Positions 1-42,650 of a stretch of DNA of 42,650 nt are shown here, in pieces. How positions within the stretch are numbered: the first letter of the stretch is position 1; each line of letters begins with the position of its first letter. Made by a program: the position numbers and the translations under genes. The notes under the pieces are model-generated. The model saw only the letters and a program-made list of their open reading frames with translations. It did no database searches and had not been told where the DNA came from. Source of the DNA: Paracoccaceae bacterium (GTDB lineage Bacteria; Pseudomonadota; Alphaproteobacteria; Rhodobacterales; Rhodobacteraceae). The stretch is taken from the NCBI GenBank assembly GCA_020447005.1, contig JAGRDO010000015.1, positions 1 to 42,650 of the forward strand, read 5' to 3'.

Positions 1-1889
1 TTGTAGAGCAGCGACAGGATCATGGTGTTGATCGCCACCGACTTGCCCGAATCCGTGGTGCCCGCGATCAGCAGGTGGGGCATCTTGGCGAGGTTTGCCA
101 CCACCGGTTCGCCGGCGATGTCCTTGCCGAGGGCGAGGGGCAGTTTCTGGCCGGTGTCGCCATAGTCGCGCGCCGAGAGGATTTCGCGCAGGACGACCTT
201 TTCGCGGAAGGCGTTCGGCAGTTCGATGCCGATGACGGTGCGGCCGGGGACGGTGGAGACGCGGGCGGAAAGGGCGGACATGGAGCGGGCGATGTCGTCG
301 GCAAGCCCGATGACGCGGCTGGCCTTCAGCCCCGGGGCGGGTTCCAGTTCATACATGGTGACGACCGGGCCGGGGCGGACCGAGACGATTTCGCCCTTGA
401 CGCCGTAATCGTCGAGCACGCTTTCCAGCATCCTTGCGTTTTCCTCGAGCGCCTCGTCGGAAAGCGGGCTGCGCTGGATCGTCGCGGGGCTGGCCAGAAG
501 CGAGAGGGGCGGCAGGTCATAGCTTTGGGCGGAGCCGCCGAAATCAAGGCGGGGCTGGGCTTCGGCAAGGGCCTGCCGGGACGGGGCGGGCGACTTGCGG
601 GCCGTGTGGCGGACGAGCGGGCGCTGGCCCTTGGCGGCGGCGCCGCGGGCGGGCGCCTCGTCATCGCCAAGGTCGGCGAAGGCGTTGATCTCATCCTCGT
701 CATCGGTGTCAAAAAGCGGCTCGGCCGTCAGGGCGGCGCCGTGATCGGGCGCCGCCGGCTGGCGCGAAGGGGCGGTCAGGGGCGGTTCGACCCGCTGACG
801 CAGATCGCCGCCGCTGTCGCTGCCCGGACGGCCGCGCGACTGGACGGCATCGGCGATGCGGGCGCTGATGCGTTCGGCGCTGGGTGCTGCGGCCCCCATG
901 GCCGCGCGTGAAAGCGTGGGTTCGACAAGTTCGAATTCCGGATCTGCGTCCTCCTCGATCCCGGCCGAACGGCGGGCGAGCCCTCCGAGACGGGCCATGA
1001 GGCCGGGTTTGGCCACGGCGGCGGCGGCTGGCATCGACAGAGCCGCACCTGCCGCCCCCACTGCCGCCCCTGCCCCGGCACGATGGACCTGCGCGCGGGT
1101 GCGGGCACCGTCCGTGGTCGCCGAAACCCGCGGAGCGTCCGCATCATGGGCGTCATCATGGCCACGGCGGATCGCGGGGGTTTCGCGGCGGGCGCGGTTC
1201 GCCTCATGCAGCGCACGGGCGCCCTGAACCGAGGCGACGGCCCCCCTGCCCAGCGCCTTGAGCGCCATGTCATAGGTGACGATGACCCCGACCAGAAGGA
1301 AGCGGCCTATGGATCTCAGCTCGTCCCGGTCAAAGCCCAGCACGAAAAGCGCCATCGCAAGCGCGGCAATGCCAAGCGCGGCGGACACGAGTTTCAGCCC
1401 GAGGCTGGCCGACACCGGCACGATGCCCAGCACGGCACCCAGAACGGTATCGCCGAACAGACCACCCAGGCCGAAACTGTGCGCCCAGCCCGGACCGGCG
1501 ACATGGGTCGAGGCATAGACCGACATCAGCGCGACCGCGATCGGCGCAAAGATCACCCGGCCCAGTGCGCGATCCTCGCCGCGATGAAGGACAAGCCGGA
1601 GCCCCCATGCCGCGAAGATCGCGGCAATGCCCCATGCCCCGTGCCCGGCGATGACGAAAAGCGGCGAGGCGATGGCGGCCCCGAACTGACCAAGAAGGTT
1701 GCGCGCGGGTTCGTCCGTGGCCGAAAGCCAGCTGGGATCATCGGGCGAATAGCTGGCCAGCATCATGCAGGTCAGGATGCTGAGTCCGATCAGGGCCAGA
1801 CCCATGAGTTCCTTGCCGCGTCTTTCGATCGCGGCCTGCATGTTCTGATCCAGAAGCGGATCGCGCTGTCTTGCCTGGTAAGAAGCCAT
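1..1889 (-). CDS. ftsK: DNA translocase FtsK, N-terminal 629 residues (runs off the window)
   Basis: FtsK is the septal DNA pump that clears and resolves chromosome termini during division. Reading leftward from ATG at 1889 there are four or so hydrophobic membrane segments (about residues 28-215), a long Ala/Pro/Asp-rich linker (about 220-450), and then the start of the motor domain. The motor carries the family pattern SVLDDYGVKGEI, GPVVTMYELEPAPG and, at residues 610-617, the Walker A loop GTTDSGKS followed by VAINTMILSLLY. The Walker B and gamma (KOPS-reading) domains lie beyond the window edge. The usual FtsK P-loop is GTTGSGKS; here the fourth position is Asp. The gene begins 13 bp after the aminotransferase stop and is probably cotranscribed with it. 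The start is supported by the continuous FtsK-like N-terminus. Confidence 0.95.
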   Translation of the reverse strand, partial: MASYQARQRDPLLDQNMQAAIERRGKELMGLALIGLSILTCMMLASYSPDDPSWLSATDEPARNLLGQFGAAIASPLFVIAGHGAWGIAAIFAAWGLRLVLHRGEDRALGRVIFAPIAVALMSVYASTHVAGPGWAHSFGLGGLFGDTVLGAVLGIVPVSASLGLKLVSAALGIAALAMALFVLGFDRDELRSIGRFLLVGVIVTYDMALKALGRGAVASVQGARALHEANRARRETPAIRRGHDDAHDADAPRVSATTDGARTRAQVHRAGAGAAVGAAGAALSMPAAAAVAKPGLMARLGGLARRSAGIEEDADPEFELVEPTLSRAAMGAAAPSAERISARIADAVQSRGRPGSDSGGDLRQRVEPPLTAPSRQPAAPDHGAALTAEPLFDTDDEDEINAFADLGDDEAPARGAAAKGQRPLVRHTARKSPAPSRQALAEAQPRLDFGGSAQSYDLPPLSLLASPATIQRSPLSDEALEENARMLESVLDDYGVKGEIVSVRPGPVVTMYELEPAPGLKASRVIGLADDIARSMSALSARVSTVPGRTVIGIELPNAFREKVVLREILSARDYGDTGQKLPLALGKDIAGEPVVANLAKMPHLLIAGTTDSGKSVAINTMILSLLY

Positions 1890-1902
1890 TACCCCTCGTC
1901 CC

Positions 1903-3081
1903 TCACGTATAAAGGCAGTCGCGAAGCTGGATCAGCCCGCGCCGCATTTCTTCCTTGGGGGCCACCATCGCCACGCGAATGTAGCCCTTGCCCGGATTGT
2001 GGCCCGCGACCTCGCGCGCCAGATAGGCGCCGGGCAGCACGCGCACGCCCGTTTCACGCCAGAGTTTCAGTGCGGCCGCCTCGCCATCCTCGACCGGCAG
2101 CCACAGGAAGAACCCGCCTTCGGGGCCCTGATAGCCCTGAACGCCGGAAAAGACCTTGTCGGCGATGCGGTATTTTTCCTGATAGAGCGCGCGGTTCGCC
2201 TCGACATGGGCCTCATCCCCCCAGGCGCGTTCGGAAACGCGCTGGATCGGGCCGGGCAGCGGTGCGCCGCCATAGGCGCGCAACTGGCGAAAGCGGCGGA
2301 TCGCCTCGGGCCCGCCCGCGACGAAGCCCGAGCGCAGCCCGGCAAGGTTCGAGCGCTTGGAGAGCGAATGGAACACCGCGACGCGTTCGGGATTTGCGCC
2401 CTGCTCATCGGCCACCTGAAGGGCGCCGACGGGGGCGTGATCGCGCCAGATTTCCGAATAGCATTCATCCGCCAGAACCACGAAATCATGGCGTTCGGCC
2501 AGATCGAGAAGATCGGCGAGGTAATCGCGCGAGGCGACGGCGCCCTGCGGATTGGCGGGCGAGCAGATATAGACCAGCGCGGTACGGTCGAGGATGTCGG
2601 CGGGCAGGCCACGGTAATCGGGCAGAAACCCCGTGGCCGCCGTGGCGGGAACGAAAACGGGTTCGGCGCCGACAGAGAGGGCCGCGGCGGCATAGGGCTG
2701 ATAGAAGGGGTTCGGGATGAGGACGACGGGCTGGCGGCCGCGCTTCACCTCGGGGCAGAGCGCCATGCAGGCATCGAAAAGCCCTTCGCGCGTGCCGTTC
2801 AGCACCATGATCCGGTCTGGCCCAAGCTCGGCCCCGTAGCGCAGCCTGATCCAGCCCGCGATGGCGGCCAGCAGTTCGGCCCGGCCCTCGTTCGCCGGAT
2901 AGCTGCCGAATTCGGCGGTGTGCGCGGCAAGGATCGGCGCGACGAAATCCGGCACGGCATGGCGCGGGTCGCCAATGGTCATGGCAATGGGCTCGCCCCC
3001 CGCCGGGTGGGAATCGAGCAGCGCCCGCAAACGCGGAAACGCGTATTCTGGCAGGTTTGAAAACCGCTCCGGAAACGCCAT
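1903..3081 (-). CDS. Class I/II PLP-dependent aminotransferase (DapC-like)
   Basis: A 392-residue fold-type I aminotransferase. Visible family residues are the substrate-contact Asn177 in CSPANP, Asp205 in VLADECYSE (binds the PLP pyridine nitrogen) and the Schiff-base Lys242 in SLSKRSN. The closest family I recognise is the succinyldiaminopimelate aminotransferase (DapC) branch, which would fit the DapD succinylase encoded further right in the window. Substrate identity cannot be proved from motifs, so the function is an inference. It lies between the amidase and ftsK on the same strand, an order I associate with many Rhodobacteraceae, and is probably the first gene of the ftsK transcript. 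Confidence 0.85.
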   Translation of the reverse strand: MAFPERFSNLPEYAFPRLRALLDSHPAGGEPIAMTIGDPRHAVPDFVAPILAAHTAEFGSYPANEGRAELLAAIAGWIRLRYGAELGPDRIMVLNGTREGLFDACMALCPEVKRGRQPVVLIPNPFYQPYAAAALSVGAEPVFVPATAATGFLPDYRGLPADILDRTALVYICSPANPQGAVASRDYLADLLDLAERHDFVVLADECYSEIWRDHAPVGALQVADEQGANPERVAVFHSLSKRSNLAGLRSGFVAGGPEAIRRFRQLRAYGGAPLPGPIQRVSERAWGDEAHVEANRALYQEKYRIADKVFSGVQGYQGPEGGFFLWLPVEDGEAAALKLWRETGVRVLPGAYLAREVAGHNPGKGYIRVAMVAPKEEMRRGLIQLRDCLYT

Positions 3082-3217
3082 GTCTGCCTCAAATGCCGGG
3101 GTCGTACCGCCCCTTTGCCAGCCAATTTAGCGGCGCGATGCGGGCTGGTCCAGAAAAACCAAGCTGATTCGGGGGTTTGAGACGCCAAATTGTGGCTTTT
3201 TGGCCCTTGCCGGCCGC

Positions 3218-4546
3218 TCAGGCGAGCGCGGTTTCGGCCGCCGCGCCAAGGCGAAGCAGATGTTCCTCGCCGAAAGGCCGGCCCAGGAACATGATCCCCG
3301 CCATCGGGCGGGAGGTGGGCAGCGTCAGGGCGCAAAGCCCCATGAGGTTGCCGATGCGCGTGTTGCGCAGCGCCAGAAGGTTTTCGGCGGTGAAATAGGC
3401 CGGATCGGCCAGAAGCCGGGCGGTATCGGGGGCAAGGTTCGCGACGGTGGGCAGGATGACGGCGTCATGGGGCGCCGCCCAGTCGGCCCAGAGGGCGCGG
3501 ATGGCATCAAGCCGGTGCCATGCGGCGACGAAATCGGCCGCCGAATGGCCGGCGCCCGCGCGGAACCGGTCGCGGATTGGCGGGTACATCTTTTCGGGCG
3601 CGGATTCGATCGTGGATTTCCACGTGCCATAGGCTTCCGAGGTGAAAAGGATGCCCGACAGCGCGAAGGCCTCGGTCAGGGCGGGCATGGCGGCGCGGGT
3701 GACGATGGCCCCGGCATCGGTCAGGCGGGCGACGGCATCTTCGAAACCGGCCAGCGGTTCGGGCCGGATATCGTCGAAGGCCACGGTATCGAGGATCAGG
3801 AGCCGCGCCCCCTTCAGCGACACGCCCCGCAGGTCGGCGGGTTTGCGCCCGTCCATGGCGGCAAGCAGAAGGGCGGCATCCTCGACGCTGCGCGTCAGGG
3901 GGCCGACCGTGTCGAACCGCGCGCAAAGGGGCACGACGCCGGTCAGGGGCAGCCGGCCCGATGTGGTCTTGAGCCCGACAAGGCCGTTCCAGGCGGCAGG
4001 CACGCGGACCGATCCCCCGGTATCGGAACCGATCGCGGCCGGCGCGAGGCCGAAGGCGACCGAGGCCGCCGCCCCGGAGGAAGACCCGCCGGGCGCCCGC
4101 GCGGGATCGAGGGCATTCGGCGGGGTCGCCGTCATCGGGTTGAGGCCGAGGCCGGAAAAGGCCAGTTCGGTCATATGGGTCTTGCCAAGGCAGACCAGCC
4201 CCTGCGCGGTCGCGGCGGCAAGCACGGCGGCATCCGCCCCGGGCAGGCGCCCGGCAAGAAGCCGCGATCCGGCCTCGGTCGCGGCGCCGGCGCTGTCGAA
4301 GAGGTCTTTCCACGAGATCGGCACCCCGTCGAGCGGCGAGAGGCGCTGGCCGGCGCGGGCCCGCGCGCGGGCGGCCCCGGCCTCGGCCATGGCGCGGTCT
4401 TCGGTCAGGCGGGCATAGATGCGGGTCCGGTCGGGATGGGCGCGGATCGCGTCAAGGCAGGCGCCGGTCAGATCGACGGGGTCGAGGGCGCCCTGCGCGA
4501 TGGCGCGGCCGAGATCGGCCGCGCTTTTGCCCTGCCAGTCGGTCAT
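3218..4546 (-). CDS. Amidase signature family protein
   Basis: A 442-residue amidase-signature hydrolase, cleaving a C-N amide bond. The Ser-cisSer-Lys triad is intact: Lys80 in PISWKDLF, Ser155 in the GGSSSG loop and nucleophile Ser179 in GSDTGGSVRVP; the 24-residue spacing between the two serines is typical. I place the start at 4546, not at the in-frame ATG 47 codons upstream, because a G-rich ribosome site directly precedes 4546 and the upstream extension is low-complexity. There is no Asn/Gln-tRNA amidotransferase context (no gatB or gatC nearby), so it is more likely a free amidase. It precedes the aminotransferase on the same strand with a 136 bp gap. Confidence 0.88.
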   Translation of the reverse strand: MTDWQGKSAADLGRAIAQGALDPVDLTGACLDAIRAHPDRTRIYARLTEDRAMAEAGAARARARAGQRLSPLDGVPISWKDLFDSAGAATEAGSRLLAGRLPGADAAVLAAATAQGLVCLGKTHMTELAFSGLGLNPMTATPPNALDPARAPGGSSSGAAASVAFGLAPAAIGSDTGGSVRVPAAWNGLVGLKTTSGRLPLTGVVPLCARFDTVGPLTRSVEDAALLLAAMDGRKPADLRGVSLKGARLLILDTVAFDDIRPEPLAGFEDAVARLTDAGAIVTRAAMPALTEAFALSGILFTSEAYGTWKSTIESAPEKMYPPIRDRFRAGAGHSAADFVAAWHRLDAIRALWADWAAPHDAVILPTVANLAPDTARLLADPAYFTAENLLALRNTRIGNLMGLCALTLPTSRPMAGIMFLGRPFGEEHLLRLGAAAETALA

Positions 4547-4714
4547 CCTGCCCCCCCTCGCGCCAGCGGTTATCGGGGGCGACGGTAGCGAAGCGCCGCG
4601 CGCTTGGCCAGCGCCTTCGCTACCGGCGCGCCCCTTGCGGAACCGCCCGCCCGCGCGCAGGATCGGGCTTGGCGGCGCAGCGCGCATCCCGGATCAGACG
4701 GAAGGGGCGGCACA

Positions 4715-5194
4715 ATGGCACGGGCAAGGAACACGATCTGCATCTGGTACGACTCTGGCGCCGAAGAGGCCGCGCGCTTTTACGCGGAGACCTTTCCCGA
4801 CAGCGCGGTCACGGGGGTGTTCCGCGCGCCGGCAGACAACCCTTCGGGAAAGGCCGGCGATGTGCTGACGGTAGAGTTCACCGTTTGCGGCATCCCGTGC
4901 ATGGGGCTGAACGGGGGGCCGGCCTTTCGCCAGACCGAAGCGTTTTCCTTCCAGATCATGACCGGCGATCAGCCCGAGACCGACCGGTACTGGGATGCGA
5001 TCACCGGCAACGGCGGCAGCGAAAGCGCCTGCGGCTGGTGCAAGGACCGCTGGGGGGTCTCATGGCAGATCACGCCGCGCGTGCTGATGGAGGCGCTTGC
5101 GGCCGGGGGCGCAGAGGCCGCCCGCGCCTTTGCCGCCATGATGGAGATGGGCAGGATCGACATCGCCCGGATCGAGGCGGCAAGACGGGGATAG
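4715..5194 (+). CDS. VOC-superfamily protein, PhnB/3-demethylubiquinone methyltransferase-like
   Basis: A 159-residue single-domain protein of the vicinal oxygen chelate (glyoxalase/bleomycin-resistance) superfamily. Motifs typical of the PhnB-like subgroup are IWYDSGAEEAARFY near the N-terminus, FTVCGIPCMGLNGGP, and DRWGVSWQITP near residue 115. Many members are annotated as 3-demethylubiquinone methyltransferase although they lack a SAM fold, so the biochemical role is unknown. The start at 4715 is chosen because GGAAGGGG lies just upstream; the longer in-frame extension to 4604 overlaps the divergent amidase promoter region. It is followed after 49 bp by the UbiH-like hydroxylase. Confidence 0.8.
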   Translation: MARARNTICIWYDSGAEEAARFYAETFPDSAVTGVFRAPADNPSGKAGDVLTVEFTVCGIPCMGLNGGPAFRQTEAFSFQIMTGDQPETDRYWDAITGNGGSESACGWCKDRWGVSWQITPRVLMEALAAGGAEAARAFAAMMEMGRIDIARIEAARRG

Positions 5195-5243
5195 GCCCCG
5201 CTTTACGCATGGACATCCGTGACGCGTCGGGGATAGTGGAAGG

Positions 5244-6470
5244 ATGGAACTGCAAAGCGATGTCATCATCACCGGCGGCGGGCTGAACGGGCCCGCGCTT
5301 GGCCTTGCGCTGGCGCAGGCCGGGTTGACGGTGACCGTCATCGACGCGCAGCCCGCCCGCGCCCGGGCCGAGGCGAATTTCGACGGGCGCGCCTATGCGC
5401 TGGCCATTGCCTCGCAGCGCCTGCTTGCCGCGACCGGCGTCTGGGAGCGCATCGCGGCCGATGCGCAGCCGATGCTGGAGATCAAGACGAGCGATGGCCG
5501 CGCGGGCGAAGGCCCGTCGCCCTTCCGGCTGCATTTCGAGGCGGCGGAAATCGAGGAAGGCCCGATGGGCTTCATGGTCGAGGACCGCCATCTTTACGCA
5601 GGCTTTCTGGACGCGATGGCCGCAGAGGCGAACCTGACCCACCTGCCCGGCGCGACTGTCGTCGCGCAAGAGGCGGGAAGCGCGGGGATGACCCTTGCCC
5701 TGGCCGACGGGCGGCGCATTTGCGGGCGGATGCTGGCGGGCTGCGACGGGCGCGCTTCGGGCACGGCGGCGCGCGCGGGCATCGGGCGGACGGGCTGGGG
5801 CTATGGCCAGACGGCGCTGGTCTGCGCGGTGGCGCATGAACGCCCGCACCGGGGCATCGCGCATCAGTTCTTCATGCCCTCGGGGCCGCTGGCGATCCTG
5901 CCGCTGACGGGCAACCGCAGTTCGATTGTCTGGAGCGAGACCGAGGCGACCGCGAAGGCGATCGCCGCGCTGAGCGACGATGATTTCCTTGACGTCCTGC
6001 GCCCGCGCTTTGGCGATTTTCTGGGGCGGATCGAGCTGGCCGGGGGGCGGTTCACCTATCCGCTGACGCTGACGCTGGCCAACAGCTATGTGGCGCCCCG
6101 GCTTGCGCTTGTGGGCGATGCCGCGCATGGCGTGCACCCCATCGCCGGGCAGGGTCTGAACCTTGGCTTTCGCGATGTGGGCGCCCTGGCCGAGGTACTG
6201 GTCGATGCGGCAAGGCGCGGCGAGGATATCGGCGCGGGCGACGTTCTGGACCGCTATCAAAGCTGGCGGCGGTTCGACTCCACGGCGCTTGCGCTGGGGA
6301 TGGACAGTGTCAACCGGCTGTTTTCAAACGACAACCCCTTGCTGCGCGGGGCGCGCAATCTGGGCATGGGCGTGGTCGGCCGCCTGCCCGGCCTGCGGCG
6401 CGGCTTTATCCGGCAGGCGGCCGGGCTTTCCGGCACAGCGCCGCGCCTTTTGCGGGGGCACGCGCTTTAG
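5244..6470 (+). CDS. ubiH: UbiH/UbiF/COQ6-family FAD-dependent hydroxylase
   Basis: A 408-residue class A flavoprotein monooxygenase of the ubiquinone pathway family, which hydroxylates the polyprenylated benzene ring. The N-terminal dinucleotide motif GGGLNGPALG (residues 11-20) and the second FAD motif GDAAHGVHPIAGQGLNLGFRD (beginning near residue 291) are both intact; the latter wording is characteristic of UbiH-type enzymes. Which ring position it hydroxylates (C5, C6 or C1) cannot be read from sequence; in alphaproteobacteria the regioselectivity of UbiH and UbiL homologs varies. It is followed after 29 bp by the DUF924 gene on the same strand. Confidence 0.88.
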   Translation: MELQSDVIITGGGLNGPALGLALAQAGLTVTVIDAQPARARAEANFDGRAYALAIASQRLLAATGVWERIAADAQPMLEIKTSDGRAGEGPSPFRLHFEAAEIEEGPMGFMVEDRHLYAGFLDAMAAEANLTHLPGATVVAQEAGSAGMTLALADGRRICGRMLAGCDGRASGTAARAGIGRTGWGYGQTALVCAVAHERPHRGIAHQFFMPSGPLAILPLTGNRSSIVWSETEATAKAIAALSDDDFLDVLRPRFGDFLGRIELAGGRFTYPLTLTLANSYVAPRLALVGDAAHGVHPIAGQGLNLGFRDVGALAEVLVDAARRGEDIGAGDVLDRYQSWRRFDSTALALGMDSVNRLFSNDNPLLRGARNLGMGVVGRLPGLRRGFIRQAAGLSGTAPRLLRGHAL

Positions 6471-6499
6471 CCATAGCCGCGAAATCGGAAAGGCCTGAC

Positions 6500-7138
6500 A
6501 TGACGCGATCTGATTTCAGCCCCGATGCGGTCCTGAACCTCTGGTTTCCCGAGACGGGCCACCAGTTCGACCGCGCCCTGCATGGGGCATTCTGGGACGA
6601 ACGGATGCAGGGCGGCATGGATGAGGTGATCATCCGCGATTTCGCCGGTCTGACGCTGGCGGCGGCGGTGGGGGAGCTGGATCACTGGGCCGAAACGCCG
6701 CGCGGGCGGCTGGCGCTTCTGATCGCGCTGGACCAGTTTCCCCGCTCGCTCTGGCGCGGGACGCCGGCGGCCTATGCGCAGGACATCAAGGCCGCGCGGC
6801 TGGCGCTGGAGGGGATTGCCAATGGCGATTTCGACGGGCTTGCCCCTTGGGAACAGGCGTTTTTCGTGATCGCGATTTCGCATTGCGAAGGCCCCGACCA
6901 TCTGGAAAGGATGCGGATGCTGGCCGACGTGACCGAAAGGATCATCGCCGGTCTGCCCGCGCCGATTGCCGATATGGCCGAAGGCTTTCGCGGCCAGAAT
7001 GCCCGCGTCACCGGGATCATCGGGCGGTTCGGCCGCCATCCGCACCGCAATGCCATCCTTGGCCGCGCCTCGACGGCCGAAGAGACGGCCTATATCGAGA
7101 CCGGCGATTTCCCGCATCTGCGCCGCGCCGCGCCCTGA
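6500..7138 (+). CDS. DUF924 family protein
   Basis: A 212-residue, alpha-helical protein recognisable as DUF924 by LNLWFPE at the N-terminus, LALLIALDQFPRSLWRGTPAAYAQD in the middle and GRHPHRNAILGRASTAEE near the C-terminus. Members resemble tetratricopeptide-like folds; no reaction is established. An AAGG ribosome site precedes ATG 6500. It lies directly behind the UbiH-like gene and is probably in the same transcript, converging on dapD. Confidence 0.85.
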   Translation: MTRSDFSPDAVLNLWFPETGHQFDRALHGAFWDERMQGGMDEVIIRDFAGLTLAAAVGELDHWAETPRGRLALLIALDQFPRSLWRGTPAAYAQDIKAARLALEGIANGDFDGLAPWEQAFFVIAISHCEGPDHLERMRMLADVTERIIAGLPAPIADMAEGFRGQNARVTGIIGRFGRHPHRNAILGRASTAEETAYIETGDFPHLRRAAP

Positions 7139-7169
7139 TCGGGCGCGGGTTGAACGGGCGGCCGCGCGA

Positions 7170-7997
<828 letters not shown>

Positions 7998-8271
7998 CGG
8001 CTGGCTCCTGTTCGGTTTCCCGAAGGGTGTTAGCCCTTTCCCCGCCCCGTCGCAATCGATCAGGCATCATGCCGGCCCGTGTCCCTTCACCGGCGCGGTC
8101 CCGCGGATGACGACGCCGCCCGCGCGGGGCGCGCAGCGGTATGGCGGTCGCGACAGGGCGGAAATCACGATATCGTTTCCCCTTTCCCGGTGGCCACGGC
8201 GGCGGGCAGGGGTTAGACCTGATGCGTAACCAGTGCCCAGTGGGACCGGCTGAAACGTGAGGAGACACCGC

Positions 8272-9093
8272 ATGAAGGACGATACGCGCAACCACCCTTT
8301 CCGCCACAGCCAGGAGGATATGGCGACCGTCCGGCGTATTCCCGACACCCCCCAGACCCGCGCACCGGCCTATCGGCTGGCCTTTGCCGACAATGAATTT
8401 CTGTGCCGTGAGGAACTGCGCCCGGTGCGGTTGCAGCTGGAACTTCTCAAACCGCAGATGATTCTCGATGAGGCGGGGATCAATTCGACGGTCGTTCTGT
8501 TCGGTGGCGCCCGGATCCGCGAAGCGGCCGGAAGCGGGACCGCGCCGACCGAGGCACTTGCCGATCTGTCGGCGTTCTATGACGAGGCCCGCCGCTTCGC
8601 GCGCCTGATGACCGAACGGAGCATTGCCGCTTACGGGCGCGAGAACGTGATTGTCACGGGCGGCGGTCCGGGCGTGATGGAGGCGGGAAATCGCGGTGCG
8701 GCGGATGCGGGCGGCCATTCCATCGGGCTGAACATCGTTCTGCCACATGAGCAGGCGCCCAACGCCTATGTAACGCCGGACCTGTCGTTCAACTTCCACT
8801 ACTTCGCCATCCGCAAGATGCATTTCCTGATGCGCGCCCGGGCGATCTGCGTCTTTCCCGGCGGGTTCGGCACGCTCGACGAGTTGTTCGAGAGCCTGAC
8901 GCTGATCCAGACCGGGCGGATGCGGCGCGTCCCCTTCCTGCTGTTCGGCCGGGAGTTTTGGGAAAGGATCGTCAACTGGCAGGCCCTTGCCGATGCGGGC
9001 ACGATCTCGGACGAGGATCTGAACCTGTTCCGGTTCGTCGAGACCGCCGACGAGGCGATGGCGGCCATCGATACATGGGACGAGGGCGAATAA
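8272..9093 (+). CDS. LOG-family protein, nucleoside 5'-monophosphate phosphoribohydrolase
   Basis: A 273-residue Rossmann-like protein of the Lonely-Guy/TIGR00730 family, which cleaves AMP or cytokinin riboside monophosphates to base plus ribose 5-phosphate. The two diagnostic motifs are present: GGGPGVMEA (residues 130-138) and PGGFGTLDEL (196-205), the latter holding the catalytic Glu. The first 70 residues form an extension typical of the longer bacterial LOGs. I start at ATG 8272, preceded by GAGGAGA; a GTG at 8257 is in frame but sits within that ribosome site. It converges on the dimethylargininase gene with 9 bp between stops. Confidence 0.88.
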   Translation: MKDDTRNHPFRHSQEDMATVRRIPDTPQTRAPAYRLAFADNEFLCREELRPVRLQLELLKPQMILDEAGINSTVVLFGGARIREAAGSGTAPTEALADLSAFYDEARRFARLMTERSIAAYGRENVIVTGGGPGVMEAGNRGAADAGGHSIGLNIVLPHEQAPNAYVTPDLSFNFHYFAIRKMHFLMRARAICVFPGGFGTLDELFESLTLIQTGRMRRVPFLLFGREFWERIVNWQALADAGTISDEDLNLFRFVETADEAMAAIDTWDEGE

Positions 9094-9102
9094 GGCCGGC
9101 GC

Positions 9103-9885
9103 CTAGAACCTGAGCGACAGGCAGGACATGCCGCCATCGAGCTTGGCGCATTCGCTGTTGGCGATCTCGCGCAGGTCGTACCCCGCCGCGCGCAGGCGTG
9201 CGGCGGTTTCGGGAAAGCCCGCCGCCATGATCACGAAGCGGTTGTAGCGGATGGCGTTGGCGGCCGCCTCTTCGCCCGGCGCGGTCAGGATGACGCGGTA
9301 GCCGTCAAAGCAGCCGGAGGCGGCAAGGCGGCCGGTCGCCAGAATCGTATCGCCGTCAAGCAGCGAGCAATCGGTCTTGAAATGCAAAACGCCCTTTGGC
9401 ACGCGCACCTCGCGCAAGGGGCGGTTCCACGTGGCGAGGATGGCGGCGAGTTCCGCGATACCTTCGGAATTGGTGCGGGCGGACTGGCCCACCAGCACCT
9501 CGCGCGAGGTGACGAGAATGTCGCCGCCTTCGATCGTGCCCGGCCCTTCGATGGCGCGGATCCGGTCGTAAAGCCCGCGCAGGGTGGGCGCCATTTCGGC
9601 GACCTCGCCCATGCGGCTGGGCGCGCCGGGGCGCATGAGAATGGCGCCTTCGGGCAGGCAGAGCGCGGTATCCTCGACAAAGACCGCATCGGGGAAGGCA
9701 TCGAGGGCCGCAAGCTCGGTCACCTCTGCCCCCGCCTCTTTCAGCGTGGCGACATAGGCCGCGTGGTGGTCGAGCATGAGGGCCAGATCGGGCGTTCCGG
9801 TATCGACGGCACGAAGGCCGGCGGTGATGCTTGCCGCCGGGCGGCGGGTGACGGCGCGGGTGAATTGCCAGGATGTGTCGCGCAT
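9103..9885 (-). CDS. ddaH: Dimethylargininase (DDAH) / arginine deiminase-superfamily hydrolase
   Basis: A 260-residue pentein-fold enzyme. DDAH hydrolyses asymmetric dimethylarginine or monomethylarginine to citrulline plus the methylamine. Catalytic and guanidinium-binding residues are visible: acidic FVED (69-72) and EGGD (119-122), His168 in LHFKTDCS, and the nucleophile Cys255 in LDGGMSCLS close to the C-terminus. An open frame extends upstream to 10308 but overlaps the coding sequence of the next gene, so ATG 9885 is preferred. It is the last gene of a minus-strand set with an arginine transaminase and a ketoarginine decarboxylase, starting 11 bp after the decarboxylase stop, which argues for an arginine-type substrate. 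Confidence 0.85.
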   Translation of the reverse strand: MRDTSWQFTRAVTRRPAASITAGLRAVDTGTPDLALMLDHHAAYVATLKEAGAEVTELAALDAFPDAVFVEDTALCLPEGAILMRPGAPSRMGEVAEMAPTLRGLYDRIRAIEGPGTIEGGDILVTSREVLVGQSARTNSEGIAELAAILATWNRPLREVRVPKGVLHFKTDCSLLDGDTILATGRLAASGCFDGYRVILTAPGEEAAANAIRYNRFVIMAAGFPETAARLRAAGYDLREIANSECAKLDGGMSCLSLRF

Positions 9886-9896
9886 GCCGGTGCCCT

Positions 9897-11486
9897 TCAG
9901 GTCTGGCCGCGCGTGGCGGCGATTTCGATCAGCGCGGGGCCGCCCGCGCGCTGCATCCCGGCAAGGGCCTCGGCGATGCGGGCGGGATCCTGCGGCACCT
10001 GCGCATAGGGCAGCGACATGGCCGCCGCGAGCGCGGCGAAATCGGGCGGCGCGGGGTGGCAGCCGATGACCTCGATCCCGACAGCCGCCATCGAACTGGC
10101 AATTTCGAGATAGGCGTGGTTGTTCCAGACAAGGAACAGGACCGGCGCGCCTTCCTGCCTTGCCGTCATCAGTTCGGGCAGGGTGAACTGGGCGCCGCCA
10201 TCGCCGACAAGGCAGATGACGGGATGGCCGGGCGCGCCAAGCGCCGTGCCGATGGCGGCGGGGATGGAATAGCCGAGCGTCCCGAAGCCGGTGGCGGCGT
10301 TGAACCACCCCCCTGCCCGGTCATGATCGTAATAAAGGTTGCCGGCATAGACGGCTTGCGTCGAATCCCCGACGATGGTGGCGCCGGGAAGGGCGGTGCG
10401 GACGGCGTTCAGAATGGCGACGTGGCCCTGCATCTCTGGCCCGATTTCGTCCCATGCGGCAGCGCGCAGGCGGGCCGCGCGTGCCGCCCCGCCTTCGGCC
10501 GCGCTGCCGTTGCCAAGGGCGGCGGTCAGCGCCCGCATGGCCGGTGCGGCATGGGCGCGGATCGCGATTTCGGCCGGGTGGCGGGCAAGCTGGGCCGCGC
10601 TGATATCGATGCGGATCAGGGGCCGGGGCCAGGGCGCATCGCCGCGGGCATACATGTCGTAATCGGTGCGGCCGAACTCGGTCCCCACGGCGATCACGCA
10701 ATCGGCGGCGCGGATCTCGGCCTGGAGGGTTCTGAGGCTGGGGCTGGCGGGCACGGCAAGGTCATGGCCATGCATCAGCCCGCGGGCATTCACCGTTTGC
10801 ACCACGGGCGCGCCAAGGGCCGTGGCCAGCGCGGCAAGTTCCGCCCCTGCCCCCCTCGCCCCGCCCCCGGCAAGGATGAGGGGCCTTCGGGCCGCTTTCA
10901 GCAGGGCCACCGCCCCGTCGATCTGGCCCGGAGGGGCCGTGACGGGGGCCGGTGCCGGAACCGTCGCGGGGATATCCGCGTCAAGCGACATCACGTCGAT
11001 CGGGATTTCGATATGCACGGGGCCGGGCCGGTCCGAGGCGAAGATGGCGAAGGCACGGTCCAGCGCGGGGCCAAGCTGGGCCGGATCCTCGATCCGTTCG
11101 GACGTGACGGCGACATGCGCCACCAGCCCGCGCTGGTCGGGCAGTTCGTGCAGGTGGCCGTGGCCAAGGCCGAGGACCGCGCGCTGGTTGACCCCGGAAA
11201 TCACCAGCATCGGGATGCTGTCGGCCCGGGCCTGCCCCATCGCGGTCAGGATGTTCGTCATCCCCGGCCCGGTGATCACGAAGGCGACGCCGGGCTTGCC
11301 GGTGGCGCGGGCATAGCCATCGGCCATGAAGCCCGCCCCCTGTTCGTGGCGCGGCGTGACATGGCGGATCTTGGAACGTGCAAGACCGCGGTAAAGCTCG
11401 ACCGTGTGCACGCCGGGGATGCCGAAGACGATCTCGGTTCCGCGCGCCTGAAGCGCGTCGACAAGGGCTTCGCCGACCGTTGTCAT
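9897..11486 (-). CDS. aruI: Thiamine-diphosphate enzyme, probable 5-guanidino-2-oxopentanoate decarboxylase
   Basis: A 529-residue ThDP-dependent enzyme with the pyruvate-oxidase/acetolactate-synthase architecture: N-terminal pyrimidine-binding domain with catalytic Glu48 in PRHEQGAGFMADGYAR, a central Rossmann domain, and a C-terminal PP domain whose metal motif GDGGAQFTLPEL through WNNHAY lies near residues 425-460. The identification as AruI (2-ketoarginine to 4-guanidinobutyraldehyde plus CO2) rests on the adjacent AruH-like transaminase and the dimethylargininase. Its ATG overlaps the transaminase stop in an ATGA, indicating translational coupling. Without that context the sequence would only support 'acetolactate synthase-like'. 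Confidence 0.78.
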   Translation of the reverse strand: MTTVGEALVDALQARGTEIVFGIPGVHTVELYRGLARSKIRHVTPRHEQGAGFMADGYARATGKPGVAFVITGPGMTNILTAMGQARADSIPMLVISGVNQRAVLGLGHGHLHELPDQRGLVAHVAVTSERIEDPAQLGPALDRAFAIFASDRPGPVHIEIPIDVMSLDADIPATVPAPAPVTAPPGQIDGAVALLKAARRPLILAGGGARGAGAELAALATALGAPVVQTVNARGLMHGHDLAVPASPSLRTLQAEIRAADCVIAVGTEFGRTDYDMYARGDAPWPRPLIRIDISAAQLARHPAEIAIRAHAAPAMRALTAALGNGSAAEGGAARAARLRAAAWDEIGPEMQGHVAILNAVRTALPGATIVGDSTQAVYAGNLYYDHDRAGGWFNAATGFGTLGYSIPAAIGTALGAPGHPVICLVGDGGAQFTLPELMTARQEGAPVLFLVWNNHAYLEIASSMAAVGIEVIGCHPAPPDFAALAAAMSLPYAQVPQDPARIAEALAGMQRAGGPALIEIAATRGQT

Positions 11487-12667
11487 GCGCGTTTCCTTTC
11501 CAGGGCCAGGGCATGGGCGACGATGCGGTCGCAGGCGGCATCGAAGCGGCTGTCATCCACGGTCAGGGCAAGGCGCACCCAACCGTCGAGCTTCTGCCCG
11601 AAGGCGCTGCCGGGCATCACGGCGACACCGTGGCCAAGCAGGCTCATCGCGTAGTCATGATCGCCAAGGCCGGTCGCGCGGATGTCGATCAGCGCGAACA
11701 TGCCCGCCTGCGGCCGGTGGGCACGAAGGGCGGTGTCGCGGTCCAGCCGGTCGGCCAGCCGGGCCGCGCGCGCGGCAAAGCGGGCGCGCATGCCGGCGGC
11801 CACCTCGGAGGGGGCCGAGACGGCAAGCGCGGTCATGTCCGCGATGAAGGGCTGATTGCCGAAAAGCATGGTTTCCGAAAGCGGCAGGATCTTGGTGCAG
11901 AAATCGGCCGATCCGATGCACCAGCCCGAGCGGAAGCCGGGCGCGGCATGGGATTTGGAGATCGAGGACACGATCACGGTGCGGTCGGCCAGATCGGCGC
12001 GGGCGAGGGGCGAGGCGAAGCGGACACCCTCGAAGATCAGTTCCTCATAGACCTCATCGCAGATGATCCAGAGATCATGCGCGCGGGCCAGTTCGCCGAT
12101 GGCGGTGATGTCATCCTCGCTCAGGACGGCGCCGGTGGGATTGTGCGGCGTGTTGAGCAGGATCGCCCGCGACCGTGCCGTGATGCGGCTGGCGATATCC
12201 CTGGCCGCGATGCGAAAGCCGTTTTCGGGGCGAAGCGGCACGGGCACGACTTTCGCGCCCGAGGCGGTGATCACGCCTTCATAGGTCGCATACATCGGAT
12301 CGCCGACCAGAACCTCGGTCCCCGGTTCGGCAAGACCGACAAGCACGGTGTAAAGCGCGGTCTGCGTGCCGGGCACGCACAGCACCTGATCCGCGCCGAT
12401 CCCGCGCCCGGTCGAGGCCGAATAGCGCCGGGCGAGGGCCTCGCGCAGCGTCAGTTCGCCGCGTCCGTTGGAATATTGCGTGCGCCCGGCCCGCATGGCC
12501 CGGGCGGTGGCATCGACAAGGGCCTTTGGCGCGGGGACGTCCGGGTTGCCGATGGTCAGGTCCACGATGTCCTGACCGGCCTCCATGCGTTCGCGGGCGG
12601 CGAAATGCACGCCCCATTTCGCGCCGCCAAGCCCCGCGAGACGGTCGAGCATGGGCGAAAACTGCAT
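11483..12667 (-). CDS. aruH: Class I/II aminotransferase, probable arginine:pyruvate transaminase
   Basis: A 394-residue fold-type I PLP enzyme. Features: NTPHNPTGAVLS with the substrate-contact Asn, IICDEVYEELIF with the PLP-binding Asp, and SSISKSHAAPGFRSGW with the Schiff-base Lys. In Pseudomonas, AruH converts arginine plus pyruvate to 2-ketoarginine plus alanine and is paired with AruI; here the same pair is coupled through an ATGA overlap, and the length is close to AruH. I start at 12667, where AAAGGAAC precedes the ATG, dropping 22 unconserved N-terminal residues of the longer frame. An 11-base G run lies about 120 bp upstream. Confidence 0.78.
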   Translation of the reverse strand: MQFSPMLDRLAGLGGAKWGVHFAARERMEAGQDIVDLTIGNPDVPAPKALVDATARAMRAGRTQYSNGRGELTLREALARRYSASTGRGIGADQVLCVPGTQTALYTVLVGLAEPGTEVLVGDPMYATYEGVITASGAKVVPVPLRPENGFRIAARDIASRITARSRAILLNTPHNPTGAVLSEDDITAIGELARAHDLWIICDEVYEELIFEGVRFASPLARADLADRTVIVSSISKSHAAPGFRSGWCIGSADFCTKILPLSETMLFGNQPFIADMTALAVSAPSEVAAGMRARFAARAARLADRLDRDTALRAHRPQAGMFALIDIRATGLGDHDYAMSLLGHGVAVMPGSAFGQKLDGWVRLALTVDDSRFDAACDRIVAHALALERKRA

Positions 12668-12786
12668 GTGAGGTTCCTTTCGGATCGCAGGCGGGGACGG
12701 CAGCCGCGACAGGGGCGGGGCCGGATTGGTCATCCCGATGGCTAGCGCGGCGCGATGGACCCTTGCAAGAAGAATCCGGCCCGCAT

Positions 12787-12797
12787 GGGGGGGGGGG
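12787..12797. repeat. Homopolymer run of 11 G between the P1 peptidase and aruH
   Basis: Eleven consecutive G on the plus strand (C in the transcript of the flanking minus-strand genes) lie between the P1 peptidase stop (12820) and the aruH start (12667), followed by a GGC-rich stretch. The run length agrees with a continuous reading frame across it. It is long enough to slip during replication, but could also vary through sequencing error. Confidence 0.9.
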
Positions 12798-12819
12798 CCG
12801 GCGGCGGCGGCGCGATGCC

Positions 12820-13944
12820 CTAGCCCCGCAGGCCCAGCGCGAGGCGGAGCCGGTCATGCGGGATGGCGGGCACGAAGTTGCCGTCGCGCCCTTCCATGTC
12901 GGCATTGGCGATCATGCTGTTGAGAATGGCTTCCTCGACCGCTTGCGCCGCCGCCTCGAAGAAGGGGTCGATATCCTCGTCCGGCACGAAGGCGGCGGTC
13001 AGCAGCGCTTGCCCGGCCCCGCCGCTGATCGCGGTGTTCGCGGTCGAGAAGGCAAGAAAGAGGTCGCCCGACCCGTGCCGCCCGATCCCGCCCATGCGCG
13101 ACACCGCGACGGTGGCGCGTTGGGCGATGCGGCGCAGCTGGTGCGAAAGGAAGGGCGCATCGGTGGCAAGGACGGCGATGATGGAAGACAGGGCGAAATC
13201 GCGGTGGGCGTTCTTCATCACCACATCGTCAAAGGCCGCGCCGAGGCGGCGGCCGAGAATGGTCAGATCGCCGCGAAAGCCGAAATTGGCCTGCACGAAG
13301 GCCCCGAGCGTATAGGACTGCCCGCCATAGGGCACGCGGCGCGAGGCGGTGCCCGACCCGGCCTTGAAGCCAAAGCATTTCATGCCGGTGCCACCGCCGA
13401 CGCTGCCTTCCTCGACCGGGCCGCCGGCCGCGCTGTCGATCGCCGCGAAGACATGCGCGTCGGTGACGTGAAAGCCGTTGATGTCGTTCAGGAAGCCGTC
13501 ATAGGTTTCGGCCGCCACGGGCAGCGCGAAATCATCGTCAAAGCGGCGGGCAAAGCGGTTGACGGCCCAGCGGATCGTGGCGTCACGGGTCAGCCCGCAG
13601 GAATGGGTGTTGGTGATGGTGACCGGCAGGGCGAACTTGCCCGCCTCGGCGATGTAATGCACGCCGGTCAGTTCGCCATTGCCGTTAAAGCTGTGATAGC
13701 CGGCAAAGACGGGAAGCTGGACCCTGTCGACGGGGCGCGGAAGGATCGCCGTCACCCCGGTGCGGACCGGACCCTTGCCGACATCAAGGGACCCCTGCCC
13801 CTCGATCAGGGTCGTATAGCCGACCGCGACACCGGGAACGTCGGTGATGGCGTTCAGGGGGCCGGGCTGACCTTCGACAGCGATGCCGATGCCCCTTGCG
13901 CGGGGTTTGCCCGAAGGCGTGTGGTGATGAGGCAGTTCGGACAT
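12820..13944 (-). CDS. P1-family (DmpA/BapA-type) self-cleaving N-terminal-nucleophile peptidase
   Basis: A 374-residue member of the DmpA family, aminopeptidases and beta-peptidases that autocleave to expose a catalytic N-terminal Ser. Family landmarks are NAITDVPGVAVGYTT at residues 31-45, TNTHSCG, EGSVGGGTGM (179-188), and the cleavage region ending in SSIIAVLATDAPF, where Ser254 is the predicted nucleophile. In characterised members the residue before it is usually Gly; here it is Ser253, so the cleavage site is slightly unusual. No signal peptide is visible. It lies 10 bp behind pncB and upstream of the arginine catabolism pair; peptide-derived amino acids could feed that pathway, which is only an inference. 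Confidence 0.86.
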   Translation of the reverse strand: MSELPHHHTPSGKPRARGIGIAVEGQPGPLNAITDVPGVAVGYTTLIEGQGSLDVGKGPVRTGVTAILPRPVDRVQLPVFAGYHSFNGNGELTGVHYIAEAGKFALPVTITNTHSCGLTRDATIRWAVNRFARRFDDDFALPVAAETYDGFLNDINGFHVTDAHVFAAIDSAAGGPVEEGSVGGGTGMKCFGFKAGSGTASRRVPYGGQSYTLGAFVQANFGFRGDLTILGRRLGAAFDDVVMKNAHRDFALSSIIAVLATDAPFLSHQLRRIAQRATVAVSRMGGIGRHGSGDLFLAFSTANTAISGGAGQALLTAAFVPDEDIDPFFEAAAQAVEEAILNSMIANADMEGRDGNFVPAIPHDRLRLALGLRG

Positions 13945-13954
13945 GGCGGGCCTT

Positions 13955-15247
13955 TCAGACGATCACGTCGAGTTTCTGTTGCGCGCCGACGCCGAAGACC
14001 CGCTTGTAGCGGTCGATCTGGTCGGCCGGGCCCATGGCCTTGTTGGGGTTGTCCGAGAGTTTCACGGTCGGCCGGCCATCGGCCGCGACCGCCTTGCAGA
14101 CCAGACTGAAGGGGGCGAGGGCATCGTCCGGGACCAGGCCGCGGAAATCGTTGGTCAGAAGCGTGCCCCAGCCGAAAGAGACCTTGGCGCGCCCGGCGAA
14201 CCGGCTGTGCAGTTCCTCGATCTTGTCGACGTCGAGACCGTCGGAGAAGATGATCAGCTTCTGCTTCGGATCCTCGCCCCGTTCGGTCCACCAGCGGATC
14301 GCGGTTTCGGCCCCGGCGGCAGGATCGCCGCTGTCGATGCGGATGCCGGTCCAGCCTGCAAGCCAGTCGGGCGCCCGCGACAAAAAGCCTTCGGTGCCGT
14401 AAGTGTCGGGCAGGATGATGCGCAGGTTGCCGTCATGTTCCTCATGCCAGTCCTCGAGCACCTTGTAGGGCGCGCGGGCCAGTTCGGCATCGTCATCGGC
14501 AAGGGCGGAATAGACCATGGGCAGTTCATGCGCATTGGTGCCGATGGCCTCGATATCGCGGCGCATGGCGATGCGGCAGTTCGACGTGCCGATGAAGGCA
14601 TCGCCCAGCCCTTCGGCCATGGCCTGAACGCACCAGTCCTGCCAGAGAAAGCTGTGGCGCCGCCTGGTGCCGAAATCGGCGATCTTCAGCCCCTTGATGG
14701 CGCGCAGGCGTTCGATCTTTTCCCAAAGCCGGGTCATCGCGCGGGCGTAAAGCACCTGAAGTTCGAATTTGCCGAGCGTGGCCAGCACCGCGCGCGAGCG
14801 CAGTTCCATCAGGACCGCAAGCGCGGGGATTTCCCACAGCATGACTTCGGGCCAGTTGCCTTCGAAGGTCAGCTCATACTGATCGTCGCGGCGTTCGAGG
14901 TGATAGGCGGGCAGACGCAGCCCCTCGAACCATTCCATGAACGAGGGCGAGAACATCTGGCGTTTGCCGTAGAAGGTGTTGCCGCGCATCCATGTGCTTT
15001 CGCCGCGCGCCAGGGACAGCGAGCGGACATGGTCGAGCTGTTCGCGCAATTCGCCTTCGTCGATCAGGCGGGCAAGCGGAATGCGGGTGGAGCGGTTGAT
15101 CAGGCTGAAGGTGACCTGCGTGCCGGGGTGGCTGCGCTGCACCGACTGGCACATCAGAAGCTTGTAGAAATCGGTGTCGATCAGGGACCGCACGATCGGA
15201 TCGATCTTCCAGGCATGATTGTAGACCCGTGTCGCGATATCGACCAT
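13955..15247 (-). CDS. pncB: Nicotinate phosphoribosyltransferase
   Basis: PncB joins nicotinate and PRPP, with ATP use, to form nicotinate mononucleotide in NAD salvage. The 430 residues cover the whole family length. Recognisable blocks are SLIDTDFYKLLMCQSV near the N-terminus, DFGTRRRHSF (191-200), GTSNCRIA, the GTNAHELPMVYSALA block at 236-250 (its His corresponds to the phosphorylated His of the Salmonella enzyme) and, C-terminally, IRIDSGDPAAGAE and IIFSDGLDVDKI of the phosphoribosyl-binding barrel. A GGGGGC ribosome site precedes ATG 15247. The downstream hybrid kinase and pncA lie on the same strand upstream of it. Confidence 0.95.
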   Translation of the reverse strand: MVDIATRVYNHAWKIDPIVRSLIDTDFYKLLMCQSVQRSHPGTQVTFSLINRSTRIPLARLIDEGELREQLDHVRSLSLARGESTWMRGNTFYGKRQMFSPSFMEWFEGLRLPAYHLERRDDQYELTFEGNWPEVMLWEIPALAVLMELRSRAVLATLGKFELQVLYARAMTRLWEKIERLRAIKGLKIADFGTRRRHSFLWQDWCVQAMAEGLGDAFIGTSNCRIAMRRDIEAIGTNAHELPMVYSALADDDAELARAPYKVLEDWHEEHDGNLRIILPDTYGTEGFLSRAPDWLAGWTGIRIDSGDPAAGAETAIRWWTERGEDPKQKLIIFSDGLDVDKIEELHSRFAGRAKVSFGWGTLLTNDFRGLVPDDALAPFSLVCKAVAADGRPTVKLSDNPNKAMGPADQIDRYKRVFGVGAQQKLDVIV

Positions 15248-15295
15248 GAAAGCCCCCGTTGTCTTGGCGCGCCAGATGCACTGGCGGGCAACAGA

Positions 15296-17548
15296 TCAAA
15301 ATCCGGCGGCTTTCGCAACCGAAGGCGTTCCGCCAAGATTGGCGCGGATACAGGCGATCAGTTCGTCCTTGCGGATCGGCTTGGTCAGAAAGTCATCCAT
15401 CCCGGCCGCAAGGCAGGTTTCGCGGTCTTCGGCAAAGGCATTCGCGGTCAGCGCGATGATCGGGCAGCGGCCGGATCCGCCCGCCGCCTCGCGCCGGCGG
15501 ATTTCCCTTGTGGCGTCAAGACCGTCGAGAACCGGCATCGATACATCCATCAATATGAGGTCCGCCGCCGTCGAGCCATGGGCCTCGACCGCGGCGGCGC
15601 CATCGGCCGCGAAGGCCAGGTCAAGCCCCAGACCGGCCAGCATGCGGCCGACGACCATGCGGTTGGTCGCATTGTCGTCGGCGATCAGCAGGCGCTTGCC
15701 GTCGAGGCTGGAGGGCAGAGCCTTCGTGTCGGCGGCGGGCAAGGCGGGGCGCTGATCCCCGGCACGGGCGAAGGGCAGCGTAAGCGTGAACACCGAGCCT
15801 TTGCCCAGTTCGGAGCGGGCCACGATGTCGCCGCCCATCTCACGCGCGAGGAGACGCGAGATCGCAAGGCCGAGCCCGGTCCCGCCGAAATTGCGGCTGA
15901 TCCCGTCATTGGCCTGGGTAAAGGTGTCAAAGACAACGTCCAGCCGGTCGGCCGCAATTCCGATGCCGGTATCGGCAACCGAGATTTCGGCCGTCACCAC
16001 ATCGCCCGCCTCGCGGACAGACATTCGCACGTCGACGCGCCCTTCGGGCGTGAATTTCACGGCATTGCCGATCAGGTTGATCAGTATCTGGCGAAGGCGG
16101 CCGCTGTCGCCCAAGAGGGGCGCGGGCGCTTCCGCCACCTCAACCGCAAGGGCTATGCCGCGGCCTTGCGCCATCGGGGCGAGGATTTCGGCCGATGCCG
16201 AAAGACAGGCCGCGATGTCGAAGGGGCGCGGGTCGATCTGAAGCCGGCCCGCCTGAAGTTTCGACAGATCGAGAATGTCGTTGATGATCGTCAGAAGGGC
16301 CTGGCCGGAATCGACGATCAGATCGACATAGTGCCGCTGGTCCTCGTCCAGCCGGGTTTCGGCCAGAAGCTGAGCCGTGCCGATGACACCGTTCATCGGT
16401 GTGCGGATCTCATGGCTCATCGTGGCAAGGAAGCGTGACTTGGCCTGCGCCGCCTCTTCGGCCGCGACACGGGCCTGGGCAAGCTCTGCCTCGCGCTCCT
16501 TGGCTTCGGAAATGTCACGCTCGACCGCGATGGTCATCTGATGGCGCCCGTCCTTGTCAAAGACAGGCGTCAGGCTGGTTTCGATCCAGAGCGCCCCGCC
16601 GTCCTTCCGGCGGTTCAGGATCTCGACCCGGGCCGGGCGTGCGGTTTGCCGGGCGGTTTCGATTTCGGCCGTGGCAACGGGATCGGTCGCGTCACCGTTC
16701 AGCACATCTCCGGGGTTCCTTCCCTTCACCTCTTCAAGGGTGAAGCCGGTCATGCGGACAAAGGTATCGTTGACCCATTCGATAAGCCCTTCGGCATCGG
16801 TGATGATCACGCTGTCATTGGCATGGCGCGCAACAAGGGCGAGGCGCCGGGCCGCGCGTTCCTTGGCGATCAGCTCCTCGCGCGAGGCTTCCAGCCTTTG
16901 GTTCCCGGTCAGCAGCGCAAGTTCGGCCTGCTGGCGATGGGCGTGGGATCGCACGACGAACTGGATGAAGAGCGCCGCGATCGAGCAGAGCGCGGCGATG
17001 GCGATGATCATCAGCACCTGATCGCTGACCGCCCGGCCGGTCTGCGCGGTCAGAAGGATGTCGCGCGAAACAAGGGCGACGAGGCTGGCGAGATAGATGC
17101 CGACGCGCGCATCCGCGCCGGCCCGGAAATAGGGCCGGATGATGCCGGCATTCACCGCGGTGCCGAAAAGGAACGTGGTGGCGTAGATCGCCGCGCTGGT
17201 CGTCCCGATCCCGATCCAGACGGCGGCGGCGCTGGCCGCGACGGACACCCCCTGAATGACGCTGGTGACCAATGCGAGCCGGCGGGCGGATGCGGGCACG
17301 CGGCCTTCGGGGTAGCGCAGGCTGATGGCGCGGATGGCGGCACCGTCCACCAGTTCCCCGCCAACCACGAGCACGGCGCATAAAAGCCCGTATCCGGCAT
17401 GGCCGGCGGCGGCCAGCCCGAGCGCCGCGATGGCGGTCATCCATTGGCGTTTGAGCAAGCGGCGATAGCGCGCCCGGCAATAGCGAAGGAACAAGCCATC
17501 CACGCTCGTGCGAATTTCGAATTCGCGCTGCTGGCTGGCCGCGCACAT
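15296..17548 (-). CDS. Hybrid sensor histidine kinase with membrane sensor, PAS and receiver domains
   Basis: A 750-residue membrane-bound hybrid kinase. Order: about five or six transmembrane segments (residues 38-200), a short coiled region, a PAS domain (about 232-350, with SVIITDAEGLIEWVNDTF), a linker helix, the dimerisation domain with phospho-acceptor His379 in MSHEIRTPMNGVIG, the ATPase domain with N box NLIGNAVKFTP, G1 VADTGIGI and G2 GGTGLGLAIS, and a C-terminal receiver with acidic pair DD (624-625), phospho-acceptor Asp668 in LMDVSMPVLDG, and the conserved Lys in TKP. All catalytic residues are present. The start is ATG 17548 with AAGGA upstream; a TTG ten codons earlier is possible. 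No cognate response regulator is adjacent. It is framed by pncB and pncA. Confidence 0.92.
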   Translation of the reverse strand: MCAASQQREFEIRTSVDGLFLRYCRARYRRLLKRQWMTAIAALGLAAAGHAGYGLLCAVLVVGGELVDGAAIRAISLRYPEGRVPASARRLALVTSVIQGVSVAASAAAVWIGIGTTSAAIYATTFLFGTAVNAGIIRPYFRAGADARVGIYLASLVALVSRDILLTAQTGRAVSDQVLMIIAIAALCSIAALFIQFVVRSHAHRQQAELALLTGNQRLEASREELIAKERAARRLALVARHANDSVIITDAEGLIEWVNDTFVRMTGFTLEEVKGRNPGDVLNGDATDPVATAEIETARQTARPARVEILNRRKDGGALWIETSLTPVFDKDGRHQMTIAVERDISEAKEREAELAQARVAAEEAAQAKSRFLATMSHEIRTPMNGVIGTAQLLAETRLDEDQRHYVDLIVDSGQALLTIINDILDLSKLQAGRLQIDPRPFDIAACLSASAEILAPMAQGRGIALAVEVAEAPAPLLGDSGRLRQILINLIGNAVKFTPEGRVDVRMSVREAGDVVTAEISVADTGIGIAADRLDVVFDTFTQANDGISRNFGGTGLGLAISRLLAREMGGDIVARSELGKGSVFTLTLPFARAGDQRPALPAADTKALPSSLDGKRLLIADDNATNRMVVGRMLAGLGLDLAFAADGAAAVEAHGSTAADLILMDVSMPVLDGLDATREIRRREAAGGSGRCPIIALTANAFAEDRETCLAAGMDDFLTKPIRKDELIACIRANLGGTPSVAKAAGF

Positions 17549-17648
17549 GACGCGACTGGATCCTTCGGTACCGGTCAAGTTTCAACCCTGTGGCCGTTCG
17601 ATACGGGACCGGTCTAGCACAGGGCAGGTTAACGAAAGGCAGACAGGC

Positions 17649-18257
17649 CTATTCGGCCAGCACAACGCCGGCGGCGCGCATCTTTCCCTGTGCCGCGTCC
17701 AGCGAGCCGTCAAGGTCGATCGCCCGGCAGGCGCCTTCCAGCACCGTCACGTTGAAGCCAAGCCCGGCCGCGTCGATGGCCGTATAGCCGACGCAGAAAT
17801 CCGTCGCGAGGCCGACAAGCGTCAGATCGGTGACGCCGCGCGTCCTGAGATAGCCCTCAAGGCCGGTCGGCGTCTTGTGATCGTTCTCGAAGAACGCGGA
17901 ATAGCTGTCGATCCCCGGGCGAAAGCCCTTGCGGATGACGAGATCGGCGGCATCGGCGTCCAGATCGGCGTGGAACGCGGCCCCCGCCGTGCCCTGAACG
18001 CAATGCGTGGGCCAGAGCACCTGCGGGCCATAGGGCATGGTGGTCACGCTGAAGGGCGCGGCGCCGGGATGGTTGGCGGCAAAGCTCGTATGATCGGCGG
18101 GGTGCCAGTCCTGTGTCAGGACGCGGACCGGGAACTTTCGTATCAGCGCGTTGACCCGGTCGACGATCTGATCGCCCCCGGCGACGGCAAGGGCGCCGCC
18201 CGGACAGAAATCATTCTGGATGTCGATGACGATCAGGGCATGGGTATCGGGGCGCAT
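17649..18257 (-). CDS. pncA: Nicotinamidase / pyrazinamidase
   Basis: PncA deaminates nicotinamide to nicotinate, supplying PncB. At 202 residues it has family length and all active-site residues: Asp12 in IDIQNDF, metal ligands Asp50, His52 and His86 region ([19 protein letters not shown]), Lys110 in IRKG, and nucleophile Cys155 in [20 protein letters not shown] precedes ATG 18257. It lies on the same strand as the hybrid kinase and pncB, so the two consecutive NAD-salvage enzymes flank the sensor gene. Confidence 0.95.
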
Positions 18258-18388
18258 GGCGTTGCCTTTCGCTGTGTCTACCTGTTGCTAGGACGCGGTC
18301 GGGCCAAGGTCAATGCCGGGTTGAAACCGGGGCGGTGCGCCTTGCGCCAGCGCTTGCCCTGCCCGCCCGCACCGCCTATCACACCGGC

Positions 18389-19351
18389 ATGATCAAGGTC
18401 GCCGCCCTCTACCAGTTCACCGCCTTCGCCGACCCGGCGTCGCTGCGCGCGCCGCTTCTGGCGACATGCGAGGCCTCGGGCGTGCGTGGCACCTTGCTGC
18501 TTGCCCGGGAAGGGATCAACGGCACCATCGCGGGCAGCCCTTCGGGGATTGCCGCGGTGCTGGCCCATATCCGGGCCCTGCCCGGATGTGCCGGGCTTGA
18601 CTGGAAGGAAAGCACGGCCGCCGAGATGCCGTTCGGGCGCATGAAGGTGCGGCTCAAGCGCGAAATCGTGACGATGGGCGAGCCGGAGATCGACCCGCGC
18701 GCGGGGACGGGCCATTATGTGGCACCCGGGGACTGGAATGCGCTGATCCGCGCCCCGGATGTCGTGGTGATCGACACGCGCAACGATTACGAGGTGTCGA
18801 TCGGGACGTTCGAGGGCGCGATCGATCCCGGCACGAAAAGCTTTCGGGACTTTCCGCAGTGGTGGCGCGACAATGCCGGGCGCTTTGGCAACAAGCGGGT
18901 GGCGATGTTCTGCACCGGCGGCATCCGCTGCGAGAAATCGACGAATTTCCTGCTGAGGGAAGGTGTAAGCGAGGTTTACCACCTGAAGGGCGGCATCCTC
19001 AAATACCTTGAGGACGTGCCCGCATCCGAGAGCCTTTGGCAGGGCGAATGCTTTGTCTTCGATCAGCGCGTCAGCGTCGGTCACGGGCTGAAAGAGGGGC
19101 AGCACGGGCTGTGCCATGCCTGCCGCCGGCCCATCGGCGCCGCCGACCGCGCGCATCCCGACTTTGAGGAAGGCGTGGCGTGCCCGGCCTGCAAGGATGA
19201 CTATTCCGAAACCCAGCGCGAGCGGTTTCGCGAGCGCCAGCGCCAGATGGAACTGGCGGGCGACCGGGGGGACCTGCACCTTGGTCAGCGGCTGGACAGG
19301 GCCTCGGACAGGCGCGAGAAGCGTTGCGGTCCGGCAAGCGACCAGTCGTAA
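18389..19351 (+). CDS. trhO: tRNA uridine(34) hydroxylase, rhodanese family
   Basis: TrhO (YceA family) uses oxygen to hydroxylate U34 of certain tRNAs. The 320 residues show the N-terminal acylphosphatase-like domain ([16 protein letters not shown], residues 34-49), a rhodanese domain ([20 protein letters not shown]) with the active loop [11 protein letters not shown] holding Cys175 and Cys181, and a C-terminal tail with two CxxC pairs (242/245 and 265/268) that look like a zinc site. An upstream in-frame start at 18335 adds 18 non-conserved residues, so ATG 18389 is preferred. Its last 67 bp overlap the end of the opposite-strand glycosyltransferase gene. Confidence 0.93.
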
Positions 19352-20499
19352 AGCAGGGCCGCCGCCCGCGCGCTTTGCCCGCGATGGCGGCGCAGCTCTT
19401 CCGAACCGGCGAACCTCGCGATCATGTCGCGCAGCTGATCGCGATCATGCGGGGCCACGATATCGATGGCGCCGGTCTCGGCGCCGATCCGGCCTGCCCC
19501 GGCGGGCGAGGCGATGACGGCAAGCCCATGTGCCGCGGCCTCGTAAGTGGCGATGGGATCGCCTTCCTCCAGCGAGGGCAGGACCAAGACATCGGCCGAT
19601 GCGAGTTCGGCCGAGACATTGCGGGAAAACCCCGCGCAGGTCACGTTTTCCTGCGCCAGGACATCGGCGAAGAGCCGGGCGACGGCGGGTTCGACGCGGC
19701 CGACAATGCGCAGATGCGCGGTGGCCGGAACGTCCCGCCACGCGGCGAGAAGGTGATGGATGCCCTTGCGGATGCAGGCCGTCCCCAGAAAGAGGAACGT
19801 CACCGGCTGCCCCGGCGCGCGCGGCGCGCGCGGGCCAAGGGAATTCGGTATCCATGTGCCGTAGCTTGCCGGGACCGCCCGGCCGGCAAGCGCGGTTCCG
19901 GCGAAGGCGGCGTCGGTGGCCGGGCTGGGCGAGAAGATCGCCGAGGCGAGCGCGTGGCGTTCGTTCTGTTCGGCGATCCGGGCCGGGGTGATCCCGTGAT
20001 CGGGCGGCAGGCCCAGACGGTCATAGGCGGCATCCAGAACCGGCTTGGCCACCTCCATCCTTGTGTTCAGCGACTCGACCGCGATCAGGATGCCGCGCCG
20101 GGCAAGTTCCCGGTAGACGGCAAGCGGTGTCGAGGGCCAGAGATAGGCCAGATCGCCCGGGGCGATGGCGGACAGGTAGCTTTCCACAAGCCGGGGCTGG
20201 CCCAGCCATGAGGTCGCCACGTAGGGCAGGGTCCGCATTGCCGGGCCAAGCGCATGGCGGCAGGCAAAGGGCAGCGCTTCGGCCCTGTCGACCCGCGCGG
20301 TAAAAAGCTCCAGCGGGAAATGACCGGCGCTGGCCGTCAGGATCGACCGGCAGGTTGCGGCGACGCCGGCGCCGACGCAGGGCACGGGGAAAAGGGCGCG
20401 GATCGTCCCGGTGAAAGCCGTGGCCACCGAGGCCCCGCCCCCGCCGGGCCGCGTGCCGATGGCGGCGGGTATGCCGGTTTCAAGCCGCTGGATCGTCAT
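19285..20499 (-). CDS. GT4-family glycosyltransferase (GT-B fold)
   Basis: A 404-residue glycosyltransferase. The C-terminal half has the GT4 pattern: [28 protein letters not shown], and [25 protein letters not shown], which contains the E-x7-E nucleotide-sugar motif; the usual G-F/Y-G after the first Glu is here GDP, an uncommon variant. The N-terminal acceptor domain is poorly recognisable. The 67-codon in-frame extension to 20700 lies inside the upstream polymerase gene and includes a translated hexanucleotide repeat, so ATG 20499 is taken as the start. It overlaps the upstream Wzy-like gene by 20 bp and is surely cotranscribed with it; the donor sugar is unknown. Confidence 0.85.
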
Positions 20500-22057
20500 C
20501 TGCGGGAAACCTTGTGTAACGGTGGGAGGCCGCCCCGGCCCGATCCGGATCGGGGGATGCCGCCGGTTCGTGGACGCGCCGGAGTTCCGGATCCCGCCCT
20601 TTCCGGCTGCGGGAAAGCGGCGGGCTGCCTTCGCCCCCCCCGGCCCGCGCCCAGGCCAGCCCGGAGCGGGTTGGCGCGGCATCGGCATCGGCATCGGCAT
20701 CGGGCAGGTCGGCCTTCAGCCCGGCGACCGGTTCATCCGCGATCCACAGCCCGGCGGCGAGCATGAAGAACACGAGCGAGTAGATCGCCGACCAGATATG
20801 GACGGTCGCAAGGGTGAAGCTGAGGCCGGTAAAGGTGATCATCCATGCCAGTCTGAGGTTCGACAGCCTTTCGTCGCCCACGATCTTCTTGCGGCCGATG
20901 CGCAGGATCGCGTCGAGATATCCCGCCGCGAGGAAAAGGAAGCCCGGAACGCCGTAGCGCATCGTGGTGGCCAGCCAGAAATTGTCGACGCTGCCGCTGC
21001 GAACAAAGCTGGGGCGGACCCATTTCGAGTAGCCGAGGCCGAAGATCGGGTGGGCGCGAACGTTCAGCATGCCCCATTCGAAGATGATCCCGCGCCAGTA
21101 GGCGGTGTGGGCCGAAAACGTCGCGTAGCTCATCAGCACCTTGATCGGCGTGCGGTTCGACAGCAGGTCGATGGTCACATAGGCCGTAGCGAAAAGCAAA
21201 AGCAGGTACAGCCAGCGCTTTTCGTACTTTCGGAAGATCACCGACCAGGCAATCAGCCCGATCTGGAGAAGCGAGGCGAGCAAGGCGCCGCTGGACAGCG
21301 ACAGGAAGACGCCGAGGAATATGGCCGCCATGCTGACAAAGCGCGCCGCGCCGAACATCAGGCCGCGCAACCCGACATAGGTCATCGACAGGGCCAGCGA
21401 ACAGAACAGCCCGTAATGGATCGGATGGCTGAAAAAGACCTGCGCCCGTTCCAGCCCCATCCGTTTGGGGATGTTGACCTGCGCCACCGAATTCAGGACC
21501 GGCAGATCGTCGATGAACTTGGGAATATAGGCCACGCCGCTGCGCGCCTCGGCAAGGGCAAGCGGCATCGACAGGAGCACAAGGATCAAAAGCGCGCGGA
21601 TCAGCGCGATCATGTCGCCCCGCGTCCGGATGAAGTTCCGTGCGAGCATGTAGCCGCCAAGAAACTCGGTCGTCGTGGCGCCCACGTTTTCAAGCGCCAC
21701 ATGCGGCGAGGTGACCGTCAGCGCGATCGCGCACCAGATCACATGGAGGCCGAAAAGGATATCGACGGGGTAGACCCGGCCGCATTGCCCGGAAAGGACC
21801 CGGAGCGTTGTCGGAACGATCGTGATCAGCAGAACGAGGCGAAGCCCGGTCATGGTGACCGAACCGAGGTTGAAGCCGAAGGGAATGATCACGGCGATCA
21901 GATAGAGCCAGACAAGCGGATGCAGGCTTGCCCTGTCGCTGGCCGCGCGCCCGGACGGGCGGGCCTGGCTGGGATAGCCGGCTTCTATCGTGCTTACAGA
22001 CAAGGGTCGACGGGTCCTGCTGCCTTGTTCGAGGCGCAACCATAACGCAAAGCGCAT
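20480..22057 (-). CDS. Wzy/O-antigen-ligase-like membrane polymerase
   Basis: About 525 residues with roughly eleven hydrophobic segments, consistent with the O-antigen ligase/Wzy superfamily that joins polysaccharide units at the periplasmic face. The typical late region is present: HTAYWRGIIFEWGM, HPIFGLGYSKWVRPSF, then SVDNFWLATTMRYGVPG in the large periplasmic loop. The C-terminal 70 residues are low-complexity, beginning with a (Asp-Ala)4 run encoded by a GGCATC repeat, and run into the next gene. The start is unsure: ATG 22057 sits right on a G run, TTG 22003 has AGGA 11 bp upstream. It overlaps the GT4 gene by 20 bp. Product is likely a capsule or exopolysaccharide. Confidence 0.8.
   Translation of the reverse strand: MRFALWLRLEQGSRTRRPLSVSTIEAGYPSQARPSGRAASDRASLHPLVWLYLIAVIIPFGFNLGSVTMTGLRLVLLITIVPTTLRVLSGQCGRVYPVDILFGLHVIWCAIALTVTSPHVALENVGATTTEFLGGYMLARNFIRTRGDMIALIRALLILVLLSMPLALAEARSGVAYIPKFIDDLPVLNSVAQVNIPKRMGLERAQVFFSHPIHYGLFCSLALSMTYVGLRGLMFGAARFVSMAAIFLGVFLSLSSGALLASLLQIGLIAWSVIFRKYEKRWLYLLLLFATAYVTIDLLSNRTPIKVLMSYATFSAHTAYWRGIIFEWGMLNVRAHPIFGLGYSKWVRPSFVRSGSVDNFWLATTMRYGVPGFLFLAAGYLDAILRIGRKKIVGDERLSNLRLAWMITFTGLSFTLATVHIWSAIYSLVFFMLAAGLWIADEPVAGLKADLPDADADADAAPTRSGLAWARAGGGEGSPPLSRSRKGRDPELRRVHEPAASPDPDRAGAASHRYTRFPADDDPAA
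20678..20701. repeat. (GGCATC)4 hexanucleotide repeat inside the polymerase gene
   Basis: Four perfect tandem copies of a six-base unit. In the polymerase frame it encodes alternating Asp and Ala after the last membrane segment. A change in copy number would keep the frame, adding or removing Asp-Ala pairs. Confidence 0.95.
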
Positions 22058-22442
22058 CCCCCCGGCAATCGGAATGGGGGCGCGGCCGGATCGCGCGGCA
22101 AAGCATCGCAGGGCGCGCCGCGGTAATGGCTGCCGGGGTGCCGGACTGTTCACAAGGCAAAAACAATCCGTCGAATCCGGGCCGCTCCGGTTCGATTTCA
22201 CCCGCGCACCGGGTGTTGACCCGGTCTTGATCCGGCGCGCGACGGAACCCGGATGGACGCAACGCCCGGCCGGTTCCGTTTATGCTGGCAGCGCCTTGCC
22301 GGAAGGAGTGCGGGCGATCCGGCCCGTCTTTGGGCCGGGCGCCAATGCGCGGGCCGGCACAATTATCCAGAGGATCGCCGCATTGCCAGCGCCTGCGCGC
22401 CGCCGGACCTGCGGCGCTTTTCATAACCGACGGGATCTGACG
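22058..22442. promoter_or_regulatory. Divergent intergenic region between polymerase and spike-fibre candidate
   Basis: About 385 bp without a credible gene. It must hold the promoters of the leftward polymerase-GT4 pair and of the rightward 746-residue gene. I see no clear -35/-10 pairs. The only strong structure is the hairpin at 22397-22421, listed separately. The reading frame that runs through here into the rightward gene lacks a ribosome site and conserved sequence. Confidence 0.5.
22397..22421 (+). terminator. Terminator-like hairpin just upstream of the spike-fibre candidate
   Basis: A 7-bp GC stem (GCGCCGC at 22397-22403, GCGGCGC at 22411-22417) is followed directly by four T on the plus strand, ending 21 bp before ATG 22443. 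It has the form of an intrinsic terminator but no plus-strand gene precedes it, so it may act as a leader attenuator for the gene that follows. Confidence 0.45.
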
Positions 22443-24683
22443 ATGTTATCACTCTCCGCCATATCAACAACGCAGCCGCGGACGCGGCCGGGCGTTTCGG
22501 TGCCTCCCCCCAGCGGCGCCGTCGCCGTCGCCGGGTTTTCGCGCGACCGCGTGCTATTTGACAGCGGGGCGGCATTCGGCCGGGCAGTGGCGGATATTCC
22601 GCTTGTCGGTACGGCGACCGCGGGCGAGGTGGTTCAGGCCCGGGCCCTGTCGCTGGACGACGGCGGCGCGACCACGACGGCATGGGTCGATGCCGGAACC
22701 GCCGATGGCGGCGGAAACTGGACCGGCACGATCACGGCGCCGCGTTCGGCATCGTGGTTTCGGGTCGAGGTGCGGCTGAAGGCGAACCCCGGCATTACCA
22801 ATCAGGCGGCGACACGCTTTGGTGTCGGCCATGTCATCGCCATATGGGGCCAGTCCGAGCCGGACCGCATCATCTCGGGCTTTTACGACAACACCACCCC
22901 GCCGGCGGTTTCGGACCCGGAGGCGGTGCAGATCATTCAGGGCGCCGCCGCCACGCCCGCGGTCACGCATGTTTCGAACGCGCAGCCCGTTACGGCGGCG
23001 GTGGCGGCGATGGCCGGAACGCTGATCACCGCGCGGCCCGGCGAGAAATTCGCGCTGATCTTTCACACCGTGCCGGGGACCGACCCGCGCGAGCTGGTCA
23101 ATGACAGCAATGCCGGGCGGATGTGGGCCAATGACAAGGCCCTGCATGACTTCGCCACGGCCGACGGGCAGAAGGTGGGCATCGCGGCGATGTCGTGGTT
23201 CGCGGCGCCGGGCAATCTCGGGTCCAATTACGCCGCGGCGCTGTTTCCGCTTTTCTCGGGCAAGACGACGGCCGGGGCCCCGGTCAGCTTTCCGACCGAC
23301 ATCGTGCATCCCGGCGGCAGCTATCACGCCGATCACTGGTTCGGCGAGCTTTACGACTATGCCCATACCAAATGGGCGCCCTACGGGCCGCATCGGGTGG
23401 ACATCGCGGCCGACCATCAGGACGCGACCCATTTCACCGGCGGCGCCGCCAACCCGAAGATGCAGAACCGCGAGGCCGTGCGCCAAAGCTGGCGCGCGAT
23501 GCTGGCCCTGCCGGATGCGACGATGTTCCTGCCGCTCGGCTCCGAGCCCATGGCCTATGTCAACGGATACGACGACGGCGCGGGAAGCTGGACCGATCAG
23601 GAACACCCGGCCGGAAACACCCCCGACGGCGCCCAGCGCTTTGCCCGCCTGACCGCGCATGCGATCCTGAAATCGGCCGGGCTGGCGGGGTGGACGGTGC
23701 CTGTCTTCGACACGTCCCTGTGGGAGCCGTCCGGCGCCTGGGTCGAGGTCTGGTCCTCGGCCGGGCCGGTGACGACCACAAGGCTGCAACGCGCCGAGGC
23801 GCCGTTGGGCACCACATATTCCCACTGGACGACGGTGGTCGGGTTCCAGATCAACGGTGTGCCGGCGCGAAACACCCAGATCGTCGCCGGGCGCGTCCGC
23901 ATCCTGCCGAATTCGGGCGTCTTCACGAATGCCGATGCGATCACCTTCGGCGAAGGCGGGGCGACGGGCAGCCTGAAATTCCCGCAGGATTTTCCGGCCG
24001 GGCTTTGGAAGAACCTTCCGGTTGTCGATGTCGGGCTTGCCGATGTCGGCGGAATCTCGGTCCGGCCGCTGCCATCGCCGGCGGCGCTGACCAATACCCT
24101 GCCCGCGGGCGCGCCCAGCTTTCACACCTCGGCCACCGGCCCCTATTTCGTCAACCCCGCGAACGTCCCCGCGGGCACGAGCGCCATCACCTTCGCGGCG
24201 CGGATCCGGTTTTCGGCATTGCCCGCGACGACGAGCATGCTGTTTTCGCAATCGTCGACAGGCTTCGACGTCGAGCTGAACAACAGCGGCGGATTGCGCA
24301 TCACGATCGAGGATGGCACCGGCGCGAAGATGTTGCAGAACTATGTCTTCAATGCGGGGCTGGTCCCGAACGTCTGGTACGATCTGGTCTGTTCGGCCAA
24401 TCAGGCGACGGCGGTTCACCGGATCATGATCAACGGCGTCCTTGCCGATACGATGGCCTTTACCGCGACCGGCAACGGCCTGTTCCAAAGCACGCGCGCG
24501 CTGAGTTTTCTGGCGCGCAATTCGGGCACGCCGCAATTCGAGGGCGAAGTGGAGTATCTGCGGGTCTGGCATTCGGCAACCGCGACCGGTGCCGCACCTG
24601 CCGGGGCGCCGTTCAAGCAGATCACCGGCCCGGCGAGCGTGGCGAATGCCGACAGCTGGAAGCTTGGCGCGAACGCGACCTGA
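22443..24683 (+). CDS. Predicted GTA/phage-type spike fibre with SGNH-like and LamG-like regions (GhsB candidate)
   Basis: A 746-residue protein. Residues 130-390 resemble an SGNH/sialate-O-acetylesterase-like hydrolase: Ser138 in IWGQSEPDR suits block I, and Asp385/His388 in TDQEHPAGNTPDG suit the block V DxxHP pattern. Residues about 580-725 look like a concanavalin/LamG sandwich (ITFAARIRFSALP, WYDLVCSANQ, VHRIMINGVLADTMAF). No clear signal peptide is seen, fitting a particle component better than a Sec-exported enzyme. The neighbouring small gene belongs to the GhsA spike-base family of the Rhodobacter GTA, whose partner GhsB is the larger spike; I infer this is that partner. An open frame upstream to 21990 is ignored for lack of a ribosome site. 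A strong terminator follows. Confidence 0.6.
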   Translation: MLSLSAISTTQPRTRPGVSVPPPSGAVAVAGFSRDRVLFDSGAAFGRAVADIPLVGTATAGEVVQARALSLDDGGATTTAWVDAGTADGGGNWTGTITAPRSASWFRVEVRLKANPGITNQAATRFGVGHVIAIWGQSEPDRIISGFYDNTTPPAVSDPEAVQIIQGAAATPAVTHVSNAQPVTAAVAAMAGTLITARPGEKFALIFHTVPGTDPRELVNDSNAGRMWANDKALHDFATADGQKVGIAAMSWFAAPGNLGSNYAAALFPLFSGKTTAGAPVSFPTDIVHPGGSYHADHWFGELYDYAHTKWAPYGPHRVDIAADHQDATHFTGGAANPKMQNREAVRQSWRAMLALPDATMFLPLGSEPMAYVNGYDDGAGSWTDQEHPAGNTPDGAQRFARLTAHAILKSAGLAGWTVPVFDTSLWEPSGAWVEVWSSAGPVTTTRLQRAEAPLGTTYSHWTTVVGFQINGVPARNTQIVAGRVRILPNSGVFTNADAITFGEGGATGSLKFPQDFPAGLWKNLPVVDVGLADVGGISVRPLPSPAALTNTLPAGAPSFHTSATGPYFVNPANVPAGTSAITFAARIRFSALPATTSMLFSQSSTGFDVELNNSGGLRITIEDGTGAKMLQNYVFNAGLVPNVWYDLVCSANQATAVHRIMINGVLADTMAFTATGNGLFQSTRALSFLARNSGTPQFEGEVEYLRVWHSATATGAAPAGAPFKQITGPASVANADSWKLGANAT

Positions 24684-24712
24684 GCCCGGCCGGCTGACCG
24701 GCCACAAGACCG

Positions 24713-24747
24713 AAAAGGGCGCCGCAGAAGACCTGCGGCGCCCTTTT
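24713..24747 (+). terminator. Intrinsic terminator after the spike-fibre candidate
   Basis: A perfect 11-bp stem (GGGCGCCGCAG at 24717-24727, CTGCGGCGCCC at 24733-24743) with a 5-base loop is followed by TTTT; four A precede it, so it can also work for the convergent spike-base gene. Confidence 0.9.
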
Positions 24748-24797
24748 GCCTTTGCCGATTTGCCGTCCGCCGCGCCCGGTTCGCGCGGCCCCTGCCC

Positions 24798-25058
24798 TTA
24801 CCAGAGCGCGACGATCCCCGTCGCGGTCGTCCCGGTCGCGTTGATGCCGAGGGCGCGCACCGGCAGAAGCGATCCTGCCTGGACGTTCTGGAACACGACC
24901 GTTCCACCGCCGGCAAGCCGCGCCGAGACGTTGCCGGTCTGACCGACGAAAAGGGCGCGCGGCAGGATCGAAAGATCCGTCGCGTCATTTGGTGTCACCG
25001 CGAGCGCGTCGCGGGCGGGCGCCGTGAGGCTGGTTGGATAGTCGGAAAATTTGTCCAT
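24798..25058 (-). CDS. ghsA: Spike base protein, RCAP_Rcc01079 (GhsA) family
   Basis: An 86-residue protein with the distinctive wording of the Rcc01079 family: a charged start MDKFSDYPTSLTAPARDALA, VTPNDATDLSILPRALFVG, then VSARLAGGGTVVFQNV and QAGSLLPVRALGIN ending in ATGIVALW. In Rhodobacter capsulatus this family member forms the base of head spikes on the gene transfer agent; the spikes bind the recipient's capsular polysaccharide. Similar small proteins occur in some phages, so a prophage origin is possible, but no other capsid, tail or packaging gene lies in the window. It faces the spike-fibre candidate across a shared terminator and is divergent from the beta-helix gene. Confidence 0.78.
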   Translation of the reverse strand: MDKFSDYPTSLTAPARDALAVTPNDATDLSILPRALFVGQTGNVSARLAGGGTVVFQNVQAGSLLPVRALGINATGTTATGIVALW

Positions 25059-25456
25059 GTCTTATCATCCCGTTCGTGCCTGAACCGGGCCGGGTCAAGG
25101 CGGGCCGACAGACCCGACCGCGATGCCCGGCCCCTGACAGGCGTTTGGCCAATCCCGAGAATGGAGTGCCGGCAGGGCACCGGATCGGGACGGGCAATTC
25201 TTGCCAAGAACGCTTAACATGACCGCAAGCCGGCGCGCGCTGCCCGGGACCGCCGGCGCGCAAACTGTTTCGTCGGCCGAAACCGAACAAACGTGAAAAA
25301 CAGCGGATTGACGCCGATCTGGTTAACGATTCATTGAAAAAACCCGGTGGATTCATCAACTGAGACACAGACAGACTACATTTGCGCCCCATCTTTGCCA
25401 TGTTGCACCGCATTCTTCGAAACAGCGATACCACTCATCGAACGAAGGAAATTCCA
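25059..25456. promoter_or_regulatory. Divergent regulatory region between spike base and beta-helix genes
   Basis: About 400 bp, with a markedly A/T-richer part from 25260 to 25456 compared with the surrounding genes. It should carry the promoters of both flanking genes. TTGACG at 25308-25313 is a possible -35 element for the rightward gene, without a convincing -10. A CtrA-like sequence at 25323-25337 is listed separately. No open frame here looks coding. Confidence 0.55.
25323..25337 (+). promoter_or_regulatory. Candidate CtrA-type site TTAA-N7-TTGA
   Basis: TTAACGATTCATTGA differs by one base from the CtrA full-site consensus TTAA-N7-TTAA. CtrA is needed for GTA production in R. capsulatus and controls motility and cell-cycle genes widely in alphaproteobacteria. 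A single near match in AT-rich DNA is weak evidence. Confidence 0.35.
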
Positions 25457-27181
25457 ATGCAACTCGTCCGCTCTCTGCTGATCGGAAGCCTCGGCGCGGC
25501 GCTTATCGGCGTGCCGGCTGAAGCGGCGGATTTTTATGTCAAACCGCAGACCGCAGGCCCTGTCGGGGGTACGCCGCTTTCATCGATTTCGTTGCAGGCG
25601 ACGACCGATCCGCTGCTTTATCCGGAAGGCACCGACCAAAATCCGGAAGGCACCGACCAAACCACGGCGGACGAGGGCACGAGCGGCGATGTGCAGTTCC
25701 GCTCTGCCGCGACCACCGAGGTTTCGACCGCAGGCAAATGGGTCAAGGCCCGGAAGAAAAAGGGCCGGAAGAACACGACGGGTTCGACGGATACGTCGGG
25801 CGCGACCACCGCCGGCGAAACCGCAACGGGCGGGACGTCCACAGAGGGAACGTCCACCGGCGGGACATCTACCGGCGGCACTTCGACTGGCGGCACTTCG
25901 ACTGGCGGCACTTCAACTGGCGGAACCTCGACGGGCGGCACTTCTACCGGCGGAACCTCGACGGGCGGGACGACCACGGGCGGCGGGACGACTGCCGGCG
26001 GAAGCACCTGGGGCAGCTTCGATGCGCTGATGGCTTCCGGTCAGGTCAACGGCGGCGACCGCATTTTCCTGATGGACGGCTATCATGGCCCGATCGTGGT
26101 CAAGGACATGAAATTCACCTCTCCGGTGCTGATCGCGCCGGTTTCGGGCCAGACCGCCCAGGCGGATTCGATCCTGGTGATGAATTCGAGCAACGTGACG
26201 TTCAACGGGCTCAAGGTCTGGGCGACGTCGGCGAATGCCGGAAGCGGCGCGCTGATCCGCAGCTATACCAATACCAGGGATATCAACTTTACCGGGCTTG
26301 ATGTTCGCGCCGTCGCGAATTCAGGCAATTACATGAGCTGGTCGCAGACCGAATGGCTGGCCAACCAGCGCGTCGGATTTCAGGTGGACGGCACCAATAT
26401 CTCGGTCACGAAAAACCGCCTGACGGGTCTTTACCACGGCATTCTCAGCCTTGGCGGCAACGCCCTGATCGAGGAAAACATCGTCGATGGCTTTGCCGGG
26501 GACGGCATGCGCGCCCTTGGCGACAACTCCATCATCCGCCGCAACAAGGTGCAGAACTGCTTCCAGATCAACAAGAACCATGCCGATGCCTTCCAGTCGT
26601 TTTCGCGCGGGCCGACCGGCAAGCCGGGGACGGGAACCGTCCACAACCTGACCATCGAGGACAACAAGTTCTTCGAATGGGTGTCGAGCGCCAGCAATCC
26701 CTTGCGCTGCAAGCTTCAGGGCGTGGGGATGTTCGACGGGATGTTCGACGGCATCATCGTGCGGAACAACGTGATCATCAGCCGCGCCTATCACGGCATC
26801 ACCATCGCCGGTGCGCTGAATTCGCAGATCGTGAACAACACGGTGATCAGCGCGCTTGGCAAGGCCGACCGTTACCCGTGGATCAAGGTCGCGCCGCACA
26901 AGAACGGGACCTTGTCGAACAACGTCACCATCGCCAACAACATGGCGACGAATATCAAGTCGATCACCGATCCGACCCGCAATATTCTGGTCACCGACAA
27001 CGTCATCGTGAAAAGCCCGGGTGCCGAGTTCGCGTCGATTGCGCAATTCGACTATTCGCTGAAGTCGACCTCGAACGGCGCGAATACCGGGAATGCGAAA
27101 TACGCACCCGCGGATGACATCGCAGGCGTGCTGCGCCCGAGGGGCAAGGCCCCCGATATCGGAGCCTATGAAAGCTTCTGA
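25457..27181 (+). CDS. Secreted right-handed beta-helix protein with GGTST-repeat linker
   Basis: A 574-residue exported protein. Residues 1-23 form a Sec signal peptide ending in PAEA before ADFYVK. Residues 50-120 are acidic then Lys-rich (KWVKARKKKGRKN), followed by a Gly/Thr/Ser linker of ten GGTST units (about 125-174). From about 185 to the end there are beta-helix coils of the NosD/pectate-lyase type, with ladders such as NVTFNGLKVW, NALIEENIVDGF, NSIIRRNKVQNC, NLTIEDNKFFEW, GIIVRNNVIIS and SQIVNNTVIS, ending in the DIGAYESF motif common in such proteins. It may cleave, epimerise or bind a polysaccharide; catalytic residues cannot be assigned. AAGGAA precedes ATG 25457. A terminator follows. 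Confidence 0.85.
   Translation: MQLVRSLLIGSLGAALIGVPAEAADFYVKPQTAGPVGGTPLSSISLQATTDPLLYPEGTDQNPEGTDQTTADEGTSGDVQFRSAATTEVSTAGKWVKARKKKGRKNTTGSTDTSGATTAGETATGGTSTEGTSTGGTSTGGTSTGGTSTGGTSTGGTSTGGTSTGGTSTGGTTTGGGTTAGGSTWGSFDALMASGQVNGGDRIFLMDGYHGPIVVKDMKFTSPVLIAPVSGQTAQADSILVMNSSNVTFNGLKVWATSANAGSGALIRSYTNTRDINFTGLDVRAVANSGNYMSWSQTEWLANQRVGFQVDGTNISVTKNRLTGLYHGILSLGGNALIEENIVDGFAGDGMRALGDNSIIRRNKVQNCFQINKNHADAFQSFSRGPTGKPGTGTVHNLTIEDNKFFEWVSSASNPLRCKLQGVGMFDGMFDGIIVRNNVIISRAYHGITIAGALNSQIVNNTVISALGKADRYPWIKVAPHKNGTLSNNVTIANNMATNIKSITDPTRNILVTDNVIVKSPGAEFASIAQFDYSLKSTSNGANTGNAKYAPADDIAGVLRPRGKAPDIGAYESF
25621..25662. repeat. Tandem 21-bp duplication in the beta-helix gene
   Basis: Two nearly identical 21-bp units, differing at the last base, encode PEGTDQN and PEGTDQT in the N-terminal acidic region of the beta-helix protein. 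Confidence 0.9.
25829..25978. repeat. 15-bp minisatellite, ten units encoding GGTST
   Basis: Ten in-frame 15-bp units encode GGTST with few deviations (unit 2 starts EG, unit 10 ends TTT). Codons differ between units in the third position, while units 4 to 6 are almost identical, which suggests recent expansion within an older array. The linker separates the N-terminus from the beta-helix. Confidence 0.95.
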
Positions 27182-27208
27182 GCGGATGTCATCGCGATCC
27201 TGAACATG

Positions 27209-27240
27209 CGCCCCGCCACACCGGCGGGGCGTTTTCGTTT
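27209..27240 (+). terminator. Intrinsic terminator after the beta-helix gene
   Basis: A perfect 9-bp stem (CGCCCCGCC at 27209-27217 and GGCGGGGCG at 27223-27231) with a five-base loop is followed by TTTTCGTTT. It ends exactly at the stop codon of the convergent GT2 gene. Confidence 0.9.
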
Positions 27241-28112
27241 CAGATCTGTCCGCCAAATGCCTGGCGCAGCATCCACCAGGCGCGGCGGCACCGCATCGAG
27301 ATAAGGGCCGCCGCCCCGCTGGCCCGTTCCGCGCCGCCCGACAGCCGCGGGCTGGCGACGAGTTTCGGCAGATGGGCGAGTGCGCTCAGCGCCACGACCG
27401 GTGCCCGCGCCGCCCAGAGCACACGCCCGGTCAGCCCCGGGTGGCGGGTCTGGTGCAATGCGAACATCTCGCGCGTGATCCGGCGCCACTTGCGGTCGAG
27501 TGCCGGCATGTCCGACCGGGTCGGATGGCTGACGCGAAGGTTTTCGTCCAGCGCTATGCGAAAGCCCTTGGCGCGGGCACGAAGGCACCATTCGGCATCT
27601 TCCGACAGCCCGTCGATGAACGGCCCCACCGCATCGAAGACAGTCCGCGATGTCAAAAGGTTGGCGGTGACCGAAAAGTGCTTTTTCTCGATATAATCCC
27701 GGTAGTTGAAGGCAAAGACCGTCTCGAAGGCCTGCGCGCCGCTGCGCGGCGGCGGCGTCTCGTCGAAGACATCGATCGCGCCGCCGACGATATCGGCGGC
27801 GCCGCATCCCGCCTGCGCGGCCGAAAGCCAGTCCGGTGCCGGCACGCAATCGGCGTCGAGAAAGAACACCCACGGCGCGGTTGTTTCGGCCACCCCGCGA
27901 TTGCGGGCATTCGCGGCGCCCTTCATGGGTTCATGCAGCAGCCGCACCGCCGGAAAGTCCGCAGACACCCAGCCTGTCGGTTCGGTCGAACCGTTGTCGA
28001 CGACCACCACCTCGGCCGTGCCGATGCCGGGCGCGAACAGCGCCCCGAGGCAGCGCCGCAAACGGGCCGTGTCATTGAAATGCGGAATGATCACCGCGTG
28101 GCTGGGAATCAT
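27240..28112 (-). CDS. GT2-family glycosyltransferase (GT-A fold)
   Basis: A 290-residue family 2 glycosyltransferase. It shows the opening HAVIIPHFNDTARLRRCL, the nucleotide-binding VVVVDNGSTEP (Asp39), KGAANARNRG (64-73), and the metal-binding DAD at 86-88 in FFLDADCVPAPDW. Later GLSEDAEWCLRARAKGF carries the ED/W acceptor-site pattern. There are no transmembrane helices, so it probably works on the cytoplasmic face on a lipid-linked sugar. Its place in the polysaccharide island suggests capsule or exopolysaccharide assembly. Donor and linkage are unknown. Confidence 0.88.
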   Translation of the reverse strand: MIPSHAVIIPHFNDTARLRRCLGALFAPGIGTAEVVVVDNGSTEPTGWVSADFPAVRLLHEPMKGAANARNRGVAETTAPWVFFLDADCVPAPDWLSAAQAGCGAADIVGGAIDVFDETPPPRSGAQAFETVFAFNYRDYIEKKHFSVTANLLTSRTVFDAVGPFIDGLSEDAEWCLRARAKGFRIALDENLRVSHPTRSDMPALDRKWRRITREMFALHQTRHPGLTGRVLWAARAPVVALSALAHLPKLVASPRLSGGAERASGAAALISMRCRRAWWMLRQAFGGQI

Positions 28113-28273
28113 CTGCTGTCCGTTCTGTGCCCTGCGATCAAAAACCCGAAATCAACAGCTAGCCGTTTCCCCCTGCGGGCTCCACCCGGCGCGGCCAACT
28201 GGCGCGGCGCATGAAACAAAATCAGCAAAATCCGTCGATTAGCGTCCGGCCATGATCGATCTTTTTTCATGAA

Positions 28274-28290
28274 TTGGCAACAATACCGCT
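28274..28290 (+). promoter_or_regulatory. Candidate sigma-54 promoter core for the VPLPA-CTERM gene
   Basis: TTGGCA and GCT are placed so that GG (28276-28277) and GC (28288-28289) are exactly 10 bases apart, the spacing required at -24/-12. The -12 side (CCGCT) matches the consensus less well. PEP-CTERM protein genes in some other proteobacteria depend on RpoN with PrsK/PrsR. Confidence 0.35.
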
Positions 28291-28327
28291 CGGAGCTGCC
28301 CAGTGTTCCTAACTCGTCAGGTTTGAA

Positions 28328-28340
28328 CAACCTTAGGTTG
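28328..28340. promoter_or_regulatory. Palindrome, candidate operator upstream of VPLPA-CTERM gene
   Basis: CAACCT and AGGTTG form perfect inverted arms around a single T, about 125 bp before the start codon. The size suits a dimeric regulator half-site pair, but no binding protein can be named. Confidence 0.3.
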
Positions 28341-28464
28341 CAGATTGTGCTCCCGAGCCGAAAAACCGGAGGAATGTGGCGATTCTGTGTTCCGTCCGCC
28401 GGGAGTTGTGATATTGTCGTCCTTGGGTTTGTATTTGAATTTCGGAACACTTGAAGGGGTGGTT

Positions 28465-29127
28465 ATGTTGGGTATGAAATGGGTCGCCGGCGCCATTGCC
28501 GGGATCACCATGGCACTCGGGGCCTCTGCGTCCAGTGCATATGTGATCGATTTTACCAGCGCGTCGACCGGGCACACCGGCACATTGTTCAACGGCAATG
28601 TGACCTGGACCATGACGGCGAGCGGTATTTTGAACAATTCGCAGGCGTTTGACGGAAACTCGGCTCCGTCCGGCACCGGCCTGTCGTTCCAGACGGACGG
28701 CTACGGTGTTGGCGCGCATGACGACGAGATCACGAACTTCAACGGCAAGCGGCAGGAATGGATCAAGGTCTCGTTCAGCTCGGCCGTGATGGTGGACGCG
28801 ATCTATTTCCTCGATCTTTTCGTCGCCAAGGACCAGAGCTCGCTTGAAATCGGTCAGGCCTCGATCAACGGCGGCTTCCCGATCATCTCGCTCTTCGCGA
28901 CCGATGTCGCGGGTTCCGGCGCTCCGGGCTTTGTCGGCGCGACCTTCGGGCCGATTTCCGTGACCGAGATTTTCTTCACGGTCCTTTCGTCGAACGACAA
29001 TGTCGGCTTTGCCGATGGCGCGCTGGCTGGCATCGGTATCGCACCGGTTCCGCTTCCGGCCGCCGGGCTGATGCTGATCGCCGGTCTTGGCGGCATCGCC
29101 GCCCTGCGTCGGCGCCGCAAGGCCTGA
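28465..29127 (+). CDS. VPLPA-CTERM sorting-signal surface protein
   Basis: A 220-residue exported protein. An N-terminal signal peptide (WVAGAIAGITMALGASASSA) is followed by a beta-rich domain with no named family that I recognise, and the C-terminus is a textbook VPLPA-CTERM tripartite signal: VPLPAAGLM, a hydrophobic helix, and RRRRKA. In Rhodobacteraceae such proteins are processed by exosortase XrtD and are usually tied to exopolysaccharide production. No exosortase gene is in the window. GAAGGGG precedes ATG 28465, and a strong terminator follows the gene. Its location beside glycosyltransferases supports a role in the extracellular matrix. Confidence 0.9.
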   Translation: MLGMKWVAGAIAGITMALGASASSAYVIDFTSASTGHTGTLFNGNVTWTMTASGILNNSQAFDGNSAPSGTGLSFQTDGYGVGAHDDEITNFNGKRQEWIKVSFSSAVMVDAIYFLDLFVAKDQSSLEIGQASINGGFPIISLFATDVAGSGAPGFVGATFGPISVTEIFFTVLSSNDNVGFADGALAGIGIAPVPLPAAGLMLIAGLGGIAALRRRRKA

Positions 29128-29148
29128 AACCGAGAAGACCCCTTCTGG

Positions 29149-29180
29149 AAAGGCCGGGCCAGCGCCCGGCCTTTCTGTTT
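29149..29180 (+). terminator. Intrinsic terminator after the VPLPA-CTERM gene
   Basis: A perfect 11-bp stem (AAAGGCCGGGC at 29149-29159 and GCCCGGCCTTT at 29164-29174) with a four-base loop and a T-rich tail. Confidence 0.9.
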
Positions 29181-29302
29181 CCGCACCCCGGCCTTCGGCG
29201 GAAGACCGATATCGCGGGTGGCCCGGCCAACTCTTTTCTTGCCCCAAGACGGGTCATGGTCTAACTGGCACTGGCTTTGGCAAGCCGGAGGCGAGATCTG
29301 GA

Positions 29303-29692
29303 ATGCAACAGTTCGAATACAAGGTGGTGCCTGCACCCGAGCGGGCCGACAAGGTCAAGGGCGCGAAAACCCCCGAGGAACGCTTTGCCCAGACCGTCGC
29401 CGAAATCCTGAATTCGCTTGGCAAGGATGGCTGGGAATACCAGCGCACCGACACATTGCCGTCGAGCGAGCGCAGCGGGCTGACAAGGCGGGCGACGGTC
29501 TATCGAAGCTTGCTGATTTTCCGTCGCGTCAAAGCAGCCGATGCCGGAGAAGCCGAACGCAAGATCGAGACCAGGGCAACAGCGGGCAAGACGCCGACGA
29601 TCCGGGCCTCGAAGGCCGAACCGGAGGCCGCGCCACCGGTACCGGCCCCGTCGGTCGGCGTGAAGACCGGCACGAAAGCCGACGCGGAATAG
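29303..29692 (+). CDS. DUF4177-like small protein, paralog 1
   Basis: A 129-residue protein. The first 75 residues carry the DUF4177-like pattern QFEYKVVPAP, a central helix (FAQTVAEILNSLGKDGWEYQRTDTLPS) and a closing strand YRSLLIFRR. The rest is Ala/Pro/Lys-rich and probably disordered. Function is unknown. The second plus-strand gene downstream (29982) shares the same core, so the two are paralogs. I start at ATG 29303; the frame is open further left, but overlaps the preceding terminator. Confidence 0.75.
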   Translation: MQQFEYKVVPAPERADKVKGAKTPEERFAQTVAEILNSLGKDGWEYQRTDTLPSSERSGLTRRATVYRSLLIFRRVKAADAGEAERKIETRATAGKTPTIRASKAEPEAAPPVPAPSVGVKTGTKADAE

Positions 29693-29981
29693 CGCCGCGC
29701 CCCGAGCGGGCCCGGCGAGTCGCGCGCGCACCGTTTTTGCGACTGTGACGGGCGGAAGGACAATTCGACCTGCACAGACCTTTTGTCAGCGCCGCGTTGA
29801 TAGCCGAAACCTGCATGGGCGCGTCAGGGGCGATTATTTTTTCCATTATTTTTCAGACGGTTAAAAGACACACAAGACGGTTGCGCCCGATTTTGCACAT
29901 ATCCGCGCCGCAGTTTGGACACATTTGACTTGCGCGCGCGCGGCCCTCTTCCCAAGCTGAAGCTCTTGGTGGGGGACTAAG
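29693..29981. promoter_or_regulatory. Intergenic region with AT-rich block and AGACGGTT direct repeat
   Basis: About 290 bp without a gene. The block 29831-29890 is very A/T-rich for this genome, and AGACGGTT occurs twice 20 bp apart (29855-29862 and 29875-29882), the same face of the helix. It probably contains the promoter of paralog 2. Confidence 0.35.
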
Positions 29982-30359
29982 ATGTTTGAATATAAATTTA
30001 TGCCTGCCCCTCGGCAGGTAAGCCGAGAGGATCGGCTTGTGAATGACTGGAATGAGTTGCCGGCATCCATGGACAGCGAGGTAAACCTGCTGGCCGGGGG
30101 CGGATGGGAATACCTTCGGACCGACAGGCTGCCAGTCCGCAAACGCAGGTTTCTGTTCCTGCATTCGACAACCTATCACGATGTCATGGTGTTTCGCCGC
30201 GCAATGACCGGACCAAGGCTGGTTGAAGTGGCGCCGGAACCTGCGGCCGAAGCGAATATCCGCCCGCGCCGCGTGGTCGCCAAGCGGCGTCCGGGGATGC
30301 GCCCGAACCTGTCCTCGGTTCAGACCGGCGCGGCGCAGCCGGTACGCATGGCGAACTGA
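29982..30359 (+). CDS. DUF4177-like small protein, paralog 2
   Basis: A 125-residue protein whose opening FEYKFMPAPRQ and motif GGWEYLRTDRLPV match paralog 1 (FEYK..PAP, DGWEYQRTDTLP). The C-terminal 50 residues are basic and unlike the other copy. Function is unknown; the shared Trp-Glu-Tyr core suggests a small beta-alpha fold. The preceding 290 bp is strikingly AT-rich, so it probably has its own promoter separate from paralog 1. The next gene downstream encodes a J-domain protein. Confidence 0.72.
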   Translation: MFEYKFMPAPRQVSREDRLVNDWNELPASMDSEVNLLAGGGWEYLRTDRLPVRKRRFLFLHSTTYHDVMVFRRAMTGPRLVEVAPEPAAEANIRPRRVVAKRRPGMRPNLSSVQTGAAQPVRMAN

Positions 30360-30529
30360 CCGGGCTTCGGCGCCCGGACCCTGGCGCACCCGAATTCCCG
30401 GTTTCGCGCCAAATATCGCATGCGGCGGCGACGCGGATGCTTTTTTTCGCGTTGCCCCCTTCAACGTGGCGCGAAAAAGCCTAAACTCTGGACCCCGACT
30501 CGTGAAACGGAAATGTCCAGGGCCAGGAA

Positions 30530-31156
30530 ATGACAAGACCCGATCCTTTCGGCTTCAATATCTCGGCAGCGTCCGACAAGAAGCGCCGCGCCAAGGGCCG
30601 GCGGGGGATGTCAGGCGCCTTTGAGACATCGACCCGTGCCTGCGATCACGCGGGATGCGAAAACGCGGGCCAGTACCGCGCGCCGAAATCCCCCGACCAG
30701 CTGGAAGACTTCTTCTGGTTCTGTCAGGACCACGTGCGCGAATACAATCTGAAATGGAACTTCTTTCAGGGCCAGACCGACGAGGATTTCCAGTCGTTTC
30801 TGGACAAGGACCGGGTCTGGGGCCGCGAGACCAAGCCCTTTGGCAATCGCGGCGAGGAAGACCGCGCATGGGCGCGTCTTGGCGTCGATGACCCCATGGA
30901 GATCCTCGGTTCGAACGCGACGCGCAACCCCGGCCGCTCGGTCGGGCGCAAGCTGCCACCGACGGAACGCCGCGCGCTCGATATTCTCGAAGCCAAGGAA
31001 ACCTGGACCAAGATCGAGATCCGCAAGCAGTACAAGAGCCTTGTCAAGGATCTGCATCCCGACATGAACGGGGGCAATCGCGACGACGAGGACCGGCTGC
31101 AGGAAGTGGTCTGGGCCTGGGATCAGATCAAGGACAGCCGGAATTTTCAGGGCTGA
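30530..31156 (+). CDS. J-domain protein with N-terminal Cys cluster
   Basis: A 208-residue DnaJ-type co-chaperone. The J domain is at the C-terminus (about 148-205), with helix II IRKQYKSLVKDLHP, the Hsp70-contacting HPD at residues 176-178, and helix III DRLQEVVWAWDQIKD. The N-terminal 100 residues hold CDHAGC (38-43) and FCQDH (64-68), a possible zinc site of three Cys and one His. There is no G/F-rich region, so it is a type III JDP rather than DnaJ proper. The client is unknown. AGGA precedes ATG 30530. Confidence 0.88.
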   Translation: MTRPDPFGFNISAASDKKRRAKGRRGMSGAFETSTRACDHAGCENAGQYRAPKSPDQLEDFFWFCQDHVREYNLKWNFFQGQTDEDFQSFLDKDRVWGRETKPFGNRGEEDRAWARLGVDDPMEILGSNATRNPGRSVGRKLPPTERRALDILEAKETWTKIEIRKQYKSLVKDLHPDMNGGNRDDEDRLQEVVWAWDQIKDSRNFQG

Positions 31157-31258
31157 GCCGCTGGCCTGCCGGCCCCGCCGGATTGGCACGAATACAATAT
31201 CACATTTGACACCGGGACATGGCGGGCCGAGAACGGGGCGGCAGCCCGGGGGTTTATC

Positions 31259-32497
31259 ATGCAGGCACAATCGCGACTGGTCACGCCGATCCTGATCGGT
31301 GGCTGCGTGATCATCATGCTGGGTTTCGCCATCAGGGCAAGCTTCGGTGTCTTTCAGATTCCGATTGCGTCCGAGTTCGGCTGGCCGCGGGCGGAATTCA
31401 GCCTTGCCATCGCGATCCAGAACCTTGCATGGGGTATCGGGCAGCCGATCTTCGGCGCGCTGGCGGAAAGGTTCGGAGACAGACGGGCCATCATCGCCGG
31501 GGCGATCTTTTATGCCGCCGGGCTTGTCCTGTCGGCCTATGCGGTGACCCCGGGACAGCTTCAGCTTTTGGAAGTTCTGGTCGGCTTCGGCATCGCGGGG
31601 ACGGGGTTCGGCGTCATCCTGGCGGTGGTGGGCAGGGCGGCGAGCGCGGAACACCGGTCGCTGGCCCTGGGCATCGCCACGGCGGCGGGTTCGGCCGGGC
31701 AGGTCATCGGCGCGCCCTTTGCCGAATTGCTGCTGGCGCATTACCCGTGGCAGACCGTGTTCCTGATCTTCGCGGCCGTCATCCTGTCGGCACTTCTGGT
31801 GCTGCCGATGATCCGCGCGCCCGCCCCGGCCACACGGGCCGAGCTGGAAGAAAGCATGGGCAAAGTGCTGTTGAAGGCCGTGCGCGACCCTTCCTTCACG
31901 CTGATTTTCGTTGGCTTTTTCTCCTGCGGTTATCAGTTGGGCTTCATCACCGCGCATTTCCCCGCCTTCGTGACCGAGATGTGCGGTGCGATCGATCCTT
32001 CCGGCACGCTTGCCGCGCTGGGGGTATCGTCGACATCCGCCCTTGGCGCGATGTCGATTTCGCTGATCGGGCTGGCCAATATCGTCGGCTCGATCTCATC
32101 GGGCTGGCTGGGCAAGCGCTATTCCAAGAAATACCTGCTGGCGGCGATCTATACCGGGCGCACGCTGGTCGCGGCCGCATTCATCCTGACACCGATGACC
32201 CCGGCGACGGTCATTCTGTTTTCGGTCTCGATGGGGGCGCTTTGGCTGGCCACCGTGCCGCTGACCTCGGGCCTTGTCGCGCAGATCTACGGGTTGCGTT
32301 ACATGGGAACGCTTTACGGGATCGTCTTCTTTTCGCATCAGCTTGGCAGCTTTGTCGGCGTCTGGCTGGGCGGGCGGTTGTATGATGCCTATGGCAGCTA
32401 TACCGCCGTCTGGTGGATCGGTGTCGCGGTGGGCGCGTTTTCGGCCATCGTGCACCTGCCGGTCAGAGAGCAGGCGCTGGAGGCGCGGCCGGCGTGA
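31259..32497 (+). CDS. Major facilitator superfamily transporter
   Basis: A 412-residue polytopic protein with about twelve hydrophobic segments. The MFS loop 2-3 motif is seen as FGALAERFGDRRAI (residues 65-78), with a partial repeat in the second half around GWLGKRYSKKYL. The overall pattern resembles monocarboxylate or oxalate/formate antiporter types; the substrate is not predictable. A GGGGG stretch precedes ATG 31259. It is a single plus-strand gene, converging on the ornithine-cyclodeaminase-family gene with 19 bp between. Confidence 0.88.
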   Translation: MQAQSRLVTPILIGGCVIIMLGFAIRASFGVFQIPIASEFGWPRAEFSLAIAIQNLAWGIGQPIFGALAERFGDRRAIIAGAIFYAAGLVLSAYAVTPGQLQLLEVLVGFGIAGTGFGVILAVVGRAASAEHRSLALGIATAAGSAGQVIGAPFAELLLAHYPWQTVFLIFAAVILSALLVLPMIRAPAPATRAELEESMGKVLLKAVRDPSFTLIFVGFFSCGYQLGFITAHFPAFVTEMCGAIDPSGTLAALGVSSTSALGAMSISLIGLANIVGSISSGWLGKRYSKKYLLAAIYTGRTLVAAAFILTPMTPATVILFSVSMGALWLATVPLTSGLVAQIYGLRYMGTLYGIVFFSHQLGSFVGVWLGGRLYDAYGSYTAVWWIGVAVGAFSAIVHLPVREQALEARPA

Positions 32498-32516
32498 TGG
32501 CCCCGCCGTCCCCCGG

Positions 32517-33428
32517 TCAGCTTCCGACGGCGTCAAGGATATAGCGCGCGGTCATCAGATCGAGATGCGCGCCGCCGCCGTTCTTGGCCACGGTGATCTC
32601 ATCGTCTGAGCCGCGCTGGAAACGGCCCGAATCGAGATCGTAGAAATCGGCAAGGATATCGGATTCGGATATCGCGCCCGAGGCGATCGGGTGCATGATC
32701 TCGCCGATATGGCCGATGGTGGTCGCGCGGGCATCGACGAAGACACGGGCCCGGCGCATCACCGCATCGTCGCATTCGCGCATGTCGGGGCGATAGGCGC
32801 CGATCAGGTCAAGATGCGTGCCCGGCCGAAGCCATTCGCCGCGGATCAGGGGTTCGGTTGCCATTGTCGCCGTCGCGACGATGTCGGCCTTGCGGATGGC
32901 GCTCTCCAGATCCGGCTCTACCGTCGCGCCCGTCACCCTGGCAAAGGCGCTGGCGCTGGCGGGTGTGCGCGTCCAGATGTGGAACCGGGCCTTGGGGAAG
33001 GCGGCACGGTAGGCCTCGGTCATCGACTGGGCGACGGTCCCGGCGCCGACGAGAAGGATCGTTTCGCTGTCGGGCCGCGCAAGCCGGCGCGCCGCCAGAA
33101 GACTGTCGGCGGCGGTCTTCCATTTCGTCACCAGCGCGAAGTCGAGAAACGCTTCGGGAATCCCGGTCCTGTCCGCGAAAAGCGCCACGACGCCATGAAG
33201 GTTCGGCTGGCCGAGGCTTTGGTTTCCCGGAAAGATCGTCGCCGATTTGAGCGCAAGGCCCATGCCGTCGATCCAGGCCGACCGGGTGAGCATGGTGTCG
33301 GTCCCGCGCCGCAGGACCGTATCGCCGACTTCGGCTTTCGGCAGGCGGTGCCCGGCGACCATGGCCTCGGTCAGCGCGATCCAGTCGAGCTTTGCTTCGG
33401 CCTCTGGCCCGATGGTGGTGACGGTCAT
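32517..33428 (-). CDS. Ornithine cyclodeaminase/mu-crystallin family protein
   Basis: A 303-residue NAD(P)-dependent family that includes ornithine cyclodeaminase, alanine dehydrogenase and ketimine reductases. The substrate-site Lys61 in LALKSATIFPGN is present, and the Rossmann motif VGAGTVAQSM begins at residue 127. Further marks are IVATATMATEPLI and GTHLDLIGAYRPDMRE. Which reaction it carries out cannot be stated. Its ATG overlaps the stop of the upstream HAD gene (ATGA), indicating translational coupling. Confidence 0.87.
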   Translation of the reverse strand: MTVTTIGPEAEAKLDWIALTEAMVAGHRLPKAEVGDTVLRRGTDTMLTRSAWIDGMGLALKSATIFPGNQSLGQPNLHGVVALFADRTGIPEAFLDFALVTKWKTAADSLLAARRLARPDSETILLVGAGTVAQSMTEAYRAAFPKARFHIWTRTPASASAFARVTGATVEPDLESAIRKADIVATATMATEPLIRGEWLRPGTHLDLIGAYRPDMRECDDAVMRRARVFVDARATTIGHIGEIMHPIASGAISESDILADFYDLDSGRFQRGSDDEITVAKNGGGAHLDLMTARYILDAVGS

Positions 33429-34045
33429 CCTGCGTCCTCTCTGTTCAGCAATCCTTCGGCGACCAGCCGCGCGGCCAGCCCGGTGGCCCCCTCGAAGGGA
33501 TGCACCTGCCAGCCGCGCGCCCGCGCGACGGCGATGTTTTCGGCCCTGTCATCGGTGAATAACAGGGAATGCGGCGCAATCCCGCTGTCATTTTCCACGA
33601 TCTCATAAATGCGCGGATCGGGTTTCGCGACCTTCAGACGCCCCGAGATGTAGAAGCGGTCGAACTCGGCCAGAAAATCGTAATGCGGGGCGGCATGGGC
33701 AAAGGTTTCGTCGCCGAAATTCGTCAGCGCGAAGACCGGTATCCCGTTGCGGCGCAGCGCGCGCAGAAGGCGCACCGAATGGTCGATCACCGGCGAGGCG
33801 ATGTCGAACCAGTTGTCGTGCCAGAGCCGGATAGGGTCGGCCCATTTCGGATACCGCCCGGCCCAGTCGTAGACCGTGGCCCGGAAGGGCGCGCCCCGGT
33901 CAATCGCATCGTTCATCGCGTGCAGGTCGACTTCGGCAAAGAGGGCCGCGCGCTCTGACGCGGGCATGACCGTGTCGTAGAACCGCTCGGGCTGCCACTC
34001 GATCAGCACATTGCCAATGTCGAAGATCACCGCCTGAATTGTCAT
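33425..34045 (-). CDS. HAD-family phosphatase (YihX-like)
   Basis: A 206-residue haloacid dehalogenase-like hydrolase. Motif I is IFDIGNVLIEW with nucleophile Asp9; the second position is Gly-Asn, as in the FDLGNV subgroup that includes YihX, a sugar-phosphate phosphatase. Motif II is ALTNFGD, motif III includes the Lys of RLKVAKPDPRIYE, and motif IV is LLFTDDRAENI. The alpha-helical C1 cap lies between motifs I and II. Coupled to the downstream ornithine-cyclodeaminase-family gene; a joint substrate is not apparent. Confidence 0.9.
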   Translation of the reverse strand: MTIQAVIFDIGNVLIEWQPERFYDTVMPASERAALFAEVDLHAMNDAIDRGAPFRATVYDWAGRYPKWADPIRLWHDNWFDIASPVIDHSVRLLRALRRNGIPVFALTNFGDETFAHAAPHYDFLAEFDRFYISGRLKVAKPDPRIYEIVENDSGIAPHSLLFTDDRAENIAVARARGWQVHPFEGATGLAARLVAEGLLNREDAG

Positions 34046-34104
34046 CGCCCACCGTGCCTTGCGCTGCGCATCTTAGAGCATAGCACCGGGGCCGGCGAAA
34101 CCCC

Positions 34105-35085
34105 CTAGCGGCGATAGCGCGGTGTCTGCGGCACCCCGGCATGCCGCCCGCGGGCCTCGGCCAGCACCATGACAAGGCCCGACCCGATGATCAGAAGTAT
34201 CCCGGCCACGGCGATCCAGTCAGGCCATTCGCCAAAGACGGTCACGCCCCAGATCACCGCCAGCGGCATTGCGACATATTCGATTGGCGCGACGGCCGCC
34301 ACCTCGGCCACCCGGTAGGCCTGGCTGATCAGATAGCCGCCGAAGGCGGAGGTGACCCCGACCGCGATCAGCACCAGCCAGTCGCGCCCGTGCGGCATCG
34401 ACCATTCCCGCAACAGGAATTCGAGCGATGCGCCATCGAGGCCCGAGGCATAGCGGCCGTCGCCGATGGCAAGCCCCGTGACGGCAGAGACCACGATGAA
34501 AGTGACCTGGATGTAGAAGGACATCGACATCGCATTCTCGGTTCGCCCGATATAGCGCGTCAGCATGTGCAGCGTCGCATAGCCGAAGGCGGCGGCGATC
34601 GGCAAAAGGGCGGCCGGCTGAAAGACCGAAGTGCCCGGACGAAGGATGACAAGGACGCCAAGAAGGCCAACGGCAATCGCGGCCCAGCGCCCCGGCCCGA
34701 CATGTTCACCGAGAAAGATCACCGAAAACACGGTGATGATCGCCGGCGAGACGAAGAAGAGCGCGACGCCATCCGCCAGTTGCAGCGATGCCAGCCCCAG
34801 AAAGAAGGTCATGTTGGCAAAGACGACGCACCCCCCGCGCGCAAGGTGCAAAGCCAGCCGCCGTGTGCGAAGCGCCGCAAGCCCCCCGGATAGGGGCAAG
34901 AGGACAGTCAGAAGGACGGTCATGCCGATCAGCGAGCGGAACAGGACGACCTCGTGCAGCGCATAGCCGTCCGACAGGAACTTTATCGCCGTGTCATTGA
35001 CCGAAAAGCAGAAGACCGCGCCAAGGGCGCAGAGCGCGCCGAGAAGCGTGGGGGTTTCGGAAAGCGCCTTCAGCATGGCGTGCAT
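34105..35085 (-). CDS. DMT-superfamily (EamA) transporter
   Basis: About 326 residues with ten hydrophobic segments arranged as two EamA repeats: the first opens with TLLGALCALGAVFCFSVNDTAIKFL, the second around ALLPIAAAFGYATLHMLTRY. Members export metabolites or amino acids; the substrate is unknown. The frame is open to 35223 but the extra N-terminal 46 residues are unlike a transporter, and no clear ribosome site marks 35085 or 35076, so the start is approximate. It lies upstream of the HAD/OCD pair on the same strand with a 59 bp gap. Confidence 0.85.
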   Translation of the reverse strand: MHAMLKALSETPTLLGALCALGAVFCFSVNDTAIKFLSDGYALHEVVLFRSLIGMTVLLTVLLPLSGGLAALRTRRLALHLARGGCVVFANMTFFLGLASLQLADGVALFFVSPAIITVFSVIFLGEHVGPGRWAAIAVGLLGVLVILRPGTSVFQPAALLPIAAAFGYATLHMLTRYIGRTENAMSMSFYIQVTFIVVSAVTGLAIGDGRYASGLDGASLEFLLREWSMPHGRDWLVLIAVGVTSAFGGYLISQAYRVAEVAAVAPIEYVAMPLAVIWGVTVFGEWPDWIAVAGILLIIGSGLVMVLAEARGRHAGVPQTPRYRR

Positions 35086-35449
35086 CTGACAGGGAAGTGC
35101 GGGTGGGCGCAAGCGGGGACGCGCACCCGGCCCCCGCGATACTGTCATTAAGCCAAGTTTGCCGATTTGGTAGGGCGCCGCGAACGCCCGGTTCGCGACG
35201 TCACCTTGCGATTGCCGAGGCATGAGGACAGTTTCCCCGCGTCGGACGGCTGGCGGCCAACAGGCGGTTCCGCCGCCGTCATGAAGCGCGTCGGCAAAGA
35301 AGGTGGGGGGCTGACGGCCGAGCGGCCGCTTATTGCCGGATGCCGGATTGCCCCCGCGCCTTCAGGATCCTGAAGAAGCTCCGGGAATGCCCTTTCGGAC
35401 CGGCAAGGAAAATCACCCAGTCGGCCCGTCCATCCCGTTTCGGGGCCTT
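35086..35449. other. Intergenic region without recognised features
   Basis: About 360 bp between the DMT transporter start and the end of the amidase gene. I see no conserved frame, hairpin with T-tract or clear promoter. It probably holds the DMT promoter and the 3' end of the ABC-sulfatase-amidase transcript. Confidence 0.5.
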
Positions 35450-36847
35450 TCATGACGGTTGCCATTGCCGCCAGGGAAACGCCTCTTCATAGGCGAAAGA
35501 CGCTTGCAGCACGGCCAGATCGGCGTGGCGACGCCCGACGATTTGCAGGCCGACGGGCAGTCCGCCGGAAGAATGCCCGGCCGGAACGCTGGCCGCGGGG
35601 TTGTGGAACAGGTTGAAAGGCGACGAGAACGGCGCCCATTCCATCCAGTCCCATGTGGTTGGCGGGTAATCCGCCGGCACGAGGCGGTCATTCTCGACGG
35701 GCAGCACGGAAACCGTTGGCGTGATCAGGAAATCGTAGCGATCGAAGAAACCGACCAGACGCTGATAGATCGGGAAGGCCCGGATCTTGTCATGAAGGAA
35801 CGCCCCCGCCGCGTGATCCCGCGCACCGTTGGCGCAGGCGATCAGGGCCGGTTCGAATTCCGCGTCGCGGCCGGCGAACTTGTGATGTATCTGCGCGGAC
35901 ATGACCGATTGCCAGGATATCCTGGCGATCTCCATCACGCCGCCGAGGTCGAGGGCGCATTCGTCCACCGTCCAGCCCATGTCGGTCAGGCGCAGGGCGG
36001 CGTTCTGGCAGATCGCCGCGACCTCGGGGTCGATGCGGCGGGCAAAGCCCAGATCGGGACTATAGGCCACGCGGACATCCCGTTTCAGCGCGCCAAGGTT
36101 CTTCCGATAGCCGGGCGACGGGCCTTCGAGCGAATAGAGATCGCGGTCGTCAGGTCCGGCGGTCGCATCCATCATGATCGCGGCATCGGTAACGGTCCGG
36201 GCCAGGGGTCCGTCATGGGTGTGCTGGTTCACGTTCGGCAGGAACAGCGGAACCCGCCCGTGCGAGGGCTTCAGCCCGTAGATGCCACAAAACGAGGCCG
36301 GGATGCGGATCGACCCGGCACCGTCGCTGCCGGTGCCAAGGGGGGCCATTCCAACCGCGACCCCGGCCGCCGAGCCGCCCGAGGAGCCGCCGGCATTGCG
36401 CGACAGGTCCCACGGGTTGCGCGTGACGCCAAAGCGCGGGGAATCCGTCAGCCCTTTCCAGCCCAGTTCCGGCATCGTCGTCTTGCCGACCGGGATCGCG
36501 CCCGCCTTCTGCATCCGTTCCACGATGGGTGAGTTCTGCGTCGCGGGCGCAAGCCCGTAGACCGAGGTGCCCACCGTCGTCGGCAGGCCGATGAAATCCT
36601 CGTTATCCTTGATCAGATAGGGCACACCATGCAGCGCCCCGCGAAATTCGCCGCGCATCTGTTCGGCTTCGGCCGTGCGCGCCTGAGCGAGGGCGATGTC
36701 ATCCATGCGCAGATTGACCGCATTCAACGATGGATTGCGTGCGGCGATACGCGCCAGCGATGCTTCGGTCAGCTCGACAGGGGAAACCTTCCTGTCGCGG
36801 ACCAGCTGGGCCTGTTCGGCGGCGGACAGATCGGCAAGATCAGCCAT
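35450..36847 (-). CDS. Amidase signature family protein, last gene of the ABC-sulfatase operon
   Basis: A 465-residue amidase with complete triad: Lys80 in YLIKDNEDF, cis-Ser155 in AGGSSGGSAAG and nucleophile Ser179 in GSDGAGSIRIP. GSDGAGS replaces the more common GSDTGGS, a variant shared with some 6-aminohexanoate-cyclic-dimer-hydrolase-like and aryl amidases. I choose ATG 36847 with AGAAGG upstream, overlapping the sulfatase end by 8 bp. As the last gene of a five-gene unit with an ABC importer and a sulfatase it probably hydrolyses an amide of the imported compound. It is not a close copy of the other amidase in this window. Confidence 0.88.
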   Translation of the reverse strand: MADLADLSAAEQAQLVRDRKVSPVELTEASLARIAARNPSLNAVNLRMDDIALAQARTAEAEQMRGEFRGALHGVPYLIKDNEDFIGLPTTVGTSVYGLAPATQNSPIVERMQKAGAIPVGKTTMPELGWKGLTDSPRFGVTRNPWDLSRNAGGSSGGSAAGVAVGMAPLGTGSDGAGSIRIPASFCGIYGLKPSHGRVPLFLPNVNQHTHDGPLARTVTDAAIMMDATAGPDDRDLYSLEGPSPGYRKNLGALKRDVRVAYSPDLGFARRIDPEVAAICQNAALRLTDMGWTVDECALDLGGVMEIARISWQSVMSAQIHHKFAGRDAEFEPALIACANGARDHAAGAFLHDKIRAFPIYQRLVGFFDRYDFLITPTVSVLPVENDRLVPADYPPTTWDWMEWAPFSSPFNLFHNPAASVPAGHSSGGLPVGLQIVGRRHADLAVLQASFAYEEAFPWRQWQPS

Positions 36848-38366
36848 TGCCGAATACCTTCTTCGGTTTCTCGTGGGCCGGTTCGGCGTGCCGGTCGACA
36901 AGCGCGGCGCCAAGCCTTGCCCGGTAATCCTTTGCAAGCGCATGGCGGCCCGTGGCCTCAAGCCGCGCGAGGTAACGTTCCGGATCGGAATAAATCACCG
37001 GGCCGCGCGCGATGGCGGACTGCATCGGATCGGGCGCGGCGCCCGGCTTGCCGGCATGGGCGTGCCACCAGTCGCTTAAAAGCGCCTTCAGCGGCCCGGC
37101 CCGTTCCGGCTGCGTGGGCATCAGATCATGTTCCATGTTCGGGTCGGCGGCGAGGTCGAAAAGCTCTTCCATATTCACGCGATAGGTGCCCGGGTGGAAG
37201 GTGCGCTGATAGATCATGTCGCCTTTGCGAACGGCGCGCTGGAAACTGTGCACGCCCTGGCTGAGAACAAGATGATCGCGGCCCGCGCCCGGCCGGCCCG
37301 AAACCACGTCGGCGAAAGAGGCGCCATGCCAGCCGGCGGGCGTGGCGATGCCCAGAAGATCGCAAAGCGTCGGCCCAAGGTCGATGTGATATTGCAATCC
37401 GGGATGGTATCTTGCGTCCGGCGGCAGGGCGTCGGTCTTGCCGGGCCAGTAGATGATCATCGGCACCCGGGTTGTCGCGGGATGGGCCAGCGCATGTTCG
37501 GCGTATACGCCCTGTTCGCCGAAGGCTTCCCCGTGATCGGCGGTCAGGATGACGGCGACTTCGCCCTCAAGCCCCATGGCGCGGATTTCCGCGAAAAGCC
37601 GGCCGAGGTGATGATCCAGATAGGCGATGGTGCCGTCATAGGCGTCGATGAGTTTTTCAAAATCGGCGCGGTTGGCGATGCGGTCCGGCATGATCTCGGG
37701 CAGCGGCGAGGCCGCGCCGTAGGCGCCATGCAGATCGATGGCCGAATGCGCGCCGTAGACTTCCTGATGACGCGCGATGGCCGCCGCGTCGGGCCAGGCG
37801 GGCGCGGGACCTGTGGCCCGGGCCTTGTCGATCCATTCCTTGTCGATGAAATATTCGGTGTGGGTATCCCAGTAGTTCAGCGCGAGGAACCAGTTGTCGT
37901 CCTTGCCCCGCCGCCGCAGCCAGGAAATTGCCGTGTCGGTGACATCGGCCGCGTCCTCATCAAGGCCGAGAGACAGGCTTGGCCGGATGAACTCCATGAA
38001 GTTGGAGTGATACCACCAGCTTTGATGGCGCTCGGCGAAGCAGGACATGCCGACGGTGTGCATGCCGATCTCATTGGCAAGGTAATAGCCAAGAAACGGG
38101 GCATCGGGCCGTTGGCTGCGGGATTCGGTCAGGCGGATGTCCCCGTCGCGGCCCTGGTGCCCGAACGCGCCGGTTTCGATGCCGAAACGCTGCGTGGTAA
38201 AGGCCGCCCGGGACGGGACGCAAGGCGTATCGGTGGAATGGCATTGCCCGAGAACCACGGCCCGATCCGCAAGCGCCTGAATATTCGGGCAGAGTTTGCG
38301 CTGATAGCCATAGGGTGTCAGGTGATCCGGCCGGAGCGAGTCGACGTCGATATAGAGTATCCGCAT
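36840..38366 (-). CDS. Type I sulfatase (formylglycine-dependent)
   Basis: A 508-residue alkaline-phosphatase-fold sulfatase without signal peptide, hence cytoplasmic. The metal site starts at YIDVDSLRPDH (residues 5-15), and the maturation motif is Cys49-Val-Pro-Ser-Arg in TDTPCVPSRAAF, where Cys would be converted to formylglycine. The second metal half-site is ILTADHGEAFGEQGVYAEH with Asp/His. The C-terminal part is consistent with an S1-family enzyme acting on a small or sugar sulfate ester; the substrate is unknown. GAAGGA precedes ATG 38366. It follows the binding-protein gene after a gap of 95 bp that holds a strong hairpin. Confidence 0.9.
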   Translation of the reverse strand: MRILYIDVDSLRPDHLTPYGYQRKLCPNIQALADRAVVLGQCHSTDTPCVPSRAAFTTQRFGIETGAFGHQGRDGDIRLTESRSQRPDAPFLGYYLANEIGMHTVGMSCFAERHQSWWYHSNFMEFIRPSLSLGLDEDAADVTDTAISWLRRRGKDDNWFLALNYWDTHTEYFIDKEWIDKARATGPAPAWPDAAAIARHQEVYGAHSAIDLHGAYGAASPLPEIMPDRIANRADFEKLIDAYDGTIAYLDHHLGRLFAEIRAMGLEGEVAVILTADHGEAFGEQGVYAEHALAHPATTRVPMIIYWPGKTDALPPDARYHPGLQYHIDLGPTLCDLLGIATPAGWHGASFADVVSGRPGAGRDHLVLSQGVHSFQRAVRKGDMIYQRTFHPGTYRVNMEELFDLAADPNMEHDLMPTQPERAGPLKALLSDWWHAHAGKPGAAPDPMQSAIARGPVIYSDPERYLARLEATGRHALAKDYRARLGAALVDRHAEPAHEKPKKVFGNG

Positions 38367-38407
38367 GGTGCGGTCCTTCGCCTTGGTATCTGAAATGTCA
38401 TTCGTGG

Positions 38408-38433
38408 GCGCGGCCGGAGAGCACCGGCCGCGC
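38408..38433 (-). promoter_or_regulatory. Perfect 10-bp stem-loop between binding-protein and sulfatase genes
   Basis: GCGCGGCCGG (38408-38417) and CCGGCCGCGC (38424-38433) pair around a six-base loop. In the direction of transcription (minus) no T-tract follows, so it is probably an RNA-stabilising or processing hairpin at the end of the binding-protein message rather than a terminator. Confidence 0.65.
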
Positions 38434-38461
38434 TGGTTTCAGGTGCGGGGCAGGATGAAGC

Positions 38462-39463
38462 TCACTTCACCAGTGCCGCGCCGTCGAGGAAGATCTGCGC
38501 CTCGTAATATTCCTCGGCCGGTATGGCGGTTTCGATCTTGCCAAGCTTGAGGAACAGGTCGTTGCGGGCGTTCAGCCAGTTGTAGACCAGCCCCTTTTCC
38601 GTCGCGTCGACAAGTTCGGCGGTCTTGAACAGCTTCACCTTGTCGGACCCGAGGGTGGAGAACACGGTATCCGCGTCAAGCCCGGTGATGGCCGTGGTCA
38701 GTTTGGCCGCCGCCGGCACGTCATTGTAGCGGATGTCCATCGCCTCTGAGAGCACGGCCATCAGGCGGACCAGACCTTCGCGGTTGGCGGCCACGGCTTC
38801 TTTCGAGGCAAGAAAGGCACTGACGGGCGCCAGTTCCGGGTAGAAGGCGGCGTCCGAAGCCAGCGTCACCGCCTCGGGCTGGTTTTGCAGGATTGTCGCC
38901 GCCGGCGGATACCAGATCGCCGCCGCATCGACCTGACCGGTGATGAAGGCGGGCACCAGTGTTGCCGGGTCAAGATTGACCTTCTGGATGTCATCAACCG
39001 TCATCCCGGCCTTGCCCAGCGCCTGCAGCAGGATCATTTCGCCAGACGTGCCTTCGGTAACGCCGACCGTCTTGCCCTTCAGCGCCGAAACATCGGTGCC
39101 GATCCCCGGTTGCCCGAGCACGACATTGGCGAAATCGAGAATGTTGATCCCGATCACCTTTGCCCGGCCCGCCGGGGGCAGCCACATGGCGCCGGGGCCG
39201 ACAAAGCCTGCATCGAGGCTGCCCGCCTCCATCGCCACGACCTGGGACGGGCCGTTGGTAAAGGAAACGAGTTGCGCCTCAAGTCCATACTTGGCCCAAA
39301 GCGAATTGGCATTGGCGATGGCAACCAGCGAACCGACCGCATCGTCAGGGATATATCCGAAGCGGACCTTCACGCTTTCCTGTGCGGTGGCGGGCAGCGC
39401 ACCGCTTAAGGTCATGCCGAGCGCGGCGGCGCCGGCGGTTTTCAGCAAGTCTCGTCTTAACAT
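38462..39463 (-). CDS. ABC transporter substrate-binding protein, NitT/TauT/SsuA type
   Basis: A 333-residue periplasmic binding protein. The N-terminus has a Tat-like motif RRDLLK at residues 3-8, a hydrophobic stretch, and a cleavage site near Ala27 (ATAQES). The mature part has the SsuA/TauA lobes: VRFGYIPDDAVGSLVAIAN, LVSFTNGPSQVVAMEAGSLDAGFVGPGA, GKTVGVTEGTSGEMI and the hinge pattern AFITGQVDAAAIWYPPA. Families of this type bind sulfonates, sulfate esters, pyrimidine precursors or nitrate; with a sulfatase downstream a sulfated ligand is likely. GGAGGAG precedes ATG 39463. Confidence 0.9.
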   Translation of the reverse strand: MLRRDLLKTAGAAALGMTLSGALPATAQESVKVRFGYIPDDAVGSLVAIANANSLWAKYGLEAQLVSFTNGPSQVVAMEAGSLDAGFVGPGAMWLPPAGRAKVIGINILDFANVVLGQPGIGTDVSALKGKTVGVTEGTSGEMILLQALGKAGMTVDDIQKVNLDPATLVPAFITGQVDAAAIWYPPAATILQNQPEAVTLASDAAFYPELAPVSAFLASKEAVAANREGLVRLMAVLSEAMDIRYNDVPAAAKLTTAITGLDADTVFSTLGSDKVKLFKTAELVDATEKGLVYNWLNARNDLFLKLGKIETAIPAEEYYEAQIFLDGAALVK

Positions 39464-39493
39464 CGTCTCCTCCTTGATTTGTCTTGGTGGTCG

Positions 39494-40261
39494 TCAAACC
39501 CCGTGCACCGCGTGCCAGACGGTGTTCCGGTATTCTGCGAATTCTGCCGAGAAGCGGACCTCTTCGGTGCGCGGCCACGGAAGATCGACCCTGATCCGCT
39601 TGGCGATGCGCCCCGGGCGCGCGGCCATCACGACGATGTCCGTGGCCAGATAAACCGCCTCGTCCACATCATGCGTGATGAACATCACGGTGGATTTCCG
39701 CTGGCTCCAGGCGTCGAGAAGCTGATTGTTCAAGGCGACGCGGGTCAGCGCGTCGAGGGCGCCGAACGGTTCGTCCATCAGCAGGATCTCGGGGTCGACG
39801 GCCCAGGCGCGCGCAATGGCGCAACGCTGTTTCATGCCGCCCGAAAGGGTTTTCGGCAGATTGTTCTCAAATCCCGTCAGCCCGACCAGATCAATGTACT
39901 GCCTGGCGCGACTTTCACTTTCCGCCGCCGGGACGCCCGCCAGCTTGAGGCCAAACTCGACATTCTTCTGGACCGTGAGCCACGGGAAAAGCGCGAATTG
40001 CTGAAAGACAACGCCGCGGTCGGGGCTGGGCCCCTTGACCGGCTTGCCGGAAACCTTCACCGATCCGGTGTCCGGTTCGACAAGGCCCGCCGCCATCAGC
40101 ATCAGGGTTGTCTTGCCGCAGCCCGACGGGCCGACAACCGTGACAAAGGACCTGTCTTCGATGGCAAGGCTTGTCGGCTCGATTGCCTGAAACTGCTTGC
40201 TGCCCGTGCCGTAGGACTTGCTGACACCCGCGAATTCGATCTTGGGGATAACGGCGTTCAT
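39494..40261 (-). CDS. ABC transporter ATP-binding protein, NitT/TauT type
   Basis: A 255-residue ATPase with all motifs: Walker A GPSGCGKTT (44-52), Q-loop Gln at VVFQQFALFPW, signature LSGGMKQR (139-146), Walker B ILLMDEPFGALD (159-170) and switch His in MFITHDVDEAVYLATDI. The sequence around these motifs is of the SsuB/TauB/NrtD class. It starts 1 bp after the permease stop and precedes the binding protein gene. Confidence 0.94.
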   Translation of the reverse strand: MNAVIPKIEFAGVSKSYGTGSKQFQAIEPTSLAIEDRSFVTVVGPSGCGKTTLMLMAAGLVEPDTGSVKVSGKPVKGPSPDRGVVFQQFALFPWLTVQKNVEFGLKLAGVPAAESESRARQYIDLVGLTGFENNLPKTLSGGMKQRCAIARAWAVDPEILLMDEPFGALDALTRVALNNQLLDAWSQRKSTVMFITHDVDEAVYLATDIVVMAARPGRIAKRIRVDLPWPRTEEVRFSAEFAEYRNTVWHAVHGV

Positions 40262-40262
40262 G

Positions 40263-41072
40263 TCACTTGCGCTCCTGCCAGCCGATCAGACGCCCTTCCG
40301 ACGCCTGCAAGAGGCGGTCCATCGCGTAACCGATCAATCCGATCACCAGAATGTTGAAGTAGATCGTCGGCAGATCGAAATAGATGCCCGCAATCTGCAT
40401 CCGGTATCCAAGGCCTTCCTGCGCGGCGACCAGTTCGGATGCGATAAGCGTGCCCCATGACGCGGCAAGCGCGATGCGGACGCCAACGAAGACGAATGGC
40501 ATTGCCGCCGGGACCACGACTTTCAGAAATACCTGCCGGTCGGTCGCCCCGAGGACCCGTGCCGCATTGATCAGCGTCCGGTCGGTATCGACAACCCCCT
40601 GATAGATCGAGATGACCGAGGTCATGAAGGCGGCGAAGAAGATGATCATCACCTTGGGCGTCTCGCCGATCCCGAAAAGCACGATCACCAGCGGAATGAG
40701 CGCGATTGGCGGCACGGTCCGCAGAAACTGGATCCACGGTTCGACGATGGCGCGGGCCACGCGGTACCATCCCATGATGAAGGCCGTCGGGATCGCCACG
40801 AGCACGCCAAGGATCAATCCAAGGGTCACGCGGCGGAACGATGCCAGCATATCGGTCCAGAGAAGACCCTTCTGGGCCGCGTTGATCCCGGCCTGAAGCA
40901 CTTCGAATGGCGAGGGGATGCCGCGGATTCCCAGCGCGCCGATGACGAACCAGAGGGCAATGGCAACCCCGGCAGATATCAGATTCAGCACCCAGCTGGG
41001 TATGCGCGTGACACCGGATTCCGCTTCCGGAATCTCGGTTCCGCCGCCGTCCGTATTCGATCTTCCGGACAT
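40263..41072 (-). CDS. ABC transporter permease, NitT/TauT/SsuC type
   Basis: A 269-residue inner-membrane permease with about six transmembrane segments and the EAA loop region (TLINAARVLGATDRQVFLKVVVPAAMPFVFVGVRIAL). A strong AGGGGAGG ribosome site supports ATG 41072; the frame stays open to 42185 but that extension runs through the divergent regulator gene. First gene of the minus-strand operon permease, ATPase, binding protein, sulfatase, amidase. Confidence 0.93.
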   Translation of the reverse strand: MSGRSNTDGGGTEIPEAESGVTRIPSWVLNLISAGVAIALWFVIGALGIRGIPSPFEVLQAGINAAQKGLLWTDMLASFRRVTLGLILGVLVAIPTAFIMGWYRVARAIVEPWIQFLRTVPPIALIPLVIVLFGIGETPKVMIIFFAAFMTSVISIYQGVVDTDRTLINAARVLGATDRQVFLKVVVPAAMPFVFVGVRIALAASWGTLIASELVAAQEGLGYRMQIAGIYFDLPTIYFNILVIGLIGYAMDRLLQASEGRLIGWQERK

Positions 41073-41149
41073 CTGCACCTCCCCTTGCGAGACCTCGTTC
41101 GCCAATCGATCCGCAAAGACTTGCCCGTCGCAACGGTTTATCACATAAT

Positions 41150-41166
41150 ATGTTCGATAATGTTCG
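41150..41166. promoter_or_regulatory. Candidate DeoR-family operator: ATGTTCG repeated at 10-bp spacing
   Basis: ATGTTCGATAATGTTCG lies in the 126-bp gap between the ABC operon and the divergent regulator gene. The left part ATGTTCGATAA agrees with the E. coli GlpR half-site consensus, and the second ATGTTCG starts one helical turn later, in direct rather than inverted orientation. The surroundings are AT-rich, as expected for overlapping divergent promoters. Confidence 0.55.
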
Positions 41167-41198
41167 TTTTGGTCGTGATCCCTGGAAGGAAGGGCGCA

Positions 41199-41999
41199 AT
41201 GTCCGACGATCGCGAAAAGCCGAGGATGCTGGCAATCCAGAGGCAGAACCTGATCTTGCAGACGATCGCCAAGACCGGCTTCGTGTCGGTTCCCGCGCTT
41301 GCGGTTGAATGTGCAGTGACCGAAATGACCATGCGGCGCGATCTGGACCGGCTGGCAGAGGCGGGCAAGATCGAGCGCACTCATGGAGGCGCTGTCGCGA
41401 TCGACACGAACAGCGCCGGCACCGGGCACCGGGTCGAGCCGCACTATCACAGGCGGGCGGGGCAGATGGTGCGCGCCAAGCGCGCGATCGCGACCGCCGC
41501 GGCCAAGCTTGTGCGCCCGGGGATGACAATCGGGCTTGATATCGGAACGACGGCACTGGAACTTGCCCTTGAGCTTGCCGATCAGGATGTGGCGATCTAC
41601 ACCTCGTCGCTTCGGATCGCTTCGGCGCTGGCCGATCTGGCACCGCATGTCTATGTGCCAACGGGCCTGGTGACCGGCACCGAACCTTCGGTCGTGGGGC
41701 AGCAGGCGGAGGCGGTGCTTGGGTCGATCTACTACGACATCGCGTTTATCGGTGCGGCGGCGATGAGCGACAAGGGCATAGCCTATGACTATTCGCCCGA
41801 AGACGCCTGCATCAAACGCATCCTGATCAAGCAGAGCCGCCGGGCGTTTCTGCTGCTTGACAGCAGCAAGACCGGCCGGAGCGCGCTGGTCGAGGTGTGC
41901 CGGCCGGGAGAGATCCGGGCGCTGATCACGGATCGGGCGCCGGACAAGGCCATCAAGGACGCGCTTGCCGCCAGCGGTACAGGCATCGTCGTCGGCTGA
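41199..41999 (+). CDS. DeoR/GlpR-family transcriptional regulator
   Basis: A 266-residue regulator. The N-terminal winged helix-turn-helix (about 13-68) is typical: RQNLILQTIAKTGFVSVPAL, then VTEMTMRRDLDRLAEAGKIERTHGGAV. The C-terminal DeoRC sensor domain includes IGLDIGTTALELALEL and FIGAAAMSDKGIAYDYSPEDACIKR, followed by LLLDSSKTGR; such domains bind phosphorylated sugars or related metabolites. It is divergent from the ABC-sulfatase-amidase operon across a short intergenic space with a DeoR-like site, so it most probably represses that operon. A GGAAGGAAGG ribosome site supports ATG 41199. Confidence 0.92.
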   Translation: MSDDREKPRMLAIQRQNLILQTIAKTGFVSVPALAVECAVTEMTMRRDLDRLAEAGKIERTHGGAVAIDTNSAGTGHRVEPHYHRRAGQMVRAKRAIATAAAKLVRPGMTIGLDIGTTALELALELADQDVAIYTSSLRIASALADLAPHVYVPTGLVTGTEPSVVGQQAEAVLGSIYYDIAFIGAAAMSDKGIAYDYSPEDACIKRILIKQSRRAFLLLDSSKTGRSALVEVCRPGEIRALITDRAPDKAIKDALAASGTGIVVG

Positions 42000-42162
42000 G
42001 CGGTCGCGATGCTTCGCGCCTGATTGCGCGTTTTCGGAAACCTTGCCTGCATGCACTTCAAACTGGCCGGAAAGGGCATGACCCGGCAGCCGGAACCGGC
42101 CGGGCACCGCCCGGGCGCCGGCGCAAAACAGCGGGCGCGCGGCCTTGGGCGCCGTTTTCGGC
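42000..42162. other. Intergenic segment upstream of the thiC promoter
   Basis: Spacer between the DeoR gene and the thiC control region. I see no gene or strong hairpin in it. Confidence 0.4.
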
Positions 42163-42191
42163 TTGACACGGCACGGTCGAACCAAAAAAAT
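42163..42191 (+). promoter_or_regulatory. Probable sigma-70 promoter for the thiC leader
   Basis: A consensus -35 TTGACA at 42163-42168 is followed after 17 bp by AAAAAT at 42186-42191, a weak -10. The site lies just before the riboswitch, so transcription would begin a few bases upstream of its first stem. Confidence 0.5.
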
Positions 42192-42198
42192 GCGCGCA

Positions 42199-42302
42199 CG
42201 TCAGGGGAGTCCCGCCAAGGGGACTGAGAGGCAGACGGGGGGAAACCCCGGTGAAGCGACCCTTAGAACCTGACCCAGTTGATACTGGCGTAGGAAGACC
42301 GA
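42199..42302 (+). ncRNA. TPP riboswitch (THI element)
   Basis: All conserved blocks of the thiamine pyrophosphate aptamer are present in order: GGGGAGTCCC (starting 42204), GGGGACTGAGAGG with the invariant CTGAGA pyrimidine-sensing core, the variable P3a stem of G and C runs, ACCCTTAGAACCTGA, and CAGTTGATACTGGCGTAGGAAG which forms P4/P5 and binds the pyrophosphate. It precedes thiC by about 130 bp, the usual arrangement, and should lower expression when TPP is plentiful. Confidence 0.97.
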
Positions 42303-42332
42303 AGGGTATTTCCGCATTCTCTTGCACGAGGG

Positions 42333-42348
42333 CGGTCCTTTCGGACCG
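42333..42348 (+). promoter_or_regulatory. Stem-loop in the thiC leader
   Basis: CGGTCC and GGACCG pair perfectly around the tetraloop TTTC. No T-tract follows. Probably part of the fold linking aptamer and expression platform. Confidence 0.5.
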
Positions 42349-42407
42349 GATGGCCCTGTTGCATGTCGGCAGGGGCGGCGGTCCATGTCTGCTACCGGTT
42401 TCGCTTG

Positions 42408-42429
42408 GGTCTCATCGCTTGAGGAGACC
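42408..42429 (+). promoter_or_regulatory. Hairpin overlapping the thiC ribosome binding site
   Basis: GGTCTC (42408-42413) can pair with GAGACC (42424-42429), enclosing part of the ribosome site GAGGAG (42421-42426) of thiC. It is a candidate sequestering element by which the riboswitch controls translation. Confidence 0.5.
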
Positions 42430-42432
42430 GAA

Positions 42433-42650
42433 ATGAAAGACAAGACCCCCGCCATCGCCCGCCCCGAAATCACCCTGGGCGCCCTGCCCGCATCGCAGAA
42501 AGTCTATGTGCCGGGCGAGACGCACGCGCTGCGGGTGCCGCTGCGCGAGATTGCCGTCACGGGCGAAGCGCCCTTGCGGGTCTATGACAGCTCTGGCCCC
42601 TACACCGATCCGGCCGCCCGGATCGACATCGCCCGGGGGCTGCCCGATGT
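42433..42650 (+). CDS. thiC: Phosphomethylpyrimidine synthase, N-terminal part
   Basis: The first 72 residues of ThiC, the radical-SAM enzyme that converts aminoimidazole ribotide to the pyrimidine part of thiamine; the iron-sulfur and catalytic domains lie beyond the window. Recognised by [19 protein letters not shown] and [19 protein letters not shown], typical of the N-terminal domain, and by the TPP riboswitch upstream. ATG 42433 follows GAGGAG. Confidence 0.92.

Follow-up and report, generated by a model that had tools for sequence, protein, structure and literature searches.

A probable head-spike gene pair of a gene transfer agent beside exopolysaccharide genes in a Paracoccaceae bacterium

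The locus described here raises the question of whether two adjacent genes among polysaccharide genes encode the head spike of the host's own gene transfer agent (GTA), and whether this spike recognizes the coat made by its neighbours. Why bacteria keep GTAs is an open question. For R. capsulatus a receptor-spike linkage is already published (PMC10218006): the head spike binds a capsule made by adjacent genes, which are co-regulated with the spike genes and functionally matched to them. In the same work, binding of a fluorescent-tagged fibre was measured for the GTA of this species. The window, that is, the whole analysed stretch of 42,650 nucleotides, holds the following features.

18335..19351, plus strand: TrhO gene
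19285..20499, minus strand: GT4 glycosyltransferase (Pfam)
20480..22003, minus strand: Wzy-like polymerase with a Wzy_C / O-antigen ligase domain (Pfam)
22443..24683, plus strand: candidate fibre of the GTA head spike, equivalent to GhsB, 746 aa, with a docking-type N-terminus; its relatives adjoin spike bases, in other genera arranged as in ghsAB
22443..22472, plus strand: docking-type peptide at the fibre N-terminus, residues 1-10; in the clade, positions 2, 4, 7 and 9 are hydrophobic
22818..23717, plus strand: conserved central fibre region, residues 126-425, with conserved Ser138, Asp385 and His388; SGNH-like by motif only
24165..24578, plus strand: LamG-like (concanavalin A-like) fibre domain, residues 575-712 (PF13385), the most variable large region
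24713..24747, no strand: perfect inverted repeat of 15 bp that separates the two convergent genes, a bidirectional-terminator-like hairpin (fold z-score -6.9)
24798..25058, minus strand: head-spike base protein, 86 aa, Rcc01079/GhsA family (NF048002, phrog_12296 and 6tb9 matches)
25457..27181, plus strand: choice-of-anchor Q domain protein (NCBIfam), conserved beside the base
27240..28112, minus strand: GT2 glycosyltransferase (NCBIfam, Pfam)
28465..29127, plus strand: VPLPA-CTERM protein of the exosortase XrtD substrate type (TIGR03370)

The neighbours of the pair form a small exopolysaccharide island, in which a sequence-only reading of this DNA had already placed it at the same coordinates. 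The GT4, Wzy-like, GT2 and VPLPA-CTERM genes of that reading are upheld; its beta-helix gene (25457-27181) is one by the look of the sequence only, with an N-terminus that resembles a signal peptide by eye and no family matched in the Pfam search. A minus-strand open reading frame at 18278-19279, considered as a further glycosyltransferase, was discarded as lying on the wrong strand, the real gene there being TrhO.

By its sequence matches, the 86-aa protein is a spike base of the Rcc01079/GhsA family, as its sequence pattern had led the sequence-only reading to say. The NCBIfam spike_base family RCAP_Rcc01079 (NF048002) is matched over profile positions 1-85 of 85 (7.8e-33, 112.6 bits against a cut-off of 28), and the solved base chain Rcc01079 of the R. 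capsulatus GTA, RcGTA (PDB 6tb9, 6tb9_E3), matches residues 1-82 with an E-value of 7.3e-13. The protein also matches phrog_12296, a "tail fiber protein" family. A CtrA-like site near the base gene is no more than chance would give.

The base and fibre genes are convergent, with 114 bp and the terminator-like hairpin between them. This layout and the size of the fibre (746 aa here, 325 aa in RcGTA) set the pair apart from the ghsAB operon, a difference that had been pointed out before. Genes that converge, unlike those of ghsAB, cannot lie on a single transcript, an observation that speaks against a head spike. Of 16 relatives with 54% identity or more, 14 keep the convergent pair, the contigs of the other two ending there, and this recurrence speaks against chance. 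The co-directional ghsAB order, absent from the window, occurs in four relatives: in L065 and L068, from other genera, fibre bodies related to the 746-aa protein lie directly downstream of the base and co-directional with it, and in L064 and L072 such bodies are contained in longer fusions. In addition, the pair is conserved between genera together with the host island. As relatives in the ghsB position, the conserved pairs and a docking-type N-terminus together indicate, the 746-aa protein is very probably the head fibre of the adjacent base, as which the sequence-only reading had named it a candidate.

Like RcGTA GhsB, with its leucine/isoleucine-rich N-terminus, the fibre relatives start with a leucine/isoleucine-periodic peptide resembling the docking peptide of the RcGTA head fibre. 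The latter is an alternating Ile/Leu peptide (positions 2, 4, 6, 8 and 10) of which residues 2-10 fill five pockets, whereas the clade of the 746-aa fibre is hydrophobic at 2, 4, 7 and 9 without strict alternation (the five weakest genomes, G094, G311, G101, G196 and G297, being left out of this comparison), so docking may differ. The 746-aa fibre has large hydrophobic residues only at Leu2, Leu4 and Ile7, and it meets the docking motif solely via Ala6. Of 67 pairs of a base and its downstream gene, 34 carry the motif, whereas among the remaining genes of these loci it occurs in 107 of 1281 (p 8e-18). The motif was derived from some of the tested neighbours and so overlaps with part of the sample it was tested on; the starts of fibre relatives, moreover, were picked with it in view. 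The motif is absent from 33 of the 67 co-directional and 24 of the 29 convergent neighbours; this count of 67 and 29 pairs retains one spurious base row (score 1, L067), removed from later counts, and includes two rows each from L103, L074, L077, L137, L138 and L146. Genes were called by a codon-usage caller. For the 746-aa gene it chose a start 19 codons after the ATG at position 22443; the motif was tested, for cases and controls equally, at every start between -40 and +20 codons. A second set of 389 genes (27 with the motif), from the control loci and six base-less loci, is no clean control because some of its source loci carry relatives of the 746-aa fibre. Among base neighbours in three phages, those of RcapNL and P8625 have the motif and that of RHph_Y25 lacks it. 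Two fibre relatives in phage tail modules (L033 and L073) also lack it, and no spike base was found in these two stretches, of which L033 ends inside the fibre.

Beyond its N-terminus, the fibre carries the LamG-like domain that had been predicted (PF13385, 9.9e-13, residues 575-712), and mean pairwise identity among the fibre family is 0.475 over residues 601-720 versus 0.70 over residues 126-425. The SGNH-like domain proposed along with it fared differently, as searches of Pfam, NCBIfam, PHROG and PDB gave it no support and a curated SGNH-family profile matched neither the 746-aa protein nor any of 23 family members, but its residues are conserved: Gln137-Ser138 is kept in 23 of 23 fibre-family rows and Asp385-x-x-His388 in all 22 that reach that point. 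Such a serine together with DxxH, both present in this family, we take to be the catalytic motif of SGNH/SASA carbohydrate esterases. Because a profile comparison of the family with the SASA-bearing fibre of locus L099 was negative, membership of SGNH or SASA is not claimed; the fibre core is possibly esterase-like, judging from the conserved residues. PDB searches with the 746-aa protein, its family profile and two other fibres returned nothing usable, and no chain matched the 746-aa protein in that library, which possibly does not hold Rcc01080 in full.

The same residues, together with the position of the gene among glycosyltransferases, would fit an enzyme of the host's exopolysaccharide pathway, for example a polysaccharide O-acetyl esterase, that lies beside the base by chance. 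A distant relative in L207 is of interest in this respect, as it sits in a polysaccharide cluster, has a start resembling a signal peptide on inspection by eye, and lies in a stretch where no spike base was found. This explanation is nevertheless very improbable, in that inspection by eye shows no signal peptide in the 746-aa protein or its close relatives, their N-termini are of the docking type, and relatives occupy the ghsB position and phage tail modules. Moreover, no enzyme family exceeded its cut-off, and the family search returned only LamG, so that the protein is not placed in an unrelated enzyme family.

A head spike may also belong to a past or present prophage rather than to a GTA, the pair having been left behind, or borrowed for another virion. 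Phages do carry bases of this family: 78 of 50,697 phage records matched, and Flavobacterium phages account for 68 of these. The base of L064 sits in a prophage tail module, indicating that bases also serve phages, and a 70%-identical fibre relative follows phage tail genes in L033. Against this, the only GTA_TIM, capsid and portal matches of the own genome, one each, lie together among GTA-type genes on contig C94, and no second HK97 capsid or portal was found in the assembly, which is 91% complete, so a prophage may have been missed. The C94 cluster, separate from the spike locus, comprises terminase, portal, protease, capsid and tail genes and a 1304-aa megatron, and is the main GTA cluster that the sequence-only reading had proposed to look for elsewhere in the genome. 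With 21 GTA and phage structural queries, no homologue was found in the window or in 93 of 94 base loci; the pair was not found inside a prophage with its own capsid genes, and it is kept between genera along with the host island. A prophage origin is thus unlikely, if somewhat less so than a host enzyme. A GTA_TIM match is absent in 5 of 102 base-bearing genomes.

We consider it likely, from the base family, the conserved pairing, the docking-type N-terminus, the confinement of capsid and portal to the GTA cluster and the widespread linkage of bases to polysaccharide genes, that the pair encodes the head spike of the host's own GTA and that the fibre binds a polysaccharide, most likely that of the adjacent GT4/Wzy/GT2 genes. 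By analogy with the geometry of RcGTA, five copies of the 86-aa base would sit on a capsid vertex as a jellyroll pentamer, and one 746-aa fibre would be held there by its N-terminal leucine/isoleucine peptide. That the proteins are built into the particle, which ligand is bound and whether the fibre acts as an enzyme are inferences: the C-terminal LamG domain and the conserved, possibly esterase-like core may bind, and perhaps trim, an extracellular polysaccharide, most likely the one whose repeat-unit genes (GT4, Wzy and GT2) lie on both sides, and particles would then adhere to cells with a matching type of coat.

In the sampled family, bases are commonly linked to polysaccharide genes. Polysaccharide genes are present in 68 of 95 base loci, as in the window, versus 2 of 20 control loci picked at round coordinates on long contigs; the 95 loci represent 94 of 114 base matches (window included) plus one in G307, the 20 omitted being mostly the weakest. 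Of 85 bases, 17 have Poly_export no more than 15 kb away, where 1.25 would be expected; in the window's own genome the Poly_export genes are on other contigs, a point against the explanation favoured here. Such similar neighbourhoods in many relatives suggest that the particles recognise the coat encoded next door. The linkage could instead reflect a shared hot spot of variable islands without functional matching, which bears on the ligand step and is compatible with the head-spike part of our explanation. Consistent with a hot spot, 27 of the 95 base loci have no polysaccharide gene by the tested profiles, and across 15 island loci, where families correlate with the fibre to different degrees, fibre identity also follows a kinase of the export core (Spearman 0.60). 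Controlled for a neighbouring kinase, the correlations of the fibre with GT4 (r 0.48, p 0.007, n 10) and with Wzy (r 0.32, p 0.072, n 9) are weak, and they carry no correction for multiple testing. The type of fibre and the polysaccharide genes appear co-inherited when the 746-aa-fibre cluster is included (p 0.002); outside it, loci with related fibres share no more polysaccharide genes than others (p 0.33). The earlier idea that receptor synthesis and spike could co-evolve as a unit finds no specific support here from fibre and polymerase. The hot spot remains the less favoured account, though a serious one, as the own XrtD export core lies on another contig, C131, whereas fibre and base adjoin Wzy, GT4 and GT2, and as spike and capsule of R. 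capsulatus are functionally matched in the source cited above.

More tentatively, and with somewhat less than even confidence, we propose that the GTA head spikes of Rhodobacteraceae are a host-owned recognition cassette, in which a constant base and docking peptide would carry interchangeable fibre bodies, some common to phage tails, and the fibre gene would be kept beside the polysaccharide locus of its ligand. If so, coat synthesis and coat recognition would be inherited together and would decide the partners of DNA exchange. If the receptor-binding part is regularly encoded beside the receptor genes, DNA exchange would be aimed at cells that share the coat, and the idea of exchange among kin would become testable. 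The docking peptide would also provide a simple sequence rule for spotting head fibres of otherwise unrecognisable sequence, and the 746-aa family may represent one body with several uses: as a head fibre of the GTA type, within tail modules of phages and perhaps also in secreted form. In the literature covered, the convergent layout, the fibre body common to phage tail modules, the variant docking register and the 18 fibre-body clusters without mutual BLAST similarity, found among 38 bodies, are new.

Comparison with known systems places the locus closest to R. capsulatus, with which it shares the base family, an RcGTA-type cluster in the host genome and spike genes adjoining polysaccharide synthesis genes (capsule genes rcc01081-01086 there, a VPLPA-CTERM/exosortase-type island here). 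The tailspike TspA, also from the R. capsulatus GTA, acts on matrix polysaccharide of the producing cell itself (PMC13420450), but is attached to the baseplate and not to the head. In phages RcapNL and P8625 the base is likewise followed by a gene starting with an alternating Leu/Ile-Gly peptide; there the genes are co-directional and lie in phage genomes, whereas the 746-aa fibre had no match in the phage collection. The annotation of the neighbour of the P8625 base includes a concanavalin A-like lectin domain.

By its sequence, the 86-residue protein encoded next to P0001 is clearly to be placed in the Rcc01079 (GhsA) spike-base family, as the sequence-only reading had proposed; this is borne out by NF048002, which matches it at 112.6 bits over the whole profile (cut-off 28) in the NCBIfam search, by phrog_12296, its PHROG match, and by the solved RcGTA base 6tb9, which matches it at 7.3e-13 in the PDB search. 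The positions that the same reading had assigned to both genes (22443..25058) were confirmed, and the LamG-like domain that it had claimed for the 746-residue protein was found at residues 575-712; beyond this domain, P0001 has no match in Pfam, NCBIfam, PHROGs or the PDB. We regard this combination of an ordinary base and an unusual partner as a new GTA head-spike variant. The features are as follows.

22443-24683, forward strand: P0001, candidate head fibre
24713-24747: 15-bp perfect inverted repeat where the base and fibre genes converge; the 61-nt stretch containing it has a fold z of -6.9
24798-25058, reverse strand: spike base, 86 residues
about 19-29 kb: recognised polysaccharide genes (GT4, Wzy, fibre, base, beta-helix-like protein, GT2, VPLPA-CTERM protein)

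The assembly (3.5 Mb, 196 contigs, 91% complete, the window being most of a 43-kb contig) was searched as a whole, and yielded a single spike base, a single P0001 match, and one match each for GTA_TIM, HK97 capsid and portal. The last three share contig C94 with genes for terminase, protease and tail proteins (seven C94 proteins scanned), in what we take to be the RcGTA gene order; the main GTA cluster to be looked for elsewhere in the genome is present. No second head (capsid or portal) for the spike was found in this 91%-complete assembly, and the window holds no homologue of 21 GTA/phage structural queries, homologues of which occurred in only one of 94 fetched base loci (L064). Across the family, GTA_TIM was found in 97 of 102 base-bearing genomes versus 162 of 193 others (p 0.005). 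On C94, the GTA megatron gene is immediately followed by a gene for 236 residues (L177, 4171-4881), which may encode a tailspike or tail fibre.

The docking analysis covered 95 spike bases, including that of the window, each within a stretch of at most 20 kb, and 20 control loci. The Leu/Ile-periodic docking motif was present in 34 of 67 co-directional pairs (a gene on the same strand as the base, at most 700 bp 3' of it) versus 107 of 1281 other genes of those loci (Fisher p 8e-18), and several co-directional rows outside the strict pattern resemble it by eye. Among convergent pairs it was present in 5 of 29, a count in which the window pair contributes one and a single L067 gene, entered twice, contributes two. 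The bodies of 38 adjacent fibres (the 34 co-directional ones with the motif and four convergent P0001-type ones) fall into 18 clusters without mutual BLAST similarity (1e-6, at least 80 residues); base and docking peptide are retained and the body varies. In the alignment of P0001 relatives, for which start codons were picked with a Leu/Ile-rich peptide in view, all 12 rows apart from the viral one, P0001 and the prophage locus L064 being among the 12, begin with such a peptide in variable register. Whereas the RcGTA fibre is hydrophobic at positions 2, 4, 6 and 8, the P0001 clade is so at 2, 4, 7 and 9 (100, 88, 94 and 88% of 16 N-termini), and P0001 itself lacks a hydrophobic residue at position 9. 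This register speaks against docking exactly as in RcGTA, and implies either a bulge in the peptide or different pockets in the base.

In Rhodobacter capsulatus, the head spike is described as binding the capsule, and capsule genes as adjoining the head-spike genes and being co-regulated with them (PMC10218006). This linkage of spike and polysaccharide genes, known from one species, is common in the family sampled here. At least one polysaccharide-profile match was found in 68 of 95 base loci versus 2 of 20 controls, and at least two in 60 of 95 versus 0 of 20, with home-made profiles (GT4, GT2, Wzy, Wzx, Wzz, kinase, initiating transferase, UGDH) whose seeds favour base loci, since they were drawn from the window and from the surroundings of P0001 relatives and of the bases belonging to these; 27 of the 95 contain none of the polysaccharide genes tested. 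Pfam Poly_export provided a more independent test: among the matches listed (150 rows), the family lies within 15 kb of at least 17 of 85 bases in 79 less fragmented genomes, versus 1.25 expected from those rows and an assumed mean genome size of 3.85 Mb. Among the titles and abstract openings covered, part of longer result sets, none dealt with a wider linkage or with the docking peptide as a general rule; an earlier statement is possible, for example in Westbye 2016 or Hynes 2016.

In the window, polysaccharide genes were recognised only in the island at about 19-29 kb, which neighbours TrhO and metabolic genes. The island of Defluviimonas denitrificans DSM 18921, of the same genus, runs on into an export core (kinase, chain-length-type protein, sugar transferase, Poly_export and the VPLPA-specific exosortase XrtD, some of these names being assigned by eye). 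In the window's own genome, the export core lies on a separate contig, C131, well inside it, and the Poly_export genes are on contigs other than the window's. If the joined state is ancestral, we infer that the split of the cluster left the spike together with the polymerase and glycosyltransferases.

Relatives of P0001 occur in 19 of 394 family genomes, its own included, and a GTDB contig scan returned 24 loci, partly overlapping with these genomes. A convergent base lies within 0.5 kb of the fibre in 14 of the 16 loci of at least 54% identity, the other two contigs ending just past the fibre. Of the eight more distant loci, L202 is convergent and adjacent, L204 is co-directional, L199 has its base 3.4 kb off, and five have no base within the stretch. 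The P0001-type gene lies directly 3' of the base, in ghsAB order, in L065 (G107) and, as a split gene, in L068 (G273), and longer fusions containing a P0001-type body take this position in L064 (G231) and L072 (G103). Phage modules also carry the family: in the virus L033 and the prophage L073, relatives without the Leu/Ile-rich N-terminal peptide stand in tail modules, and neither stretch yielded a base, the L033 one stopping within the fibre. Matches to rcc01079 in phage RcapNL, and to rcc01080 in RcapMu and RcWaterboi, are reported in PMC8601537.

Three further loci were observed. In L064 (8489-12482, G231:C1), a spike base is followed by a 1236-residue fibre with docking peptide, P0001-type body and a weakly beta-helix-like stretch under the Pfam cut-off; the pair adjoins genes related to tail genes of L073 and is a phage-borne version of this spike. 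L207 (5908-8007) has a distant relative within a polysaccharide cluster, with an apparent signal peptide in place of the docking peptide, possibly a P0001-type body serving as a secreted protein. Frigidibacter sp. RF13 (L060/L200) has a broken fibre gene (in-frame stop, split match), in which no docking-type start was found; the base and adjoining island genes are present.

Over 15 island loci, correlations of fibre identity with the nine other island families ranged over 0.21-0.72. Once the kinase was controlled for (n 9-13, p uncorrected), the correlated change sought between fibre, polymerase and glycosyltransferases came to r 0.48 for GT4 (p 0.007), 0.32 for Wzy (p 0.072) and 0.18 for GT2 (p 0.23); the fibre gave 0.44 with the base (p 0.018) and 0.40 with beta-helix (p 0.029), with VPLPA at 0.23 (p 0.19) and the SGNH-type periplasmic protein at 0.02 (p 0.45). 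For the base, the uncorrected values were 0.47 with beta-helix (p 0.021), 0.21 with GT4 (p 0.19), 0.26 with Wzy (p 0.15), -0.24 with GT2 (p 0.81), 0.22 with VPLPA (p 0.21) and -0.13 with the SGNH-type protein (p 0.80). Polysaccharide genes in common per locus pair averaged 0.42 with related fibres versus 0.08 otherwise (p 0.002), and 0.077 versus 0.048 without the P0001 cluster, which is not significant (p 0.33); all flank genes in common, again without that cluster, gave 0.28 versus 0.10 (p 0.06). Given these mixed partial correlations and the loss of significance, specific co-evolution of fibre and polysaccharide genes may at most be considered possible, and the idea of kin-specific DNA exchange is an attractive, testable hypothesis.

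Mean identity among 16 rows (P0001 and 15 relatives) is 70% over the central region 126-425 and 47.5% over residues 601-720, most of which belong to the LamG-like domain, as would be expected of a LamG part in contact with the variable ligand. As for the SGNH-like domain claimed earlier, Ser138 is invariant and Asp385/His388 are present in every row extending that far, which resembles an SGNH triad; profiles for esterase families gave P0001 no support. A docking-motif fibre distinct from P0001, in L099 (G050), carries a SASA carbohydrate-esterase domain (PF03629, 2e-12), which makes an esterase head fibre plausible within the family. D. denitrificans and G275 have polymerase, acyltransferase-like (named by eye), hexapeptide acetyltransferase-like, GDSL-type and fibre genes in this order on one strand (families scanned in L057), an arrangement that would fit an acetylated fibre ligand; the window lacks the acyltransferase-like, hexapeptide acetyltransferase-like and GDSL-type genes.

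Between the base and beta-helix genes, a CtrA-like site at 25322-25337 (reverse strand) has one mismatch to the CtrA pattern TTAA-N7-TTAAC and is within chance, at least one such site occurring in 27 of 100 shuffles. Relatives show strong conservation of a 22-bp block at 25379-25400 (reverse strand), about 60 bp ahead of the beta-helix gene, which it probably serves as promoter or leader element. When up to 4 mismatches were allowed, the block had 18 matches, never more than one in a locus, across 2.26 Mb of base-type and related loci, a set in which some genomes were fetched twice, and none in 0.4 Mb of control loci. Two consecutive small ORFs at 29303-29692 and 29982-30359 (both forward strand), the first without PHROG or NCBIfam match, have similar starts (MQQFEYKVVPAPER and MFEYKFMPAPRQ) and are possibly tandem paralogues.
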